Shown: positions 1-63,260 of the stretch, one piece after another
Layout of the letters: every line of letters starts with the position of its first letter
How positions within the stretch are numbered: position 1 is the first letter of the stretch
Assembly: GCA_023150845.1 (NCBI GenBank)
Contig: JAKLKD010000070.1
Span: 1 to 63,260 of the forward strand
Origin: Myxococcota bacterium
Lineage (GTDB): Bacteria > Myxococcota_A > UBA796 > CAJQPC01
Reading direction: 5' to 3'
DNA length: 63,260 nt
Notes under the pieces: generated by a model
What the model was told of the DNA's origin: nothing
The model's database searches: none
What the model saw: the letters and a program-made list of their open reading frames with translations, nothing else
Program-made: the position numbers and the translations under genes

Positions 1-211
1 GGGGCGCGGTGGCGCTCTGGATTTGGGCTCCCGTTGGGGGTGTGGGGCGGCTCGCCTGGGCTGGCGTCACGCCCCGGGGCGAGGCGGGGCGTGGTGGCGC
101 TCTGGATTTGGGCTCCCGGTGGGGGTGCGGGGCCGCTCGCCTGGGCTAGCGTCACGCCCCGGGGCGAGGCGGGGCGCGGTGGCGCTCTGGATTTGGGCTC
201 CCGGTGGGGGC
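1..211. repeat. 85-bp GC-rich tandem repeat, 2.5 copies, open at left edge
   Basis: Units begin at 1, 86 and 171, each with GGGGCGYGGTGGCGCTCTGG near its start. The first two are full 85-bp copies differing at a few positions. The third stops after about 40 bp, where the conserved leader of the first lipoprotein module follows. The array begins at the first base of the window, so it probably extends to the left. Related GC-rich units lie in front of the other two modules (25627 onward and about 27965-28010), so the repeat travels with the module. Reading frames crossing it have no stops only because of composition; I treat it as non-coding. Confidence 0.85.
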
Positions 212-224
212 GCGTCCCGACCCG

Positions 225-367
225 GCTGGCGCGGCGCAGAGGTGGGTTTGGCGCCGACGGTTTTTCTTCGCGGCGCGTGGGGTTCACCGCGCACCGGCCC
301 TGGCGCCCGTGGTAGCGTCGCTGCACCTCTTTGGCCCCCACGACCGGGGCGACGGCCTGAGCCTCCG
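225..367 (+). promoter_or_regulatory. Conserved leader of lipoprotein-propeller module 1
   Basis: This leader is nearly identical to those at 26134-26273 and 28019-28156. Shared elements in order are CTGGCGYGGCGCAG, GCGACGGTTTTT or GCCGACGGTTTTT, CGCGGCGCGTG, GGTAGCGTCG, TTGGCCCCCACGA and CCGATG at the start codon. TAGCGT (313-318) fits a -10 hexamer of TAnnnT type, but no convincing -35 lies 16-18 bp upstream. There is no obvious Shine-Dalgarno before the ATG. Conservation over about 140 bp outside the reading frame argues for a shared promoter or structured 5' leader. Confidence 0.6.
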
Positions 368-955
368 ATGACCCGTCTGCTCCTCTCCGCCCTCCTGCTC
401 ACCTCCTGCGCCGCTGAGGTTCCGCCTCGCGCGGACGCTGGCGACCCCCGCGTGCTCCCGGTCGGGGCGACCGCCGCCCTTGACGGCAGCTTCTCCGAGG
501 GTGACAGCCTCTCCTACGCCTGGGCGGTCGCGCCCGAAGGCGCCACGATCCTCGACGCCGAGAGCCCCTTCGCCACCTTCACCGCCACGGCGCCGGGCCT
601 CTACACCCTGACGCTGGAGGTCTGCGACGACGCGGGCCGCTGTGATGTCGCCGAGACCTGGGCGCGGGTGGACGATCCGCCGGGCAACACGCAGCGGATC
701 TCAAGCTGGAGCCCCGGCCTCTTCGGGAGCGCAGAGAGCGGCGCTGGCCTCCCGGGTGGGCTCTCGGACTGGGAGCCTGACGAGGACTGGTGTGAGGAGT
801 GTCGCAGACTCGTGCGCAGCGGCGCGACGACCTGGAACGAGTTCTGCAACAGTATCCCTGAGGATGAGAAAAAAGAGCGAAACCTCTGTCGAGCGGGCAA
901 CAACAAATCTGCGGAGTACCGAGACAACTTCTGCTCGGCGCGCTGCTCGGACTGA
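368..955 (+). CDS. PKD-domain lipoprotein with six-cysteine C-terminal cassette (module 1)
   Basis: The 195-aa product starts with a short lipoprotein signal (MTRLLLSALLLTSC, lipid Cys14), so it should be membrane-anchored outside the cytoplasm. Residues 19-102 resemble one PKD/Ig-like domain (ADAGDPRVLPVGATAALDGS, then GLYTLTLEVCDDAGRCD). A linker follows, then a small domain with cysteines at 142, 145, 160, 174, 189 and 193, fitting C-x2-C-x14-C-x13/16-C-x14-C-x3/4-C with a conserved W..FCN. Paralogues are at 26274 and 28157. The ATG at 368 is chosen because signal peptide and leader are conserved from there; the same frame is open upstream to 23 but reads through repeats. The next gene starts 2 bp after the stop. 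The function of the cysteine cassette is not recognised. Confidence 0.85.
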   Translation: MTRLLLSALLLTSCAAEVPPRADAGDPRVLPVGATAALDGSFSEGDSLSYAWAVAPEGATILDAESPFATFTATAPGLYTLTLEVCDDAGRCDVAETWARVDDPPGNTQRISSWSPGLFGSAESGAGLPGGLSDWEPDEDWCEECRRLVRSGATTWNEFCNSIPEDEKKERNLCRAGNNKSAEYRDNFCSARCSD

Positions 956-957
956 TC

Positions 958-2028
958 ATGCTCACCACGACCCTCACTACACGACGCCTGCGCCGCGCAG
1001 ATGTTGAGCTTCTGACCGCCGATCTGATGCCAAACGGGCTCACGCTGGTGATGGACCGCACGAGCGCGGCCCGCCTGTGCGTTCGTTGGCTCGATGAGTC
1101 GGGGGAGCGCGGCCCGCCGCTCTTGGAGGATGACGACATCTGCGGCGACGCGATGGTCTACGACCCTGAGACCGACCGCCTCGTCGTGGCCCTCAACGGC
1201 CCGCCGCACGTCTTTGAGGGGACGAGCGGCCGTTCTCTGGGCGTGCTTCCGCACCACGACCAACCGACCTATGGGGCCGCCGTGGCCCCCGGCGGCCGGG
1301 TGGTGACCGAGAGCATTGACGGCCAACGTCGGGTGTTTGACCTCCGCACCTTGGTTTGCCTCGCCCGACACTCCACACGAACCTGCCGCGGCTGGTCCAT
1401 CCCGCAGGGTCTGTTGCCCGGCGACCCTGTGCTGACCTGCCGCAGCTACATCCGCGACGGCCAGTGGGGCACCGCCCTCATCAACGCGCAGACCGGGCGC
1501 GACGTGGCCCGGGTGCGCCTGCCCTATGGCGGCGGCCCGGCGTTCTGCAGCGCCGCCCCGCGCCCAAACGCCTTGGAGTGGGTGGGTGTGCTCGCCGAGG
1601 GGGACGACCAGCGCGGGCATGGCCCGGCCCAGCTCCACCACTTCACCCGGGAGGGCGCGCGGCTCATCGACGAGGCGCCCGCGCGCCGGGTCGGCCCCTA
1701 TCAACACAGCCTGCCGGGGATTGTGCGCTTACGATTCATCACGAACGACTGGCTCTACACCGAGGGCGCCCGGCGGCCCCACCAGGCCATCCACCTGCCC
1801 ACCGGCGCCCGCCGGGCCTGCCCCCTGGACGACATCACCTCACCGACCGGCCTGATGATTGACCGCCGCGCCCGCTCGGTGCTGGATCTGGACTCCGGCG
1901 ACACCGCGCCGCTCTACCCCGGCGAGGCCCCCGAGGAGGGTCGCAGCGTGCAGTCCATCTCCGCCGATGGCCAGACCGTCTTGGTGAGCACCCCCGAGGC
2001 CCTGGAGTGGTGGTCGATCATCCGCTGA
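958..2028 (+). CDS. Beta-propeller-like protein of lipoprotein module 1
   Basis: The 356-aa protein has no signal peptide or membrane segment, so it is predicted cytoplasmic. It consists of blade-like strand repeats of WD40/quinoprotein style, such as DRLVVALNGPPHVFEGTSG, GRVVTESIDGQRRVFDLRT and a closing DGQTVLVSTPEALEWWSI. It begins 2 bp after the lipoprotein stop and is almost certainly co-transcribed. Genes of matching length and style follow the other two lipoproteins (26891 and 28701), but these partners have diverged far more than the lipoproteins or leaders. A scaffold, sensor or immunity-like partner is possible; none is demonstrated. No catalytic motif is visible. Confidence 0.75.
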   Translation: MLTTTLTTRRLRRADVELLTADLMPNGLTLVMDRTSAARLCVRWLDESGERGPPLLEDDDICGDAMVYDPETDRLVVALNGPPHVFEGTSGRSLGVLPHHDQPTYGAAVAPGGRVVTESIDGQRRVFDLRTLVCLARHSTRTCRGWSIPQGLLPGDPVLTCRSYIRDGQWGTALINAQTGRDVARVRLPYGGGPAFCSAAPRPNALEWVGVLAEGDDQRGHGPAQLHHFTREGARLIDEAPARRVGPYQHSLPGIVRLRFITNDWLYTEGARRPHQAIHLPTGARRACPLDDITSPTGLMIDRRARSVLDLDSGDTAPLYPGEAPEEGRSVQSISADGQTVLVSTPEALEWWSIIR

Positions 2029-2048
2029 GCGGCGGGCGGCGCGCCCCC

Positions 2049-4940
2049 TCAGCCCGCTCGCTGGGCCCAGGACAGCCAGCCGCGCTTGGGCTCGGCGCCG
2101 GTCTGTACGGCGTGCAGGGCCTCGCGGCCGCGCTGGGCCTCGGCGGCTCGGCCCGCCGCGTCGAACACGGTCAGGCTCTCTTGCAGCCAGCGGCTCGCCT
2201 CCTCGGGGCGGGACCGCGCGGCGGCGAGCAGGCCCAAGGCCCGGCAGGCGAAGGCCAGGGCCTCGGTCTGGCCTTGGCGCTGGGCCTCCTCCCGGGCGGA
2301 CTCGGCCCGGGCGCTCGCCTCGTCGAGCAGGCCCTCCCCGCCGAGCGCCAAGGCGAGCAGGGTGAGGCCCTCGGGCAGCACCGCCCGGGCCCCGGCGCGC
2401 TCGGCCTCCACCACCACGGACTCCAGGCGCTCGATGGCCTCGGGGAGCCGCTCCAGGCCCACCAAGGCCGCCCCGGCGTTGAGGGTCTGGATGAGGCGCA
2501 TGAAGGCCGGGGGATCGTCACCCCAGAGCGCCAAGGAGCGCTCGTACCAGCCCAAGGCCGCCTCGTAGCGCCCCGCGGCGCGCTCCAGCTCGCCGAGATC
2601 GTTCGTGCAGCCCGCGGCGAGCTCGATGAGCGCCCGGTCGTCGTCGTCGCCGACCACGCTCACGCAGCGGCGGTAGGTCGCCTGGGCGAGCGCCTCGTGC
2701 CCGCAGAACTCCTGGCCGATGCCCAGGCGGCGCAGGGCCTCGGCGATGGCCAGGCGGTCGCCGGTCGGCTCGGCCAAGGTGAGGGCCTCCTCGGCGTGGC
2801 GAATGATCTCGGGGCCGTCCCCGGCGAGGTACGCGGCGAAGGCGCGCTCGGAGAGCGCCCGGCTGAGCAGCACCGCCGGGGCCTCCGCCCGCAGCCGGGG
2901 CAACAAGGCGTCGAGGCTCTCCCTCCCCTCGTTGACCCGGCCCTGGCGTAAGAGGAGCCGGGCGCGCTGCAAGGCGAGGCTCGGGGACTGTGTCGGATCG
3001 GCGCGCATCGCCCGGTCGAGGAGCTCGATGGCCTGGCTCGGGGCGCCGACGTGGCTCGCCGAGCGCGCGGCCTCCGCCCACACCCGCGCGGCCTGGGCGG
3101 CCTGACCGGCGCGCTCCAGGTGCCAGGCCAAGGCGTGCTGGGCGCGGGCGCCGCTCACCCGGGCGAGGCGCTCGGCGGCCTGGGCGTGGAGCGCCTGGCG
3201 CTGGGGGCGCAAGAGCGTGCTGTAGATGACCTCCTGCAGCATCGGCCGGGCGAAGCCGAGGCGACCGGCCCGGGCCGGGGCGAGCACCCCCTCGGCGTGG
3301 AGGGCGTCCCAGGCGTCGGGGTCCTCGCCCAGGCAGGCGTCGACGTCCGCGGCGTCAAACTCCTCGCCGAGCACGGCGCAGAGCTCCACCCGGGCCCGCA
3401 GCCCCGGCGCGAGGCGATCGACGCGGGCGGCGAGCAGGGCGTGTAAGGTCGGCGGCAGGGTGCTCTCCGACTGATCAGCCCGGCCCGGGTCAAACGCCCA
3501 GCCCTCCCCGGCCCAGGTGAGCGCGCCCTCGTCCTGCAGGTGGCGGAGCTGCTCCTCGATGAACAGCGGCACGCCGCCCGCGCGCCGGATGAGCCGGGTG
3601 AGCCGCGCCTCGGGCAGCACGGCGTCGCCGTCGAGCAGGCGCTCCACGAGGCGGCGGCTGTCGGCGTCGGAGAGCGGGCTGAGGTGCAGGCCGAGGTGGG
3701 GCACGCCGAGGCGGCTGGCGGCGTGAACGAGGCGCTCCTGGGCGTCGTCCCCGCCCTCGGGGCGGCGAACGAGCACAAACAGCAGCGGCGCGGCGGCGGC
3801 GACGGGCAGCACGGCGTCGAGGAGCTCGACGCTCGCGTGGTCCGCCCAGTGCAGGTCGTCGAGGCTCACCACCGTCGGCCTCAGGCGCGCGGCGAGGCCG
3901 AGCAGCTCCCGCAGGGCGTCTACGGCGGCCTCCCGGCGCGCCCCGGCGTCGAGGGAGTCGTCGGTCTCTTCCCCCAAGAAGAGCCCCAAGGCCGAGATCC
4001 GGGCGCTGGCCCGGGGCGCGCGCTCGTCCAGGCGCTCCAGGCCCTCCACGAGCGCCTCGTCGGCGAGCAGGCTCATGACGACGTCGTGCCAGGGGTGGTA
4101 TGGCAAGGCGCGACCGTAGGAGATGCAGCGCCCGGCGTGTACGCTCCAGTCGCCGTCGCTCAGCCCGTCCCGCAGGAGGCGGCTCTTGCCTACCCCCGCC
4201 GCGCCGAGCACGGTGACGAGACCGCCGCCCCGCGCCTTGAGCCGCTCCGCCGCCTCCCGGAGCGCGTTGAGCTCGACCTCCCGCCCGATGAGCGGCGCCC
4301 GCCGCCCCAGGCCCCGGCTCTCGTCCGACGCCGTGAGCCCGAGCACCCGGAAGCAGTGCACGGGCTCCTCCCGGCCCTTGAGCGGCATCACCCCCCGCGA
4401 CTCCAGCACGGCCCGGCCCCGGAGCCGCGTCGCCGTGGTGAGGTCCACCCAGATCTCCCCGGGCCCGGCCTTGTTGAGCAGGCGCGCGGCGACGTTCACC
4501 CCGTCGCCTAAGGCCGAGTAACGCGCGGCCTCCCCGGCCCCGAGCACCCCGGCGACGACGACGCCGGTGCCGACGGCGGCGTGCACCTGGATCGGCACCC
4601 GCACGCCGAGGCGCGCCGCCAGACGCTCCTCCAGGGCGGGCAGCTCCGCGAGCACGTCCAGCGCGGCGCGCACGGCCCGCTCGGCGTCGTCCTCGTGGGC
4701 GGCGGGGGCGCCGAAGAGCACGAGCGCCGCGTCGCCGATGAACTTGTCGAGGTAGCCGTCGTAGCGGGCCACGGCGGCGTCTACCCGCTCAAAGAGGGCG
4801 TTCAGCAGGTCCGTCACGAGCTCAGGGTCGAGCTGCTCGGAGATGCGCGTGAACCCGCAGACGTCCAGAAAGAGCGCGCTCACCAGCCTGCGCTCCCCGC
4901 GCGAGGGTTGGGCCGCCGTCTTGGCGTTGAAGGCGCTCAT
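2049..4940 (-). CDS. Class III adenylate/guanylate cyclase with AAA ATPase and TPR region
   Basis: The 963-aa protein has an N-terminal class III nucleotide cyclase domain (about 15-205). Metal-binding aspartates are visible in FLDVCGFT (Asp26) and IGDAALVLFG (Asp70), a base-contacting Lys66, and transition-state Asn148 and Arg152 in GDGVNVAARL. Ser141 sits where many bacterial enzymes have Asp or Thr. A P-loop ATPase follows (VLGAAGVGKSR, about residue 258, then SLDDLHWAD), then a long TPR-like helical C-terminus. This cyclase-AAA-TPR order is common in myxobacterial signalling proteins. Start: ATG 4940 has GGGAG nine bases upstream; in-frame ATG 4949 would abut that GGGAG, and the frame is open further upstream without support. 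It converges on the propeller gene ending at 2028. Confidence 0.9.
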   Translation of the reverse strand: MSAFNAKTAAQPSRGERRLVSALFLDVCGFTRISEQLDPELVTDLLNALFERVDAAVARYDGYLDKFIGDAALVLFGAPAAHEDDAERAVRAALDVLAELPALEERLAARLGVRVPIQVHAAVGTGVVVAGVLGAGEAARYSALGDGVNVAARLLNKAGPGEIWVDLTTATRLRGRAVLESRGVMPLKGREEPVHCFRVLGLTASDESRGLGRRAPLIGREVELNALREAAERLKARGGGLVTVLGAAGVGKSRLLRDGLSDGDWSVHAGRCISYGRALPYHPWHDVVMSLLADEALVEGLERLDERAPRASARISALGLFLGEETDDSLDAGARREAAVDALRELLGLAARLRPTVVSLDDLHWADHASVELLDAVLPVAAAAPLLFVLVRRPEGGDDAQERLVHAASRLGVPHLGLHLSPLSDADSRRLVERLLDGDAVLPEARLTRLIRRAGGVPLFIEEQLRHLQDEGALTWAGEGWAFDPGRADQSESTLPPTLHALLAARVDRLAPGLRARVELCAVLGEEFDAADVDACLGEDPDAWDALHAEGVLAPARAGRLGFARPMLQEVIYSTLLRPQRQALHAQAAERLARVSGARAQHALAWHLERAGQAAQAARVWAEAARSASHVGAPSQAIELLDRAMRADPTQSPSLALQRARLLLRQGRVNEGRESLDALLPRLRAEAPAVLLSRALSERAFAAYLAGDGPEIIRHAEEALTLAEPTGDRLAIAEALRRLGIGQEFCGHEALAQATYRRCVSVVGDDDDRALIELAAGCTNDLGELERAAGRYEAALGWYERSLALWGDDPPAFMRLIQTLNAGAALVGLERLPEAIERLESVVVEAERAGARAVLPEGLTLLALALGGEGLLDEASARAESAREEAQRQGQTEALAFACRALGLLAAARSRPEEASRWLQESLTVFDAAGRAAEAQRGREALHAVQTGAEPKRGWLSWAQRAG

Positions 4941-5044
4941 CGTGGGCATCTCCCGATCTTCGCACAGATAGCCCGGCGATCTCGCGGAGGTGCGGCGAGG
5001 TAGGATCGGCGTCTGACGCCGCCTCCGGGGCGGCGGCGGACGGC

Positions 5045-8000
5045 TCAGGCGCGGTGGTTTAAGGCCTCGGAGACCGCCCGCAGGAGCTCGTCGTTGGTGA
5101 AGGGCTTCCGCAAGAAGCGCGCGTCGGGGGAGAGGCGCCGGGCGCTCACCAGCTCGCTCCAGGCGTAGCCGGACATGGTCAGGGTGCGCAGGTCGGGGCG
5201 GGTCTTGGAGATCTCCCGCACGAGCTCGACCCCGTTGGTGCCGGGCATCACGACGTCGGTGAGCAGCAGCTCCACGGGCTCGGAGCGCAGGGCCCTGAGG
5301 GCCTCGTCCCCACGCTGCAGGGCGCGGACCTCGTAGCCGCTGAGCGTCAGCACCTCGGAGATCAGCTCGCACAAGTCGGCGTTGTCCTCGACGACCATCA
5401 CCCGGGCGCCGCGCCCCGGCAGGCTCAGGGTGATCTGGGACTCCCGATGGGGCTGGGTCTGGTCCTCGGCGGCGGGCCACAGCGCCTCGAAGCGGCTGCC
5501 GACGCCGGGGGTGCTCGACACCCGCAGGGCGCCCTGGTGCTGGGAGAGGATGCCGTAAGACGAGGGCAGCCCGAGGCCCGTGCCCCGGCCCACCTCCTTC
5601 GTCGTGAAGAAGGGCTCAAACAGGCGCTCCATCACCTCGGGGCTGATCCCGGTGCCGCTGTCTTGTACGGCCATGACGACATACCGGCCCGGCGCGACGC
5701 TGAGCGCCTGGGCCCCGGCCTCATCGAGGCTGAGGTCTTCGGTCTGCACGTCGAGGCGGCCGCCGTTGGGCATCGCGTCCAGGGCGTTCACCACGAGGTT
5801 CATGAGCACCTGCTCGACCTGGGAGGCGTCGGCGTGGGCCCAGCGTGTGGCCTGGAGGTGGAGCGTGAGGGTGACGTCGGCGGGCACGGTGCCCTGGAGG
5901 AGCGAGGCGTGCTCCTCGATGAGCTCGTTGAGGCCCAAGGGCGCGCGCTGGCTCACCTGCCGCCGCCCGAAGGCGAGGAGCTGGGACACGATCTGCGCGC
6001 TGCGCTCCATCGCCGTGTTCACCCGCTTGAGCTGGCGCAGGATGTTCGGCTGGTCGGGCACCTGGAGGCGGACGAGCTCCAAGGCGCCGATGACGACGCC
6101 GATGAGGTTGTTGAAGTCGTGCGCGAGGCCCCCGGCCATCACCCCGAGGGACTCCAGGCGCTGGGCTTGCTCCAGGCGGGCCTGCTGGCGGCGCTCGGCC
6201 TCCTCGGCCTCTCGCTCGGCGGTGAGGTCACGCATGGTCACGAAGCTGCGCAGGGGGCGGCCCATCTCGACGAAGCCGCTCACCGCGAGCTGAACGAGGC
6301 GGCCGTCTTTGCGCCGGACGCGGCAGTGAACGTCGCTGAAGCGTGGGCCGCGCTCCAAGGCGGCGAAGACCTGCTGCACGATGTGGTCGTAGTCCGAGGG
6401 GTCGACGATCTCGGCGATGGAGCGCTCGCTCAGCTCCTCGGTGGTGAACCCGACCAGCTCCTCAAAGGCCCGGTTCCAGCGGTAGATCTGCGTCGCCTCG
6501 TTGATGACGAGCATCGGCGCCTGGCTCTGGGTGAAGAACATGTCGCGCACCTCAGCGGCGAGGCGCTGGGTGGTGATGTCGGTGAGGAAGCCGTCGATGA
6601 GCAGCTCGCCGGAGCTCGGGTCGCGGCTCACGGTGAAGCTGTCGCGCACCCAGAGGAGGCGCTGGTCGTCGGCGTGGAGCACACGGTACTCCAGAGCACC
6701 TTGCTCCCCGGCCGCGCGCCGGGCGTGGGCCTCGGCCACCCACTCCCGGTCGGCGGGGTCGATAATCGCCGAGAGCGGGGCGCCGATGAGGCTCGACGGG
6801 TCGCGGTTGAGCAGGCGCCGGGCGCCGTCGCTGGCCAAGAGGAAGCACCCGTCGGCGCCGCCCCGGGCGCGGTAGACGAGCCCCGGCAGGTTCCCCAAGA
6901 GCGTGCGGAGCTTCTGCTCACGCTCTCGGGTGGCGCGGTCATAGGCCCGGCGGGCCAAGGCGCGGGCGACGAGCTCGGCTACCTGGCTGAGGAGCTGCAC
7001 GGTGCAGCTCGGGCGCCGGGCGTACCGCGCCTCGTCCCAGTACAGACAGACCGTGCCGATGGTGCGCTCGCCGTTGAACATCGCCGCGGTGAGGCCCCCG
7101 AGGCTCGTGTCGACGTCGATGCCCGGGGGCCAGCCGTGGGGCGGGATCTGGAGGGTCGTCGCGGGGGAGGGGAAGGGGAACACCCCCTCGCAGAACGGGC
7201 CGCGCAGGGGCGCGTCGACGTGCACGGCGTCGCGCCAGACGAGGTCCTCAAGGAGCGCGTCCCCGGCCTCGTTCACCCGCGCCGTGTGGGCCACCCGGGC
7301 CCCGGTGAAGCCGCCGAGGTCCGAGAGCACGCCCAAGATCGCGCCGTCGAGCTCGGCATCGACGCAGCGCGCCAAGGTCGCCGTCGCCCGGGCGGCGAGG
7401 CGCTCGGCGTCCCGGCGCTCCTTGAGCTCGACGGCCTGGGTGAGCAGCACGGAGTCCACCGCCGCGCCCAAGACGTACTCGGCGCCGTCGAGGCTCACCC
7501 GGCGCGCGTGGAGTCGTTTGCGGTCATCGCCGCCGCTCGGGGTGAGCGCGCCGTCGAGGTTGACGTGGCCCCCGGTGCTGCTGCGCAAGAGGCTCAGGAG
7601 GCCGTCCCAGCCGTCGGCGTCGAGGCCGGGGAACATCGTGTGAATCGACGGGGGCCCCGGCTCGGGAGCGCTCCCTTGGTCCAGGGCGCGCCGGGTCGCG
7701 GCGTTGGTGACGACCAGTTCGCCGCGGTCGTTGGCCACCCAGAGGGGCTCGGGCGCGGCGTCGATGAGCATCGAGGCCAAGGCGTAGCCGTGGGAGGCGT
7801 CCTGCTCGTGGGTGATGTCGAGGTCGGCGCAGAGCAGGGTCTTGGGGGTGCCGGGCGCGCCCTCCACCATACGGCCGCGGACGACCCGCCAGCGCCAGCC
7901 ACGCTCGGGGCAGAGCGTGCGGAGCTTGAGGCTGAAGTCGCGGGGGCGCTCAAAGAGGTCGGCGAGGCGTTGGCTGATCCTCCCGAACTCGTCGGGGTGG

Positions 8001-8512
8001 AGCCGCTGGCAGACGGCCTGGATGAGCGTCGGCACGGCGTCCCAGGGGAGGGTCACCGGCCTCTTGCCGAGGATGCTCACCCGCTCGTTGAGCACGACCT
8101 GGATGAGCACGAGGTCGTGGGTCGCGGCGTCGAGGAGCTCCTGGAGCGTCTCAACATCATTCGTGGCGCCGGTCGTCGGGGGCGCGGGCGCCTCGACCGC
8201 GGGCAGGAGCAGGCCAAGGGCCGCCCCGGAGCGCAGGGGCACGAGGCGCAGGCTGAGGCGCTCGTCGACGCGGACCGCGCTCGGCCAGCGCCCGTCGCTG
8301 GGGGCGCAGAGCTTGACGAGCTGCGAGAAGCAGAGGCGCCCCGGCGCGTCGCCTAAGCGCCGCTCGACCGCCGCGCTCACCAGGGCGGGCTGGCCATCGG
8401 GGTGGAAGACGAGCCAGGCCTCGGCGGGGGAGGCGGCCAGGGCGGACATCGCCTCGGTCAAGATCAACGCGTCGAGCGACGGCGCTGACATCGGAGGAGG
8501 GGGCAAGGTCAT
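5045..8512 (-). CDS. Hybrid sensor histidine kinase (PAS/GAF, HisKA, HATPase, REC)
   Basis: This 1155-aa cytoplasmic hybrid kinase has no membrane segment. From the N-terminus there are diverged PAS-like regions (about 25-110 and 245-350), a GAF-like region (370-525), two PAS domains (535-650 and 655-770), and a HisKA domain with His798 in GGLAHDFNNLIG. A HATPase domain follows (VLMNLVVNALDAM, DSGTGI, GTGLGLPSSYG), then a C-terminal receiver with phospho-acceptor Asp in LLLTDVVMPG and the conserved Lys in RKPF. It probably senses a cytoplasmic ligand or redox state and passes phosphate internally to the receiver; the output partner is not adjacent. The start is the ATG at 8512. An alternative ATG lies seven codons downstream; neither has a clear ribosome-binding site. 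Confidence 0.92.
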   Translation of the reverse strand: MTLPPPPMSAPSLDALILTEAMSALAASPAEAWLVFHPDGQPALVSAAVERRLGDAPGRLCFSQLVKLCAPSDGRWPSAVRVDERLSLRLVPLRSGAALGLLLPAVEAPAPPTTGATNDVETLQELLDAATHDLVLIQVVLNERVSILGKRPVTLPWDAVPTLIQAVCQRLHPDEFGRISQRLADLFERPRDFSLKLRTLCPERGWRWRVVRGRMVEGAPGTPKTLLCADLDITHEQDASHGYALASMLIDAAPEPLWVANDRGELVVTNAATRRALDQGSAPEPGPPSIHTMFPGLDADGWDGLLSLLRSSTGGHVNLDGALTPSGGDDRKRLHARRVSLDGAEYVLGAAVDSVLLTQAVELKERRDAERLAARATATLARCVDAELDGAILGVLSDLGGFTGARVAHTARVNEAGDALLEDLVWRDAVHVDAPLRGPFCEGVFPFPSPATTLQIPPHGWPPGIDVDTSLGGLTAAMFNGERTIGTVCLYWDEARYARRPSCTVQLLSQVAELVARALARRAYDRATREREQKLRTLLGNLPGLVYRARGGADGCFLLASDGARRLLNRDPSSLIGAPLSAIIDPADREWVAEAHARRAAGEQGALEYRVLHADDQRLLWVRDSFTVSRDPSSGELLIDGFLTDITTQRLAAEVRDMFFTQSQAPMLVINEATQIYRWNRAFEELVGFTTEELSERSIAEIVDPSDYDHIVQQVFAALERGPRFSDVHCRVRRKDGRLVQLAVSGFVEMGRPLRSFVTMRDLTAEREAEEAERRQQARLEQAQRLESLGVMAGGLAHDFNNLIGVVIGALELVRLQVPDQPNILRQLKRVNTAMERSAQIVSQLLAFGRRQVSQRAPLGLNELIEEHASLLQGTVPADVTLTLHLQATRWAHADASQVEQVLMNLVVNALDAMPNGGRLDVQTEDLSLDEAGAQALSVAPGRYVVMAVQDSGTGISPEVMERLFEPFFTTKEVGRGTGLGLPSSYGILSQHQGALRVSSTPGVGSRFEALWPAAEDQTQPHRESQITLSLPGRGARVMVVEDNADLCELISEVLTLSGYEVRALQRGDEALRALRSEPVELLLTDVVMPGTNGVELVREISKTRPDLRTLTMSGYAWSELVSARRLSPDARFLRKPFTNDELLRAVSEALNHRA

Positions 8513-8753
8513 ATGCGCTGGGGTGGCGGGGGTGCGAGTGGCTCAACGGAGTGTTGCACGGTCGTTCAGCTCTGATCAGCCTGCGAGGAGCGAGTGCAAT
8601 GGGGATGAAAGAGGGATGACGCCGCGAACGGCGTTGAAAAAACCCCATGCGGATCGCATCCTGTTGGAGCTAGGACACCGCCCGATGGATCATGCGGCGC
8701 GGGCGCCCCCGCCTATATTCCCAGCGGATCCCCGAGATCCCCCAGCGCCCCGC
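8513..8753. other. Intergenic spacer with one small hairpin (8619-8634)
   Basis: This 241-bp spacer separates two minus-strand genes. It holds one perfect 6-bp hairpin, ACGCCG-CGAA-CGGCGT (8619-8634), flanked on the + strand by TGAAAAAA. For minus-strand transcripts the U-run comes before the stem, so it is not a normal intrinsic terminator for the upstream gene. No reading frame with a credible start was seen, and no clear promoter for the histidine kinase. Confidence 0.4.
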
Positions 8754-9602
8754 TCAGAGGAGCCGCGCCGCCCCGAAGGCGTGGAGCCGCCCGCCGCGGC
8801 CCCGCAGGTCAAAGCGCCGGGCGCCGTCGAGCTCCCCGCTGGCGCTGAAGATGGCCTCCCCCGGCAAAAAGATGGGGCGGCGGAAGCTCACCTCCAGCTC
8901 GACCGGGCGCTGGGCCGCGGGCAGGTCGAGCTCGGCGACGGCCCGGGCGAGGCTCCACATGCCGTGGATGATCGGCCGGGGGAACCCGAAGGGCCGGGCG
9001 GTGAGCGGGTGCAGGTGGATGGGGTTGTAGTCGCCGCAGACCGCGGCGTAGCGGCGGCCGAGGTCGGGGGGCAGGCGCCAGCCGACGCTGCGCTCCGGGC
9101 GGGGGATGGGCTCGGGCTCGACGGTCTTGCCCTCGCCGACGCCCCGCACGGCGCGGCAGAGCGCCGTGGTCACGCTCTCCCAGACACGCTCCCCTCGGGC
9201 GAAGACCTCGGTCAAGAGGTCGATCTCCAGGCCCTGCTTCACGAGGCGCTGGTCGGAGAGCACACAGCGCGCCGAGAGTGACTCGTCGAGGCCGATGGGG
9301 CGGCGCTGGCGGATGAGGTTGCGCACATGCACGAGGCCCGCCGCGGGCAGAGGCAGCTCCGGGTGGGTGGCCAAGGCGAGGTGCAGCGGCGTGACGAGGA
9401 TGTGGGGCCAGGTGAGCGGGAGGGTCGCGGCGGCGGGCTGGCCGCAGACCGCGCGGAAGCTGGCCACGTCGCCGGGGATGAGGCGCTCACAGCGCACCTC
9501 GATCTCCGGCAGCGACTCCCCGGGGCGGAGCCGCCTGCCCTTGGGCAGCATGGCCCGCCACAGCGGCACGCTCGGCGGCGTGTCAAAGCTCAGGGTGATC
9601 AT
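8754..9602 (-). CDS. MaoC-like double hot-dog acyl-CoA dehydratase
   Basis: The 282-aa protein resembles double hot-dog MaoC/hydratase-2 enzymes, which hydrate or dehydrate enoyl-CoA thioesters in fatty acid or polyketide metabolism. The C-terminal half carries the signature CGDYNPIHLHP with catalytic Asp191 and His196, followed by GFPRPIIHGMWSLA. The N-terminal half is a diverged hot-dog fold without the catalytic pair, as usual for this two-fold family. Its ATG overlaps the stop of the upstream 9599-11440 gene by 4 bp, so the two are translationally coupled. The substrate cannot be told from sequence. Confidence 0.85.
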   Translation of the reverse strand: MITLSFDTPPSVPLWRAMLPKGRRLRPGESLPEIEVRCERLIPGDVASFRAVCGQPAAATLPLTWPHILVTPLHLALATHPELPLPAAGLVHVRNLIRQRRPIGLDESLSARCVLSDQRLVKQGLEIDLLTEVFARGERVWESVTTALCRAVRGVGEGKTVEPEPIPRPERSVGWRLPPDLGRRYAAVCGDYNPIHLHPLTARPFGFPRPIIHGMWSLARAVAELDLPAAQRPVELEVSFRRPIFLPGEAIFSASGELDGARRFDLRGRGGRLHAFGAARLL

Positions 9603-11440
9603 CGGGGCGCACCGCCGTTCTGGGGAGGAGGGCTGAAGGGGTCCACGGCGCGCCAGGCCTCGGGCCAGCGGGAGCCGCGGTTGCCGGGGATCTCGACGCC
9701 GTCGGGGTCGGTGACGAAGTTGTCTTGGTCGGCGAAGGCGCGCTCGCCGCTCACCCGGCCGTCCCGGGACCGCATCGGCGTGAGGCGGCCGTCCACCCGC
9801 AGGGCGACGACCTCATGGGGGGCTGGGCGGAGGTCCACCAAGGCGCCCTTCTGTTTGGGGTTCTGGAGCTGCTCCTCGTTGCCGATGGGGTCGGCGACGG
9901 TCTTCGCCTTGAGCGTCCAGACCAGGAGCGAGGTGGGGTCGCGGCCAGGGAAGGCCGAGGCGAGGAGGTCCGGCACGCCGAAGAACTGCTTGCCGACGTC
10001 GTTCTGGTTCACCGGGCCCGCCATGAGGCAGACGCCGCCGAGCAGGTCACAGTCCGGCGGGAGCTCCACCACGCCGCCGAGCTCGGCCACGAGCGCCGAG
10101 CGCGCCGCCGCCGCCCCGAAGGCCCGGAGCGCCTGGCTCCAGGGCAGGCCCGCCTCGGCGACCTCGGCCCGGGAGAGCCCGCCGATGTACACCCGCTGCC
10201 CGGCCAAAGCGAAGGCCTTCCGGCCGCGCTCGGCGTTCTTGGAGAGCGCCCGGCCCAGGGGGAGGTCCGCCCAGAGCGGCAGGGCGGCGACGGTGCGGTC
10301 GGTGATGTCCTCCAAGGACCGCCGGATCTCCCGGAGGCGCTCCTTGCCGCCGGGGGTGAGCACGTCCACACGCTCCATGAGCAGGAGGGCCTTCGCCCGC
10401 TCCCGGGGGAGGCCCGTCCAGTGGGAGAAGGCGTTGAACGCGGCGCGTCCGGCCTGCTCGACCAAGGCGTCGGGCACGTCTACGTCTTGGCGGGTCTGGT
10501 AGGGCGCGGGGGCCTTCTCGTCGGCGTTGACGCCGGGCTGGGCGCGCTCGCTGCGGAAGGCGAGCAGAGACGCCCCGAGCTTGCGGCAGAGCGCGGCGTC
10601 GAGCAGGGGCGGGCCCTCGACCTCCCCGACCTGGGCGACGAGGCTCAGGCGCCAGCCGGCGGCCCGCTCGGCGTCGGTGAGCCCCGCGAGGGCCTCCAGC
10701 CGGGCGAGGCCCTCGCCCTGGGCGGCGCGGCGCTCATCGACGAAGGGCGCGGAGTGTACGAGCGCTCGGCGGCGGCCCCCGGAGGCGAGCACGGCGGCGC
10801 GCTCCATCCCGTCGGCGAGGATGCCGAGGTGGAGCTGGGGCAAGAACCCGATGGTGGGGATGTCGTCGATGTGGTGCTGGCGTTTGTTCCAGGCCCGCTG
10901 GGGCACGGTGAGCAGGCTCTGGACCGGCTTGTGGCCCACGAAGGTCAAGAGCAGGGTGAAGGGCGTGCGGTAGGGCCGGGAGAGCACGAGCCAGGTGTGG
11001 GTGGCGTGGGTCAGCGGCGCCGTCTCTAGGCCCGCGAGCCCGGCGAGGGCGGCGGCGGCGCGGTCGGAGTCCCCAGTTCCCAAGAGCACCGCACGAAAGC
11101 CCCGGAAGTTGGTGGACTGCCGCGACGAGAGCACGCCGAGGGACGCCTCCTCAAAGAGCTCCCCCTCGGTCGGTGCCGCCTCCGCCGGGACGAAGGCGTC
11201 GGGCCGGGTGAGCGAGAGCAAGGCCATCGCGGCCTCACCCTCGGCCCGGGTCAAGGAGAGGCGGCGCCGGTACCCGACCGGGGACGCGGAGAGGTTCTGG
11301 TCGGGGAGGTGATACCGCCCGCGCCGCTCCCCCTCTTGGGCGAACCGCGCGCCGCGGCCGACCCGCTGGTCGTCGGGCGGCGGCGGGATCGGCACGAGCA
11401 GCACCGGCTTCGGGCTCAGGTCGTCGGTGGGCGTCGTCAC
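9599..11440 (-). CDS. Unrecognised 613-aa protein coupled to MaoC hydratase
   Basis: I do not recognise this family. The product is soluble, without a signal peptide or membrane helix, and has a proline-rich N-terminus. A PLPLGRA-type stretch, ELPPDCDLLGGVCLMAGPVN and a polar C-terminal tail ending PPPQNGGAPR are visible, but no catalytic signature. GTG at 11440 is preferred because GGAGG lies four bases upstream, the same spacing seen before the nadB TTG start at 18319. An in-frame ATG at 11464 would add eight residues. The 4-bp overlap with the MaoC-like gene suggests a shared role, perhaps in acyl-CoA metabolism; that is inference from position only. Confidence 0.7.
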   Translation of the reverse strand: MTTPTDDLSPKPVLLVPIPPPPDDQRVGRGARFAQEGERRGRYHLPDQNLSASPVGYRRRLSLTRAEGEAAMALLSLTRPDAFVPAEAAPTEGELFEEASLGVLSSRQSTNFRGFRAVLLGTGDSDRAAAALAGLAGLETAPLTHATHTWLVLSRPYRTPFTLLLTFVGHKPVQSLLTVPQRAWNKRQHHIDDIPTIGFLPQLHLGILADGMERAAVLASGGRRRALVHSAPFVDERRAAQGEGLARLEALAGLTDAERAAGWRLSLVAQVGEVEGPPLLDAALCRKLGASLLAFRSERAQPGVNADEKAPAPYQTRQDVDVPDALVEQAGRAAFNAFSHWTGLPRERAKALLLMERVDVLTPGGKERLREIRRSLEDITDRTVAALPLWADLPLGRALSKNAERGRKAFALAGQRVYIGGLSRAEVAEAGLPWSQALRAFGAAAARSALVAELGGVVELPPDCDLLGGVCLMAGPVNQNDVGKQFFGVPDLLASAFPGRDPTSLLVWTLKAKTVADPIGNEEQLQNPKQKGALVDLRPAPHEVVALRVDGRLTPMRSRDGRVSGERAFADQDNFVTDPDGVEIPGNRGSRWPEAWRAVDPFSPPPQNGGAPR

Positions 11441-11797
11441 GGGGCCTCCAGAGGGGGCCAGCACATAACCCGCGCCCCTTGGCGGAGCCGCTCAGACGGT
11501 GGCCGGGCCGACGTTTCGCGCCGACCGCCCGCTCAGGTCTCGTCCTCGTCCATCGCCCGCGGCATTCTCTCAGGCTGACCGTCGCCCTGCTCTGGGGGTT
11601 CATCATGAAGAACAAGGTGCCCGGATGGCAGGTGCTTGGACGCGGATGGGAGCAGCTACAGACGATGCTGCGAGTCTGCTGCCTTAGCCGCAGGTGCGGG
11701 TCACACAGGGCGGGCATTGAGTCTTGTTGAGAGGTAGACATCAGCTGATATTTAAGAAAGAACCTTAGTTTTAGACAATCTAAGGCCCTGACCGTGA
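11441..11797. other. Intergenic region with an AT-richer patch and weak inverted repeat
   Basis: This 357-bp spacer separates two minus-strand operons. Around 11730-11790 composition falls well below the surroundings. That patch holds CCTTAG (11763-11768) and CTAAGG (11780-11785), a 6-bp inverted repeat with an 11-nt gap that could be an operator or weak hairpin. A 41-codon + strand frame from ATG 11605 to 11730 has a G-run upstream but no recognisable product, and is not called. No transposase remnant was recognised. Confidence 0.4.
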
Positions 11798-12223
11798 TCA
11801 CCGGCTGCGGCGGGCCCGTGTCCGGTCGATGCGCGCGATGACCCGCTCGACGTCGTGCCCCTCGTAGAGCACGTCGCCGTCGCCATCGAGGGCGATGAAG
11901 AAGGGGATACGCCCACGTCGCCCGAGGAGCTGGACGGCGGCGGGGCTCTCGCCCAGCTCCCAGGGCTGGCCGGCGAGGGTCACGGCCCGGACGAGCACGT
12001 CGGGGTGCTCCTCCAGGTAGGGCCGCAGGACCCGGGCGGCGTCGTGGCAAGGCGCGCACCAGGCCGCGCCGACATCGACGATGGTGTAGCTCCCGGGCGT
12101 CGCCAAGGCCGCGAGGTCGATGGCCTCCCCGGTGCTCACGGTCACCACCTGGGGCGCCTCGGTCCCGGCCCAGGGGTCGGGGAAGGGGGAGGCGGCGACG
12201 AGGAGGGCGAGGGCGAGCAGCAT
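11798..12223 (-). CDS. Exported thioredoxin-like protein
   Basis: The 141-aa protein has a short hydrophobic N-terminus (MLLALALLVAASPFP), suggesting export, and a thioredoxin fold. The active site is WCAPC (Cys56 and Cys59) after the strand YTIVDVGA. The cis-Pro region is RIPFFIALDGDGDVLYEG. It probably acts as a disulfide oxidoreductase or reductant in the envelope. Its ATG overlaps the TGA of the FkbH-like gene by one base (TGATG), so it is translated by coupling. The basic tail RTRARRSR is unusual for an exported protein; retention in the inner membrane is an alternative. Confidence 0.85.
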   Translation of the reverse strand: MLLALALLVAASPFPDPWAGTEAPQVVTVSTGEAIDLAALATPGSYTIVDVGAAWCAPCHDAARVLRPYLEEHPDVLVRAVTLAGQPWELGESPAAVQLLGRRGRIPFFIALDGDGDVLYEGHDVERVIARIDRTRARRSR

Positions 12224-13866
12224 CAGGGCAGCCTAACCGCGGGCGGGCCGAGGGTCACCCAGGGGGGCGTCGGGCCGAGGGCCTCCTCGACGAGCCCGGC
12301 GGCGGCGCCGTTGCGCCCCGTGGCCTCGAAGCGGGCGACGGCGCCGGGGTGCGCCTGGAGCAGCGCCCCCAAGAGCGCCCCGGCGACGCGGTGGGGGAGC
12401 ACCCGGCAGGAGCAGGCGAAGGCGACGACCTCCCCGCCCCGCACGAGGCCCACGGCGACGAGGCCGTGGTCGGCGAGGCGGTCGGTGACGAAGCCCACCC
12501 ACAGGCCCTCGACGTTGTTGAGGCTCGGGCGCGCGCCGTTGAGCGTGAGCTGATTGCTGCGTTGCAGCAATTCTCGGGCGCGGGGGAGGTCGGCCTCGGT
12601 CCCGGCCCGCCCCCAGACCCGAAGCTCAAGGCCCAGCAAGAAGCCCGTGAGGTCTGTCGCGTCGGACGCCGCGGAGACCACCGCCGCCCGGCTCTTGTAG
12701 GAGTCCAGGCGCGGCGTCGTGACCCGCTCCCAGACCTGGGTGTAGGGCCCGGTGAGGAGCTGCTCCCGAAAACCGTCCACCTCGCCGCCGAAGACGACCA
12801 CCTCCGGGGCGTTCTGGGCCACCTCGGCGCGCTCAAAGGCCGAGTCGTCCAAGAAGCCCAGGCGATCGAGGCCGATCCCCAAGGTCTCGGCGATCCTCCG
12901 GCACATCTCCGACTTGGGGCCGAACCCGGCCTCGACGACGATGAAGTCATCGAGATCCAAGGCGATCCTCCGAAGCAGCGCCGCGTGCTCGGCGGCGAAG
13001 ATCCCCTGAAGATCCTCGGGGAGATCGTCATACATCCACGCGTAGAGCCCGAAGCGGCGCTCGGGCTCGGCGGGGCGGCGGCGAAAGCGCGCCCGCACAA
13101 GGGCAGGATCGTTCCGTGTGGCCAAGGCGAGGAGGATCCCCCGCCGCTGGGCCTCACGGAGCGCCTCGTGGAGCCCCCGGCGCAGGCGCCACCAGCCCTC
13201 GATGAGCGCGGCGCTGGGCGCGGCCTCCCCCAAAGGCAGGTACGCCGGGTTTCGGTCCGTGAAGTCGTCGTGGCTGATCTGCCCGTAGATCAAGGTGTCG
13301 TCGAGATCCACGACGAGGCACTTGAGCGGCCCCCGCGTGCGGCTCGCCCAGATCGCGGCGACGGCCTCGGCCTCGGCGACGGCGGCGGCCTCCCCGACGG
13401 CCTCGCCATGGCCGAGCCCGAAGCGGGTGTCATCGGCGGCGACGCCCCGGCGCGCCCAGATCCCGGCGACGTCGACGCGCCGGGCCTCCCCCAGCACGCC
13501 CTCTAGGGTGTCCAGCGCCTCCTGCAGCCCCGGCGGCGGCGGCCCGAAGCCGAAGCTCCCAGCGCTGGGGCGGCGCAGGCCCCGGTACACCACGGGCAGG
13601 CCCTCCAAGGCGGCCACGACGGCGCGCAGGGGGCCGAGGGGGAGCGGCGGCGGCGCCCCGGTCAGCGCCGCGGCGCAGATCGGGCCCAGGAGATCCCAGC
13701 CGAAGAGATCGACGTAGACGAGGCTCGGCCCGAGGCGCTGGGCGAGGGCCACGTCGGTGAAGCCCGAGACGACCACCTCAGCGCCGGTGAGCCCACGGAG
13801 CGGCCCCGCGAGGCGATCGAGGCCGCAGCGCCCCAAGAGCACGATCGGGCCCTGAAGATCGTTCAT
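12223..13866 (-). CDS. FkbH-like HAD-family protein with GNAT-like C-terminus
   Basis: The 547-aa protein matches the FkbH layout. An N-terminal region is followed by a HAD domain with DLDDT (Asp187, Asp189, Thr191) and a C-terminal acyltransferase-like domain containing LLQRSNQLTLNG. FkbH proteins load glyceryl units from 1,3-bisphosphoglycerate onto acyl carrier proteins in polyketide pathways. No PKS, ACP or other extender-unit gene lies in the window, so this copy is an orphan and its substrate is open. Start ATG 13866 gives the full domain; the open frame beyond it crosses the intergenic operator. The downstream thioredoxin gene overlaps by one base. Confidence 0.85.
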   Translation of the reverse strand: MNDLQGPIVLLGRCGLDRLAGPLRGLTGAEVVVSGFTDVALAQRLGPSLVYVDLFGWDLLGPICAAALTGAPPPLPLGPLRAVVAALEGLPVVYRGLRRPSAGSFGFGPPPPGLQEALDTLEGVLGEARRVDVAGIWARRGVAADDTRFGLGHGEAVGEAAAVAEAEAVAAIWASRTRGPLKCLVVDLDDTLIYGQISHDDFTDRNPAYLPLGEAAPSAALIEGWWRLRRGLHEALREAQRRGILLALATRNDPALVRARFRRRPAEPERRFGLYAWMYDDLPEDLQGIFAAEHAALLRRIALDLDDFIVVEAGFGPKSEMCRRIAETLGIGLDRLGFLDDSAFERAEVAQNAPEVVVFGGEVDGFREQLLTGPYTQVWERVTTPRLDSYKSRAAVVSAASDATDLTGFLLGLELRVWGRAGTEADLPRARELLQRSNQLTLNGARPSLNNVEGLWVGFVTDRLADHGLVAVGLVRGGEVVAFACSCRVLPHRVAGALLGALLQAHPGAVARFEATGRNGAAAGLVEEALGPTPPWVTLGPPAVRLP

Positions 13867-13966
13867 GCTCCGCGCTCCGGCGACCGAGATCGACCTGAGG
13901 ATCCTACCGAACCGCCAACCATCTTGTCGTTTTTTGTCACCGTCTCGTCGCCGCCTCGCCCAGATC

Positions 13967-13983
13967 GGAGGGTTGAACCCTCC
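13967..13983. promoter_or_regulatory. Perfect 17-bp palindrome between divergent genes
   Basis: GGAGGGTT-G-AACCCTCC is a perfect palindrome about 100 bp upstream of both the FkbH-like gene (start 13866, minus) and the HEAT protein (start 14084, plus). This is a typical position and size for a dimeric repressor operator serving both promoters. A short T-run follows on the + strand, so a small hairpin is the alternative reading. Confidence 0.5.
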
Positions 13984-14083
13984 ATTTTGCCTTGTTTGAC
14001 GGGGACGCCCGAGTTTGCCGTCGCCGACGACCCCGTTCGAGCGGTGGCGCGTGGTATCGATCAAGGTGAGGAAGTACGGTTTC

Positions 14084-15808
14084 ATGCTGACGACCGGCGC
14101 GACAAGGCAGGATGCCGAGCGGAGGAGCTCCGTTGAGGAGCGACTCGCGGTGATCGCGGGCCTGGAGCTTCGGCGAGACGAGGAGAGCGTCGAGGGCCTC
14201 CTCGACCTCGCCGTGAGCCCCAGCGTCGAGGACGCCGTGCGCGCCGTCGCCCAGCGCGCCTTGGTGCGCCGCCTCGGCACCTTGGAGCTCGCCCAGCGCC
14301 TCGGCGCCCGGCTCATCGACGCCCCGGCGCCCCACCGCCGCCTCATTGTGCAGGCCCTGGTCACTCACGGCGATCTCCGCAGCGTGCCCTGGCTGCTCGC
14401 GGCCTTGGAGGATCCCGACGAGGACGTCCGGCGGATCTCCGTGCGTGGCCTGGGGCAGCTCGGCAGCGCCGGTGTGGCCGATGAGCTCCTGAGCCTGCTC
14501 AACGACCCGAGCGTCGCCCTGCGCCTCGATGTCTGCCGCACCCTCGCCCGCATCGGCGGCGAGGCCGGCCACCGCGCCTTGGCTCGGCTCATCGAGGACC
14601 CCTCGGCGCGGCTCCGGGAGGAGGTCTGCATCCTGCTCCGGGAGCAGCCCGACTCGGGCCTCGTCGGGGCCCTGCTCGCCCGGCTCGGCGACCCCAAAGA
14701 GCGCAGCGAGGTGCGGTTTAAGGCCGTCGAGGCCCTGAGCGCCGCCCGTGACCCCGTCGCCCTGCCCGCGCTCATCGCGGCGCTCGGCGACAGCGACAGC
14801 GCCGTGCGCTCCACGGCGGCCTGGTGCCTCGGCGCCTTCCGCGCCCCCGAGGCCCATGAGCCCCTCGTGGCCTACCTCTTCGCCGACGCCGACGGGGAGT
14901 ACGCCCACGCCGGGGCGGCGATCTCCCTTGGGCTGAGCGGCGACGCCCGGGCCCTGGAGCCCCTGCGCCGGGCGCTGGACGACGAGCGTGAGGCCGTGCG
15001 CCAGTGGGCCGCCGAGGGCCTCGGCCACCTCAAGCACGCCCAGTCTGTGCCGCCCCTGGTGCTCGCCTTGGAGGACGTCAGCGAGGCCGTCCGGGAGTCC
15101 GCCGCCCGGGCGCTGGGCCGCCTCGGGGATCCCGCCGCTTTGCCGAGCCTCGCCGCGGCGCTCGTCGGCGACGAGGTGCCGATCCGCGCCGCCGCCGCCG
15201 AGGCGATCGGGGCGATCGGCTCCCCTGAAGGCATCGACGGGCTCATGGAGGCCACGGCCTCGGATCTCCACGAGCGGGTGCGCGCCGCCGCCGCCGAGGC
15301 TCTGGGCCGGGTCGGGGTGCCGAGCCCTGAGGTCGCCCGGCGGCTCCTGCACCTGCTCAGCGAGGAGAGCCTCTGCGTGCGCCGCGCCGCCGCCGCCGCC
15401 TTGGCCGCCGTGGTCGAGCCCGGCCAGCTCCCCGCCTTACGCACCCTCATCCGTGAGGAGCCCCGGCTCACTGAAGACGCGCCCACCTGGGTCAGCCTCA
15501 TCACCGCCCGGGCGCGGCTCGGCGACGAGGCCGCCCGCGAGGCCCTCTGGCGCCTGGCGAAGGAGGAGCAGGCCGAGAGCTGGCGCGCCGCGGTCGGCCT
15601 CGCCCAGATCGGCGATCCCCGGGCTGTCGAGCCCAACGTGCGGCTCCTGCGCGCCCGGGAGTGGAGCGTGAAGCTCCAGGCGATTCAGGCCTTGGCGACC
15701 CTCCGCAGCGTCTTGGGCATCCCCGCGCTGCGGGAGCGCCTGCGCGACCGCACCCCCGCCGTGCGAGAGGCGGCGGCACGGGCCATCGCCGCGATCGAGC
15801 GCGCGTAG
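14084..15808 (+). CDS. HEAT-repeat protein
   Basis: The 574-aa protein is built almost wholly of HEAT/PBS-lyase-type repeats of about 31 residues, for example LLAALEDPDEDVRRISVRGL and LVLALEDVSEAVRESAARAL. It should form an all-helical solenoid for protein binding. No signal peptide or catalytic domain is visible. ATG 14084 is chosen because GAGG lies 12 bases upstream and the repeats begin soon after. The frame stays open to a TTG at 14015 through what looks like promoter DNA. It is divergent from the FkbH-like operon and shares its palindrome region. The partner is unknown. Confidence 0.85.
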   Translation: MLTTGATRQDAERRSSVEERLAVIAGLELRRDEESVEGLLDLAVSPSVEDAVRAVAQRALVRRLGTLELAQRLGARLIDAPAPHRRLIVQALVTHGDLRSVPWLLAALEDPDEDVRRISVRGLGQLGSAGVADELLSLLNDPSVALRLDVCRTLARIGGEAGHRALARLIEDPSARLREEVCILLREQPDSGLVGALLARLGDPKERSEVRFKAVEALSAARDPVALPALIAALGDSDSAVRSTAAWCLGAFRAPEAHEPLVAYLFADADGEYAHAGAAISLGLSGDARALEPLRRALDDEREAVRQWAAEGLGHLKHAQSVPPLVLALEDVSEAVRESAARALGRLGDPAALPSLAAALVGDEVPIRAAAAEAIGAIGSPEGIDGLMEATASDLHERVRAAAAEALGRVGVPSPEVARRLLHLLSEESLCVRRAAAAALAAVVEPGQLPALRTLIREEPRLTEDAPTWVSLITARARLGDEAAREALWRLAKEEQAESWRAAVGLAQIGDPRAVEPNVRLLRAREWSVKLQAIQALATLRSVLGIPALRERLRDRTPAVREAAARAIAAIERA

Positions 15809-15832
15809 GGCCCGCTCGACCGCAGGGGGAGC

Positions 15833-16966
15833 TCAGCGGCGGCGACGGACCATGAGCCCGGCGAGGCCGAGCGCGGCGAGCAGGCCGAGGCCACCCGGGG
15901 TCGGGGCGGCGCCTGACGAGCAGGTCCGCAGGCCGCCCTTCTCGTCCTCCTCCTCCTCGACGTCCTCGCCGCCGTCGTCCACGGGCTCCTTCGCGGGCAC
16001 GGGGATGAGGCCGGGCTCGTCACACCACACGCGGGTGCCGTCCTCGCAGCGGGCGCGCATCTCGGCGTCGATCCAGCCGAGGTAGAAGTCGACGCGGGTG
16101 TCGACGCCGCCGGTCTCTTTGCAGTCCGTCTGGTCGTAGGCGTGGGAGGTGACGCCGACGATACGCATGGACTCCTTGAGATCGGTCTCCACCCAAGCGA
16201 AGGACGGGCCGCCGGAGTCGCCGTGGCACTTACGCACGTCGGTCTCCAGCAGACCCACCTGGAACTCGGCCTCGCCCAGCTCCGCGATGCTGCTCATGCC
16301 CTGCTGCTTGTAGGCGTAGGTGCCGGGCTCCGGGGCGTCGAAGGGGCTGTCCGAGGCGACCTGCTGGCCCCAGCCGACCACAGCGACCTCGGTGCCGACG
16401 GCGAGCTGCGCGGCCTCCTCCTCGGTGATGACGTAGGCGTAAGGCACGTCGGTGACGGCTTGGTCCAAGAAGATCAAGGCGATGTCGTAGTTGGTGGCGA
16501 TGCCCGTCTGGAGCTTCTGGAGGTCGAACTCCTCATGGACGACCCAGTCCCAGGCGACGATGGCGTCGGTGGGCCACTCGTTGACGGCGCTGCCGTCGTG
16601 CGCGCTCAGGTCGGCCTGGCGGGTCCAGCGGATGTCCTTGTTCTCGATGGTGCCGAAGCCGTAGGTGAAGGCGTAGTCATCGAGGCAGTGGGCCGCGAGG
16701 AGCACGACGTCGGGGGCGATGAGCGTGCTGGAGCACACAAACATCCGGATGTCGTACTTATTGCCCTGGAAGTTGAGGTCGGCGTCCATCATCATGCCGC
16801 CCGTCATCGGGTAGTCGTCGATGGTGGCGTCTTCGCCGTTGATGATCGCCGAGACGGTCGGGGCCGCGGCGCCCACGCTGGGGGCGGCGGACTCGAAGGT
16901 CTCAGGCTCGCCCGCGAGGGCGGCGCCGCTGAGCGCGAGGGCGAAGAGAGCAGAGGGCATGAGCAT
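15833..16966 (-). CDS. Secreted trypsin-like serine protease with MYXO-CTERM anchor
   Basis: The 377-aa preproprotein has a signal peptide (about 1-19, cleavage near AALA) and an IINGEDA motif at about 41-47 resembling the activation site of trypsin-family zymogens. The catalytic triad is His93 (LLAAHC), Asp161 (NYDIALI) and Ser251 (GDSGGP). An acidic linker (DDGGEDVEEEEDE) leads to a C-terminal sorting signal: Cys349 in RTCSSG, a hydrophobic helix (GLGLLAALGLAGLMV) and terminal RRRR. This is the MYXO-CTERM pattern used for surface anchoring in Myxococcota. GAGGAG lies five bases before ATG 16966. Extracellular or cell-surface proteolysis is likely; the cleavage specificity was not derived. 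Confidence 0.95.
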   Translation of the reverse strand: MLMPSALFALALSGAALAGEPETFESAAPSVGAAAPTVSAIINGEDATIDDYPMTGGMMMDADLNFQGNKYDIRMFVCSSTLIAPDVVLLAAHCLDDYAFTYGFGTIENKDIRWTRQADLSAHDGSAVNEWPTDAIVAWDWVVHEEFDLQKLQTGIATNYDIALIFLDQAVTDVPYAYVITEEEAAQLAVGTEVAVVGWGQQVASDSPFDAPEPGTYAYKQQGMSSIAELGEAEFQVGLLETDVRKCHGDSGGPSFAWVETDLKESMRIVGVTSHAYDQTDCKETGGVDTRVDFYLGWIDAEMRARCEDGTRVWCDEPGLIPVPAKEPVDDGGEDVEEEEDEKGGLRTCSSGAAPTPGGLGLLAALGLAGLMVRRRR

Positions 16967-16996
16967 AGCGACTCCTCAGAGTTTGGGGATGCCGCC

Positions 16997-17012
16997 AATC
17001 TGTCTCCAGATT
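16997..17012 (-). terminator. Small hairpin after pgsA
   Basis: AATCTG-tctc-CAGATT forms a perfect 6-bp stem about 26 nt past the pgsA stop on the minus strand and upstream of the protease start. No U-tract follows, so it may be a weak terminator or a processing stem. Confidence 0.35.
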
Positions 17013-17037
17013 CTCCCGACCGCAAGCGCGTGTGTTG

Positions 17038-17649
17038 TCAGCCCTGCGTCAACCCCGCGCGCTCTCGCTCCAGCTTCGCCGCGTGGCGGAAGAAGGTGAC
17101 GAGGTAGTTCGTCGCGCTCGCGAGCGTAAAGAAGAGCGCGATGTACATCAGCACCAGCCCCGCGGAGTGGACCTCCACATGGAAGCGGGGGCTCGGCCAG
17201 AGCGTCGTGGGGTAGTGCCACAACAAGAAGCCGAGCGCCGTGGACTGAAACGAGGTCTTGAACTTGCCGAGCGTGTCCGCGGGCATCACGAGGCCCTCGG
17301 AGATCGCCACCGTGCGCAGGGCGGTGATCGTGAGCTCCCGGCAGATGATCACCGCCGCCACCCAGGCCGGCATCCAGCCCAGGTTCACGAGCATGATCAT
17401 CGTCGTGGCGACCATGAGCTTGTCGGCGAGGGGGTCCAAGAAGGCCCCGATCACCGAGGTGAGGCCCCACTTCCGCGCGAGGTAGCCGTCGATGACGTCG
17501 GTGATCATCGCCACGACGAAGATCACGCAGGCCATCGCCGCCTCAAGGCGCGTGGGCGTGGTGTACAAGAGCCACACCATGAGCGGCACCACGGCGATAC
17601 GCGCCACGGTGAGGCTGTTCGGGAGGTTCCAGAAGCCCTGTCTCTTCAC
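17038..17649 (-). CDS. pgsA: CDP-diacylglycerol-glycerol-3-phosphate 3-phosphatidyltransferase
   Basis: The 203-aa membrane enzyme makes phosphatidylglycerophosphate from CDP-diacylglycerol and glycerol-3-phosphate, the committed step to phosphatidylglycerol and cardiolipin. The CDP-alcohol phosphotransferase motif is complete: DVIDGYLAR, eight residues, G, then FLDPLADK, supplying the metal-binding aspartates. The N-terminus MKRQGFWNLPNSLTVARI and several hydrophobic helices are typical for PgsA, as is the length. The ATG overlaps the stop of the transglycosylase gene by 4 bp, so the two envelope genes are coupled. Confidence 0.93.
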   Translation of the reverse strand: MKRQGFWNLPNSLTVARIAVVPLMVWLLYTTPTRLEAAMACVIFVVAMITDVIDGYLARKWGLTSVIGAFLDPLADKLMVATTMIMLVNLGWMPAWVAAVIICRELTITALRTVAISEGLVMPADTLGKFKTSFQSTALGFLLWHYPTTLWPSPRFHVEVHSAGLVLMYIALFFTLASATNYLVTFFRHAAKLERERAGLTQG

Positions 17650-18263
17650 AACGTGTCTGGGGCGGCGGGGTCGTTCGACTTGGCGTCGAGCTGGCCGCGA
17701 AAGTGGTTGTAGAGGGCCATGACCTTCACGACGTACTCCTGGGTCTCAGGGATCGGCGGGATGCCGTTGTGGCGCTTCACCGCCCCGGGGCCCGCGTTGT
17801 ACGCCGCCAGGGCCAGCTCCGTCGAGCCGAACTCGTTGAGCTGACGAGCGAGGTAACGCGCGCCGCCGTCGATCGCCTGGGCCGGGTCGAAGGGATCCAC
17901 CACGGCGAGCTCCCGCGCCGTGCCCGGCATGAGCTGCATGAGGCCCTGGGCCCCAGCCGGGGAGACCGCGCGGGGGTTCATGCCCGACTCGGCCAGCGCG
18001 ACGGCCTTGATGAGCGGCGCGGGCACGCCGTACTGCAGAGACGCCCCGGCGATGACCGTGTCGAAGTCGTTGAGCTGGGGGAAGCTGCGCAGGCTCACGG
18101 CGGAGGGCGCGGGCAGGGGCTTCTCGCGCAAGAGCACGGTGTAGCCCGAGCGCGCCGGGGGCGAGTCGGTGAAGGTCACCGTGCCGTCAGGGTTCTCACG
18201 AACCCAGATGTCTTGGCCGAGCACGGCGATCAGCAGGAGAGAAGGCAGGGGGCTCACGCGCAC
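17646..18263 (-). CDS. Lytic transglycosylase (SLT) with N-terminal DUF4124-like segment
   Basis: The 205-aa protein starts with a hydrophobic signal-like segment, then a DUF4124-like stretch (DIWVRENPDGTVTFTDSPP). An SLT domain follows with catalytic Glu92 in AVALAESGMNP, GLMQLMPGTA (107-116) and AYNAGP (154-159). It would cleave the glycan strands of peptidoglycan to 1,6-anhydro ends in the periplasm. The start is a GTG at 18263, with another GTG two codons on. It is divergent from nadB across about 55 bp and overlaps pgsA by 4 bp. Confidence 0.9.
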   Translation of the reverse strand: MRVSPLPSLLLIAVLGQDIWVRENPDGTVTFTDSPPARSGYTVLLREKPLPAPSAVSLRSFPQLNDFDTVIAGASLQYGVPAPLIKAVALAESGMNPRAVSPAGAQGLMQLMPGTARELAVVDPFDPAQAIDGGARYLARQLNEFGSTELALAAYNAGPGAVKRHNGIPPIPETQEYVVKVMALYNHFRGQLDAKSNDPAAPDTL

Positions 18264-18318
18264 AGGATACCCGCGATGGGGCCTCGCGCGTTATCGTGGG
18301 CGGACGAACGGAGGTGCC

Positions 18319-19929
18319 TTGCGGCAGATCTGCGACTTCCTGGTCATCGGCTCCGGCATCGCCGGGCTGCTCTACGCGCTCAAGGCCTCTCAGCACGGGC
18401 GCGTGATCCTGCTCACCAAGACCGAGCTGGAGGAGTCCAACTCCCGCTACGCCCAAGGCGGCGTCGCGACGGTCTGGGACGAGTCTGACTCCTTCGAGGA
18501 GCACATCCAGGACACGCTCATCGCCGGGGCGGGGCTCTGCCGCCGCGCCACGGTGGAGCACGTCGTCACCCAAGGCCCGGCGCGGATCCGGGAGCTCATC
18601 GAGCTCGGGGTGGCGTTCTCGCGGCACTCCTCGACCTCAGACGAGCTGGAGCTCGCCCGGGAGGGTGGTCACGGCAAACGCCGCATCCTGCACGCCAAGG
18701 ATCAGACCGGCGCGGAGATCGTGCGGGCCCTGGTCGCGGCGGTGCGCGCGCACCCAGACATCGAGGTGCGCCCCCACCACGTCGCCGTGGATCTCATCAC
18801 CGAGCGCTGGCTCAACCGCCGCCGGGGTGAGCCCGAGCCTTACCCCGACCGGGTGCTCGGCGCCTACGCCTTGGACGTTCGCCGGGGTGAGGTGGACGTC
18901 TACTGCGCCCGGGTCGTCGCCATCTGCAGCGGCGGCGCGGGCAAGGTCTACCTGCACACGACCAACCCCGACGTGGCCACGGGCGACGGCATCGCCATGG
19001 CCTGGCGCGCCGGGGCGAAGGTCGCGAACATGGAGTTTGTGCAGTTCCACCCCACGTCCCTCTACCACCCGAACGCCCAGGGTTTCCTCATCTCCGAGGC
19101 CCTGCGCGGCGAGGGCGGCCGCCTCATCCACAAGAACGGCGACCGCTTCATGGCCCGCTACGACGAGCGCCTGGAGCTCGCCCCCCGCGACATCGTCGCC
19201 CGCGCCATCGACGCCGAGATCAAGCGCCTCGGCGAAGAGAGCGTCTTCTTGGACATGACCCACCACAGCCGGGAGTACCTGCAGGACCGCTTCCCAGCGA
19301 TCTACGCCCGCTGCCTGGAGCTGGGCCTCGACATGGCGACGACCCCCATCCCCGTCGTGCCCGCGGCACACTACTTCTGCGGCGGCGTCGTCACCGACCT
19401 CACCGGCGAGAGCACGGTGCGGAACCTCTTCGTCGTCGGTGAGGCGGCCTGCACGGGGCTCCACGGCGCGAACCGCCTCGCGTCCAACTCGCTCTTGGAG
19501 GCCGCGGTCTTCGCCGACTCCGCCGCCGCGGCCCTGGCCGAGCGCCGCGCCGAGCCCCTGCGGGAGGATCTCCCCGAGTGGGACCCTGGCCGGGCCGCCG
19601 CGTCCGATGAGCTGGTCGTGGTGAAGCACAACTGGAGCGAGATCCGCCGCTTCATGTGGGACTATGTCGGCATCGTGCGCACCACGCGCCGCCTCAAGCG
19701 CGCCCGGCATCGGGTGCAGCTCGTGCAAGAGGAGATCGACAGCTACTACTGGGACTTCCGGCTCACCCATGACGTGGTCGAGCTGCGTAATCTGGCCACC
19801 GTGGCGGAGCTGGTGGTCGAGTGCGCGCTGCGGCGGCGGGAGAGTCGGGGTCTTCACTACACCTTGGACTACAAAGAGCAGGATCCGAGTTGGATCCGTG
19901 ACACTGAGCTTGAGAGGAGGATCCCGTGA
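18319..19929 (+). CDS. nadB: L-aspartate oxidase
   Basis: The 536-aa flavoprotein oxidises L-aspartate to iminoaspartate, the first step of NAD synthesis. The FAD-binding motif VIGSGIAGLLYAL lies directly at the N-terminus. Family marks include SRYAQGGVATVWD, HPTSLYHPN, RGEGGRLI, AAHYFCGGV and GANRLASNSLLEA, and the length is normal. The start is a TTG at 18319 with GGAGG four bases upstream; the frame is open further upstream but only through the divergent transglycosylase gene. nadA and nadC are not in the window. A lipoprotein gene overlaps its stop (GTGA). Confidence 0.94.
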   Translation: MRQICDFLVIGSGIAGLLYALKASQHGRVILLTKTELEESNSRYAQGGVATVWDESDSFEEHIQDTLIAGAGLCRRATVEHVVTQGPARIRELIELGVAFSRHSSTSDELELAREGGHGKRRILHAKDQTGAEIVRALVAAVRAHPDIEVRPHHVAVDLITERWLNRRRGEPEPYPDRVLGAYALDVRRGEVDVYCARVVAICSGGAGKVYLHTTNPDVATGDGIAMAWRAGAKVANMEFVQFHPTSLYHPNAQGFLISEALRGEGGRLIHKNGDRFMARYDERLELAPRDIVARAIDAEIKRLGEESVFLDMTHHSREYLQDRFPAIYARCLELGLDMATTPIPVVPAAHYFCGGVVTDLTGESTVRNLFVVGEAACTGLHGANRLASNSLLEAAVFADSAAAALAERRAEPLREDLPEWDPGRAAASDELVVVKHNWSEIRRFMWDYVGIVRTTRRLKRARHRVQLVQEEIDSYYWDFRLTHDVVELRNLATVAELVVECALRRRESRGLHYTLDYKEQDPSWIRDTELERRIP

Positions 19930-20582
19930 AAAAACTCGTCCCGCTCGTCGCCCTCGCGCTGTTGGCGATGGGGTGCAACAGCAAGATCAAGAAGTACGCC
20001 GACAACATCGAGTCGATGGCGCTCTTCACCCAGCAGCAGGCGCCCACGCCGGGCGTCGACATGGGCTCGGCGAGCGTGCCCGTGGACGGCGTCGCCGGTG
20101 AGGTCGCCAACGCGGCCACGGGCGTCATCATCGACGGCTTCGAGATCGAGATGGCCAACCGGCTCAACAAGATCATCGAGCCGGACAAGCTCACCGAGCG
20201 GATGGGCACCTCCGTCGAAGACTTCATGAACACGAAGGGCCCCTACCCGGTGAACCCCGAGAGCCGCTGGCAGCTCTACGTCAACATGAACGGCTGGGGC
20301 CTCACGGCGAGCGAGTCGAGCGTCGCCTCGGCCTACATGTACCTGGACATCGAGGGCTACGGCCCCAAGGGCAAACGGATCTACCGCCGCTCGATGACCT
20401 GCACCATCCCGCTCTCCAGCTACGTCGGGCTCTCCGTCGGCGCGGCCCAGACCGCGGCGAACATCGGCGCGATCACCGGCATGTCGGACAAGGAGCTCCG
20501 GAAGGTCTTCCAGGACCTCGCCGAGTACTGCGGCCGCGAGGCGGCCATGCAGCTCAAGCAGGTCGTGGGCCGGGCGAAGTAG
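19926..20582 (+). CDS. Lipoprotein of unknown function coupled to nadB
   Basis: The 218-aa lipoprotein has a clear signal and lipobox (MKKLVPLVALALLAMGC, Cys17). The mature part is mixed alpha/beta, with a probable strand region RWQLYVNMNGWGL and a hydrophobic small-residue stretch LSVGAAQTAANIGAITGM. No known domain is recognised. The GTG start overlaps the nadB stop as GTGA and has GAGGAGG five bases upstream, so it is strongly coupled. A link to NAD metabolism is not obvious; it may simply share the promoter. Confidence 0.85.
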   Translation: MKKLVPLVALALLAMGCNSKIKKYADNIESMALFTQQQAPTPGVDMGSASVPVDGVAGEVANAATGVIIDGFEIEMANRLNKIIEPDKLTERMGTSVEDFMNTKGPYPVNPESRWQLYVNMNGWGLTASESSVASAYMYLDIEGYGPKGKRIYRRSMTCTIPLSSYVGLSVGAAQTAANIGAITGMSDKELRKVFQDLAEYCGREAAMQLKQVVGRAK

Positions 20583-20591
20583 GCGCCGATC

Positions 20592-23500
20592 TCAGGGCTG
20601 GGAGGCCGTGAGCACGGCGAGGGCCTCCCAGACCGCGGGCTCGATGTCCTCAAGCTCCAGGCCGTCCATCGCCCCGCACAAGGTCAAGAGCGCGTGCTTG
20701 TGCATGGGCTCGATGCGCTGGCTGAGCCCGCGCTCTTGGGCCAAGGACCACCACTGCCGCGCCGCCGGGGCCTGACGGGCGACGGCGGCGCAGGCGGCGC
20801 GCACGAGGCCGATGGTCGCCCAAGCCTGGTCGCGGGGGTGCAGGGCGAGGGACTCGGCGGCGCGCCGGGCCTCGGCCTCGGCGGGCTCAAGCTGGTGGTC
20901 GTTCATCGCCATCAGGGCGAGCATGGCCCGGGCGCGGCCCCGGGAGACGGGGCGGCACCAGCGCTCGGCGAGGCGGGCGGCCCGGGTGAGGCGCTCCCGG
21001 GCGAGCAGGCGGTCATCGGCGCGCAGGGCGAGCTCGGCCAGGGCGATGAGCGCGTCGAGCTGCACCTGGGGCTCGGAGCAGGTCGCGGCGTTCGCCCGGG
21101 CGGCGCGGAGCTTCTGGTCGGCGATGGCCCAGGCGTCCTTCTGGGCGGCGAGGGTGCCTTCAGCCATGGCGGCGCGGGCGGCGGCGCGGGTGTCCCCGGT
21201 GCTGCTCGCGGCGTAGTTCAGGCGCTCGACGGCGGCGGCGGCCTCCTCGACGCGCCCCGCCCGGACGGCGAGGTGGAAGAGGCCGTCCCAGCCCTTCACG
21301 CCGAGGGGGTGCTCCGCCGGGCGCAGCTCGACGAGGCGGCGGAGCCACTGGTGGGCGGCGGTGAGGTCGTCCTCGTGGGTGGCGGCGACGGCCTCGGCCC
21401 AGACCGCCTCGGCGAGCCCGTCCTTGTCGGCGACGGCCTCCAGGTCCGCCCGGGCGAGCTTGGCGAGGCGGCGGGCGCTCTCCGGCTGGCCAAGGTCGGC
21501 CTCGGCCCGGGCCTGGAGCGCGAGCAGGCGGCCGCGGGTGAGGCGGTCGAGCGGGCCGAGCACCAGGGCGGCGCGGGCGGCCTTGTCGGCCTCGGCGGGG
21601 CGGGCGAGCTCCAGGAGCGCGGCGCCTTTGAGGCGGCGGGCCTCGGCGCGGGTGCTGAGGTTCGGGTTCTCCGGGCTCTCGGTGAGGTCCGCGGCGGAGA
21701 TGGCGAGCTCGGCGCTGCGGATCGCCGCGGAGTAGCGCCCTTGGCTCAACATGCTGCGCACCGAGCGCAAGAGCGGGCCCAAGGCCGCCTCGGGCTGGCC
21801 CGAGCGCAGGAGGTGAAGCCCCCAGGGCAGATCGACGTCTACGCCGGTCTGCTCGCCGTGGCGCTGCCAGGCCGCCGCGAGCTTCTCGTGAATCTCGATG
21901 CTGTCCGCGAGCTCTTCAGCCATCTTCCGCGCCGTGCGCTGGAGCGCGCCGTGCTCAAAACGCAGGAGTCCGCCCTCCTCACGCAGGAGCCCGGCGGCGA
22001 GCAAGGCGTCGAGGCCCGCCTCCGACACGTCCCGCAGCACGCCGACCGGGGGCGTCTGCCCGGCCAAGGCCACCGACGCCAAGGCGATGGCGGCCTCCAC
22101 CGGGTCCTCCGTGGCCCGCACCGCCGAGGTGAGGCGGTAGGCGTAGAGCTTCGTGAGGTTCACGGGCAAGACGTCGTTGATCTTGAGGCCCGGCTTGAGG
22201 CGGTAGTGGAGCTGCTCGTCGGCCTTGAGCAGCCCGCGGGCGGCGGCCTGGCGCAACAACATGCCCGCGGCGAGGGGGAAGTTCGCCACCCGTTTGGTCA
22301 CGACCCGGGCCAGGGCCTCGTCCAGCGTGAGCGCCTCGTCGAGCAGGCCGCGGATCTGTTCGGGGCTCAGGGCGGGCAGGTCGAGGCGTAAGGCCCCGAG
22401 CTCCTGCATCGCCTTCACCCGGTCGAGGAGCGCCGGTCGCTCGTCCAGGCTCTCTTGGGACAAGGTCGCGAGCACCAGGGCCGGGCGGCGGCCCACGGCG
22501 CCCTCCAGGAGCGCCTCGCAGAAGTCCAGGCCGTCGCCGGGCTCTTCAGCGTGCTCCACGTCGTCGAGCACCACGCAGGCCCCGCCGCGCCAGGCCCGGG
22601 CGTCGATCTCCTCCACCAGAAAACGTAGGCCCAAGGCGGCGTTCGGCGCCTGCTCGCCGGGGAGCAGGTAGCCGCACCAGCGGGCGAGGATCTGGGCGTC
22701 GTCCCGGGCGAGCTCCAGCGTCGTCTCGCGGTCCCGGGCGACCCAGCGCGTGAGGCGCTCCTGCAGGCGCAGGCGGGTGTCGTTGAAGGGGCTCAAAAGC
22801 TCCCGCACGGCGCCGAGGTAGCCGTCATCGACGCCCGCGGGGTGTTGGTAACGCAGGCGGAAGGCCTCCATCCAGCCGCCCTCGTCCAGCGCCCGGGCGA
22901 TGTGCTCGACGAGGCGAGTCTTGCCCGAGCCCTCGGGGCCGATGATGAGCACGACCCGGGGGCCACGCTGGGTGACGACCTCTCGGGCCTGGCGCCAGAG
23001 GATCTCCAGGACCTGCTCCCGGGCGACCAGGGGCACGTCACGCACGGCGAGGAGCGCGAGGCTCGCCTTGGCGCCGGAGGGCTGGGGCGCCTCGGGCGGG
23101 GGCAGGGGAGGCAGCGGCTCGGGCGGCACCTTCCGCCAGCGCAGCTCCGGGCGTTTGGCCGGGCGGCGGCCGATGATGTGCTCGGGGAGGCTGATCGAGC
23201 CGCCGGTCATGATGTCGGTGAGCTCACCTTCGCCGTCCTCGCCGCCCTCTTGGCTGTACGAGTCGCGCTGGCCCATCCGCTCGCGGATGCCGCGCAGGGC
23301 CCGGCGCACGTCGGCGGCGCGGTCGTAGCGCTGCCGGGGCTCGGGGTCCAGCAGGTTGAGGATGAGGTCCTCGAGCTCGTCGGGCACCTCGACGCCGGGC
23401 AGGGGCCGCAGGCCCGGGGGCTCCTCCAGCCGCGCGTCGAGGAGCTGCTTCCGGCTCTCGCCGCTGCCATGCGGGCGTTTGCCGCAGAGGCTCTCCCACA

Positions 23501-24125
23501 AGATGAGGCCCAAGGCGTAGAGGTCCGTCCAGGGGCCGAACTCCTGCGGTTTGCCCTCCAGCTGCTCCGGGGCCATGTAGGTCGGGGTGCCGCCCACCCG
23601 GCGCACGTCCCGGGCGATCTGGCCGAGGTCGTCGGCGACGCCCAGGTCGGCCACCCAGACCTCGGCCTCGTCGGGGCCGGTCTTGTGCAGGAGGATGTTC
23701 GCGGGCTTGAGGTCCTGGTGGACGAGGCCGTGGGCGTGCAGGGCGGCGAGGCCCAGGCAGACCTGCTCCATGTAGAGCAGGAGGTCGCCGACGCGGAAGC
23801 CCCGGCGGAAGAGGTCGCGCAGGCTGCCCAGCTCGGCGAAGGCCAAGGCGACGAAGGGGCGCTCGTCGGCGAGCTCGCCGAAGTCGTGGACCGGCACGAG
23901 GTGGCGCTGCACGATCTGGGCGCTGAGGCTGACCTCACGGAAGAAGCGCGCGCGGAAGCGCCGATGCAGGGCGAGGTTCTTCTTGACGATCTTGAGCGCG
24001 ACGTCTACCCCGAGCACCTGATCCCGGGCGAGGAACACCTCCCCCGTGGCGCCGTCGCCGATGAGGCGGCGCGCGAGGTAACGCTCGGGCAGCGTCGGCA
24101 GCTCTGGGGTCTCGTCAGCGGACAT
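20592..24125 (-). CDS. Ser/Thr protein kinase fused to AAA ATPase and TPR-like region
   Basis: The 1177-aa protein begins with a Hanks-type kinase domain (about 14-280): ATP-binding Lys45 (VALKIV), Glu64, catalytic loop HQDLKPAN (Asp138, Lys140), metal-binding DLG (160-162) and the activation-segment APE. HQD and DLG replace the usual HRD and DFG, so it is a non-RD kinase but keeps the essential residues. A proline-rich linker leads to a P-loop NTPase with GPEGSGKT (396-403) and CVVLDDVEHAE as Walker B. The long C-terminal half is TPR-like. This kinase-AAA-TPR order is frequent in myxobacteria. The gene diverges from a GAF-protein operon (77-bp gap), which may share control. Confidence 0.92.
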   Translation of the reverse strand: MSADETPELPTLPERYLARRLIGDGATGEVFLARDQVLGVDVALKIVKKNLALHRRFRARFFREVSLSAQIVQRHLVPVHDFGELADERPFVALAFAELGSLRDLFRRGFRVGDLLLYMEQVCLGLAALHAHGLVHQDLKPANILLHKTGPDEAEVWVADLGVADDLGQIARDVRRVGGTPTYMAPEQLEGKPQEFGPWTDLYALGLILWESLCGKRPHGSGESRKQLLDARLEEPPGLRPLPGVEVPDELEDLILNLLDPEPRQRYDRAADVRRALRGIRERMGQRDSYSQEGGEDGEGELTDIMTGGSISLPEHIIGRRPAKRPELRWRKVPPEPLPPLPPPEAPQPSGAKASLALLAVRDVPLVAREQVLEILWRQAREVVTQRGPRVVLIIGPEGSGKTRLVEHIARALDEGGWMEAFRLRYQHPAGVDDGYLGAVRELLSPFNDTRLRLQERLTRWVARDRETTLELARDDAQILARWCGYLLPGEQAPNAALGLRFLVEEIDARAWRGGACVVLDDVEHAEEPGDGLDFCEALLEGAVGRRPALVLATLSQESLDERPALLDRVKAMQELGALRLDLPALSPEQIRGLLDEALTLDEALARVVTKRVANFPLAAGMLLRQAAARGLLKADEQLHYRLKPGLKINDVLPVNLTKLYAYRLTSAVRATEDPVEAAIALASVALAGQTPPVGVLRDVSEAGLDALLAAGLLREEGGLLRFEHGALQRTARKMAEELADSIEIHEKLAAAWQRHGEQTGVDVDLPWGLHLLRSGQPEAALGPLLRSVRSMLSQGRYSAAIRSAELAISAADLTESPENPNLSTRAEARRLKGAALLELARPAEADKAARAALVLGPLDRLTRGRLLALQARAEADLGQPESARRLAKLARADLEAVADKDGLAEAVWAEAVAATHEDDLTAAHQWLRRLVELRPAEHPLGVKGWDGLFHLAVRAGRVEEAAAAVERLNYAASSTGDTRAAARAAMAEGTLAAQKDAWAIADQKLRAARANAATCSEPQVQLDALIALAELALRADDRLLARERLTRAARLAERWCRPVSRGRARAMLALMAMNDHQLEPAEAEARRAAESLALHPRDQAWATIGLVRAACAAVARQAPAARQWWSLAQERGLSQRIEPMHKHALLTLCGAMDGLELEDIEPAVWEALAVLTASQP

Positions 24126-24202
24126 TCTCAGCGGCCCAGGGGTGACTTCGGGCGGGGTGCGCGGCGGCGGGTTAAGCCCGTCGGCCGCTCGGAGGATGAA
24201 TT

Positions 24203-25081
24203 ATGCCGCGATATGAGGTCGAGAGCGCAGACGAGGTGTTTGAGGTCTCGGGAGACACCTGGCTCATCGCGCTCAGCCGGGCCTTGGCTCGGGTTGGCAA
24301 AGACGTCGGCGCGTTGGGTCGGCTCTCCATCGGCCTGGATCGTGCGGGCGCGGTGAGCGCGCGGCACCCCGAGGAGGGGTGGAGCATGCGCCTCTGCCCG
24401 GTCGAGGACCTGTTCGGCGGAGAGGACGACGTGCTCGGCTGGTTGCCGGCCCCGGCGGTGATGGCCGGCCCGCCCGCGCGTGGCCCCCAGCCGCCGCCCG
24501 CGCCGACGCCGCCCCCGGCGGAGCCGTCGATCCCGTCGCCCATCCGCCCGACGCTCAGCCTCGACAACCTGAGCACCCTGCGGGCCGACCCGCCGCGCCC
24601 GGCGGACCTCAACGAGCGCCTCGCGGCGAGCAAAGAGAACATCCTCGACGCCCTGGACCACGACGAGGCCTGCGCCATCGCCTGCCGGGCGCTGGAGGAG
24701 CTCGTGCCCGCGGACTCCGGCGCGGTGCTGCTCTTTGAGCCCGACGGCGCGCTCAAGTTCCGCGCGGCCTTCGGCCCGGTGTCCGCCGGGGTCTTGGGCA
24801 CGCGGCTGCCGCCCCAGTCGGGCGTCGGCGGCTTCTGCGCGGCGACGGGCCTCGCGGTGATGGTCGAGCAGGCGATCAAGGACGCCCGGCACGACAAGTC
24901 CGTGGGGGAGCGCCTGGGCTACGCCACGCGCAACCTGCTCGCTGTGCCCGTGCGCGGCGGCGCGGGGAGCCTCCTGGGCTGCCTGGAGCTCCTGAACGCG
25001 CCCCAGATGTTCCGCGAGTGGCACCTCGAGGCCGCCCGGGCCGTCGCCGCCGGTCTCAGCGCCCGGCTCCTGAGCGAGTGA
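24203..25081 (+). CDS. GAF-domain protein with proline-rich linker
   Basis: The 292-aa cytoplasmic protein has an N-terminal region of about 85 residues, then a proline-rich linker (PQPPPAPTPPPAEPS). The C-terminal GAF domain (about 135-290) shows EELVPADSGAVLLFEP, GVGGFCAATG and NLLAVPVRGG typical of ligand-binding GAF folds. No output domain is attached, so it may pass a signal to a partner such as the divergent kinase. The start at ATG 24203 is supported by GGAGGA six bases upstream. It is followed three bases later by another gene on the same strand. Confidence 0.85.
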   Translation: MPRYEVESADEVFEVSGDTWLIALSRALARVGKDVGALGRLSIGLDRAGAVSARHPEEGWSMRLCPVEDLFGGEDDVLGWLPAPAVMAGPPARGPQPPPAPTPPPAEPSIPSPIRPTLSLDNLSTLRADPPRPADLNERLAASKENILDALDHDEACAIACRALEELVPADSGAVLLFEPDGALKFRAAFGPVSAGVLGTRLPPQSGVGGFCAATGLAVMVEQAIKDARHDKSVGERLGYATRNLLAVPVRGGAGSLLGCLELLNAPQMFREWHLEAARAVAAGLSARLLSE

Positions 25082-25084
25082 GCC

Positions 25085-25588
25085 GTGCCCCTGCCGCCCT
25101 TTGACCCCGACGCGCACCTCGACGCCGACTACGTCACCCCGTGGCCGGGCCTGCAGGTCAACGTGGACCTGCTCTACGACGGGCTCACGGCCCGGGGCTG
25201 GAAGATCGACCACGAGGAGTCGAACCTGCTCGTCGCCTTCTCCAAGACCTGGCGCGCCCAGGGCGTGAAGGTCTGGGTGAACCTCGCGGGCTTCGTCTGC
25301 GCGCCGCCGAACTACCAGTTTGAGGCCATCGAGCACGTCTCGTTCTACCGCTTCAACCCGGCGGACCTGCCCGAGACGACGATGTGGGAGCTCCTCGTAG
25401 AGCCCGGTGAGGAGTCGCAGCCCTACTTCAAGGGCTGGGTCGAGGAGTGGGAGTGGCTCCTGGAGAACGGCGACCCGAACTTCGCCCAGAATGAGCTGCT
25501 CACCCCGGTCCCCGCCCGCGAGCTGCCCGAGGAGCTTCGTGCGGAGCTCTGGGACGACCTGCGGGCCTGCCTGCGCCCGGTCGAGTGA
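25085..25588 (+). CDS. Conserved-looking 167-aa protein, function unknown
   Basis: The product is soluble, acidic and tryptophan-rich (VTPWPGLQVN, WVEEWEWLLENG) with no signal peptide or known motif. It begins with GTG at 25085, three bases after the GAF gene stop, so the pair is an operon. The normal codon pattern and clean end against the following repeat region support a real gene. The function is not recognised. Confidence 0.75.
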   Translation: MPLPPFDPDAHLDADYVTPWPGLQVNVDLLYDGLTARGWKIDHEESNLLVAFSKTWRAQGVKVWVNLAGFVCAPPNYQFEAIEHVSFYRFNPADLPETTMWELLVEPGEESQPYFKGWVEEWEWLLENGDPNFAQNELLTPVPARELPEELRAELWDDLRACLRPVE

Positions 25589-25626
25589 GCGCTGTCGCGT
25601 TTATTCGGCGCGGGTGGATGTGACAG

Positions 25627-25800
25627 TGGGGGCGCGGGCGTCTTGGCTCGGCGGGCGACAGGCCTGGTGAGCGGGGGCGGCGTTGTGGCGACTGGGGTTG
25701 GGCGCTCGGTGGGGGCGCGGGCGTCTTGGCTCGGCGGGTGTCGGGCCTGGGGGGTGTGGTCGGCGTTGTTGCGACTGCGGTTGGGCTCTCGGTGGTGCTT
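25627..25800. repeat. 83-bp GC-rich tandem repeat upstream of module 2
   Basis: Units starting with TGGGGGCGCGGGCGTCTTGG lie at 25627 and 25710, an 83-bp period, with the beginning of a third, diverged copy at about 25793. Sequence and period are related to the 85-bp array at the left edge, so both belong to one repeat family associated with the lipoprotein modules. With the inverted-repeat element at 25871-25978 they fill most of the gene-free stretch 25589-26273. Confidence 0.75.
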
Positions 25801-25870
25801 CGGGGCGTTGAGCGTCGTGCAGAGAACAACGCGCCGAGGTCGGCCCCTGCTTCGTGGTGACTCGGGCCAT

Positions 25871-25978
25871 CTCTCGCGGGACCGCTCACTCCAGCCCGTC
25901 CGGGGCTGGAGCTCGCTGCGCTTCCGGCTCGCTCCGGCCATCCTGGCCTCTCGCGAGCCTCCAGAGCTCCCGCGAGAG
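25871..25978. repeat. Nested inverted-repeat element (possible MITE or BIME-like unit)
   Basis: The outer arms CTCTCGCGGGA (25871-25881) and TCCCGCGAGAG (25968-25978) are perfect 11-bp inverted repeats. Inside is a 9-bp hairpin CTCCAGCCC (25889-25897) / GGGCTGGAG (25903-25911) with a 5-nt loop, and the palindrome CTCGCGAG near the right arm. It has no coding capacity. A folded RNA, a protein-binding cruciform or a small non-autonomous mobile unit are all possible. Confidence 0.65.
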
Positions 25979-26133
25979 ACGACCCGAGCCCCACGCGGGG
26001 CCAACCCCGGCGCTGGTCGTGGCGCTGCGGGCTCCATAAGCGGGAGGAGCGCGGCGAGGGGCGCGGCGGGCGCGGCGGCAGGCCCCGGAGCGGGGCGTTC
26101 GTGGCGCTCGGGATTTGTGCACGCGCGGCGCTG

Positions 26134-26273
26134 CTGGCGCGGCGCAGCGTCGGCCTTGGCGGCGACGGTTTTTCTTCGCGGCGCGTGAGGATCACCACCA
26201 TCGGGCGCTGGCGCCTGTGGTAGCGTCGTCCCACCTCCTTGGCCCCCACGAAGGGCGACCGCCCGAGCTTCCG
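26134..26273 (+). promoter_or_regulatory. Conserved leader of lipoprotein-propeller module 2
   Basis: It is very close to the module 3 leader (28019-28156) and clearly related to the module 1 leader (225-367). The TAGCGT element is at 26221-26226, about 48 bp before the ATG. A T-tract after GGCGACGG and the block TTGGCCCCCACGAAGGGCGA are conserved. Confidence 0.6.
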
Positions 26274-26894
26274 ATGTCCCGCCTGCTCATCACCGCGCTG
26301 CTGCTCACCTCTTGCCTGCTCATCACCGCGCTGCTGCTCACCTCTTGCGCCGCCGAGGTGGCACCCCGCGCCGACGCTGGCGACCCGCGTGTGCTCTCGG
26401 TGGGCGCGACCGCCGCGCTCGACGGCAGCTTCTCCGAGGGCGACGGCCTCTCCTACGCCTGGAGCGTGTCGCCCGCTGACGGCGCGACCCTCACCGAGCC
26501 AGAGAGCCCCTTCGCCAGCTTCACCGCCGAGGCGCCGGGCCTCTACACGCTGACGCTGGAGGTCTGCGATGGGGCCGGGCGTTGTGATCAGGCCGAGACC
26601 TGGGCGCGGGTGGACGCGCCGGGCAACGCCAACAAGGTCAGCGATTGGGGCCTCGGGGAGTTCGCCAGCGCGGAGAGCGGGGCGGGCGCCCCGTTCGATC
26701 CGTTCAAAGGCAACAAGGAGTGGTGCAAGAAGTGTATGGAGGCTGCTGAAGGGAGCGACTCGGAGTGGACCAACTTCTGCAACAACGGAATGCCCAACAG
26801 CAAGCCTGTGGACCGCGAGATCTGCCGCCGCAACACGCTTGAGAGTGAAGCGATGCGCAAAGGCTTCTGTTACGAGCATGGCTGCGCAAAGTGA
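26274..26894 (+). CDS. PKD-domain lipoprotein with six-cysteine cassette and duplicated signal (module 2)
   Basis: The 206-aa paralogue of the lipoproteins at 368 and 28157 keeps the PKD-like domain (about 30-115) and the cassette with cysteines 151, 154, 169, 184, 199 and 204. The unusual feature is its signal: LLITALLLTSC occurs twice in tandem, from a perfect 33-bp duplication (26283-26348), giving candidate lipid cysteines at 14 and 25. If signal peptidase II cuts at the first, the mature protein carries an extra hydrophobic stretch; if at the second, the signal is longer than usual. The stop overlaps the GTG of the propeller gene (GTGA). ATG 26274 follows from the conserved CCGATG at all three leaders. 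Confidence 0.85.
   Translation: MSRLLITALLLTSCLLITALLLTSCAAEVAPRADAGDPRVLSVGATAALDGSFSEGDGLSYAWSVSPADGATLTEPESPFASFTAEAPGLYTLTLEVCDGAGRCDQAETWARVDAPGNANKVSDWGLGEFASAESGAGAPFDPFKGNKEWCKKCMEAAEGSDSEWTNFCNNGMPNSKPVDREICRRNTLESEAMRKGFCYEHGCAK
26283..26348 (+). repeat. Perfect 33-bp in-frame tandem duplication in signal peptide
   Basis: Units 26283-26315 and 26316-26348 are identical. Each encodes LLITALLLTSC, including the lipobox cysteine. The paralogue at 28157 has one copy of the same 33 bp, so the duplication is recent. Confidence 0.95.
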
Positions 26895-27943
26895 GCACCC
26901 AACCCGCCATGCACCTCCTCATCGAGCACCTCCACCAGCGCCCCGGCGCGCTCGGGACTGAACGCCTGGAGCACCTCGGCCCGGACTTGATGTGGTGGTG
27001 TGTACGGCGGCGGAACAAGCTCCACGACACGCTGATCGTGGGGCCTGGTGACTCGGTTCGTGTCTTGTCACGCGGAGAGGCCGAGAAGACCGAGACCGCG
27101 ACGCTCTTGCCCTCGGGCCTGCTCGCCGTGGGGCTGCGCCACGAGGTCCGGCTCTACGACATGGAGACCCTCACGCCCCGCGGCGTGCTGCCTTGCGGGA
27201 AGTGGGTTTATCACCTGCGCCCGCTCCCCAACGATCGTCTGCTCGTCTGGTCCAGCGGAGAGCTCTGCCCCATCTGGGATCTCAACAGCCTGGAGGTGAT
27301 CGCCCAGGTCAACGCCCGCATGATGCACCTGCTCACCGTAGGCGCCTTGGCGGACGATCCTGACGCCGTGCTGCTCGCAGGGCGCGGTCAAGCGGGCCCC
27401 CCTTGGCGCGCGACGGTGTGGGACGGCCTGCGGGGGCGCGCGGTCACCACCGTCGAGCTGCCGGTGCCCGACGGCGCCGTCGCCGAGGTGTGGAACCCCA
27501 TCCTGCGCCCCGGCACCGATGAGCTCTACGCCTTGGTGACGATCCTGCGCGGCGAGGAGCGGGTCACGACGCTGCACCAGTGGGCGAACGGTCAGCACCG
27601 AGTGATGGACACGGTGCTGAGCCCGCACCCCTTCGCGGCGCTGACCGAGCTGTATTTCGCCGCGCCCCACCGCCTGATGGTCTCGGGGCACAAACGAGGC
27701 GCCCTGTGGGATCTCCGCGACATGACCGTGCGCCGTGACGTGCGCACCCTGTCCTTGGCGACCAACGAGCGGACCTTGACCGATGACTGGTCTGTGCTGG
27801 ATCTACGCACAGGCGCCCGGGTGACCTTGCCCAGCGCCGCCGCCCGCCGCGCCCGCCAGATGGGCTGGAGCCTCGACCCCAGCGGGGAGCGTGTGGTGAT
27901 GGCCGCAGGCGATGAGCTGGTGCGATACCGGATCGTGGGGTGA
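26891..27943 (+). CDS. Beta-propeller-like protein of lipoprotein module 2
   Basis: The 350-aa predicted cytoplasmic protein has repeated blade-like units ending in WD-like dipeptides: EVRLYDMETL, CPIWDLNSLEV, ATVWDGLRG and GALWDLRDM. The GTG start overlaps the lipoprotein stop (GTGA). Overall similarity to the partners at 958 and 28701 is low apart from architecture. It lacks a signal peptide, so the lipoprotein and propeller are probably on opposite sides of the inner membrane. No enzymatic motif is seen. Confidence 0.75.
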   Translation: MSTQPAMHLLIEHLHQRPGALGTERLEHLGPDLMWWCVRRRNKLHDTLIVGPGDSVRVLSRGEAEKTETATLLPSGLLAVGLRHEVRLYDMETLTPRGVLPCGKWVYHLRPLPNDRLLVWSSGELCPIWDLNSLEVIAQVNARMMHLLTVGALADDPDAVLLAGRGQAGPPWRATVWDGLRGRAVTTVELPVPDGAVAEVWNPILRPGTDELYALVTILRGEERVTTLHQWANGQHRVMDTVLSPHPFAALTELYFAAPHRLMVSGHKRGALWDLRDMTVRRDVRTLSLATNERTLTDDWSVLDLRTGARVTLPSAAARRARQMGWSLDPSGERVVMAAGDELVRYRIVG

Positions 27944-28018
27944 TTTGCGCGGATGGGGGCAGGCGGGACGCCGTGGCGCTCGGGATTTGGGCTCCCGGTG
28001 GGGGCGCGTACGTCTCGG

Positions 28019-28156
28019 CTGGCGTGGCGCAGAGACGGGTTTGGCGCCGACGGTTTTTTCGCGGCGCGTGAGGATCACCACCATCGGGCGCTGGCGCCTG
28101 TGGTAGCGTCGTCCCACCTCCTTGGCCCCCACGAAGGGCGACCGCCCGAGCTTCCG
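28019..28156 (+). promoter_or_regulatory. Conserved leader of lipoprotein-propeller module 3
   Basis: It is nearly identical to the module 2 leader over about 135 bp, including TAGCGT (28104-28109) and the T-tract after GCCGACGG. Just upstream (about 27965-28010) is a single GC-rich repeat unit with TGGCGCTCGGGATTTGGGCT, matching the left-edge array. The spacer 27944-28156 holds nothing else. Confidence 0.6.
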
Positions 28157-28741
28157 ATGTCCCGCCTGCTCATCACCGCGCTGCTGCTCACCTCTTGCGC
28201 CGAGGTGGCACCCCGCGCCGACGCTGGTGATCCCCGCGTGATGCCTGTTGGCGCTGTCGCCGCGCTAGACGGCAGCTTCTCCGAAGGCGACGGCCTCAGC
28301 TACGCCTGGAGCGTCGAGCCCGAAGGCGCCACCCTCACTGAGCCCGAGAGCCCCTTCGCCAACTTCACCGCCGACGCGCCGGGCCTCTACACCTTGCGCC
28401 TTGAGGTCTGCGACGCCGCCGGACGCTGCGACGTCGCCGAGACCTGGGCGAGAGTGGAACCGCCGGGCAACGCCAACAAGGTCAGCGATTGGGGCCTCGG
28501 CGAGTTTGCCGGGGCGGCGAGCGGCGCAGGGCTGCCCGGTGGGTTCAAGGACGACGAAGATGACCTGTGTGACCGCTGCCGCCAGGCCGCGAAGGGCACC
28601 TCGGGCCAGTGGGTGAAGTTCTGCAACACCTTGCCCGAGGACACCAAGGAGGAGCGCAGTATCCGGGGGAGCTGTCAGTCCCAAAACTTGAAGGCGAGCA
28701 ATGAGCGGAACAACTGGTGCTCCCGTTACTTCTGTGACTAA
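28157..28741 (+). CDS. PKD-domain lipoprotein with six-cysteine cassette (module 3)
   Basis: The 194-aa lipoprotein has signal MSRLLITALLLTSC (Cys14), a PKD-like domain (about 20-102), the segment NANKVSDWGLGEF shared exactly with module 2, and the cassette with cysteines 138, 141, 156, 173, 188 and 193. It is closest to module 2 at the N-terminus and diverges at the C-terminus. The downstream propeller frame begins inside its 3' end. It is presumed surface or periplasmic; the role of the cassette is unknown. Confidence 0.85.
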   Translation: MSRLLITALLLTSCAEVAPRADAGDPRVMPVGAVAALDGSFSEGDGLSYAWSVEPEGATLTEPESPFANFTADAPGLYTLRLEVCDAAGRCDVAETWARVEPPGNANKVSDWGLGEFAGAASGAGLPGGFKDDEDDLCDRCRQAAKGTSGQWVKFCNTLPEDTKEERSIRGSCQSQNLKASNERNNWCSRYFCD

Positions 28742-29759
28742 TCCTCTCCCCGCACAGACCAGCGCGCCCGACCCTGGGCTGCGCGGCCTCATGTCCCTCG
28801 GCGCCGGGCTCGTGTTGGGGCGCGCGCCGACCTCGGACGGGCGCGTGACGCTCTGGCTTGTCGACGGGGACGAGGTCTGTGTCTTGGACACCCTGCCCAC
28901 CCGGCCGCTGGAGCGGGCGCACAGCGTCGAGCCCGTGGTGGACCTCCCCCGGGGGCGGGCGCTGTTCCCGGTCGGCGACACGATGTTCGCCCTCGACCTG
29001 TCCACGCGGCGTCTCAGCGTGGCCTGGGCGCTGCCGACGGACGACGGGCTCTGGAGCGCGCGGTGTGTTGGCCCGCTGCTCTTGGCGCGCGGTCGACGAC
29101 TGTGGGCCTGGGATCTGGCGAGCGGCGCGCTCGTGTGGAGCGGCCCTGAAGAGCGGCGCCAGGACTTTGTTCGAGCCTCGGACGGCACACTCTTGGGCGT
29201 GACGATCGCCGAGGAGCCCACGCAGGCCCGGTTGATCGTGGAGGATCTTCAGCGGGGGTCGGTCCGCGCCGAGCTCACCCTCGGCGTCGAGGCGGGCGGG
29301 TCGGTGGGCTCTGTCGCCTTCGTGCGCGGGGGCGAGGCGCTCTTGTGCGCGCGTCGTGGCGGCGGGGTCGGCGCGCTGTTTGACGAGGCGCTCTGGGTGG
29401 AGGCTGGGCGCGAGCGCTCGCTGGGTGTCTGGAGCGCCAGCCTCTCGCCGACGCCTTATGGGCTCGCGGCCTGCGCGCCCCTGGATGAGGACTGGGCCTT
29501 CGTCGCCGGACGAGATGCGGGCGGGCAGCGGTACTCGACGCTGATTCACCTTCACACCGCGTCCCATCACCCGGTGCCTCACCGCGCGCAGCTCGCCCCG
29601 GGCGGCTGGGCGCTCGGCGCGGACGGCGCGCTGTCCAACGCGCAGAGCGGCGTCCGGTGGCAGCTCACCCCGACCCCTGCGCGGGCCTTGTGCCTCGCCG
29701 TGGACGGTCGCTCGGCCTCAGCCCTCGTTGCCGGGCGGGTGCTCGGCTGGGCGTGGTGA
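28701..29759 (+). CDS. Beta-propeller-like protein of lipoprotein module 3
   Basis: The 352-aa predicted cytoplasmic protein has propeller-like repeats (VTLWLVDGDEVCVLD, DTMFALDLSTRR, GRRLWAWDLASGALVW). The ATG at 28701 overlaps the lipoprotein by 41 bp; an in-frame GTG at 28734 would reduce this to 8 bp and is equally plausible, as neither has a strong ribosome-binding site. The gene ends just before a strong hairpin. It is highly diverged from the partners in modules 1 and 2. Confidence 0.72.
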   Translation: MSGTTGAPVTSVTNPLPAQTSAPDPGLRGLMSLGAGLVLGRAPTSDGRVTLWLVDGDEVCVLDTLPTRPLERAHSVEPVVDLPRGRALFPVGDTMFALDLSTRRLSVAWALPTDDGLWSARCVGPLLLARGRRLWAWDLASGALVWSGPEERRQDFVRASDGTLLGVTIAEEPTQARLIVEDLQRGSVRAELTLGVEAGGSVGSVAFVRGGEALLCARRGGGVGALFDEALWVEAGRERSLGVWSASLSPTPYGLAACAPLDEDWAFVAGRDAGGQRYSTLIHLHTASHHPVPHRAQLAPGGWALGADGALSNAQSGVRWQLTPTPARALCLAVDGRSASALVAGRVLGWAW

Positions 29760-29808
29760 GGGGGGCGAGGCGCAGACCCCAGTCATGGCCCTCAGCGCCT
29801 CACCCCCC
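29760..29808 (+). terminator. Long GC-rich hairpin after module 3
   Basis: GGGGGG-c-GAGGCGC (29760-29773) pairs with GCGCCTC-a-CCCCCC (29795-29808), 13 of 14 positions, around a 21-nt loop. It begins directly after the propeller stop. There is no clean U-tract, so termination may rely on the stem alone. It sits in the convergent gap before the methylase gene. The rest of 29809-29904 shows nothing. Confidence 0.55.
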
Positions 29809-29904
29809 CCTTCGCCGCCAACCTTTGCTCCCAAGTCCGTTCGTCACCATACCTCTCTCCTCTCCATCAGACGTTCACTTGAGTTGAGGGACCACCCCCC
29901 AAGC

Positions 29905-32900
29905 TCACTCCCCCTTCGGTGGCTTCCGCTCAGCGTCCTTGGGCTTGGGCAGCTCGCTCGCGGGAATGAGCGGGCCGTCGCAGATGCGGTCCACGAGCAG
30001 GGCCTGCTCGGGGTGCTTCTCTACGGTCAGGGTGAGCACGCGCAGCAGCTCCAGCAGCTCATCGTTCCACTCATCGGCCCAGGCCGTCGGGCGGATGTGG
30101 TCCAGCGCGCTCTCGCTGCTCGTGGCTTTGCCCGCGCCCTTCTGGGTGCGGTAGGCGAGCCACTTCTTCACCACGGGCATCCCGCTCACCTCAAAGTCCC
30201 ACACCTCTGGGGCGACGCCGCCCACCCGGCCATCCCCTACGGACAGCGTCCGGGTCTCGGGGTCATAGCTGAAGTCTTTGGAGGTCTCGGGCATGGTGCG
30301 CACGGGCTCGTGCCAGTCCAGGCCGGGCACAAAGGGCACATAACGCCCGCGCCCCTTGGCCTTGTCTTGCAGGCGCTCGGCGTAGGTGTGTAACCACAGA
30401 AGCCAGGTGCCCAAGGCCACGGCCTCGTCCCACAGCGCGGCGTCCGCCGTCATTGGCACGCGAGGGCCGGGGGTCTTGAGCGCCTCGGCGAAGCGCTCTT
30501 GGTAACGAGGGCTCGACAACACCGCGTAGACATACGCCGCCAGGGCCTCGGGCTTGGGCGCCGGGCGGTTGAGATGTTTGCCGAGCTTGGTGAGGAGGCC
30601 CCGGGTGATGTTGGGCTCCTCGGCCTTGGCGTCGCGGTAGAGAGGAAAGATATCCCGCCCACCGAACGACCCCCGAAAATGGTGTTTGTCAGGAATGTGA
30701 GTAGCGACGGTCAAAAGGGGACCGGCAGATGTCTGTGCCGTCAGCAGGGTTGTGAGGAATAATTGTTCGGCGCTGTGACTGTTCCATAATACCGGCTTCA
30801 GTACGGTGCCAATTCGATTGTCTGCCAGACACCAGCTCCGCTGAAAGGATCGGAAGCCATACCGCTCAATGCGTGGACATGGAGCGTTCTGTGGCTCCGT
30901 CGCTATTGGCGCCCCAGTGGGCTCAGCGGTAAACAGAGCTGGATACACGGCGCTCACTACACGGTCACGATTCTCTACGAATGCCTTCGCCCGGTCCTTG
31001 GATTGCATGAGCGCGGTCCATCGGGCCTGCAAGACCTCTCTTGTCTCGCCGATCGCCCAGGTCCGCTGGAACTCTGCGCCCGTGTGAGTCCACGGAAACA
31101 ACTCTGTCAATGGTGACGAGTTGCTCCACACCGGATCCTCCGACGCAGGCACAAATGACGAGATCGCCTCCCCGTTGACGTCCACCCACCCCTGCTCCAG
31201 CGGATCCTCCTGCTGGGTCACCCGCTCCATGGCCGCCAGCTTCTCGGCGGTGGTGCCCGACACACGGCGGTAATGCACCGGGGCGAGCTGCTTGGGGTTG
31301 GACTTGCCGCCGCGCACGAGCACGACGACGGCCACGGGCGTCTCGATGGCGAAGACGTTCTCTTCAGGGTTCGCGCCCCGGTTGTCGCCGCCAAGATCGA
31401 TCACCCACACCTCATCGGCCAGCTCTCGGGCGAGCTGACGCAAACCCCCGAAGGCGTGGCCGGTGAGCCAGCTCGCCCCGGTGATGAGCGCCACCACGCC
31501 CGGGCCTTCACCGTGGGCCTCAAAGGCCTTCCACAACGACCAGCGCCAGAAGTAGACGTAGAGGTTGTAGGCGTTCTTAAAATGAACGCCGTGGCCGTGC
31601 TTCTGGGCGATCAGGCGCAGATCACCGAACAAGCTGCCGCCCTTCTTGCGCCCCGGCACCGGCCCGGTGAGCACCCAGCCGCCGGAGCCTCGGCCCTCGA
31701 TGTCGCCCTTCACCCGGCGGTAGGGCGGGTTTCCGATCACCACGGTCACCTTACGCTCGGCCTTGATACGTTTGGCGCGGTTCTGCTCTTGGGCCAGCAC
31801 GCGCCCGTCGCCGAAGAGGTACATCTGGGTCTCGGCGCCTACGGGGTCCTCTAAGGTGTCGGTCAGCACCACCTGCACGGGCAGGTTGGTCTTGGTGAGC
31901 TCCCGCAGGCGCTCGCTCAGGCGGAGGTGGGCGACGGCGTAGGGGCCGGGCAGCAGCTCAAAGCCGATGAGGTTCTTGGAGAGGTGCTCCCCGGCTTGAA
32001 GCGGCCCGGCCTTGCCGCGCACGAGCTTGGCGCGGGCGGCGGCGGCGTCGAGCACGGCGAGGGGGAAGGTGCCCGTGCCCGTGGCCGGGTCTAAGGTGAC
32101 CACGTTGGGATCAGCGAAGCCCAGGCGCAGGTCAAAACGCTCGATCAGGAGGTGCTCGACCATCTTCACCATGGCGTTCACGACGGCGGTGGGGGTGTAG
32201 TACACGCCCGCCTGCTTGCGCTCTTCAGGGTCGTAGACGCTCAGGAAGTCCTCGTAAAAATACATCCAGGGCTCACCGCGCGTGTCTTTGCTCTCGCGGA
32301 TCTTGTCGGCGTTCACCGCGCTCAACAGCGTCTCTAAGGCGCCTAGCTCCACCTGCACGGCGTCGTGAAGCGCGGGCTGGTCCAGCAGGGGCGCGAAGGC
32401 GGCGGCCATGACCGGGCTCTGCTCGCGGATGGCGCTCTGTGCCTCGTGTACGCTCACGATGCCGTCGTCATCCTTGTCGACCTGGCGGCCGGTGAGCACG
32501 GCGAGCACCATGCCGTAAGCGACCACCTGGGAGATGCCGTCGGCGAAGTCTTTGGCGCTGGCGTGGGGGTGAATGTACTGCTTCCAGGCGCCGTGAGCGC
32601 TCCGCGCCAGCTCGCCCGCCTTGTCGGTGGTCTTGGGGTCGATGAGCGTGAGCAGGCGGTCACGAAGCTCGGCGGTGCGCAGGGCGAGGCGCCGCGAGAG
32701 CTCAGGCACAGACGTGATGGGGCGGGGCTTGGCCTCCAGAAACCGCCGCAGCAGCGTCATCAGGCCGCCCGCGTCCCAGTCCTGGGGGCTCTGGTAGGGC
32801 AATGTGGCGTCATCGCCCACGGGCTCGCCGTTAAAGTACAGTCGCGCGCTGCGCCCGTTGCAGATGATCAGCACCTCGGCCTGCAGCTTGAGCTTGTCCC

Positions 32901-33219
32901 ACTGGGCGAGGTTGCGACCCGACCACAGGCTCGTGTCTACGGGGAGCTCGGGCTTCTTGAGCTCGACGTAGCCCTGAAGGCGGCGGTTTCCCCTGTAGAC
33001 ATGGGCGATGGCGAGGTCAGGGCGAACGCCGACGAGGCGGGCCTCCCGGATGGGCTCAAGCTCGCCGAGGCCCGCGCGCTGGGCCACGGCCTTGAGCAGC
33101 TCGCCGACCGGCGTGGTGAGCTGGGCCTCGGGCTCGGCGTCAACGCTGGCGCGGCGCGCGGCGTGGATCGCGTCGTGGTAGGCGCGGGCGATGTCGGCGA
33201 AGGTAGGGGTGGGCTTCAT
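29905..33219 (-). CDS. Single-chain restriction-modification enzyme (Type IIG/ISP-like)
   Basis: The 1104-aa protein has an N-terminal PD-(D/E)xK nuclease-like segment: Pro67-Asp68 (GVRPDLAIA) followed by Glu86-x-Lys88 (YVELKKPE). An N6-adenine methylase core follows, with GVYYTP (338-343), SAM motif I DPATGTGTF (377-385) and catalytic NPPY (497-500). The long C-terminal region resembles target-recognition domains of Type ISP enzymes. A Type ISP helicase domain between nuclease and methylase is absent, so Type IIG-like cutting without ATP is more likely; a methyltransferase with a degenerate nuclease is the alternative. It would modify and probably cut unmodified foreign DNA as a one-gene system. 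Local base composition (about 30650-31200) is less GC-rich than its neighbours, suggesting transfer. Confidence 0.88.
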   Translation of the reverse strand: MKPTPTFADIARAYHDAIHAARRASVDAEPEAQLTTPVGELLKAVAQRAGLGELEPIREARLVGVRPDLAIAHVYRGNRRLQGYVELKKPELPVDTSLWSGRNLAQWDKLKLQAEVLIICNGRSARLYFNGEPVGDDATLPYQSPQDWDAGGLMTLLRRFLEAKPRPITSVPELSRRLALRTAELRDRLLTLIDPKTTDKAGELARSAHGAWKQYIHPHASAKDFADGISQVVAYGMVLAVLTGRQVDKDDDGIVSVHEAQSAIREQSPVMAAAFAPLLDQPALHDAVQVELGALETLLSAVNADKIRESKDTRGEPWMYFYEDFLSVYDPEERKQAGVYYTPTAVVNAMVKMVEHLLIERFDLRLGFADPNVVTLDPATGTGTFPLAVLDAAAARAKLVRGKAGPLQAGEHLSKNLIGFELLPGPYAVAHLRLSERLRELTKTNLPVQVVLTDTLEDPVGAETQMYLFGDGRVLAQEQNRAKRIKAERKVTVVIGNPPYRRVKGDIEGRGSGGWVLTGPVPGRKKGGSLFGDLRLIAQKHGHGVHFKNAYNLYVYFWRWSLWKAFEAHGEGPGVVALITGASWLTGHAFGGLRQLARELADEVWVIDLGGDNRGANPEENVFAIETPVAVVVLVRGGKSNPKQLAPVHYRRVSGTTAEKLAAMERVTQQEDPLEQGWVDVNGEAISSFVPASEDPVWSNSSPLTELFPWTHTGAEFQRTWAIGETREVLQARWTALMQSKDRAKAFVENRDRVVSAVYPALFTAEPTGAPIATEPQNAPCPRIERYGFRSFQRSWCLADNRIGTVLKPVLWNSHSAEQLFLTTLLTAQTSAGPLLTVATHIPDKHHFRGSFGGRDIFPLYRDAKAEEPNITRGLLTKLGKHLNRPAPKPEALAAYVYAVLSSPRYQERFAEALKTPGPRVPMTADAALWDEAVALGTWLLWLHTYAERLQDKAKGRGRYVPFVPGLDWHEPVRTMPETSKDFSYDPETRTLSVGDGRVGGVAPEVWDFEVSGMPVVKKWLAYRTQKGAGKATSSESALDHIRPTAWADEWNDELLELLRVLTLTVEKHPEQALLVDRICDGPLIPASELPKPKDAERKPPKGE

Positions 33220-33427
33220 GCAGGGGCTCCATAGCGGTCACAACGAGCGCCGAGGAGCCTATCACGGCCACGCCGCCGACGTCCTCAGATCGCCCCGCCC
33301 AGGCCCCGCCCAGGGGTTTTTCCCGCCCCACAGGCGCCGATACGCGGCGATGCGCGTCGGGGTGCGCCTGGGCGTCGGCGATGGCCGCCCCGATCCCCTC
33401 CCTTCTGCGTGATCGTCGCTCCTGGCG

Positions 33428-33652
33428 GCCAGAAACCGCTCCGCCGCGCGTCTCTACCGAATCCGGCGGCCAGAAACCGCTCCGCCGCGCGTCGTTGTCG
33501 ATTCCAGCGGCCAGAGACCGCTCCGCCGCGCGTCTTTGCCGAATCCGGCGGCCAGAGACCGCTCCGCCGCGCGTCTTTGCCGAATCCGGCGGCCAGAGAC
33601 CGCTCCGCCGCGCGTCGTTGCCGAATCCGGCGGCCAGAGACCGCTCCGACGC
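33428..33652. repeat. 41-bp tandem minisatellite, 5.5 copies
   Basis: Contiguous 41-bp units start at 33428, 33469, 33510, 33551 and 33592, and a sixth partial copy at 33633. Each begins GCCAGARACCGCTCCGCCGC and ends with a small GCCGAATCCGGC-like inverted repeat. Units 3 and 4 are identical; the others differ at a few positions. There are no unique spacers. The period is not a multiple of three, so frames through it on either strand are compositional. It lies between the restriction gene and the orphan gene at 33783; the flanking 33220-33427 shows nothing else. Confidence 0.9.
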
Positions 33653-33721
33653 CCCTCAAAGCCGCTCCCAGCCGCCCACCCAAAAACTGACACCCTAACC
33701 TCAAGAAAATGTTCGCCCCTC

Positions 33722-33751
33722 TTGCGGCTCCCGCGCCGCCTGCGATAGCGT
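33722..33751 (+). promoter_or_regulatory. Putative sigma70-type promoter for the 33783 gene
   Basis: TTGCGG (33722-33727) and TAGCGT (33746-33751) are separated by 18 bp and lie about 30 bp upstream of the ATG, with AGGAG eight bases before it. The -10 hexamer is identical to the one conserved in the three module leaders. Confidence 0.5.
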
Positions 33752-33782
33752 GGTGCTCGTCTTCACCACAGGAGTGACGTGC

Positions 33783-34424
33783 ATGGCGAACTTTCGACCC
33801 AAAAACGACGCAGAGCGCTCCCTGATCCTGCAGCTCGCCCAGGCGTACTTCAGCTCAGCGGACGTCGACCCCCAGGTCAAGAAGGTCTACGACCGCAGCT
33901 TCGCCCCCTTGGCGACGGAGTATGAGGAGTCCATCGCCGCGCACCGCACGTGCCAGAGTGAGGTCAACACCGAGCACGATCGTGTGGTCACCAGCGACGC
34001 CCTGGTCGATGAGACGCAGCGTCTCATCACGCTCGACGTTGAGGCGCGGCACGGCAAGGCTGGGCTCAAGGAGCTTGAGCGGCTGTGCGGCGGTCGCACC
34101 CGCTCCGAGGTGACCGGGCTCAACGTCGGCGAGGAGCTCACGGTCATCAGCGAGATGTTCGTGCGGGTTGACGCGGGCTCCACCATCACGATCGACGCCG
34201 CGCTGCTCACCACACAGAGGGCCCAGGTCGCCGATGGGCTTATCTATTGGGCGTCGTATCAGCGCGCGCTCAGCAGCCAGCGGGCGGCCCGGGCGCGTCT
34301 CGACGCCGCCCGCCTCGCGTTTGACGCGGGCTGGACGCGTTTCGTCGCCAGCGCCAAGTCGCTCTTGAGCGACGCTGAGCTCGCCCGGCTGGTCCCAGAC
34401 TTCTCGGTGATGCGGGCGCGCTGA
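33783..34424 (+). CDS. Hypothetical 213-aa helical protein
   Basis: A soluble, mostly alpha-helical protein with no signal peptide or recognised motif; the C-terminal third (QRALSSQRAARARLDAARLA) looks coiled-coil prone. It is flanked by the minisatellite upstream and by a 22-bp direct repeat overlapping its stop, and stands alone. ATG 33783 is supported by AGGAG eight bases upstream and by the promoter at 33722. The context suggests an accessory gene of the island. Confidence 0.75.
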   Translation: MANFRPKNDAERSLILQLAQAYFSSADVDPQVKKVYDRSFAPLATEYEESIAAHRTCQSEVNTEHDRVVTSDALVDETQRLITLDVEARHGKAGLKELERLCGGRTRSEVTGLNVGEELTVISEMFVRVDAGSTITIDAALLTTQRAQVADGLIYWASYQRALSSQRAARARLDAARLAFDAGWTRFVASAKSLLSDAELARLVPDFSVMRAR

Positions 34425-34512
34425 GCCTCCATGTGGGCTGGGACAGGCCGGGGGGCGCGGGCTCCTCGGCCTGTTGTGCTCTGGGGCGGCCGCGCTGAGC
34501 CTCCATGTGGGC
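34417..34512. repeat. 22-bp perfect direct repeat flanking the end of the 33783 gene
   Basis: CGCGCTGAGCCTCCATGTGG followed by GC occurs at 34417-34438 (overlapping the TGA stop of the preceding gene) and again at 34491-34512. The spacing suggests a local duplication of the gene end or a target-site-like scar. The rest of 34425-34667 is without genes. Confidence 0.8.
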
Positions 34513-34667
34513 CGAAGCGTCCGTGATGCGCGCTCCTCGCTGGCAACTCCTGGCGTGCTCGCGCCACCCCAACCGACCCACCCCACCCTCCATCGAGGCG
34601 CCACCCCTCGCCGTGAACTAAACTACGCTGACGATGTCAGCGCCGTCGTTCACCCGAGGACAGACCC

Positions 34668-35558
34668 ATGCTGCTCGCGCTCTTGTTCGCCACCGCTTGC
34701 CGCGCCCCCGCCGGGCCAGACCCCGCCCCCAGCTTTGAGGCGCCCCCGGGCGCCGCGTTTGACCCCTCCGTCGCCCTGGCCGAGGACATGGGCGGCGAGG
34801 GACTGGGGTTTATCCACGCCACCTCCGCCAACGGGCGCCTCGTGGTGTTGCGCCGCTGGGCGCCGGGCGTGCGGCCCAGCTTCGGCCACCACGGCGAGGC
34901 GAGCCCTGAGCCGGAGCTGGTCCTCCTCGACCTGCAGGCCCGGGCCGAGCGGGTCTTGGACGAGATGGTGGACGTGAGCGCCGACCGCCGACACATGCTG
35001 GTGCTGGACGAGGGACGGTTGTGGCGCGTCGACGCCGAGACCGGGGCCTGGGAGGGCCTGGACGCCGACACCGAGGACGATGGCAACGCCTGTCTGCCGC
35101 CCCGCGGCGGCACCTTCTGGACCTCGGGCGACCACCTCGCCGTCGTCGAGCCCGGGGCCCAAGCCCTGCGGGTGCGTGACCTCTCAAGCGGCGAAGAGCA
35201 GCGTTATGTCGGCGAGGGCCGCGTCTGGCGCGGCGGCTCCTTGCCCAGCGGGGAGGGCGCCTGGCTCATGGAGGTCGCCGACGCCGAGGGCTGGCCCATC
35301 CAGAGCACCTCCTGCGCCTGCTGGTGGTGCAACCGCTTCGCGATGTCTTATGGCATGTACGGCTGGTCGGGGCCGGAGTGGACGATGGTGGCCGTAGACG
35401 GCGAGGGCGCCCGCGCGCCCCTGGAGTCGCTGCCCAAAGGGGAGGCCATGCCCTGGCACGGCCCCCGGCAGGACGGCTGCACCCTCACCCCCGCCGCCCC
35501 CATGGACGAGCGCTACGGCCTGGCCCCGGGCCCCTGGCGCTGGGTGTGTGAGGGCTGA
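34668..35558 (+). CDS. Propeller-like lipoprotein
   Basis: The 296-aa protein starts with a short signal and possible lipobox (MLLALLFATAC, Cys11). The mature part has repeated strand units such as ELVLLDLQARAERVLDE, RHMLVLDEGRLWRVDAETG and QALRVRDLSSGEE, suggesting a small beta-propeller. A cysteine-rich loop STSCACWWCNR is striking and might bind metal. GAGG lies about eight bases before the ATG. It is not clearly related to the three module partners, which lack signals. The function is unknown. Confidence 0.8.
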   Translation: MLLALLFATACRAPAGPDPAPSFEAPPGAAFDPSVALAEDMGGEGLGFIHATSANGRLVVLRRWAPGVRPSFGHHGEASPEPELVLLDLQARAERVLDEMVDVSADRRHMLVLDEGRLWRVDAETGAWEGLDADTEDDGNACLPPRGGTFWTSGDHLAVVEPGAQALRVRDLSSGEEQRYVGEGRVWRGGSLPSGEGAWLMEVADAEGWPIQSTSCACWWCNRFAMSYGMYGWSGPEWTMVAVDGEGARAPLESLPKGEAMPWHGPRQDGCTLTPAAPMDERYGLAPGPWRWVCEG

Positions 35559-35570
35559 TGGAGGCGGGGC

Positions 35571-36887
35571 TCACCCCCGCCGCGTCGCCGCCACCACCAG
35601 GGCCACCGCGTCCGCGAGCGGCAGCTTGTGCTGCTCGCCGGACTGTAGGTCCTTGAGGTTCACCGTGCCGGCCTTGGCCTCGTCGGGGCCGATGACCAGA
35701 GCGAAGCGGGCGCCGAGCTCGTTCGCGCGCTTGAGCTGCTTGCCGAGCTTGCCCCCGGCGTCCAGCGTGATCTGGGCGGGCACCCCGGCGGCGCGCAGGG
35801 CGGTCACCGCCTGGAGGCTCGCCTCGCGCAGCGACTCATCAAACACGGTCACCAGGGCCGTGGTCGTGGGGCGCACGTCGCCTAACATCTTGCGCTCCTC
35901 CAGGATCACCATCAGGCGCTCCAGGCCCAAGGCGACGCCGACGGCGGGCACCTCACGCTTCTCGGAGAACATGCCCACGAGGCCGTCGTAGCGCCCGCCG
36001 CCGCTCACCGAGCCTACGCTGCCGTCATTGAGCACGGTCTCAAACACGGGGCCGGTGTAGTAGTCGAGGCCACGCGCCAAGGTGGGCTCAAAGGACAGCC
36101 GGTCCCCCACGCCCATCGCCCGGGCGAAGCGCAGGACGTCCCGGAGCTCTTGAATGGCCTTGGCGCCCACGTCGCCGAGCGCCTCGGCGAGGTGGTCCAA
36201 GGCGGCCTCGCCTCGGCCCTCAAAGAGGGTCCACAGCGTGTCGATGGACGCCTGGGGCACACCCTTGGCCAGAAGCTCGGCGCTCACGCCGTCGCGGCCG
36301 ATCTTGTCGAGCTTGTCTACGGCCACGAGCACCGCGCCCTCACGCTCGGGCACGCCCGCCGCGGTGACGATGGCGCGTAAGATCGCCCGGTGGTTCAGGC
36401 GGATGGTGAAGTCGGTGAAGCCCAAGGCCAGAAGCGACTCGTGCACCACGGCGACACACTCGGCGTCAGCGCTCATGTCGTGGCAGCCGACGATGTCGCA
36501 GTCACACTGGTAAAACTCGCGGAAACGGCCGCGCTGGGGGCGATCCGCGCGCCACACGGGCTGGATCTGGTACCGTTTGAAGGGCATCACCAGATCGTTG
36601 TTCATCGCCACGACCCGGGCCAGGGGCACGGTGAGATCGTAACGTAAGGCGAGGTCGGTCTCGGCGCGCTCGGCGCCTTCGCCACGCTTGAGGATGCGGA
36701 AGATGAGCTTGTCGCCCTCGTCGCCGTACTTGCCCGTGAGCGTCTCGATGCGCTCCAAGGCCGGGGTCTCCAGGGGCTCAAAGCCGAAGCGGGCGAAGAC
36801 CTCCCGCAGCTTGCCGATCACGGCGAGCCGGGCGTTCATCTGAGCGGGCAAGAAGTCGCGGGTGCCTTTGGGCAGGAAGACGGCCAT
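35571..36887 (-). CDS. hisS: Histidyl-tRNA synthetase
   Basis: The 438-aa class II aminoacyl-tRNA synthetase charges tRNA-His. Landmarks: N-terminal PKGTRDFLP; TDLALRYDLTVPLAR; motif 2 (QIQPVWRADRPQRGRFREF); the histidine-binding motifs LARGLDYYTG and GGGRYDGL; and motif 3 ALGLERLM. A C-terminal anticodon-binding domain follows (VPAQITLDAGGKLGKQLKRA). GGAG lies seven bases before ATG 36887. Length and motifs are normal; expected to be essential. Confidence 0.97.
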   Translation of the reverse strand: MAVFLPKGTRDFLPAQMNARLAVIGKLREVFARFGFEPLETPALERIETLTGKYGDEGDKLIFRILKRGEGAERAETDLALRYDLTVPLARVVAMNNDLVMPFKRYQIQPVWRADRPQRGRFREFYQCDCDIVGCHDMSADAECVAVVHESLLALGFTDFTIRLNHRAILRAIVTAAGVPEREGAVLVAVDKLDKIGRDGVSAELLAKGVPQASIDTLWTLFEGRGEAALDHLAEALGDVGAKAIQELRDVLRFARAMGVGDRLSFEPTLARGLDYYTGPVFETVLNDGSVGSVSGGGRYDGLVGMFSEKREVPAVGVALGLERLMVILEERKMLGDVRPTTTALVTVFDESLREASLQAVTALRAAGVPAQITLDAGGKLGKQLKRANELGARFALVIGPDEAKAGTVNLKDLQSGEQHKLPLADAVALVVAATRRG

Positions 36888-36995
36888 GGGGAGGCTCCAG
36901 AGAGAGGGGGCGGAAGGTAACCCGCCGCCCCCAAAGGCGCAGGAGCGGCTACATTAGGCGCACGCCCGCACCCGACCTCCAAGAAGGAGCCCCCC

Positions 36996-38156
36996 ATGTC
37001 GCGCCTCGCCACCCTCACGATCCTCGCCCTCACCCTCGCCGCCTGCAAAGACGACGGCCCGCCCGTGAGCGAGACGGCCTTGCCGCCCTCGGACTCCGAC
37101 GCGGCCGTCGATGGCGACGGCGACGGGGTCCCCGCCGAGGAGGACTGCGATGACGCCGACGCCGCGGTGAACCCCAACGCCCAGGAGCTCTGCGACGGCG
37201 TCGACAACAACTGCGACGGCCAGGCCGACGAGGGGGTGCTGAGCGCCTGGTACAGCGACGGTGACGGTGACGGCTACGGCGCCGGGGAGCCCGTCGAGGC
37301 CTGCGAGGCCCCCGAGGGCCACGTCGCCACCGGGGACGACTGCGATGATGGCCGCGCGGAGATCAACCCCGCCGCCGCGGAGACGGACTGCGCCGACCCC
37401 ACGGACTACAACTGCGACGGCTCCACGGGCTACGCCGACAACGACGGCGACGGCTTCCCCGCCTGTGAGGACTGCGACGACGCCGACGGCGCGGTGAACC
37501 CCGAGGGGGTGGAGACCTGCGACGGCCAAGACAACAACTGCGACGGCCTCACCGACGGCGCCGACGCCATCGACGCCAGCCGCTACTACCAGGACCGCGA
37601 CGGCGACACCTACGGCGACGCCGACTTCAGCGAGCTCGCCTGCGCGGCGCCCGAGGGCTACAGCGCCCAGGCCGGGGACTGCGACGACGACGCGGCGGCG
37701 GTGAACCCCAGCGCCACTGAGGTCTGCAACACCCTTGACGACGACTGTGACGGCGACATCGACGAGGCCGACGCCGCGGACGCGACGGCCTGGTACGCCG
37801 ACGATGACGGCGACGGCTTCGGCGACGCGGGCGCGGGCCAGCTCGCCTGCTCGGCCCCTGAAGGCGCCGTCGCCGACGCCACGGACTGCGACGACGGCGA
37901 CGCCGCGGTGAGCCCCGACGCCGCCGAGGTCTGCGACGAGCTCGACAACAACTGCGACGGCGCCACCGACGAGGACAGCGCCGTAGACGCCGCGACCTGG
38001 TACAGCGACGCCGACAAGGACGGCTTCGGCGACGCGGGCGCGCCCTTGGTGGCCTGTGAGCAGCCCGCCGGGGCGGTCGCCGATGACGCGGACTGCGACG
38101 ACGACGTCCCGGCGGTGAACCCCGACGCCACGGAGGTCTGCGACGGCGGAGCCTGA
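36996..38156 (+). CDS. MopE-like repeat lipoprotein, N-terminal part truncated by frameshift
   Basis: The 386-aa product begins with a lipoprotein signal (MSRLATLTILALTLAAC, Cys17) and AAGGAG six bases before the ATG. It then runs through repeated units of the putative metal-binding type: DGDGDG, EEDCDDADAAVNPNA, ELCDGVDNNCDG, WYSDGDGDGYG. These aspartate-rich loops resemble calcium sites and are common in secreted proteins of Myxococcota. The frame stops at TGA 38154-38156 in the middle of a unit, right after EVCDG. The missing pattern continues in the +1 frame (next entry), about 29 bp shorter than neighbouring units. As it stands it encodes a secreted truncated repeat protein. Confidence 0.75.
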   Translation: MSRLATLTILALTLAACKDDGPPVSETALPPSDSDAAVDGDGDGVPAEEDCDDADAAVNPNAQELCDGVDNNCDGQADEGVLSAWYSDGDGDGYGAGEPVEACEAPEGHVATGDDCDDGRAEINPAAAETDCADPTDYNCDGSTGYADNDGDGFPACEDCDDADGAVNPEGVETCDGQDNNCDGLTDGADAIDASRYYQDRDGDTYGDADFSELACAAPEGYSAQAGDCDDDAAAVNPSATEVCNTLDDDCDGDIDEADAADATAWYADDDGDGFGDAGAGQLACSAPEGAVADATDCDDGDAAVSPDAAEVCDELDNNCDGATDEDSAVDAATWYSDADKDGFGDAGAPLVACEQPAGAVADDADCDDDVPAVNPDATEVCDGGA

Positions 38157-39267
38157 CGCCGCGGACGCCAGCACCTGGTACACCGACAGCGACGGCGACG
38201 GCTACGGCGACGCGGGCGCCCCGGTCTTGGGCTGTGACGCGCCGACGGGCTCCGTGGCGGACAGCGGCGACTGTGACGACGGCGAGGGCGCCGTGAACCC
38301 CGGCGAGGTCGAGGTGTACTACGACGGCGTCGACGCCGACTGTGACGGCGCGTCGGACTACGACGCCGACGGCGACGGGGACGACGCCGAGGGCTACGGC
38401 GGCGGCGACTGTGACGACGGCGACGCCGGGGCCTACACCGGCTTCAACTGCCGCCCAGACCCGGGCTGCGTCTCGGTCTCCCTCACCACCTTGGCCTCCA
38501 AAGACCCCAGCGGCGGCTCCGACCTCGTCTACGACGACTCCTGCGCCGCCTACGTCTCGACCCTGATCAGCGGCACAGACTACGTCTACAAGATCGCCGC
38601 CGACGGCACGTCTACGGTCATCACCGGCTACTCCAACTACAACATCCCGGCGATGACCCTGAGCCCGGCGGGCAAGGTCGTCGTGAGCCACAACGACAAC
38701 TCCACGAACGCCGTGGGGCAGCAGGTTTCGGGCACGACGATCTCGAACCTCGTGACGGGGACCTTCACCACGGGGAGCTCCTGGTCAAACAGCTACATGA
38801 ACTACTGCTCCAGCTCCATCGCCGTCGACGACGGGAACTGCGCCTGGACGCCGAACTTCTCGGGCAAAGGCACCTTGGTCTGCGCGAACCTCAGCTCGGG
38901 CGCCAAGAGCACGCTGTTGACCCTCTCCGACCGCATCGAGGGCGTGTACTGGACGGCGGACAACGGGCTCTACGCCTCGGCGGGCAAGGTGCTCTACTCG
39001 GTGAACACGAGCTCCGCGGCGAGCACCACGGTCTACACGGCCTCGGCGACGATCCTCGACTTTGTCGTCGATTACAACGGCGACGTGTACATGGAGACGT
39101 CGGGCAACGAGATCCTGCTCTACGACGCCAGCGCGGGCGCGGCGATCACCTACGCCTCGGTGTCCGGCGACGGCAAGCTCGCGATCTCCCCCGACGGGCG
39201 CCTCGTGCGCCTCATCCTGAACCCGCCGAGCGCCGCGACCTACCAGGAGTGGACCCTCGGCGACTGA
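38157..39267 (+). pseudogene. C-terminal half of frameshifted MopE-like gene, with propeller-like domain
   Basis: In the +1 frame relative to the preceding part the repeats resume (STWYTDSDGDGYGDAGAPV, DSGDCDDGEGAVNPGE, DADCDGASDYDADGDG) and lead into a domain of about 270 residues with propeller-like strands (AADGTSTVITGYSN, YASAGKVLYSVNTSS, DFVVDYNGDVYME). The frame runs cleanly to 39267 but has no credible start or ribosome-binding site; the first possible TTG is at 38227. The body shows no other lesion, so the frameshift is recent or is a sequencing or assembly error in a repetitive GC-rich stretch. Confidence 0.75.
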
Positions 39268-39273
39268 GGCCGC

Positions 39274-41355
39274 TCAGGGACGCGGCAGGCGCTCCTCCGG
39301 GACCAGCGCCGCGTCCTCCGCGGGCCAGAACCAGATGGGGTTCGTGAACAGCACCCCCTCGCCCGAGGGGTCGAGGACCTCCATCCGGGCGAAGGAGATG
39401 TTGGCGGGGTCCACCTCGGTCTCGATGAGGGCGGTCTGTCCTTCGGTCAAGGTCCAGGTCTCGGCGACCTGGCCATCGACGATCAGCCGGGCCTGGTAAC
39501 CGGGCTTAGACGGGCTCATCGTGAACCAGAGGGTCTCGGGGCCCGTGGCGCCCAGGACGACCTGGCCCATGGTGGCCCGGGACTCGGGCGCCATGAGCAT
39601 CGCGTGAACGTCGGCGCCCTCAAAGTGGGTCGGGTCGCCGAAGACCACGAGGCCACGCTCAAGGTCCGCCATGAGGTCGGGCTCTAGCGTGGAGGGCGAC
39701 AGCACCCAGGTGACGAAGTTGTTGCGGTCGGAGCCCCAGGAGCGCTCGTTGTGCAGGTCACTCACGCCGACGGCGGTGATGAGCACCCCGGCGAGGCTCA
39801 GGCGGTCCCACACCGTCAAGAAGTCCTCCAGGAGCCCCCAGCGCACCCGGTAGCCGATCTCGATGAGGTCGCAGCCGTAGACCTCGGTGGCGACGAGCTC
39901 CGTCGAGACAGACTCGACGGCGGCCGCGCGCTCCTCGTCCGTGGCGGTCTCCACCTCCCAGCCGAACATGTGGTTCCAGCTCGTGAGCGCCCCGACCTCC
40001 CGCAGGGCCCCGACGGCCTTCGCCCAGTCCCGGGCGCTGTCTTGGGTGTAGGGGTAGATGGGCGCGCCCTCGCCGTAGACGTTGACGTGGTAGGCGTCAA
40101 ACATCGCCATCTCGTGGCCGACGTGGTGCTCGACGTCGTAAGGCAAGGTCGCCAGGTATTGTCGCTGCAGCGCGAGCAGGTCCTGGCCGCGGTGCGCGGC
40201 GGTCCAGGAGAAGTTGTCGAGGCTGAAGGCGGCCTTCGCGCCCGTGGTGCGCACCTGCACCTTCACAAACTCGGCCTTCTGATCGGCGCCGAGGGTGGGG
40301 TAGAGGGTCTTCACCAGCTCCGTGACGTTCACCGTGTAGCGCTGCCACTCCTGCGGCGTCGTGGTGATCACCACCGTCTCTTCGCCGATCCCGTCGGCGG
40401 CCGCCGGGTCGGGGCCGCCGATCTGGAACGACAGGATGTTCTGCTCGGTGTTGCCTTGGTCGTCCATCAGGGAGTTGGAGAGCCCCACGATGATCGCCAA
40501 CGTGGCCCCGTCCGAGTCCGCCCAGCGTGAGCGCAGGTCGAAGGAGAGGGTCACGTCGCTCAAGAGCGGCCGGTAGTTGAGGCCGGGGCGGGCGGTGAGG
40601 GTCCAGGTCGCCAGGCCGGTCTGTCCGCCGGGGAACGAGATGCCCCAGCCGTAGCTGCCGTCGGGGCTCGCGTCGGTCGTCACCTCGGCGGTGATGTCGG
40701 TGAGGGTGACCTCGTCGAGGACGAAGCCGACGACGAGCTTCTCCCCGGGGGGCCAGATGTCGATGGACTCCGCCAAGGCGCCGCTCTCGAAGTCGTAGCC
40801 GCTCACCTGCGGCATGCCCTCATCGAAGTAGAAGTGCTCGTGGTCCGTCCACCACAGCACGTCGACGCCGACACGCTCGGCCTCGCGGCTGTGGCCGATC
40901 ATCGTGCCGTTGCCCTCGGAGAAGCTGCCGTGGAGGTGGAGCTGGGTGGAGCGCGCGGTGGGGGCGTCGAGGTGGAGCACGCTGTCGCCCGCGAGGGCCC
41001 AGCCCTCTGCGGCGAGGGTGGCGTCCCCCGGCCAGGTCCCCGCGGTGAAGCGGGCGGTGGCGACGCCGCCCACGAGCTCGCTCAGCTCGCTGAGCGCGCC
41101 GAGGTCCGTCGTGAGCGCGGGCGCCGGGCCGTCCGGGGCGGGCTGGCCGTCGATCGTGGGCCGGAGCGTGAGCAGCACGGTGTCGCGGCCGTCCGCGCTG
41201 AGCGCGGCGCGCTCGGCGCTCACCGTGAGCAGCACGCTCGCGACGGCGGAGTCGTCCGTCGGTGACTCCGTCTCCTTGTCGCCGCGGTCATCGGCATCCT
41301 TGCAGGAGCCGACGACGGCGAGCACGACGGGCAGGAGGAGCGAGAGCGTGCGCAT
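39274..41355 (-). CDS. PHP-domain metallohydrolase-like lipoprotein (CehA/McbA type)
   Basis: The 693-aa lipoprotein has signal and lipobox VVGSC (Cys18). An Ig/invasin-like domain follows (about 38-132: LLTVSAERAALSADGRDTV). The PHP fold begins with QLHLHGSFSEG (His140, His142) and WWTDHEHF (171-174), and continues near VGHEMAMF, SWNHMFG and VGVSDLHNE, supplying metal ligands. An inserted jelly-roll-like segment (about 185-395) interrupts the PHP core, and may bind carbohydrate or protein. It is probably a cell-surface metal-dependent phosphoesterase or amidohydrolase; the substrate is unknown. It converges on the MopE-like gene. No strong ribosome-binding site precedes ATG 41355. Confidence 0.85.
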   Translation of the reverse strand: MRTLSLLLPVVLAVVGSCKDADDRGDKETESPTDDSAVASVLLTVSAERAALSADGRDTVLLTLRPTIDGQPAPDGPAPALTTDLGALSELSELVGGVATARFTAGTWPGDATLAAEGWALAGDSVLHLDAPTARSTQLHLHGSFSEGNGTMIGHSREAERVGVDVLWWTDHEHFYFDEGMPQVSGYDFESGALAESIDIWPPGEKLVVGFVLDEVTLTDITAEVTTDASPDGSYGWGISFPGGQTGLATWTLTARPGLNYRPLLSDVTLSFDLRSRWADSDGATLAIIVGLSNSLMDDQGNTEQNILSFQIGGPDPAAADGIGEETVVITTTPQEWQRYTVNVTELVKTLYPTLGADQKAEFVKVQVRTTGAKAAFSLDNFSWTAAHRGQDLLALQRQYLATLPYDVEHHVGHEMAMFDAYHVNVYGEGAPIYPYTQDSARDWAKAVGALREVGALTSWNHMFGWEVETATDEERAAAVESVSTELVATEVYGCDLIEIGYRVRWGLLEDFLTVWDRLSLAGVLITAVGVSDLHNERSWGSDRNNFVTWVLSPSTLEPDLMADLERGLVVFGDPTHFEGADVHAMLMAPESRATMGQVVLGATGPETLWFTMSPSKPGYQARLIVDGQVAETWTLTEGQTALIETEVDPANISFARMEVLDPSGEGVLFTNPIWFWPAEDAALVPEERLPRP

Positions 41356-41387
41356 GCCGACACCACGAGGGACCAGGTTCTCGACTG

Positions 41388-41424
41388 CGCACTTTACCTC
41401 AAGTTGACAGCGCTCGAAAGTGCG
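41388..41424. promoter_or_regulatory. Inverted repeat over putative promoter of PHP lipoprotein gene
   Basis: CGCACTTT (41388-41395) and AAAGTGCG (41417-41424) form a perfect 8-bp inverted repeat with a 21-bp gap, 33 bp upstream of ATG 41355. Read on the minus strand, TAAAGT within one arm could be a -10 element, with TTTCGA 17 bp upstream as a weak -35. The layout fits an operator overlapping the promoter. Confidence 0.4.
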
Positions 41425-41457
41425 TCCGACGGGAAGGATCGCCGCTCGCCGAACACT

Positions 41458-42870
41458 TTAGATCGCCATGCCATAGAGCCCATAAAGCAGCATCTTAGGC
41501 GAGATGGTGCGCAGCTCGACGAGCTGCTTCTTGAGCTGCGCGGGGCGCATGTAGAAGCGGCGCAAGGCGTAGGCCTGCATGTCGATGAGCTGCTGCGGAT
41601 CGTAGTTGTGGGGGTGGTAGATCAGGCGATCGGGGTCGGGGTTGAAGGTGGTGTAGTTCTCCCAGTCGTCCCGGAAGAGGTCCTTCTGCCACCGATCCTC
41701 AAAGAGCTTCGAGCCGGGGAACGGCACGGTGATCGCGAACTTCGCGAAGTCCAGGTCGAGCTCGACGGCGAACTCGATGGTCTCTTTGGTGAGGTCCGGC
41801 GTCTCCCCGGGCAGGCCGATCATGAACAGGCCGACGGTCTGAATCCCGGCGTTGCGGGCGTTGGCGACGCCCTCACGCACCTTGTCGGTGGTGAGCGTCT
41901 TGTTCACGTTGCCCAAGAGCATATCGACGCCAGACTCGATGCCCATGAGCACCCGGCGGCAGCCACCGTAGTACATCTGCTCACAGGTCTCTTTGTCCAG
42001 GCGGTCTGCCCGGGTCTCCGAGAGCCACACGCAGCGCTTGTCGAGGCCACGCTTGACGATCTCGTCGCAGAGCGGGAGCAGGTCCTTCTTCACCAAGGGG
42101 AAGATGGGGTCGATGAAGCCGATCTGCTTCACGCCATACCGATCGACGAGGTACTCGTACTCGTCCACGACCTTGATCGGGTCGCGGCGGCGGAAGGTCT
42201 TCCCCCCGGTGTGGATGAGCGAGCAGTAGTCGCAGCGGTAGGGGCAGCCCCGGCTCCCGGCCATGGTGAGGATGGGCTTGTCGATGTCGGCGAAGGGCAA
42301 GAGCCCGTACCGATGAATCGGGAGCAGGTGCCAGGCGGGGTAGGGGAGATCGTCGAGGTCTTTGTTGAGCGCCCGGCGCTTGTTGGTGACGGGCTGGCCG
42401 TCGGTGGTGCGCCAGGTGAGGCCGTCGATGGCGGAGAAGTCCTTCTCCCCCTTGGCCAAGGCGTCCACGAGCTCACAGATGGTGATCTCGCCGTCGTGGT
42501 GTACGCAGAAGTCCACGTCGAGGTCGCGGACGATCTCTTTGGCGAAGACGTCGGCGTGAACCCCGCCCCAGACGTGTTTGGCCTCGGGCAGGGCCTTCCG
42601 CAGCATCGCCGTGAGGCGCTCGCAGACCGGGGCCGAGGGCGTGAGCACGGTCATGCCGATGAGGTCGGGCTTGAAGCGTTTGGCCCGATCGACGATGTCT
42701 TCGCCGCTGAGCTTGTCAGCGAACATGTCGAGGCACCGCACGAAGACCCCGTGGGCCTCCAGGGCCCCGGCGATGTACGCGAGGCCCGTGGGGGGCATAG
42801 GCTCCAGCAGCCCAGCGAAACGACCTAGCTTCTTGAGGTTCATGGCCGGGTTGATGAGCAGGACGCGCAA
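41458..42870 (-). CDS. B12-binding-domain radical SAM protein
   Basis: The 470-aa protein has an N-terminal cobalamin-binding-like Rossmann domain (RVLLINPA, GLAYIAGALE, KPDLIGMTVLTP) and a radical SAM core with CPYRCDYC (Cys209, Cys213, Cys216) to ligate the 4Fe-4S cluster. Further marks are GFIDPIFP, MGIESG and TVGLFMIGLPGET. Such enzymes often perform methylations or rearrangements in hopanoid, bacteriochlorophyll or natural-product synthesis; the reaction here cannot be assigned. The start is a TTG at 42870 with GGAGAG three bases upstream, directly before the first strand. The frame continues to another TTG at 42921 without support. It stands alone. Confidence 0.88.
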   Translation of the reverse strand: MRVLLINPAMNLKKLGRFAGLLEPMPPTGLAYIAGALEAHGVFVRCLDMFADKLSGEDIVDRAKRFKPDLIGMTVLTPSAPVCERLTAMLRKALPEAKHVWGGVHADVFAKEIVRDLDVDFCVHHDGEITICELVDALAKGEKDFSAIDGLTWRTTDGQPVTNKRRALNKDLDDLPYPAWHLLPIHRYGLLPFADIDKPILTMAGSRGCPYRCDYCSLIHTGGKTFRRRDPIKVVDEYEYLVDRYGVKQIGFIDPIFPLVKKDLLPLCDEIVKRGLDKRCVWLSETRADRLDKETCEQMYYGGCRRVLMGIESGVDMLLGNVNKTLTTDKVREGVANARNAGIQTVGLFMIGLPGETPDLTKETIEFAVELDLDFAKFAITVPFPGSKLFEDRWQKDLFRDDWENYTTFNPDPDRLIYHPHNYDPQQLIDMQAYALRRFYMRPAQLKKQLVELRTISPKMLLYGLYGMAI

Positions 42871-43154
42871 GGTCTCTCCGGGGATGGTGTGGGGGCCGTG
42901 GGAGACACAGCGTAGCCCCAAACGGGCGGGGGGCTCAAGAAGAGATGATCGGAATCAGGATTTGAGGGGTGCCCGCCGAATCTGGCGGGGCGTCGCCCCC
43001 TGTCGTTTGGGCCCTCCGGGGGGCCGTGCGGCCCGGTTGAAGGCCCGGGTCCGCCTGAGGTAACACCGACGAAAGGCATGCTTCGGAGGTCGGGGTACAA
43101 AAGCTCCTATGATGATGAGGCGCGCACCCCCCACCCTGCCGCGCGAAGTGACCC
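42871..43154 (+). promoter_or_regulatory. Divergent intergenic region with -10-like TATGAT at 43108
   Basis: This 284-bp region lies between the radical SAM gene and the sensor kinase at 43155. TATGAT at 43108-43113 is the best -10 match, about 42 bp before the kinase ATG, with no good -35 at 16-18 bp. The rest is GC-rich, with local self-complementarity around GGGCCCTCCGGGGGGCC, and holds no gene. Confidence 0.35.
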
Positions 43155-45017
43155 ATGCCCGAGCTCGTCGCCCTGTTACGCCTCGTCAGGGAGTCCACCT
43201 CTCCCATCGGCGCCTTCGCGCTCCGGGGCGGGACGTCGTTTGAGGAGCTCGGCAGGAACCCCGACGCGGAGGGCTGCGGCCAGGCCCCGGCGCGGGCAGA
43301 CCTCTACGGCGCTCAACCCTTCACGACGATCCTGGAGCGGCGCGGCCAAGAGAGCCTGAGCGCGGGGCGGGCCGTCACCTTTGAGCACCGCTGCGTCGGC
43401 CCCGGTGGCGCGCAGCGCTGGTGCCAGTTGACGGTGCAGCCCGTTGGCCCCCAACGATGTATGTGGCTCGCCGCCGACATCACCCCGGCGAAGGTCGAGG
43501 AGGTGAGCCGCCTCACCTACGCCGAGCGCCTGGACTACGCCGTGCGAGGCATGAACGACGGCATCTGGGACTGGCGGGTGGACACGGGTGAGGTCTACTT
43601 CTCGCCGCGCTGGTGCGAGATGCTCGGCTACGCCCCGGACGAGGTCCCGCAGCACCTCAGCTCGTGGAGCGAGAGCGTCCACCCCGACGACCTACCCTGG
43701 GTGCTCGTCGAGGTGGAGCGCCACTTCGCCCGGCAGACCGAACGTTACGAGACCACACACCGGGTGCGGACGAAGTCCGGTGAGTGGCGCTGGATCCTCG
43801 ATCGGGGGGAGGTGGTCCTGTGGTCGTCGGACGGGCGGCCCCTGCGCATGGTCGGCGCGCACACCGACGTCACCGGCCAGAAGCACATCGAGCACCAGCT
43901 CCGCGACCAAGAGCGGCGCACGGCGGCGCTGATGCAGCTCGCGCCGGTGGGCATCTACCAAACCGACGAGGCGGGCAACTGCATCTTCGTCAACGAGGCC
44001 TGGTGCAACATCGCCGGGCTGAGCCCGGAGGAGGCCCTCGGGAGCGGCTGGGCCCGGGCGATTCACCCCGACGACCTCGAGGCCGTGGGCGCGGAGTGGC
44101 AACGCTTCGTCACCGAGGGCGGCCTCTTTCACCTCAGCTTCCGCTTCGTCGATAAGAACGGCGTGAGCCGCCACGTGCTCTCCCGGGCCTCTCGTCTCAT
44201 CAATGACCACGGCGTCCCCGACGGGACCGTCGGCACGGTCATCGACATCACCAGCGAGCGGGCCCAGGAGGAGGCGCTCACCCAGCAGCGCGCCCAGATG
44301 GCCGCCTCCTCACGCCTCGCCGCCTTGGGGGAGATGGCCGGCGGTCTCGCCCATGAGCTGAACACCCCCCTCGCCGTGATGCTCCTGACCGTCGAGCAGC
44401 TCCAGGCCCAGGAGCGTGAGGGGCAGCTCCCTCGGGAGCGCCTGATGCGCGGCCTGTCCCGCTTAGAGAGCACCCTCGGCCGGGTCACCCGCATCATGAA
44501 GAGCCTGCGCAACTTCGCCCGAGACGGCGAAGGGGACGCCCCGGAGCCGGTGCGTTTGGGCGGCTTCATCGAGGACGTGCTGTACTTCTGCCGCGAGCGT
44601 ATCCTCAACCACGGCATCCGGCTGAACGTGCAGATCCCCGCGCCGGAGGCCGAGGCGCGCCTCGGCACGACCCAGCTCGCCCAGGTGCTCCTGAACCTCC
44701 TGAACAACGCCCACGACGCCGTGGTCGGGCAAGAGCTCGCCTGGATTGAGGTCTCCGCCGAGGTCGTCGGCGACGGGGTGCGGTTCGCGGTGACCGACAG
44801 CGGCCCCGGCATCCGGGAGGATCTCCGCGCCCGCATCTTTGAGCCCTTCTTCACGACCCGCCCCGTCGGCCAAGGCACCGGCCTCGGCTTGCCGATCTCC
44901 AAGGGCCTCATCGAGCGGATGGGCGGGCGCCTGCGCCTGGACGTCGGCGCCCCGAGCACCCGGTTTGTGGTGGAGCTGCCCGGCGTGTTGACGACCCAGG
45001 GTGAGCCGAGCGCCTGA
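43155..45017 (+). CDS. PAS-domain sensor histidine kinase
   Basis: The 620-aa cytoplasmic kinase has a diverged N-terminal sensor region, two PAS domains (about 125-245 and 255-370, with WDWRVDTGEVYFSPRW and VGIYQTDEAGNCIFVNEAW), and a HisKA domain with His400 in GGLAHELNTPLAVM. The HATPase domain has QVLLNLLNNAHDAV, DSGPGI and GTGLGLPISKG. The two-residue neighbour of His is a Leu-Asn pair, usual for this class. A single-domain response regulator follows 42 bp later, probably its phospho-partner. The stimulus is unknown; the PAS domains might bind haem, flavin or a small ligand. Confidence 0.93.
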   Translation: MPELVALLRLVRESTSPIGAFALRGGTSFEELGRNPDAEGCGQAPARADLYGAQPFTTILERRGQESLSAGRAVTFEHRCVGPGGAQRWCQLTVQPVGPQRCMWLAADITPAKVEEVSRLTYAERLDYAVRGMNDGIWDWRVDTGEVYFSPRWCEMLGYAPDEVPQHLSSWSESVHPDDLPWVLVEVERHFARQTERYETTHRVRTKSGEWRWILDRGEVVLWSSDGRPLRMVGAHTDVTGQKHIEHQLRDQERRTAALMQLAPVGIYQTDEAGNCIFVNEAWCNIAGLSPEEALGSGWARAIHPDDLEAVGAEWQRFVTEGGLFHLSFRFVDKNGVSRHVLSRASRLINDHGVPDGTVGTVIDITSERAQEEALTQQRAQMAASSRLAALGEMAGGLAHELNTPLAVMLLTVEQLQAQEREGQLPRERLMRGLSRLESTLGRVTRIMKSLRNFARDGEGDAPEPVRLGGFIEDVLYFCRERILNHGIRLNVQIPAPEAEARLGTTQLAQVLLNLLNNAHDAVVGQELAWIEVSAEVVGDGVRFAVTDSGPGIREDLRARIFEPFFTTRPVGQGTGLGLPISKGLIERMGGRLRLDVGAPSTRFVVELPGVLTTQGEPSA

Positions 45018-45059
45018 GCGCGTTACTCCACTTTTCGTCCTGAGGACCGGACGAGGCCC

Positions 45060-45488
45060 ATGTTCACCGATCCACCCTTCGCTGGCTGCGTGGTGCTCGT
45101 CGTAGACGACGACGCCGACATGCGTGAGGTGATGAGCGGCGTGCTCGAAGACCTCGGGCTCGCGGTCATCGAGGCCAAGGATGGGCTCGAGGCCATCGCG
45201 CTCGTGCGGGCCAACCCCGGCCTCTGCCTCATCCTCAGCGATCTCAAGATGCCGCGCTGCGACGGCCTGGAGCTCGCCCGGGCGGTGAAGGAGCTTCCTT
45301 GGCCGACCAAGCCGCCCTTCGTGATCGTGAGCGGGTACAGCGATCCGGCCTTGGGGCGCGCCGAGGAGCTGAACATCCTGTCGATCCTGCGGAAGCCCTT
45401 CCGGCTGGAGGAGCTGCGCGCACTCGTGGCGCGGAGCATTCGGCCTCTGGGCTCGACGCCTGAGCCCGTCCCCGGTAGTCTAGACTGA
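45060..45488 (+). CDS. Single-domain response regulator (CheY-like)
   Basis: The 142-aa receiver domain has an acidic pocket (VVDDDAD, 15-20), phospho-acceptor Asp61 (LILSDLKMP), Ser91 and Lys112 (LRKPF). There is no output domain. It follows the sensor kinase by 42 bp on the same strand and likely takes its phosphate to pass to an unlinked phosphotransferase or target. A membrane protein gene and an AlkB-like gene follow closely. Confidence 0.93.
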   Translation: MFTDPPFAGCVVLVVDDDADMREVMSGVLEDLGLAVIEAKDGLEAIALVRANPGLCLILSDLKMPRCDGLELARAVKELPWPTKPPFVIVSGYSDPALGRAEELNILSILRKPFRLEELRALVARSIRPLGSTPEPVPGSLD

Positions 45489-45526
45489 GCGTGGCGCCGC
45501 ACGACGCGCCCCCTGGAGCCGCCGCG

Positions 45527-46021
45527 ATGCGAGTGATCGGCCCCCTCTTCGCCGTCTTGGCCTTGGGCCTCGTGACCTGGTACCTCTGGCTCAACCGCCT
45601 GCCGCCCTTCGACGCCCTGCCGGAGCCTGTGCCCGTCACCATCCAGTCCGTCACGATGGAGCATGACGGCGTGCGCATCGAGGGCACGGCCCACTTCCCG
45701 GTGCGTATCCGCTACGTCGAGCCCGCGCGTCTGGGCCGCCCCGAGCAGACCCGCTACCTCTTCCCGCTGCTCCCGCTGCGCGACACCATGAGCCGCCGGG
45801 TGCGGGTCATCATCTCCTCCGCCCGTGAGCCCGAGCACCTCGTCTCCTACGCCGACCTCACCATCGACGGCTTCGCCCGGCCCGGCGGCGCCTTCTTGAA
45901 CGGCCCGGCCATCGACGCCCTCCGCCGCGCTGGCTACACCCTAGAGGACGACCTGATCGTGATCGAGGAGTACCCGCCGCCCGCCGGTCGCCCGATGGAG
46001 GCCGCCCCCGCGGCGCCGTGA
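45527..46021 (+). CDS. Small membrane-anchored protein, function unknown
   Basis: The 164-aa product has one N-terminal transmembrane segment (VIGPLFAVLALGLVTWYLWL) followed by an extracytoplasmic domain of about 135 residues. No known domain is recognised. ATG 45527 has GGAG eight bases upstream; an upstream GTG at 45491 in the same frame lacks one. The AlkB-like gene starts inside its stop codon (GTGA overlap), so the two are coupled. Confidence 0.78.
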   Translation: MRVIGPLFAVLALGLVTWYLWLNRLPPFDALPEPVPVTIQSVTMEHDGVRIEGTAHFPVRIRYVEPARLGRPEQTRYLFPLLPLRDTMSRRVRVIISSAREPEHLVSYADLTIDGFARPGGAFLNGPAIDALRRAGYTLEDDLIVIEEYPPPAGRPMEAAPAAP

Positions 46022-46578
46022 CGCCCCCCGGCTACGCCCTCACCCCGGGCTTCTTGAGCGAGGCCGAGGCCGACGCGCTCCTGGCCAGCTTGCTCTACGA
46101 GACCCCTTGGGAGCGCCACGTCTTTCGGCTCTACGGGCGGGCCCTGCCGATGCCCCGGCAGATCGCCTGGGTCGGTGAGCGGCCCTACGCCTACTCCGGC
46201 CTCGTCCACCCGCCCGCGCCTTGGCCGCCGAGCTTGGCCGCGCTCCTGCCCCGGCTCCAGGCGGCCTGCGGCCAGCCCTTCAACGGCGCGCTGCTGAACC
46301 GCTACGACGGCGGACAAGACAGCATGGGCTGGCACACCGACGACGACCACGCGCCCTTGGCCTTGGGCGGCCTCGCCTCCTTGAGCCTCGGCGCCACCCG
46401 CCGCCTGCTCGTGCGCCCCCGAGGCGGCGGCCCCTCCACACCCATCGAGCTCCCCCACGGCAGCCTCCTGTGGATGAGCCCCGAGAGCCAGCAGCACACC
46501 CAGCACGCCTTGCCCAAGACCGCGCGGCCGGTGGGGGTGCGGGTGAACGTGACCTGGCGGTGGGTGGGGGAGGGTTAG
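46018..46578 (+). CDS. AlkB-like Fe(II)/2-oxoglutarate dioxygenase
   Basis: The 186-aa enzyme matches the AlkB/ALKBH family, which oxidatively removes alkyl lesions from DNA or RNA. Visible are NRYDGGQDSMGWHTDDD with iron ligands His106 and Asp108, the third ligand His163 (TQHALPKT), and RVNVTWR (175-181), where the arginines bind 2-oxoglutarate. The GTG start overlaps the previous gene by 4 bp. The stop overlaps the stop of the convergent gene at 46575. Repair of alkylated nucleic acid is the likely role, though lipid or protein targets occur in the family. Confidence 0.92.
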   Translation: MTPPGYALTPGFLSEAEADALLASLLYETPWERHVFRLYGRALPMPRQIAWVGERPYAYSGLVHPPAPWPPSLAALLPRLQAACGQPFNGALLNRYDGGQDSMGWHTDDDHAPLALGGLASLSLGATRRLLVRPRGGGPSTPIELPHGSLLWMSPESQQHTQHALPKTARPVGVRVNVTWRWVGEG

Positions 46579-48920
46579 AAGGGGATGTCTTCGTCGTCGG
46601 GTAGGGGACCAGTGGGTACAGAGCGGCCGTAGCCGCCGAACGGGCGTTGGTGCTTCGTCGGTGGGGCATCGAATCCGCGGAGCGTGCGCCACTTCTCGCT
46701 GAGGATTGGGTGCTCAAAGCTCAACCGGCGCTCACGCTCGACGAGCCACCCTTGCTCGATGAGCTCAGAGAGCGCCGTCCGCACGAGCAAGGTCGTGCGT
46801 CCCTCTTCCAGCAGAGCACTCGTGACCTCCCCCCATGACATCCCATCGTCGTGCTTGGACAGCGCATCAAGCGCCTCGCGGCGGACGTTGAGGAGTGGGT
46901 CATCTTGCCAACTTGCCTCCAACAGTGGCTCAAGCATCTTCGAGCGCGCCTGGAGCGTGGTCGGGTCTCCTCGCTTCGCCACTAACCTGAGCACGACGTC
47001 GGGGATGCCCTCTGGGTTGTTCAGCTCTGGATTGATGCGAATCTCGTTCACAAGTTGATGCACGAGGTTCGGGATCCCGGCGCTGCTCGTTGTGATCGCG
47101 AGCACGAGCTCGTTGACGCGGGAGGCGCCAACACCCTCCAGCAGACGAGTAGCTAAGGTTTGTGCGTCGTTAGCGCTTAGAGGCGGCACAGCGACTGTAT
47201 GCAGATGAGCCCACCAATCTGCTGCTGCTGCGTCTTGGTCTGAGATGTCATCTGGTGAGCCCAGCGCGACCACGAACCGAAGGCGCTCGCGTTGGATGAG
47301 CGTCGACGTAATATGGCGCAGCGCGGCACCTCTCTGAGGTTGGTCGAGCGCCACTATATGGTCAAGCAGGACGATGAACCCCGCCTCCGGGATCGGCTCC
47401 TCCAAAAGCCCTGTGAGCCAGCGCCTAAGCTGGTCCTCTGTGACCCCACGCAGGTCCAGCTTCTCCCGCCGCTCCCCCGCGACGGGCACCTCCAGCCCGT
47501 TCATCACAGACGACACCCCGCGCCCCTTCGGGCCGAGCAGGCACACGCTGCGGTGCTCTAGCTCGGCGTTGATCTGGGCGATGAGCTTCTCTCGCCCGAC
47601 GAGCTCCGAGGCTGGCGCTGGGCGGCCCACGCGCAGGGGCAGCGCCCGCTGCTGTGCCTGTGGTCGGTGCGCGGGGTGAATCGGCAGCACCACCTCAAAG
47701 TAAGTGCGGGTGTCCTCCTCAAAGTTAAACTTGGGTGGCGGGTTCCCGTTCTTCTCCATGGCGCGGCGGATCTTCTTGATGCCGCTTCGGCGGGCCTCGG
47801 CGAGCTTGGCGAGCTTGAGGAGCTCGCCGACGCGACGGTTTCTCGCTACGACCGGCGGGAGGTCGCCCGTCTCTAAGTCTTTGAGCGCGAGTCCAGGCGG
47901 GGGGCCGGGGTAGCTCGTGATGGTCATGCGGTCGGGGTACAGCTCGATCTTGATGGGGTCTGCGTAGACCGGGTCATAACCCCGGTGGTGAACAGCGTTT
48001 ACGACGGCCTCCTCCACGGCGGCGAATGGCCAAGCGACGTCCCGGTCAGCCTCGGCGCGGTCGTCGTGTTTCTGCACGCGGGTCGTGTTCAGGCTCTTGA
48101 GGATCTCCAAGGCTTGGGAGAGCAAGAACGGCAGGTTGCCGCGCAGCGTCTTCTCAGAGAGCTTGTCGCCGTCGTCATTCACCTGCACGATCTCGATTTG
48201 GGCGCCGTGGAAACGGTGCTGGGGCTCGGTGGTGAAGAACAGCACGGCGGCGTTCAGCGGGGACTCATGCCCGTTCACGCGCTGAAGCAGGCTCTCGTCA
48301 CGCAGCCGCTGCTCGACGCTCTTGTCTTCATCAAGGCTGAGGCCCGCTTGGTACAAGTACGAGTTCAGCAGGTCCGGGTTGATCGCGCTCGCGGTCAGGT
48401 CACGGCAGGGTTGCGCGTCAAATGGCACCCGCTGACTGACCTCCTCAAGCTGTCGCAGAAGCTCCCCTTTGGCGAGCTTGGTCTCGGCGCCGACACGGAC
48501 GTAGGGCGCCCCCGTCGTGCCTCTCTCAAGGCGGTCGGGAACAGCGTAGGGGCGGTTTGGTCCAGCCTGACAGCGGATCACCAGCACATCGCGGCCATCC
48601 ACTTGATCCGTGAAGATCCCAGGCACATAGTCGGGGGTCACCCATCTGCTGATGTGGCCGAGAATCTCTTTCTGGATGAGCTCCAGCTCTTCGGTGCGTA
48701 GGCCGATCGGAGGCAAGACGGCCTTGCCACCCTCCTCAGCGACGCCCAACACGATGTAGCCGCCGTTCTGGTTGTGCAGGTCGTTCGCGAACGCGCAGAC
48801 CGTCTTGAGGATCGCGCCCTTGGTGCGCTCATCCCAGCCGACCTTAAATTCAAGCCGGAACGACTCGACGCGGTTGTCTTTGAGGAGCTGCTCTGCGGAC
48901 AGGAGCGAAGGGAGGTGCAT
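46575..48920 (-). CDS. AlbA-HATPase-P-loop protein with SSB-like C-terminal tip
   Basis: The 781-aa protein has an N-terminal Schlafen/AlbA_2-type DNA-binding domain (about 17-155: ESFRLEFKVGW, AFANDLHNQNGGYIVLGV), then a GHKL-type HATPase region of the RecG-like AlbA family (about 295-345: AAVEEAVVNAVHHRGYDP). A P-loop-like segment follows (GPKGRGVSS, about 464-472, with VLLDH as possible Walker B) and a winged-helix-like C-terminal region. It ends in a flexible tail and DDEDIPF. That tip matches the acidic C-terminus of single-stranded DNA-binding protein (DDDIPF), which recruits repair enzymes. ATG 48920 (GTG 48923 also possible) lies a few bases after the ImuA-like gene, so both sit under one SOS-type promoter. 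Base composition is less GC-rich than neighbours, suggesting acquisition. Confidence 0.85.
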   Translation of the reverse strand: MHLPSLLSAEQLLKDNRVESFRLEFKVGWDERTKGAILKTVCAFANDLHNQNGGYIVLGVAEEGGKAVLPPIGLRTEELELIQKEILGHISRWVTPDYVPGIFTDQVDGRDVLVIRCQAGPNRPYAVPDRLERGTTGAPYVRVGAETKLAKGELLRQLEEVSQRVPFDAQPCRDLTASAINPDLLNSYLYQAGLSLDEDKSVEQRLRDESLLQRVNGHESPLNAAVLFFTTEPQHRFHGAQIEIVQVNDDGDKLSEKTLRGNLPFLLSQALEILKSLNTTRVQKHDDRAEADRDVAWPFAAVEEAVVNAVHHRGYDPVYADPIKIELYPDRMTITSYPGPPPGLALKDLETGDLPPVVARNRRVGELLKLAKLAEARRSGIKKIRRAMEKNGNPPPKFNFEEDTRTYFEVVLPIHPAHRPQAQQRALPLRVGRPAPASELVGREKLIAQINAELEHRSVCLLGPKGRGVSSVMNGLEVPVAGERREKLDLRGVTEDQLRRWLTGLLEEPIPEAGFIVLLDHIVALDQPQRGAALRHITSTLIQRERLRFVVALGSPDDISDQDAAAADWWAHLHTVAVPPLSANDAQTLATRLLEGVGASRVNELVLAITTSSAGIPNLVHQLVNEIRINPELNNPEGIPDVVLRLVAKRGDPTTLQARSKMLEPLLEASWQDDPLLNVRREALDALSKHDDGMSWGEVTSALLEEGRTTLLVRTALSELIEQGWLVERERRLSFEHPILSEKWRTLRGFDAPPTKHQRPFGGYGRSVPTGPLPDDEDIPF

Positions 48921-48929
48921 CACCCAAGG

Positions 48930-49550
48930 TTATCCCAGATCGCCCCCCACCTCCAGCCGCCGCCCTTGGGCGTCGCCTTGGGCACGGCGCAGGAGCACGG
49001 AGAGGCGATCGCCGCGGCGGCCGAGGGCCTGGGCCCGCAGGCTCGCCGGGAGGTGGAGGTCAACAGACTCGTTGACGATGAACAAGGCGCACTCGCCGCG
49101 CTCGGCGGCGCGCTCCAGCCGCGCCCCGGCTTTGCCCAGGCGGGGGGGATCGAGGAGCACGACGAGGGGGAAAGCGCCGGACTGGGCGAGCTGCTCCGTG
49201 GCCCAGGCGGCCTGCTCCGCGGCGGGCTGCAAGAGGAGCAGGCGCTCCCAGCGCAGGCCCACGAGGCCCGGAGGGTAGAGCCGACCCAGCGGATCCACCA
49301 CGGCCACGGGGGTTTCTTGACGTGTCAACAAAGCTGCTGCGGGGGTCCACAGCCCGTTTCGGCCGCTCCCGGGGCGCCCGCTCAGCTCGATGAGCCCCGG
49401 ACGAGGCCAACGCGGCAGATCCTTGAGGCCCGAGGGGAGATCGGCGTGGCGCTCGGGCAGGGTCGCGCCGGTGCTCAGCCGCGGCGCCCCCCGCAGGGAC
49501 GACACGGCGGCCTGGAGCTGGCTGAGCACGACGCGGCGGTCGGGGTCCAT
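48930..49550 (-). CDS. ImuA/RecA-like protein
   Basis: The 206-aa protein resembles ImuA, the RecA-like partner in translesion mutagenesis cassettes: RLSTGATLPERHADLPSGLK, PGLIELSGRPGSGRNG and PLVVLLDPPRLG. The P-loop is degenerate: GRPGSGRN (58-65) lacks the usual Lys and Ser/Thr, so ATP hydrolysis is doubtful, as in some ImuA proteins. imuB and dnaE2, its usual partners, are absent; an AlbA-ATPase gene follows instead. GAGG lies six bases before ATG 49550, and a LexA-type palindrome with sigma70-like promoter lies directly upstream, which supports a DNA-damage role. A SulA-like member of the same superfamily is the alternative. Confidence 0.78.
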   Translation of the reverse strand: MDPDRRVVLSQLQAAVSSLRGAPRLSTGATLPERHADLPSGLKDLPRWPRPGLIELSGRPGSGRNGLWTPAAALLTRQETPVAVVDPLGRLYPPGLVGLRWERLLLLQPAAEQAAWATEQLAQSGAFPLVVLLDPPRLGKAGARLERAAERGECALFIVNESVDLHLPASLRAQALGRRGDRLSVLLRRAQGDAQGRRLEVGGDLG

Positions 49551-49559
49551 CCTGAACCT

Positions 49560-49575
49560 CTGAACGGACGTTCAG
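49560..49575. promoter_or_regulatory. LexA-type SOS operator
   Basis: CTGAAC-GGAC-GTTCAG is a palindrome with perfect 6-bp arms and the GAAC-N4-GTTC core used by Gram-positive LexA. It also agrees at most positions with the Myxococcus LexA box as I remember it. It lies 10 bp upstream of the ImuA-like ATG and over the predicted start site. A third half-site CTGAAC (49552-49557) lies beside it, 8 bp out of register. Confidence 0.8.
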
Positions 49576-49602
49576 GTTAGCACAGGCGCGGCCCCGAGAC
49601 AA
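49574..49602 (-). promoter_or_regulatory. Sigma70-like promoter of the SOS operon
   Basis: On the minus strand -35 TTGTCT (49602-49597) and -10 TAACCT (49579-49574) are separated by exactly 17 bp. The predicted start falls near 49567, inside the LexA palindrome, so repressor binding would block initiation. The untranslated leader would be about 17 nt. Confidence 0.65.
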
Positions 49603-49616
49603 GAACTTCAGATTGG

Positions 49617-49628
49617 TTGGTTAACCAA
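49617..49628. promoter_or_regulatory. 12-bp perfect palindrome upstream of SOS promoter
   Basis: TTGGTTAACCAA is a perfect palindrome between the end of the amine oxidase gene (49644) and the -35 at 49602. It could be a second operator or activator site for the SOS operon. Confidence 0.4.
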
Positions 49629-49643
49629 ACAACGTCGGTCCGG

Positions 49644-51011
49644 TCACCAGCGCTCCCAGCCCGGAACAACAATCTTGTTGACACCTAGGCGGTGCGCCTC
49701 TCGGAGCCCCGACATCACCGCGGCGTGTACGTTGCCGTAGTAGTCGCGCTCGGTGCCCTCCCCGGCGAAGAGCAGGCGGTCCCCTTCGGGGGCGGCGACG
49801 GCCTCGATGTCGTCCGGCGTCGCCCCTGGCGGCAAGAAGACGTAGGAGCCCAGAGCGAAGGGGTCCGAGGTCCAGCGGGTGACGGCGGTGTAGCTCGGCG
49901 TCGGCGGGGTCTTGCCCGTCGCGGCCGCTAAGGTCTCCAGCACCCCGGCGATGAGCTCCTCGTCGGTCCAGGTCCCCTGAACCTCCCGGGAGAACCCGCC
50001 GCCATACAGGCACACCAAGGTCGGCGCCCCGGTCAGGTCGCTGAGGTCGTAGTGCTCGGGGAAGACCCCCGAGGCGTCCCGGTCCACAAACTCGACGCTG
50101 CCGTCCCACCAGCGCTCCTCAAAGACGAGCACGACCTTCTCCAGGTTGCCGACGTCCAGGCGGCTCAGGGCGTCGGTCTTGGCCTCGGAGAGCGGCGGGT
50201 CGAACTGGATGCTCCCGGCGCGCAGCACCCCGACGGGCACGGTCACCAGCGCGTGGGTGCCCTCGAAGGTCTCCCCTCCGGCGACGATGGTCACCCCGTC
50301 GGCGTCGTGCTGAACCTCGGTGACGACACGCTCCAGGCGGATGTCGAGGCCCTCAGCGAGGGCGTCCACGATGGTGCGGTAGCCGCCAGTGGGGAGCTGG
50401 TCGCCCCCGCGGAGCTCGGGCTCATCCCAGAAGTAGGCGAGGCCGACCTCCTCTACGGGCCCGGCGTAGCTGAGCTCGACGGCCCACTGGTCGACGGCGT
50501 GCTGGGCGAGGCGCCGGTCTCGCTCGCTGAGGTCTTGCTCGTTGAGGTAGGCGTCTCGTGCGTCCGCCGTGGTGGCCTCAGGCCCAAGGCGCTCCTTGAG
50601 GTCCTCCAGGGCGGAGACGAAGCCCGAGTAAGCCTCGTCCATCACCTCCCAGCCGCCGTCGCCGAGGGCCTGGCCGCTGGCCTCGTCGTAGAGGGTGGAC
50701 CAGCGGGTCTCGTCGGGGACATAGGTGAGGCCGTGGGCGTCGGCGAAGTCCGCCACGGGGTTGCCGCGCACGCCGTGCAGCCAGGCCGCCCCGAGATCCA
50801 CCGCCGCGGGGCCGACGTCAAAGGTCGCCGTGCGGCCGCCGATCCGGTCCCGGGCCTCGATCACGGTCACCCGCACCCCGGCCTCGTGGAGCGACCTCGC
50901 CGCGGTGAGCCCGGCCATGCCCGCGCCGATGACGAGCACGTGGGTGTTGGGATCGTCGGCGGGGGAGCCGGGCTCGATCTCGGCACAGGCCATGAGCAGG
51001 AGAGGCAACAT
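49644..51011 (-). CDS. FAD-dependent amine oxidase lipoprotein
   Basis: The 455-aa flavoprotein of the monoamine/polyamine oxidase family has an FAD motif VLVIGAGMAGLTAARSL, a GG doublet DRIGGRTATF, AAWLHG and the C-terminal LLFAGEGTERDYYGNVHAA typical of the family. The short N-terminus MLPLLLMAC is a lipoprotein signal (Cys9), so the enzyme is predicted to be membrane-anchored outside the cytoplasm, which is unusual and implies Tat or post-export FAD loading. GGAG lies five bases before ATG 51011. It is divergent from a di-haem cytochrome lipoprotein that could accept electrons. The substrate is probably a primary or secondary amine. Confidence 0.88.
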   Translation of the reverse strand: MLPLLLMACAEIEPGSPADDPNTHVLVIGAGMAGLTAARSLHEAGVRVTVIEARDRIGGRTATFDVGPAAVDLGAAWLHGVRGNPVADFADAHGLTYVPDETRWSTLYDEASGQALGDGGWEVMDEAYSGFVSALEDLKERLGPEATTADARDAYLNEQDLSERDRRLAQHAVDQWAVELSYAGPVEEVGLAYFWDEPELRGGDQLPTGGYRTIVDALAEGLDIRLERVVTEVQHDADGVTIVAGGETFEGTHALVTVPVGVLRAGSIQFDPPLSEAKTDALSRLDVGNLEKVVLVFEERWWDGSVEFVDRDASGVFPEHYDLSDLTGAPTLVCLYGGGFSREVQGTWTDEELIAGVLETLAAATGKTPPTPSYTAVTRWTSDPFALGSYVFLPPGATPDDIEAVAAPEGDRLLFAGEGTERDYYGNVHAAVMSGLREAHRLGVNKIVVPGWERW

Positions 51012-51124
51012 CGGGACTCCGGGTGCGGCGCCCGCAGAGTGTACACGCCGCGGCGGGGATGGCCAAAATGACGACACGCCCTGGCCGATGCGCGCCATAT
51101 CGCCGCTTGGCCCGAGGTCAGTAT

Positions 51125-51148
51125 CCTGGGGCTCACCTCAACCCCAGG
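51125..51148 (+). promoter_or_regulatory. Leader hairpin overlapping the ribosome-binding site
   Basis: CCTGGGG (51125-51131) pairs perfectly with CCCCAGG (51142-51148) around a 10-nt loop, and the right arm runs into the AGGAG of the cytochrome gene at 51157. TATCCT (51122-51127) just upstream looks like a -10 element, so whether the left arm is transcribed is uncertain. If it is, it could hide the ribosome-binding site. Confidence 0.4.
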
Positions 51149-51156
51149 AGCGCCCC

Positions 51157-52854
51157 ATGACCCGACTCGCCCTCTTCATCCTCCCGCTCGTCGCCTGCGG
51201 CCAGAAGCGGCCCGAGGGGGGGCCCGTGTCCGACGCCGCCATGACCCTCGACGAGCGCGCCGGGCTCGTGCTCAAGCGGGACATGTACGGCGACGGGGCC
51301 GAGCGCCTCGTCTATCTGGAGCAGGGCTGGGGCCCGGTCGAGACCCTCTGGTACTACTACGCCGACCAGGGCTCTGTGCTGATTCCCCGGGAGGTCTTCG
51401 TCAACCTCGAGGCCCCCGGCGAGACGACGCTGTTCATCGCGCCGGAACATATGACACGGTACCGCTTCTTGCTCCAGCAGCGCACGCCGAACAACCCCGA
51501 CGGCCTGCCCATCGGCTTCGCCGTGCACGAGGACAGCGTCGGCCTCACCTGCGCGGCCTGTCACACCGGGCAGGTCAACTACAAAGGCACGGCGATGCGT
51601 ATCGACGGCGCCCCGGGGATGATCGACATGCCCGCGTTCTTGTTGGACCTTGAGGCGGCGATGCGGGAGACCCTCGCGGATGAGGCCAAGCTCAAGCGTT
51701 ACATCAAGCGCCACGGCGGCGAGGCCGAGGACGCCCAGGCGGCCATGGAGCGTGGCCTCGCCTGGATTGAGATCTACAACCGCATGAACAAGTCCGAGAC
51801 GACTGAAGGCTTCGGTCGCCTCGACGCCATCGGCCGCATCGTGAACGCCACGATCCGCTTCACCAGCGGCCCCCAGCACGCCATCGAGCCCAACGCCCCG
51901 GCCTCGTTCCCCTTGCTCTGGGACGCTCCCCGCCACGACTATGTGCAGTGGGCGGGCTTCTCGGGCAACGCCGAGGTCGGCAGCCTCGGCCGCAACGTCG
52001 GCGAGGTGATCGGCGTGTTCGGCACCCTCGACGTCAAACGGTACACGACTGAAGAGGACGCCAAGGCCGGGTACAAGTCGAGCGCCGAGGGCCAGGCCAT
52101 CGCGGCGATGGAGGAGAGCCTCTGGAACCTCCAGTCGCCGCTCTGGCCCGAGGACGTGCTGCCGCCCATCGACCGGGCCTTGGCCGAGCGCGGCGCCCCG
52201 ATCTACGCCTCGGAGTGTGCCTCTTGCCACGCGCTGCTGGACCGGGACGACCCCAAACGCCATGTCACCGCCCAGATCTACAGCGTCGACCGTGTCGGGA
52301 CCGACCCTCTGGCGGCGAACAACCTCGCCGACGCCCGGGTGCCCTCGGGCATCCTGGAGGGCGCCATCTCGCCCAAAGGTGAACACTACGGCCCGGACAT
52401 GGCGGCCTTGACCCTGCTCGCGGACCTCGTCACCCGCTCGCTCCAGGCCCAGCCCGCGGCGGCCGCGCGGACCCTGGTCTACGCGAAGACCAACGGCTTA
52501 GAGAGCACCCCCAAGCAGGGCCAGCTCAACCCCATCACCGAGGAGGACCCCTCGGCGGAGCTCCGCAGCTACAAGGCCCGGCCCCTGAACGGCGTCTGGG
52601 CGTCGTCGCCGTACCTGCACAACGGCTCGGTGCCGAACCTCTACGCCCTGCTCCTCCCCCCGCAGGCCCGGCCCGTCACCTTCACCGTGGGCAACTATGA
52701 GTACGATCCGGCCCAGGTGGGCTACATCAGCGAGGGTGGGCCCTTCACCATCGACACACGCCAAGAAGGCAACTCCAACGCGGGACATCTGTACGGCACC
52801 ACCCTGTCCGAGGCCGACCGCTTGGCCTTGGTGGAGTACCTCAAGACCCTCTGA
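51157..52854 (+). CDS. Di-haem c-type cytochrome lipoprotein (RoxA/peroxidase-like)
   Basis: The 565-aa lipoprotein (MTRLALFILPLVAC, Cys14) has two haem c motifs, CAACH (132-136) and CASCH (354-358). The motif SSPYLHNGSVPNLYALLLPP near the C-terminus is characteristic of RoxA-type and related di-haem cytochromes, which oxidise hydrophobic or polymeric substrates or act as peroxidases. The mature enzyme would be extracytoplasmic, needing cytochrome c maturation genes elsewhere. AGGAG lies six bases before ATG 51157; the frame is open far upstream but only through the divergent amine oxidase gene. The divergent pair may form a small oxidative module. Confidence 0.88.
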   Translation: MTRLALFILPLVACGQKRPEGGPVSDAAMTLDERAGLVLKRDMYGDGAERLVYLEQGWGPVETLWYYYADQGSVLIPREVFVNLEAPGETTLFIAPEHMTRYRFLLQQRTPNNPDGLPIGFAVHEDSVGLTCAACHTGQVNYKGTAMRIDGAPGMIDMPAFLLDLEAAMRETLADEAKLKRYIKRHGGEAEDAQAAMERGLAWIEIYNRMNKSETTEGFGRLDAIGRIVNATIRFTSGPQHAIEPNAPASFPLLWDAPRHDYVQWAGFSGNAEVGSLGRNVGEVIGVFGTLDVKRYTTEEDAKAGYKSSAEGQAIAAMEESLWNLQSPLWPEDVLPPIDRALAERGAPIYASECASCHALLDRDDPKRHVTAQIYSVDRVGTDPLAANNLADARVPSGILEGAISPKGEHYGPDMAALTLLADLVTRSLQAQPAAAARTLVYAKTNGLESTPKQGQLNPITEEDPSAELRSYKARPLNGVWASSPYLHNGSVPNLYALLLPPQARPVTFTVGNYEYDPAQVGYISEGGPFTIDTRQEGNSNAGHLYGTTLSEADRLALVEYLKTL

Positions 52855-52927
52855 TGGCCCCGCCTGGCCACGAACCCAGGGCCTCGCGTGTTAGCTTGAT
52901 GGTCTCCTCACGACGAAGGAAACCATC

Positions 52928-54871
52928 ATGCGCGCGATGCCCAACCTCCTCCTTATGCTCTTCGCCCTCGGCGCCTGCAAAGACGCCGATGACGGCGTCG
53001 GCAGTGACTCTGTGCCCTCCGATGACACCGGCGGTGAGGTCGTAGACGACACCGGCGGTAGTGACGACACCGGCTCGCAGGAGGAGATCGACGCGGACGG
53101 CGACGGCGTGCGCGCTGATGAGGACTGCGACGACAACAACGCCGCGGTCTACCCCGGCGCCGAGGAGAGCTGTGACGGGCTCGACAACGACTGTGACGGG
53201 TCGGTCGATGACGGCGCGGGCACGGAGTGGTACACCGACTCGGACGGCGACGGCTACGGCGACAGCGCCGCGGTGACCATCGCCTGCGACCAGCCCGAGG
53301 GCGCCGTGGCTCAAGGGGATGACTGTGACGACGACGACGCGGCGTTTAACCCCGGCGCCGCCGAGGTGGACTGCGCCGATCCCAACGACTACAACTGTGA
53401 TGGATCGGTAGGCTTCAACGACGCGGACGGCGACGGCTTCGCGGCCTGTGAGGAGTGTAACGACAGCGACGCCGCGGTGAGCCCCTCCGCCGAGGAGATC
53501 TGCGACGACCAAGACAACGACTGTGACGGATCCGCCGACGAGGGCGTCACCAGCACCTACTACCAGGACAAAGACGCCGACGGTTACGGGGACGCGGACT
53601 TCTCCGTCGCGGCCTGTGAGGCCCCGGCGGGCTACGCGGCCATCGCTGAAGACTGCGACGACGGCGTGACCGCGGTGAACCCCGGCGCCCAGGAGGTCTG
53701 CAGCGGCGTTGACGAGGACTGCGACGGACTCATCGACGACGCCGACGAGAGCCTCGACGCCAGCTCCGGCGCCACCTCGTACACCGACGCGGACGGCGAC
53801 GGCTACGGCGACCCGAGCGCGGCGAGCCAGAGCTGCGAGACCCCTGAAGGTGCGGTCACCAACAGCGAGGACTGCGACGACGCCGACGGCGCCGTGAGCC
53901 CCGACGCCGAGGAGGTCTGTGACGGCCTCGACAACGACTGTGACGGCGTCTCCGACGAGGCCGGGGCGACGGGCGAGGCGACCTGGTACAGCGACAGCGA
54001 CGGCGACGGCTACGGCGACGCGTCGAGCGCCACGAGCGCCTGTGAGGCCCCCCCGGGCGCGGTCTCCAACGCCGAGGACTGCGACGACGGCAGCGCCTCG
54101 GTGAGCCCCGACGCCGCCGAGGTCTGCGATGGCGACGACAACAACTGCGACGGCGTGACCGACACCGACGCCACCGACCGGAAGACCTACTACGCCGACG
54201 CGGACGGCGACGGTACGGGTGACCCCTCGGTCAGCGCGCTCTCTTGCTCCCGGCCTTCGGGCTACATCGGCAACAAGAAGGACTGCGACGACGCCGACGC
54301 CGCGGTCTACACCGGGGCCACTGAAGTCTGTGACGACGCCGACAACGACTGCGACACGGTCATCGACGAGGGCTTCGACGCGGACAGCGACGGCATCACC
54401 GATTGCAACGAGATCAGCTACACCGTCGTGTTTTACGGCACCGGGGATGACGACTGGGACGGTTATGTAGACGGCTCCTTCGCCTTGGGCGACGGCGGCT
54501 GGAGCAGCGTCGAGAGCGTCACCATGACCCTTGACTCCGGCGACCACACCTTCGCGGCCTATGTCTCCGACACCGGCGCGGCCATCGCCGGGTTCTTGGC
54601 GGCGGTGTCCATCGACGGCACGGTCACCTACGTCACCGGCGGCGCCGGGGACTGGCGGATGGTCGACAACACCTCGGCGAGCGACTGGACCGACGTCGAC
54701 TTCGACGACTCGGCCTGGAGCTCCCCGCTGCTCTGCGCGTCGAGCCAGGTCACGGCTTATTGGGGCGGCGCCCCGGCGACGCTGCGGGGCCTCGGCGCCC
54801 AGTGGGTCTGGCACCAGAGCTGCACGTCCTTGGGCGACAGCTACTACCGGCTCAACTTCAGCCTGCCCTAG
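52928..54871 (+). CDS. MopE-like repeat lipoprotein with C-terminal jelly-roll-like domain
   Basis: The 647-aa lipoprotein has lipobox FALGAC (Cys17), a Thr/Ser/Asp-rich tether (SVPSDDTGGEVVDDTGG), then about eight aspartate-rich units (DADGDGVRADEDCDDNNAAV, SCDGLDNDCDGS, YTDSDGDGYGD). Each unit has paired cysteines and calcium-loop-like DxDxDG motifs. The C-terminal 150 residues differ from the paralogue at 54924 and look like a beta-sandwich (DHTFAAYVSDTGAAIAGF, AQWVWHQS). AAGGA lies seven bases before the ATG. It is probably a secreted or surface calcium- or copper-binding adhesin-like protein. Confidence 0.9.
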   Translation: MRAMPNLLLMLFALGACKDADDGVGSDSVPSDDTGGEVVDDTGGSDDTGSQEEIDADGDGVRADEDCDDNNAAVYPGAEESCDGLDNDCDGSVDDGAGTEWYTDSDGDGYGDSAAVTIACDQPEGAVAQGDDCDDDDAAFNPGAAEVDCADPNDYNCDGSVGFNDADGDGFAACEECNDSDAAVSPSAEEICDDQDNDCDGSADEGVTSTYYQDKDADGYGDADFSVAACEAPAGYAAIAEDCDDGVTAVNPGAQEVCSGVDEDCDGLIDDADESLDASSGATSYTDADGDGYGDPSAASQSCETPEGAVTNSEDCDDADGAVSPDAEEVCDGLDNDCDGVSDEAGATGEATWYSDSDGDGYGDASSATSACEAPPGAVSNAEDCDDGSASVSPDAAEVCDGDDNNCDGVTDTDATDRKTYYADADGDGTGDPSVSALSCSRPSGYIGNKKDCDDADAAVYTGATEVCDDADNDCDTVIDEGFDADSDGITDCNEISYTVVFYGTGDDDWDGYVDGSFALGDGGWSSVESVTMTLDSGDHTFAAYVSDTGAAIAGFLAAVSIDGTVTYVTGGAGDWRMVDNTSASDWTDVDFDDSAWSSPLLCASSQVTAYWGGAPATLRGLGAQWVWHQSCTSLGDSYYRLNFSLP

Positions 54872-54923
54872 CCCCGCCTGTGCTACTCTGGGGGCTCACT
54901 CCACAAGACGATGGGGCCCCTCG

Positions 54924-57026
54924 ATGACAAACCTCCGCTTCGCCCTCCTCTTTTTATTGGCCGCCGCCGCGGGCTGCAAAGACTCCGGCGACGAGGTCTC
55001 CACCGACTCCGTGCCCGTCGATGACTCCTCGCCGGTCGAGGAGCTCGACGCGGACGGGGACGGCGTGCCCGCCGCGGAGGACTGCGACGACAACAACGCC
55101 GCGGTGTCCCCGGACGCCGAGGAGCTCTGTGACGGCGTCGACAACGACTGTGACGGCTCGGTGGACGAGGAGGTCGGCACGGCCTGGTACGCCGACGCCG
55201 ACGCCGACGGCTACGGGGACCCGGGCGCGGAGACCATCGCCTGTGAGGCGCCGGAGGGCGCCGTCGCCGTGGGCGGGGACTGCGACGACGCCGACCCGGC
55301 CTACAACCCCGGCGCCCCCGAGACGGACTGCGCTGATCCCAACGACTACAACTGTGACGGATCCGTAGGCTACAACGACGCCGACGGAGACGGCTTCGCC
55401 GCCTGTGAGGAGTGTGACGATGGCGACGCCGCGGTGAACCCCAGCGCCGCCGAGGTCTGCGACGAGCGCGACAACAACTGCGACGGCAGCACCGACGAGG
55501 GGGTCACGACGACCTTCTACCAGGACCGCGACGCCGACGGCTACGGCGACGACGACTTCGCCGCCGCGGCCTGCGAGGCCCCCGAAGGCTACGCCCTCGT
55601 CGGCGGGGACTGCGACGATGACGACCTCGGCGTGAACCCCGGCGCGCAGGAGGTCTGCAGCGGCCTCGACGAGGACTGCGACGGGCTCATCGACGACGAG
55701 GATGACAGCCTCGACCTCGGGACGGCGACGACGACCTACACCGACACCGACGGCGACGGCTACGGGGACGCGGACGGGGCCACCCTGAGCTGCGACGCGC
55801 CGCCGGGCAACGTCGACAACCGGGACGACTGCGACGACGGCGACGCCGAGGTGAGCCCCGCGGGGACCGAGCTCTGCGACGGCCTCGACAACAACTGCGA
55901 CGGCGCCGTGGATGAGGGCAGCGCCGCGGACGCCTCGACCTGGTACGCCGACGCCGACGCCGACGGCTACGGCGACCCCAGCGCCACGAGCGTCGCCTGC
56001 GACCAGCCCACGGGCAGCGTCGGCGACGCGAAGGACTGTGATGACGCCGACGCCGCGGTGAACCCCGCCGCCGCGGAGATCTGCGACGGCGACGACAACA
56101 ACTGCGACGGCGTGACCGACAGCGACGCGATCGACCTCAAGACCTACTACGCCGACGCCGACGCCGACGGCTATGGCGACAAGTCTGTCACGTCGAAGGC
56201 CTGCTCCCGGCCCTCGGGCACCATCGGCAACAACAAGGACTGTGACGACACCGACGCGACGACCTACACCGGCGCCACGGAGCTGTGTGACGACGTCGAC
56301 AACGACTGCGACGGCGACGTAGACGACGGCGTGCTCGGCAGCGACGTGGCCTGCGCGGCGACCACCTGCCTCGACATCCTCGCCGACCAGCCCTCGGCCA
56401 CAGACGGCGTCTACACGCTTGAGCCCGTGAGCGGCACCGTGCTCGATCTCTACTGTGACATGACGACCGACGGCGGCGGCTGGACCTTGGCGTTCGTGAA
56501 GAACTCCGTGGACTACGACAGCTACTCCGACGCGGGCGGCACCTACGAGGACACGAGCCACCTGCAGGTCCACCCCAAGACGGCCTCGTCCTCGTCTTCG
56601 GCTTATGGCGGCTGGATCAACATCAACGAGTTCACCTTCACGACCCTGCGCATCGCGTCCTACATCGGGGGCGCCCAGACCTACATGTCGAACGACATCA
56701 AGGCGAGCGAGCTGCGCATCGACTTCGGTCAGAACGGTTACCTGCTCTACAACGACTCAAACGGCTACTACTGGTGCGCGGGCGCGGCGAGCTACACCGA
56801 CTCCGGCTCGGGCCAGGTCAACCGGCCCTCGGGCGCGCCCACCGACTGCAAGGGCCACGGCAGCCTGGGCTCGGGCTGGGACTTCTCGACGAGCACCAGC
56901 GTCAACAGCGGCCTGACCATGTGTGGTGTAGACGCGGTCTCACGCTGGATGCACGGCGCCTACGGGTCGAGCTCTTGGTACACCTACCCCAGCGCGGGCG
57001 GGGCCCAGGCGCTCTGGCTGCGCTGA
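54924..57026 (+). CDS. MopE-like repeat lipoprotein with fibrinogen-like C-terminal domain
   Basis: The 700-aa lipoprotein has lipobox AAAAGC (Cys18), a short tether, and an array of aspartate-rich units closely matching the gene at 52928 (ETDCADPNDYNCDGSVGYND). The C-terminal 230 residues start with CLDILADQPSATDGVYTL and YCDMTTDGGGWTLAF, the hallmark of fibrinogen-related recognition domains that often bind sugars or acetylated groups. This points to surface recognition or adhesion. ATG 54924 has only a weak ribosome-binding site. The N-terminal arrays of this and the 52928 protein are nearly interchangeable while the C-terminal domains differ, as if swapped by recombination. Confidence 0.9.
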   Translation: MTNLRFALLFLLAAAAGCKDSGDEVSTDSVPVDDSSPVEELDADGDGVPAAEDCDDNNAAVSPDAEELCDGVDNDCDGSVDEEVGTAWYADADADGYGDPGAETIACEAPEGAVAVGGDCDDADPAYNPGAPETDCADPNDYNCDGSVGYNDADGDGFAACEECDDGDAAVNPSAAEVCDERDNNCDGSTDEGVTTTFYQDRDADGYGDDDFAAAACEAPEGYALVGGDCDDDDLGVNPGAQEVCSGLDEDCDGLIDDEDDSLDLGTATTTYTDTDGDGYGDADGATLSCDAPPGNVDNRDDCDDGDAEVSPAGTELCDGLDNNCDGAVDEGSAADASTWYADADADGYGDPSATSVACDQPTGSVGDAKDCDDADAAVNPAAAEICDGDDNNCDGVTDSDAIDLKTYYADADADGYGDKSVTSKACSRPSGTIGNNKDCDDTDATTYTGATELCDDVDNDCDGDVDDGVLGSDVACAATTCLDILADQPSATDGVYTLEPVSGTVLDLYCDMTTDGGGWTLAFVKNSVDYDSYSDAGGTYEDTSHLQVHPKTASSSSSAYGGWININEFTFTTLRIASYIGGAQTYMSNDIKASELRIDFGQNGYLLYNDSNGYYWCAGAASYTDSGSGQVNRPSGAPTDCKGHGSLGSGWDFSTSTSVNSGLTMCGVDAVSRWMHGAYGSSSWYTYPSAGGAQALWLR

Positions 57027-57040
57027 GCGGCGGCGGGGCG

Positions 57041-57886
57041 TCAGGCTTCGCCGCCTCGTGTCAGCCTTTGCCCCTCGGCGTCAGCGATGTGCTCGGCGAG
57101 CGTTTTTGAGACGGCGTCGAGCTCGGTGAGGATGACCCCGTGGCCCTCACCGGGCATCCGCACGAGCTTGGCCTGGGGCAGGGCGGCCTTGAGGTCGTCG
57201 CTGAGCTTGGTGTGAACGGTGTGGTCGTCTTGGCCGGTGAGGATGAGCGTCGGGATGGCCTGGAGCGGGGCGAAGTCGGGCCGGGTGTGGGCCCAGAGCG
57301 CCGCGGTCTGGGCGCGCACGATGGCGGGCATGCGCACGAAGTCCTCACAGAACGAGCGCTTGAGGAGCGCCACGAGCTCCTCTTCGCCGAGGCGCGCGCG
57401 GGCGGCGGCGGACATCGACAGCTCACCCAAGGCCAGCCAGCGGCTGCGATCGGCGCCGAAGCTCATGCGGATGGACGCGCCTAAGCCCGCGAGGGGCATG
57501 TTGAGCACGACGTCCCGGCCCCGCCCCGTCGTCGAGACCAGAGCGAGGCTCCTCACGCGCCCAGGCGCGAGCCGGGCGAGCTCCTGCACGATGAGGCCCC
57601 CCAAGGAGTGCCCGACGAGGTGGGCGTCCGCCCAGCCGAGCTGGTCCAACACCGCGAGGGAGTCCTTCGCCATGGCCTCGACGCTGACCGGGCCGCGGAG
57701 AGGCAGGCTCTTGCCGACCCCGCGGTTGTCGTGCCAGGCGAGCTGATGGGTCCCGGCGAGGCGGTCCACGACGCCGCGCCAGCCCTCGCCGACGGCCCCG
57801 GCGCCTTGCACCATCAGCACCCGGGGCCCACGCTCCCCGGCGCGGTCGTAGAAGAGGGTCGCGTCGGTGAGGTTGAGGATCGGCAT
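57041..57886 (-). CDS. Alpha/beta-hydrolase
   Basis: The 281-aa protein has the alpha/beta-hydrolase fold with nucleophile elbow GHSLGG (Ser94), acid at GQDDH (Asp220 or Asp221) and base His249 (GEGHGV). The oxyanion region MVQGAGAVGEGW and HDNRGVGKS are typical of esterase/lactonase or haloperoxidase-like members. It is soluble, without a signal. The substrate is not deducible. It converges on the fibrinogen-domain gene and diverges from the ATP-grasp gene with only 35 bp between starts. Confidence 0.9.
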   Translation of the reverse strand: MPILNLTDATLFYDRAGERGPRVLMVQGAGAVGEGWRGVVDRLAGTHQLAWHDNRGVGKSLPLRGPVSVEAMAKDSLAVLDQLGWADAHLVGHSLGGLIVQELARLAPGRVRSLALVSTTGRGRDVVLNMPLAGLGASIRMSFGADRSRWLALGELSMSAAARARLGEEELVALLKRSFCEDFVRMPAIVRAQTAALWAHTRPDFAPLQAIPTLILTGQDDHTVHTKLSDDLKAALPQAKLVRMPGEGHGVILTELDAVSKTLAEHIADAEGQRLTRGGEA

Positions 57887-57921
57887 GAACGCTCCTTGGA
57901 TTCGACGCTACCCTATCCGGT

Positions 57922-59310
57922 ATGCGCCGAGAACACTGGTCTGAGTCCCTCGCGCCCCAGCTCCGGGGTCGCCCCTACATCGTCACCGGCGACGTGCTCG
58001 CCGCCACCACGGGCCTCGCCATGGCCCTTCGGGGTCTCGGCGTCGAGCGGATCCTCTGCGTCGGCGTCGTGCGGGGCACGGGCCCGCTCCCCGAGGAGCA
58101 CGGCTTCCCCCAGATCCTCATCAACACGCGGCTCCCCCCGGGCTTCATGGAGGTCATCCGCGAGGGGGAGCGGGTGCTGCGGGAGCCCCCGCCGGAGGTC
58201 CAGGCCGAGGTGGACCGCTTCGACCCTGAGCACGAGGCCGTCGTCGTCGCGCCGTTCTACGCCACGGGCCTCCCCCAGCTCAACCGCCGGGTCTTTGGCG
58301 CCCGGCCCGCGTCTTGGCGCGCCTTAGAGGACAAGGTCGTCATCGACGCCGTGCTCAGCGCCGCCGGGGTGCGCGTGGCGCCGCATCACATCGTCCCCGT
58401 CACCCGGGAGGCCCTGCGCGGCGCCGCCGAGGCCCTCGACCGCGGCCACGGCACGGTCTGGGCGGGGGACGCCCGGGAGGGCTTCAACGGCGGCGCGGCG
58501 CTCACGCGCTGGGTCCGGGGTGAACAAGAGGCCGAGGAGGCCTTTCAGACCCTCAGCAAGAGCTGCGACTCGGCGCGGGTGATGCCCTTCTTGGAGGGTG
58601 TGCCCTGCTCCATTCACGCCTGGGTGCTGCCCGATGGGGTGTGGGTCTTTCGCCCCTGCGAGATGTTGGTGCTGCGTCGCAGCACGGCGCCGATCTTTTA
58701 TTACGCCCAGGCCGCGACGAGCTGGGATCCGTCCCCGGAGGGCCGGGAGGAGATGCGACAGGCCGCGCGCCGCGCCGGGGAGCACCTGCGCGACACCCTC
58801 GGCTACCGCGGGGTGTTCACCCTCGACGGCGTGATGACCCGCGACGGCTTCTTCCCCACGGAGCTCAACCCCCGCTTCGGCGCCGCGCTCCTCGTGCTCG
58901 GCCGGTCCTTGCCCGAGCTGCCCCTCGTGCTCCTGCACTTCGGAAGTATCGAGGGCCTGCCGCTCGATTGGCGCGGCGAAGAGCTGGAGCGCCTCATCGT
59001 GGAGGTCGCCGACGCGCACCGCCAGCTCAGCTTCACCGCGATGTGTCCCCGCACCATCACCGAGAGCCAGAGCTTCGCCTTGGTGCGTGACCCCGACTGG
59101 CGCATCGCGACGGAGGCCGACGCCGACCTCCCGCGCTCTCAAGGGATGCTCGGTCCGGGCCCGACCGGCGGATACGCCCGGGCGAGCCTCGATCCGGCAC
59201 ATTTCCCTGTCGGCCCCGCCGCTGGCCCCCTCGTCGCCGAGGCTGTGGCGGTGATCGATGCCCACTTTGAGCTCGGCATCGGGCCGCTGACGGCGGCACA
59301 AGAAGACTGA
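57922..59310 (+). CDS. ATP-grasp family protein
   Basis: The 462-aa soluble protein has an N-terminal Rossmann-like pre-ATP-grasp region (GRPYIVTGDVLAATTGLAMA) and an ATP-grasp core. Visible are VIDAVLSAAGVRVAPHHIVP, the acidic metal-binding stretch FTLDGVMTRDGFFPTELNPR, and RFGAAL. ATP-grasp enzymes join a carboxylate to an amine or thiol through an acyl-phosphate. No peptide-ligase partner gene is adjacent, so the product is unknown; a role in a small natural-product or cell-wall pathway is possible. The start is ATG 57922. Confidence 0.8.
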   Translation: MRREHWSESLAPQLRGRPYIVTGDVLAATTGLAMALRGLGVERILCVGVVRGTGPLPEEHGFPQILINTRLPPGFMEVIREGERVLREPPPEVQAEVDRFDPEHEAVVVAPFYATGLPQLNRRVFGARPASWRALEDKVVIDAVLSAAGVRVAPHHIVPVTREALRGAAEALDRGHGTVWAGDAREGFNGGAALTRWVRGEQEAEEAFQTLSKSCDSARVMPFLEGVPCSIHAWVLPDGVWVFRPCEMLVLRRSTAPIFYYAQAATSWDPSPEGREEMRQAARRAGEHLRDTLGYRGVFTLDGVMTRDGFFPTELNPRFGAALLVLGRSLPELPLVLLHFGSIEGLPLDWRGEELERLIVEVADAHRQLSFTAMCPRTITESQSFALVRDPDWRIATEADADLPRSQGMLGPGPTGGYARASLDPAHFPVGPAAGPLVAEAVAVIDAHFELGIGPLTAAQED

Positions 59311-59342
59311 CGCCGCCCCATGATCCCTGACGCTGGCCCCGG

Positions 59343-60032
59343 TCAGTCGAGGCCGACCTTGCCCGGCGCCCAGTAGGCCTTCACCTTCACGCCCTCGACG
59401 CCCGAGGCGCGCAGGGCCGCGCGTACGCCTTGGATGAGCGCGGCGCCGCCGCAGAGGCCCACAGACGCCCCCTTCGCCCCAGCGGCGGCCTCGGCGACGG
59501 CCTGGTGGTGCGCGTTTAGGTCCGCGCCCCGGGGGATGAGGACGGGGGAGGGGAGGCCCACGGCGGCGGCGGCGGCGCGGGCGGCGTCTACATCCAGCAC
59601 AGAGAGCACGGCCTTGGCCTGCCCAGGGCGGGCGGCGCTGTGCGCGGCGGCGACGGCGATGGAGGTCTCGTCGCCGATGATCACGACGGGCCCGGGCGGC
59701 AGGCTCAGGGAGCGCTGGGGGCCGATGAAGCGGAGCGTGTCCCCCGGCGCGGCGGCCCTCGCCCAGCGCGGCGCGGGGGAGGAGTCGCCGTGCAGGTACA
59801 CCAAGAGGCTCGTCTCGCCGCCCGCCCAGGTGATCGGCGTGTAGGTGCGCACGTCGTCGCCAGGCAAGAGGAGCTGGAGCTTGTCGCCGGGCTCAAAGCC
59901 CTTCGATCGGAGCCCTTCGCCCCGCAGGCGGAGGAGGCGGTAGGCGCCCAGCGCCTCATTGTGGGTGATCGTGGCCTCGGTGAGCACCAGCCCACCCAGG
60001 AGCGAGAGCAGGCGTCCTTTGCCAGAGCTCAT
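59343..60032 (-). CDS. SIP-type flavin/NAD(P)H oxidoreductase
   Basis: The 229-aa protein matches siderophore-interacting proteins: an FAD-binding barrel with RTYTPI (62-67), then LVYLHGDSSPAPRWARAAAPG, the signature GDETS (119-123), and C-terminal VKAYWAPGKVGLD. Family members reduce ferric siderophores in the cytoplasm with NAD(P)H. No siderophore transport gene is nearby. It follows the helicase gene by 3 bp on the same strand, so the two are likely one transcript. A general flavin reductase role is possible. Confidence 0.85.
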   Translation of the reverse strand: MSSGKGRLLSLLGGLVLTEATITHNEALGAYRLLRLRGEGLRSKGFEPGDKLQLLLPGDDVRTYTPITWAGGETSLLVYLHGDSSPAPRWARAAAPGDTLRFIGPQRSLSLPPGPVVIIGDETSIAVAAAHSAARPGQAKAVLSVLDVDAARAAAAAVGLPSPVLIPRGADLNAHHQAVAEAAAGAKGASVGLCGGAALIQGVRAALRASGVEGVKVKAYWAPGKVGLD

Positions 60033-60035
60033 GGC

Positions 60036-62573
60036 TCAGTCTCCTACCCGCAGCAGCTCCACGAGGGGGCCGTCGGGGTTCGTGTCGTCGGTGAGGTCCA
60101 CCACGCCGTCGAAGGAGCCCGCGATCTCGCCCTCGGCGTCGAGGAGGAGCTGGCTGACCTGCCAGACGTGGGGCGCCTCTTGGGTGACCCGGGTGAGGTT
60201 CGCCAGCCGGGCGGGGCCGTCGAAGCGGGCCTCGCCGTGCTCCTCCAGCCAGGGGCGCATGGCCTCGGCGAGCTCCTCCGCCGTCCACTCCGGTCGGCCA
60301 GGGACCGGGGGCTCGCGGCGGCGTAACCCGGCGATGGCCTCGTCCCAGTCCAGGCGGCTGACGCTGCGCAGGAGCGCGTGCAGCTCGGCCCGGATGCGGG
60401 CGATGAAGGCCCGCTTGTCGAGGCTGACGTCGATGGGGCGCGGCGGCAGGGCCTCAGCCACGGGGCCCTCCCCGGCGAGCAGGCGCTCCCACTCGGTGAC
60501 GAGGCTCGCGTCGACGCGGGCCAAGGTGGCGCGCAGGAACGCCATGGCGTCGAGGAGCTCGGGGGTGTGGGCGTAGCGCGGCACGCTCCGCACCAGCACC
60601 TCGTAGGCCTGGGTGAGGTAGCGCAGGAGCACCCCCTCGGCCTGCTGGATGCCGAGGTCCTTCACGTAGTCAGAGAACGCCGCGTAACGCTCCACCATGT
60701 CCCGGACGATGGACTTGGGGCGGATGTTCTCCGCGGCCACCCAGGGGTGGGTCGCCTGGTACTCGTTGAAGGTGTCGTAGATGAAGTGCTCCATCGGCTT
60801 CGGCCAGCTCACGTCCTCCAGGGCCTCCATCCGCTCCTCGTACGGCACCCCCTCGGCCTTGAGCGCGGCGATGAGCTGGCCCTTGAGCTCCTGAATCTGG
60901 GCGTGGAGCACGACCTTGGGGTTCTCCAAGATCGACTCCACCATCGTGAGCACCTGGAGCGGGTACTGCGGCTCCTCGGCGTTCAGCTTCCCGATGGCAT
61001 GGATCAAGAACAGCGAGAGCGCGTTGTGCATCGAGAAGTCTTGCTGCAAGGCCGTCGAGACGGCGTGCAGGCGGCCCGCCTCACGCTCCTCCCGCTCGAC
61101 GATGCCCGCGCTGACCAGCTCCTCGAGGACCTCCTCCCCGCGCCGCACCAGCTCGACCTTCTCTTTCTCCGCCACATGGGAGCGGCTGACCAGCTCGTTC
61201 AGCGCCGCGAGGCCGTCGCCTCCTTCGGCGTCCGCGCGCTGCAACAGCGTGAGCACGAGGCCGTGGTCCAGCTTAAACCGCGGCTTGAGCGCCTCGGGGG
61301 GCCGCTCGATGAGCTGGCGAAAGGTCTCTTCAGTCCAGTGTTTGTAGCCTTTGGTGGGCGGCCCCTTCTTGTGGACCCGTTTGCCTTTGCTGTTCGCCTC
61401 GCGCTTCTGGTTCTCGATGACCCAGTCCGGGGCCTGGGCGACGACGAGGCCCTCGTCGTCATAGCCCTTTCGGCCCGCGCGCCCGGCGATCTGCTTAAAG
61501 TCCCGCACGCTGAGGATCTCGACGTGCTCCCCGTCAAACTTGCAGAGCTGGGTGAACAGCACGGTGCGGATGGGGACGTTGATGCCCACGCCGAGGGTGT
61601 CCGTGCCGCAGATGATGCGCAGGAGCCCCTGCTGGGCGAGCTTCTCGACGAGCAGGCGGTACTTGGGCAGGAGCCCTGCGTGGTGCAGGCCGACGCCGTG
61701 GCTCAGAAAACGCAGGAGGTCCGGGCCGTAGGGGCTGTCAAAGCGGAAGCCCCGGATGGCCTCCCGGATGGCCTTCTTGTCCTCTTTGCTCGTGAGGTCC
61801 ACGCTCATCAGCGCCCCGGCCGTCTCCCCGGCGGCGCGCTGGGTGAAGTGCACGACGTACAGAGGAGACTTGCCGTTGCGCACGAGCTTCTGGACCGTGT
61901 CGTGCAGCGGGGAGTCGGCGTAGAGGTAGCTCAGCGGCACCGGGCGCTGGGTGTGGGCGACCCGCACGACCTCCCGGCCCGTGCGCGCGGCGAGGTCGTC
62001 GCGGATGGTGGTCGTGTCGCCTAAGGTCGCCGACATCAACAAGAACCGGGCCTTCGTCATCGTGAGGAGCGGGATCTGCCAGGCCATGCCCCGGTCGCGG
62101 TCGCCGTAATAATGAAACTCGTCCATCACCACCGACTCGAAGCCCGTGTGGTCTCCTTGGCGCAGGGCGAGGTTCGCCAGGACCTCCGCCGTGCAGCAGA
62201 TGAGCGGGGCGTCGCGGTTCACGCTGCCGTCGCCGGTCATGAGCCCCACAGACTCGGCGCCGAAGAGCTTACAGAGCGCGAAGAACTTCTCGCTCACCAA
62301 GGCCTTGATCGGCGCGGTGTACACGCTGCGCCGGGCCCGGGCGAGCTCCTGGAAGTGCAGCGCCGTGGCGACGAGCGACTTGCCCGAGCCCGTCGGCGTC
62401 TCCAGGATGACGTGTTTGTCGGCGTAGAGCTCTAAGATCGCCTCCTCTTGGGCGGGATAGAGCGAGAGCCCCTGGTCGGCCACCCAGCCGAGCAGCACGT
62501 CCAGCGCCTCGTCCGCGTCGGCGAGGCCTCGCTCGGGGATCCGCTCGCCGAGGGTGCGGGTGGGGTCGGACAT
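60036..62573 (-). CDS. Ski2-like DEAD/DEAH-box helicase (DUF3516-type)
   Basis: The 845-aa SF2 helicase has Walker A ETPTGSGKS (58-66), TAPIKALVSEKF, Walker B DEFH (151-154), motif III MSATLGD, GVGLHHAGLLPKYR and motif VI QIAGRAGRKG. A helical C-terminal region follows, resembling DUF3516 proteins of actinobacteria and myxobacteria. It would unwind RNA or DNA with ATP; the biological role is not established in this family. Start ATG 62573. A SIP-type flavoprotein follows 3 bp downstream, a pairing without obvious logic. Confidence 0.92.
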   Translation of the reverse strand: MSDPTRTLGERIPERGLADADEALDVLLGWVADQGLSLYPAQEEAILELYADKHVILETPTGSGKSLVATALHFQELARARRSVYTAPIKALVSEKFFALCKLFGAESVGLMTGDGSVNRDAPLICCTAEVLANLALRQGDHTGFESVVMDEFHYYGDRDRGMAWQIPLLTMTKARFLLMSATLGDTTTIRDDLAARTGREVVRVAHTQRPVPLSYLYADSPLHDTVQKLVRNGKSPLYVVHFTQRAAGETAGALMSVDLTSKEDKKAIREAIRGFRFDSPYGPDLLRFLSHGVGLHHAGLLPKYRLLVEKLAQQGLLRIICGTDTLGVGINVPIRTVLFTQLCKFDGEHVEILSVRDFKQIAGRAGRKGYDDEGLVVAQAPDWVIENQKREANSKGKRVHKKGPPTKGYKHWTEETFRQLIERPPEALKPRFKLDHGLVLTLLQRADAEGGDGLAALNELVSRSHVAEKEKVELVRRGEEVLEELVSAGIVEREEREAGRLHAVSTALQQDFSMHNALSLFLIHAIGKLNAEEPQYPLQVLTMVESILENPKVVLHAQIQELKGQLIAALKAEGVPYEERMEALEDVSWPKPMEHFIYDTFNEYQATHPWVAAENIRPKSIVRDMVERYAAFSDYVKDLGIQQAEGVLLRYLTQAYEVLVRSVPRYAHTPELLDAMAFLRATLARVDASLVTEWERLLAGEGPVAEALPPRPIDVSLDKRAFIARIRAELHALLRSVSRLDWDEAIAGLRRREPPVPGRPEWTAEELAEAMRPWLEEHGEARFDGPARLANLTRVTQEAPHVWQVSQLLLDAEGEIAGSFDGVVDLTDDTNPDGPLVELLRVGD

Positions 62574-62690
62574 GGTGGGCTCCGCGGGCAGGGGAGGGCA
62601 GAGTAACCGACGCGCCGGGGCTCACCAGCGCCGCGGCGACATGAGGGCCTCGGGCCCACCCAAGGCAGGGAAGCCCCCCCAGAGCAGAAC

Positions 62691-62726
62691 GCGCGCCGTG
62701 ACTCCAATCTGAGTCACGACGCGCGC
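62691..62726 (-). terminator. Strong hairpin between edge gene and helicase
   Basis: GCGCGC-CGTGACTC (62691-62704) pairs with GAGTCACG-ac-GCGCGC (62711-62726) around a 6-nt loop, 14 pairs with one 2-nt bulge. It begins 21 nt past the stop of the minus-strand edge gene. A U-tract is missing. It may end that transcript and separate it from the helicase operon. Confidence 0.55.
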
Positions 62727-62747
62727 TCGGCCCCGAAGGAGCGCCGC

Positions 62748-63260
62748 TTAGGGCGCGGGGAAGCAGCTCACGGTGAAGAGGGCCTGCTCCGAGCTCTCGA
62801 CGCCGTCGCTCACGGTGAGGCCGATGGTGTAATCGCCCTCCAAGGTGGCGATGAGCTCGGCGGCGGGGAGGTCCACGCCGCTGAGGGTCGACTGGCCGCC
62901 GCTGGGGTCCTCGACGAGGGCCCAGCTAAACAGAGGCGGCACGTCGCCGGGCACCTCTGAAGCGCCGCCATCAAAGATGGTGCCCTCGCCGATGATGCAG
63001 GGGTCGGTCACCTGGGTGATCACCGCGAGGAGCTCGTCGGTGGGGATCACGCCGTCGGTGGTGACAGTGAACTCCGTGCGGATCGTCGCCGGGAGGTCGC
63101 CGACGTCGCTGGTGAGGCCCTCGGCGAGCACCACGGTGTAGGTCTCGCCGAGCACGAGGGGCTCGGTCGGGCTGAGCTGAACGGTGAGGTCGTCGGTGAG
63201 GTAGGACCACTCCGCGGCCACGGTGGCCTCAGCGAGGTCCGAGAGGTAGACGCGGCCCTC
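62748..63260 (-). CDS. Ig/PKD-like surface protein, partial at right edge
   Basis: The frame runs from the right window edge to a stop at 62748 and is 5'-truncated; 170 residues are visible. The visible start-like GTG at 63221 is internal, since the frame continues to the edge. It contains a Big_5-like Ig segment (LVLGETYTVVLAEGLTSDVGD, TEFTVTTDG) and a PKD-like end (IATLEGDYTIGLTVSDGVES) ending SCFPAP. It is probably a secreted or lipid-anchored structural protein. The N-terminus and length are unknown. Confidence 0.75.
   Translation of the reverse strand, partial: EGRVYLSDLAEATVAAEWSYLTDDLTVQLSPTEPLVLGETYTVVLAEGLTSDVGDLPATIRTEFTVTTDGVIPTDELLAVITQVTDPCIIGEGTIFDGGASEVPGDVPPLFSWALVEDPSGGQSTLSGVDLPAAELIATLEGDYTIGLTVSDGVESSEQALFTVSCFPAP

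Follow-up and report, generated by a model that had tools for sequence, protein, structure and literature searches.

A solo imuA gene with a LexA-type operator and a downstream AlbA_2-HATPase gene in a Myxococcota genome carrying imuB-dnaE2 elsewhere

The imuA-imuB-dnaE2 cassette for translesion synthesis (Abella 2004; Galhardo 2005, cited in PMC5285347 and PMC12926913) is divided between loci in some bacteria. The M. tuberculosis cassette is described as split into imuA'-imuB and dnaE2 (PMC6511836), and that of M. xanthus as split into imuA-imuB and dnaE2 (PMC12288472). In the portions of the literature on split cassettes that were accessible to us, no cassette is described as interrupted between imuA and imuB. 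Within the ImuA family, the ImuA1/2 groups are reported to be without Walker motifs (PMC12926913). For M. xanthus, the SOS-box pattern CTRHAMRYBYGTTCAGS has been published and used experimentally, and the same source describes direct repression of pafBC by LexA (PMC9705874).

Here we analyze a locus of a Myxococcota bacterium (GenBank assembly GCA_023150845.1) within a window of 63,260 nucleotides, which is the whole analyzed stretch of contig JAKLKD010000070.1. The locus consists of imuA preceded by a LexA-type operator and followed within a few base pairs by an AlbA_2-HATPase gene (albA2). Very probably it represents the part with imuA of a translesion-synthesis cassette that is split in two and controlled by LexA, and albA2 was positioned behind imuA later.

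The imuA gene and its operator

imuA (48930..49550, minus strand) encodes a RecA-like protein of 206 aa, which shows homology to the NCBIfam ImuA model (NF033429) over the RecA-like core (E 2e-15, residues 31-185). The score of 57 bits is below the curated cut-off of 150 bits, as are the 72-88 bits of orthologues from the same order whose genes belong to complete cassettes. The protein matches RecA weakly, and ImuA is single-copy in the genome, the second match of the search being RecA itself. A GxPGSGR motif stands where the Walker A GK[ST] would be expected, and all 19 of the 19 aligned ImuA orthologues carry Arg at the position of the Walker A Lys of RecA. Orthologues outside the genus are 33-49% identical, and one is present in 51 of 58 relatives. 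The model match and the orthology together bear out the original prediction that the first gene is ImuA/RecA-like.

The predicted LexA-type operator, CTGAACGTCCGTTCAG, is a perfect palindrome of the form CTGAAC-N4-GTTCAG (49560..49575, read 49575-49560 on the minus strand) and is separated from the imuA start by a gap of 9 bp. It overlaps the -10 region of a promoter-like element, TTGTCT-17-TAACCT (49574..49602, minus strand), so that the palindrome over a promoter named in the original prediction is indeed present. An automatic sigma-70 scan, which applies stricter hexamer rules, did not report TTGTCT-17-TAACCT. From base composition, the number of perfect boxes expected is about 0.001 for the window and 0.14 for the genome of 7.13 Mb; exactly two were found in the genome, one before imuA and the other before imuB. 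The imuA box agrees with the M. xanthus SOS pattern CTRHAMRYBYGTTCAGS at 16 of 17 positions. In the second species of the genus, the operator has the same bases except one in the spacer, and the spacing TTGT-N19-TAACCT is retained with a diverged spacer sequence. The block comprising the -10, the operator and the leader is 28/29 identical between the two species, and the sequence upstream of it has diverged. Of the 41 imuA loci examined across the order, 33 have a box, with no more than two mismatches, a short distance upstream of the gene. The operator that overlaps the promoter is thus conserved beyond the genus as well as shared with imuB.

A genome-wide box search also revealed boxes with a single mismatch, at the recN and ruvX genes and in front of a gene for a WYL-domain regulator. 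Because the near-matches sit at these genes, the motif is supported as the SOS box of the host. Two observations count against the SOS reading: the promoter of lexA itself has a weak box with four mismatches to the M. xanthus pattern, and no box with up to three mismatches was detected upstream of recA. lexA is single-copy in the genome and encodes both the DNA-binding and the protease domains. The SOS-type control proposed at the outset is supported by the box shared with imuB and by the near-matches at the other genes, which suggests that LexA would repress the imuA unit and that DNA damage would induce it. As a separate observation, the WYL-domain regulator has a PafC-like HTH, and two LexA-like boxes, 22 bp apart, lie upstream of it (L009:1501-1538, equivalent to C217:66926-66963).

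The split cassette and its distribution

The second perfect box (C190:7974-7989) is located 10 bp upstream of imuB on another contig. ImuB (520 aa) contains the Y-family IMS and IMS_C domains, and it is directly followed by DnaE2 (1048 aa), which matches the error-prone polymerase model with 1337 bits. Since the only other perfect box of the genome precedes imuB-dnaE2 on a different contig, we regard the cassette as split into imuA and imuB-dnaE2. A canonical contiguous imuA-imuB-dnaE2 operon is not found in this genome; imuA is followed by albA2, and imuB-dnaE2 is on contig C190. The original prediction held that the polymerase partners of ImuA had been replaced by the AlbA_2 ATPase. This does not hold, because imuB-dnaE2 was found in the same genome behind the same operator, and the AlbA_2 gene, rather than substituting for the polymerase genes, was added at the level of the genus. 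The gene content suggests that ImuA from the solo locus would join ImuB and DnaE2 from the second LexA-controlled operon after DNA damage and that the three proteins would form the usual error-prone mutasome. An ungapped BLOSUM62 comparison of ImuB with the genome's own RecA, in which a RecA-NT-like ImuA-docking motif was sought, gave a score that is not significant.

The split state is common to four families of the order (f1, f3, f5 and f6), in which imuA lies apart from imuB. Among the imuB loci retrieved from the four families, most have dnaE2 next to imuB and most have a box in front; the genes downstream of the solo imuA are varied and unrelated. In families f2 and f4, imuA is located directly before imuB with few exceptions, and dnaE2 comes next in most f2 loci; the association of imuA with imuB and dnaE2 therefore appears as direct linkage in these two families and as a separate locus here. 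The solo and cassette states are strongly clustered on the imuA tree, which requires 3 changes where shuffled labels require about 11. Because the genomes are incomplete MAGs, statements of absence rest on many genomes and not on any one. In the split genomes, imuA and imuB are on different contigs, and most loci were found with a query sequence from the source genome, which biases the sample to close orthologues. At the sequence level, these comparisons establish that imuA can be parted from imuB and dnaE2 with both halves of the cassette retaining the same LexA-type operator, and this state is seen in several families of a single Myxococcota order.

Isolated imuA genes also occur in the families that otherwise keep the cassette (L081 and L121 in G032, and L090 in G056). 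In G032, imuB and dnaE2 are separated as well: they occupy opposite strands of a single contig, each with a box of its own.

The AlbA_2-HATPase gene and its place behind imuA

albA2 (46575..48923, minus strand) is an intact frame of 782 aa from a GTG or 781 aa from an ATG (48920). It starts 6 bp (GTG) or 9 bp (ATG) past the imuA stop in the same direction, and its product has the architecture AlbA_2-HATPase-(AAA/STAND-like)-winged-helix. The Schlafen SLFN_AlbA_2 domain (48471..48866, minus strand; E 8.7e-17) matches PF04326 with 62 bits against a gathering score of 25.3. It begins with an ExxxxExK motif, E20-S-F-R-L-E25-F-K27, and E20, E25 and K27 are invariant in five homologues. The HATPase_c_4 domain (47685..47957, minus strand; E 2.8e-15) is a GHKL domain like that at the RecG C-terminus, in which E305 and N309 of the N-box are invariant. 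The third domain is weakly AAA/STAND-like, with an nSTAND1 match (E 0.014 with the whole protein and 0.005 with the C-terminus alone) below the cut-off. Its degenerate P-loop, GPKGRGVSS (47508..47534, minus strand), is without the Walker A lysine; GRGVSS is kept in all three full-length homologues, and the catalytic lysine is missing in each. The region does not show the Walker A GxxxxGK[ST] with Walker B of STAND/AAA NTPases, and an active third ATPase domain is doubtful because the P-loop lacks the catalytic lysine. The original description as a 781-aa AlbA_2/HATPase/P-loop gene 6-9 bp behind imuA therefore stands for the AlbA_2 domain, the HATPase domain and the spacing, and is only partly right in calling the P-loop an ATPase. 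The winged helix is predicted from secondary structure in a model of low confidence: the AlphaFold model, built with 7 sequences, has a mean pLDDT of 51 and is too poor for use. A PDB sequence search with the protein gave no match.

Two other features lie in the window. On the plus strand, 43155-46578 holds a tightly packed cluster of a PAS-PAS histidine kinase, a response regulator, a hypothetical gene and an AlkB-type 2OG-Fe(II) dioxygenase, which meets the albA2 stop in convergent orientation, overlapping it by 4 bp, and is possibly a two-component-linked alkylation-repair operon. Two large open frames at 52928-57026 (plus strand) consist of repeated MopE-like DxDGDG/CDDxDxDCDG motifs, which are known from Myxococcota surface proteins.

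The imuA-albA2 pair is present in two MAGs, which represent two species of one genus: the source genome and Myxococcota bacterium MAG.430 (JAKLKE010000247.1). Both have the same amine-oxidase gene upstream of the pair, the imuA-albA2 junction is conserved, and the proteins are 93% (ImuA) and 79% (AlbA_2) identical. Both genes are under purifying selection, as judged from the dN/dS values between the two genomes (NG86; 0.13 for imuA and about 0.21 for albA2). A decaying passenger is not supported by the dN/dS of 0.21 and the open frame of albA2, and an assembly artefact is unlikely given two MAGs with the same gene order but diverged sequence. The pair was not found outside the genus in searches of the order (63 genomes) or of a phylum sample (379 genomes). 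It is thus neither unique to one genome, since the second MAG carries it, nor widespread, being absent from the other genera with an orthologous imuA. The survey put forward with the original prediction accordingly finds the neighborhood conserved in a second species but restricted to one genus. Outside the genus, the only full-length AlbA_2 homologue in these searches is 52% identical and comes from elsewhere in the phylum (G354); it stands alone, with no box and no ImuA nearby. Any AlbA_2-HATPase match was obtained in 19 of the 379 phylum-sample genomes, with N-terminal relatives bearing other C-termini scattered among them, and the stretches fetched around these other loci showed no ImuA and no box near the gene. 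Matches in viral and plasmid searches were restricted to N-terminal AlbA_2-HATPase relatives. The source genome has a second AlbA_2-HATPase gene (contig C111; L124:9034-11148), in which a TPR-like C-terminus replaces the AAA/STAND-like region.

Because the pair is limited to the genus and the G354 homologue is solitary and without a box, albA2 most likely entered the SOS regulon by its position, through landing behind imuA. The most economical reading of the sequences is that imuA was already solo when, in the ancestor of the genus, an AlbA_2-HATPase-STAND-like gene was inserted a few bases downstream of it; read-through from the imuA promoter would then have made this gene damage-inducible. 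Co-transcription of the two genes is what this arrangement would predict, and a freed imuA promoter may thereby bring a gene unrelated to the cassette under SOS control. It is unlikely that albA2 is instead transcribed mainly from a promoter of its own inside imuA, outside SOS control and adjacent to imuA by coincidence. The solitary AlbA_2-HATPase genes without boxes would fit such a promoter, as would the terminator-like hairpins inside imuA, which occur at about the level of shuffled sequences; the gap of 6-9 bp and the junction conserved in the second species argue against it, and no sigma-70-like promoter was found in the region by a scan that has low power in 70% GC DNA.

The near-abutting arrangement, conserved within the genus, could reflect that ImuA and the AlbA_2 protein are linked in function. 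In its strong form, the two would be a new damage-induced functional unit, in which the AlbA_2 protein acts, for example, on ImuA- or RecA-bound DNA or regulates the mutasome. Such a unit would be consistent with the conservation of leader and junction between the two species, with the purifying selection on both genes and with their co-control by one putative LexA box. We nevertheless give it a low probability, considering that the pair is absent from all other genera with an orthologous imuA, that the full-length homologue of G354 lacks a nearby ImuA and a box, and that the usual partners of ImuA are present in the same genome. Most likely, the AlbA_2 protein would be a nucleic-acid-binding stress or defence regulator independent of the mutasome, and albA2 would be kept by purifying selection as a regulator that acts apart from it; this is our best guess.

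Comparison with Schlafen proteins, AlbA_2-HATPase proteins and known cassettes

The AlbA_2 domain invites comparison with the vertebrate Schlafens SLFN11 and SLFN14, which share an AlbA_2-type domain with ExxxxExK. AlbA_2 domains commonly contain ExxxxExK and are for the most part annotated as DNA-binding regulators, and this counts against reading the protein as an SOS-inducible Schlafen-type RNase effector, brought under LexA by position, that would cleave tRNA or mRNA for translation shutdown or phage defence as a bacterial parallel of human SLFN11. The lysine-less C-terminal P-loop and the poor structure model weigh in the same direction. The intact motif, which is the SLFN metal-site motif of the Schlafen nuclease site (PMC12215978), and the C-terminal AAA/STAND-like and winged-helix region, a possible sensor, favor the RNase. 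So do the partial PADLOC matches of the AlbA_2/HATPase half to Argonaute-associated models and the reported occurrence of AlbA_2 domains fused to or beside prokaryotic Argonautes (PMC6299218). PADLOC returned neither a full-length model nor a complete system of known anti-phage defence, and no Argonaute was identified among the neighboring genes examined. On balance, an RNase effector seems distinctly improbable. Still less probable is the broader proposal that the damage response of this genus co-induces ImuA and a Schlafen-type ribonuclease with a STAND-like C-terminus, so that mutagenic repair and RNA-cleavage growth arrest or defence would start from one LexA promoter, paralleling SLFN11. 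If the protein were an active Schlafen-type enzyme, the locus would provide a bacterial setting for the study of damage-induced Schlafen action. Unlike SLFN11 and SLFN14, the AlbA_2 protein has no SF1 helicase C-terminus.

AlbA_2-HATPase_c_4 proteins (PF04326 and PF13749) are often annotated as RNA-binding or ATP-binding. The protein described here resembles them over the N-terminal 420 aa, with both domains over the Pfam cut-offs. Where these relatives end in a short tail, winged-helix-like or TPR-like, the protein here continues with an AAA/STAND-like region, whose P-loop is degenerate, and a winged helix; it further differs by the place of its gene behind imuA.

The Arg-for-Lys substitution in the ImuA orthologues recalls the ImuA1/2 groups without Walker motifs as they are described in PMC12926913. 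As in M. tuberculosis and M. xanthus, the cassette genes lie at separate loci; however, the break in those species is before dnaE2, whereas here it lies between imuA and imuB and dnaE2 stays with imuB. Compared with the classic imuA-imuB-dnaE2 cassette, all three genes are present in this genome with a LexA-type box before each transcription unit, but imuA is on another contig and an unrelated gene lies behind it.

Follow-up and report, generated by a model that had tools for sequence, protein, structure and literature searches.

The window, the whole 63,260-nucleotide stretch of DNA that we analysed, carries a reverse-strand gene pair preceded by a LexA-type box. The second gene of the pair encodes a 782-residue protein, referred to here as the ATPase, which ends in an SSB-like tip and converges on a forward-strand AlkB-like gene. 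The features relevant to the present analysis are, by position in the window:

46018–46578, forward strand, AlkB-like 2OG-Fe(II) oxygenase gene, convergent, with a 4-bp overlap with the ATPase stop
46577–46575, reverse strand, stop codon of the ATPase gene
46575–48923, reverse strand, ATPase open reading frame with a GTG start, 782 aa (SLFN_AlbA_2, HATPase_c_4, AAA-like region, probable winged helix, linker and SSB-like tip)
46578–46598, reverse strand, SSB-like tip DDEDIPF, from the translated end of the open reading frame
about 46599–46670, reverse strand, disordered-looking Gly/Pro/Ser/Gln linker, diverged between same-genus orthologues
47004–47636, reverse strand, AAA/STAND-like region, residues ~430–640, with approximate boundaries
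47685–47957, reverse strand, HATPase_c_4 ("RecG C-terminal-like") domain, residues 323–413 (Pfam, E 2.8e-15)
48471–48866, reverse strand, SLFN_AlbA_2 (Schlafen) domain, residues 20–151 (Pfam, E 8.7e-17)
48930–49550, reverse strand, ImuA-like (RecA-like) gene, 206 aa, 6 bp upstream of the ATPase gene
49560–49575, reverse strand, LexA-type SOS box CTGAACGTCCGTTCAG, perfectly palindromic and lying 9 bp upstream of the start codon (ATG) of the ImuA-like gene

Pfam assigns SLFN_AlbA_2 (62.2 bits against a curated cut-off of 25.3) and HATPase_c_4 alone to the ATPase, and does not detect the OB-fold ssDNA-binding core (PF00436) in its 782 residues, the SSB matches of the genome lying at other loci; because no OB-fold was detected, the protein is not considered an SSB. 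The AAA/STAND-like region was delineated from sequence together with a weak match to 8g28, a solved AAA-family ATPase. This region contains a P-loop-like GPKGRGVSS, which lacks the usual lysine and whose core GRGV is invariant in the four homologues described below, and it is followed by a probable winged-helix region that was read from the sequence by eye. PADLOC matches to pAgo/SIR2 models were not read as Argonaute and were set aside as probably reflecting shared AlbA–HATPase sequence. The AlkB-like gene is a neighbour and not clearly a member of the same system; its overlap was rejected as a cause of tip conservation, the 4 bp shared in the window comprising stop codons only.

The initial annotation described the ATPase as ending in PDDEDIPF after a Gly/Pro/Ser tail, and translation of the open reading frame bears this out: the C-terminal sequence is ...FDAPPTKHQRPFGGYGRSVPTGPLPDDEDIPF followed by the stop codon, with 20–30 Gly/Pro/Ser/Gln-rich residues preceding the PDDEDIPF end. 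The interval originally highlighted, 46575–46640, spans the tip and most of this tail. From local amino-acid frequencies, the probability of [DE][DE][IL]PF at a C-terminus is 4e-6 (~0.024 per 6,000 proteins), with still lower expectations per 6,000 proteins for [DE][DE]IPF (~0.0046) and [DE]{4}IPF (~8e-5). Genome-wide C-termini were scanned with a DNA pattern for [DE][DE][IL]PF ends, using the reversed pattern as a control. The 7.13-Mb host genome (G000) and the sister genome G001 gave exactly two matches each, and the control gave zero in either; in both genomes, the matches are the ATPase gene itself and a fragment assigned to SSB.

The assignment of this fragment derives from two split assemblies. 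Specifically, the main host SSB core is found where contig C50 stops, its gene being cut inside a Gly-rich linker, and host contig C337 opens with PPDDMPYSDEDIPF, which bears an SSB-type tip. The SSB core of G001 likewise sits at a contig end, and contig C13 of that genome opens with ...RGGGGRDSAPPDDMPYSDEDIPF, its downstream genes matching those of host C337. Because the split-contig arrangement and the downstream genes agree in the two assemblies, we regard the C337 fragment as the missing SSB end with near certainty; the host SSB tip would accordingly read SDEDIPF, of the same kind as the DDEDIPF of the ATPase; comparison with the host SSB C-terminus, proposed in the initial annotation, thus came out in favour of the likeness. 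In ~35 same-order relatives (a hand count), an SSB core and a [DE][DE][IL]PF end occur at most 1 kb apart on one contig. A second host SSB (contig C2) has no [DE][DE][IL]PF tip.

Full-length homologues of the ATPase number four, counting the host protein, the others being encoded in G001, G352 and G391. The G001 orthologue (JAKLKE010000247.1, Myxococcota bacterium MAG.430), from the same genus, is 79% identical and ends PYSDDDIPF. Between these two proteins, 8 of 23 aligned linker residues are identical (dN about 0.69), whereas the tip is retained, with agreement at 6/6 of its aligned codons. The dN/dS of 0.21 for the whole ATPase gene indicates that it is under purifying selection, and the retention of the tip while the linker diverged is suggestive, being a pattern of six codons only and carrying no formal test. 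The G352 and G391 homologues belong to another class and are 50–52% identical to the host ATPase. The G391 protein (50% identity) ends ...LREQLISGADDIPF, with the tip ADDIPF and almost no linker, and the G352 protein has the same domains as the host ATPase and ends ...AARALNDLRF, in which NDLRF looks, by its position, like a degenerate tip. Homologues with the same domains and no tip had been named in advance as a result that would refute mimicry; the tip is present in three of the four proteins (G000, G001 and G391), G352 alone ending NDLRF, and it is therefore not strictly required.

The G352 end would also suit the view that the tip arose by coincidence in a tail that is acidic and poorly conserved. 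We consider this very improbable, given the ~0.02 such ends expected per genome and a tip that persists beside a diverged linker and in a homologue from another class. Overall, mimicry of the SSB tip by the ATPase is well supported at the level of sequence: the host SSB tip is alike, the tip persists across the divergent linker, and it recurs at 50% identity in another class. A different possibility is that the tip is an internal regulator, with the acidic tail folding onto the nucleic-acid surface of its own or an adjoining subunit until displaced by nucleic acid, as has been proposed for Hfq, which is autoregulated by acidic C-terminal domains (PMC5606850). Self-docking of this kind is conceivable for the phage RadD-like helicases and ERF annealing protein that bear such tips. 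However, the exact I-P-F end is kept in G000, G001 and G391, as in the host SSB, and pure charge mimicry needs no such end; furthermore, the near absence of a linker in the G391 homologue argues against folding back, and internal regulation appears unlikely to us.

The complete architecture is rare among the sequences searched. A phylum-wide profile search with the C-terminal half yielded one true new relative (G352), and weak AAA-type matches from the same search were set aside as not true relatives. Other AlbA–HATPase proteins match the ATPase little outside residues 8–420, and those relatives of this half whose C-termini were examined have different C-terminal regions, none with the tip. 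Searches of viral and plasmid sequences each returned AlbA–HATPase relatives only, with no full-length relative, and none of the viral proteins examined carries the tip. The host also encodes a paralogue of the AlbA–HATPase half (L012; G000:C111:9199-10407), which is 43% identical and has a different C-terminal region without the tip.

The partner gene offers a genomic context for the ATPase. Its product matches NCBIfam NF033429 over residues 31–185 (57 bits, E 2.3e-15), and we call it ImuA-like only because this score is below the curated cut-off of 150 bits. It is the single ImuA-like gene of the host genome, the other two matches of the ImuA model being RecA proteins by sequence. The pair occurs in the same order in G001, where the ImuA-like protein is 93% identical to that of the host. 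Two relatives from the same family (G002 and G003) possess the ImuA-like gene but yielded no hit for the ATPase. Conversely, the ATPase gene of G352 and of G391 is not adjacent to an ImuA-like gene, and no similar LexA-type box was seen close upstream of it. Within the genomes sampled, only this genus has the two genes side by side, and the mutasome link is therefore placed at genus level.

The palindrome CTGAACN4GTTCAG occurs twice in the host genome (0.14 copies expected; control 0). The second copy (C190:7974-7989) lies directly before an ImuB-like gene, followed by a gene for a protein of ~1,060 aa that we named DnaE2-like on the grounds of sequence and position. In G001, the palindrome precedes the same two operons, with the perfect core 9 bp before the ImuA-like ATG, as in the host; a third palindrome in that genome (G001:C827:11221-11236; L180:2222) lies beside genes not obviously linked to repair. 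Both host boxes fit 16 of the 17 positions of the published M. xanthus LexA box, CTRHAMRYBYGTTCAGS (PMC9705874). In the stretches examined near the two host recA genes, no SOS palindrome was found at up to three mismatches. An SOS box common to the ImuA-like/ATPase operon and imuB–dnaE2 is thus well supported by the sequences, and the box suggests that LexA would repress the ImuA-like/ATPase operon until damage occurs. The role during damage that the initial annotation had envisaged gains partial support from the LexA-type box, the operon with the ImuA-like gene and the same box before imuB–dnaE2.

The shared SOS box and the pairing with an ImuA-like gene could also suit a dominant competitor, in which the SOS-induced ATPase titrates SSB partners off SSB, slowing recombination or fork restart and favouring ImuB–DnaE2 synthesis. 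SSB is abundant and tetrameric, and the ATPase, with a single tip on each chain, would be a poor competitor if it neither oligomerises nor is highly expressed; we entertain such competition only tentatively.

We instead favour, as on balance probable, a reading in which the ATPase is induced by the SOS response, assists the mutasome and uses its SSB-like tip to dock on the partners of SSB. A role in damage is proposed because of the tip, the pairing with the ImuA-like gene, the SOS box in common with imuB–dnaE2 and the adjacent AlkB-type gene. Specifically, damage would lift LexA repression of the operon, and everything ahead of the tail (the AlbA/Schlafen and HATPase_c_4 domains, the AAA-like region and the probable winged helix) would act on nucleic acid, with nuclease or ATPase activity of the 782-aa protein being predicted. 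The flexible tail would place its copy of the SSB tip in the SSB-tip pocket of RecO, RecG, PriA, ExoI, primase and similar proteins; this pocket may be accessible to a non-SSB ATPase because the tail ends in such a copy. Docking might take place at ssDNA gaps or stalled forks and would not require the ATPase to be an SSB, so that SSB partners could be brought to the ATPase, or the ATPase to the partners, during translesion synthesis.

As to the activity of the protein body, a profile built from the four homologues can be aligned, albeit weakly (E 0.04), with Schlafen 8/13 (5yd0), and in this alignment E20, E25 and E63 fall on E205, E210 and D248 of SLFN13, the carboxylates of its RNase site (PMC5862951). 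E20 and E25 are invariant in the four homologues, and position 63 is Glu in the host and Asp in G352 and G391. Because the alignment is weak, RNase activity of the ATPase is raised as a possibility and not claimed as proven. One could nevertheless envisage a Schlafen-type effector, whose AlbA domain would cleave tRNA or rRNA and halt translation at severe damage, with the tip coupling it to ssDNA, by analogy with human SLFN11. The alignment of the three glutamates with the catalytic residues of Schlafen 8/13 is consistent with such a role, as is the activation of SLFN11 once RPA runs out and ssDNA becomes exposed (PMC12904793), a parallel that is functional and not evidence of descent. Against it stand the weakness of the alignment and the Glu found here as third carboxylate, and we hold an effector of this type to be possible but doubtful. 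In addition, many AlbA_2–HATPase proteins are thought to be regulators, which also speaks against an effector. Competition, self-regulation and a Schlafen-effector role are not all mutually exclusive. A bolder and rather improbable extension is an SOS-controlled bacterial counterpart of SLFN11, a Schlafen-fold nuclease and SSB-tip mimic that blocks forks or translation when damage exceeds the capacity of the mutasome, with SSB-tip mimicry perhaps forming a general wiring of many non-SSB bacterial and phage proteins.

Compared with known systems, the parts of the ATPase are of known kinds and their combination is, as far as we found, new. The ATPase resembles the SSB C-terminal tip (SSB-Ct, DDDIPF) in its Gly/Pro-rich linker, acidic residues and I-P-F end, which is near-identical to the host SSB tip, but differs from SSB in carrying the tip on a Schlafen/AAA-type protein with no detected OB-fold. 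Bacterial SLFN_AlbA_2 plus HATPase_c_4 proteins, annotated as "RecG-related", "ATP-binding" or "RNA-binding domain-containing" (e.g. 2kyy and 3lmm), are alike over the N-terminal half (~8–420), the nearer ones being 35–43% identical, whereas those examined lack the tip and differ in their C-terminal region; the AAA-like/winged-helix half with a tip is rare. Human SLFN11 is alike in tying a Schlafen domain to ssDNA and replication stress. SLFN11 senses how RPA and ssDNA stand, while the ATPase imitates the SSB tip, and common ancestry of this feature is not claimed. As to the ImuA–ImuB–DnaE2 mutasome, the ATPase is paired with the sole ImuA-like gene and has the SOS box of imuB–dnaE2; we know of no mutasome operon with an AlbA-ATPase, from a search that was not exhaustive. 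SSB organises bacterial genome maintenance via one short tip that is usually ascribed to SSB itself. If the favoured reading is correct, a damage-inducible tip-bearing protein would represent another route to SSB partners without SSB and could give the mutasome a means of steering repair, and a Schlafen domain would be tied to bacterial DNA damage, as in humans.

SSB-like tips were also encountered on other proteins. Viral contigs contain at least 80 loci encoding proteins that end in DDDIPF (L199–L278), and among the matches listed, 16 of the 80 score against an SSB model built from Myxococcota SSBs. Those that are not SSBs (e.g. L218, L231, L234, L241, L261 and L263) include SF2 helicases of RadD-like type and one ERF annealing protein, both recognised by Pfam, accompanied by small unknown proteins, and some of the DDDIPF proteins are likely to be divergent ssDNA-binding proteins. 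As in the ATPase, the helicases and the annealing protein present an SSB-like tip on proteins of DNA metabolism; unlike the ATPase, they have unrelated domains, are phage-borne and show no SOS or ImuA link. This survey suggests that SSB-like tips on non-SSB proteins are common in phage contigs and widespread, and a literature search of incomplete coverage found no description of them.

Several bacterial proteins have comparable ends. PcfJ-like or related proteins end in DDIPF (L087, L109 and L111, with Pfam PcfJ matched for L111 only, below cut-off), and a recurrent small unknown protein ("LVPRDWTGEQAL...VHGEEMA") ends in DDIPF or DEIPF (L086, L095, L096, L098 and L104). A recurrent unknown family ("CRRTLDDAAKSRWHDKERALLAAIEAE"; L088, L093, L100 and L102) has a tail ending in DDDIPF in several relatives. 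Both of these recurrent families were met within the order of the host. Finally, an RRM (RNA-binding) protein of a same-order relative (L090:84-452, reverse strand) has a Gly-rich tail ending in DDDIPF, and Gly-rich C-terminal fragments at L094 and L099 resemble it.
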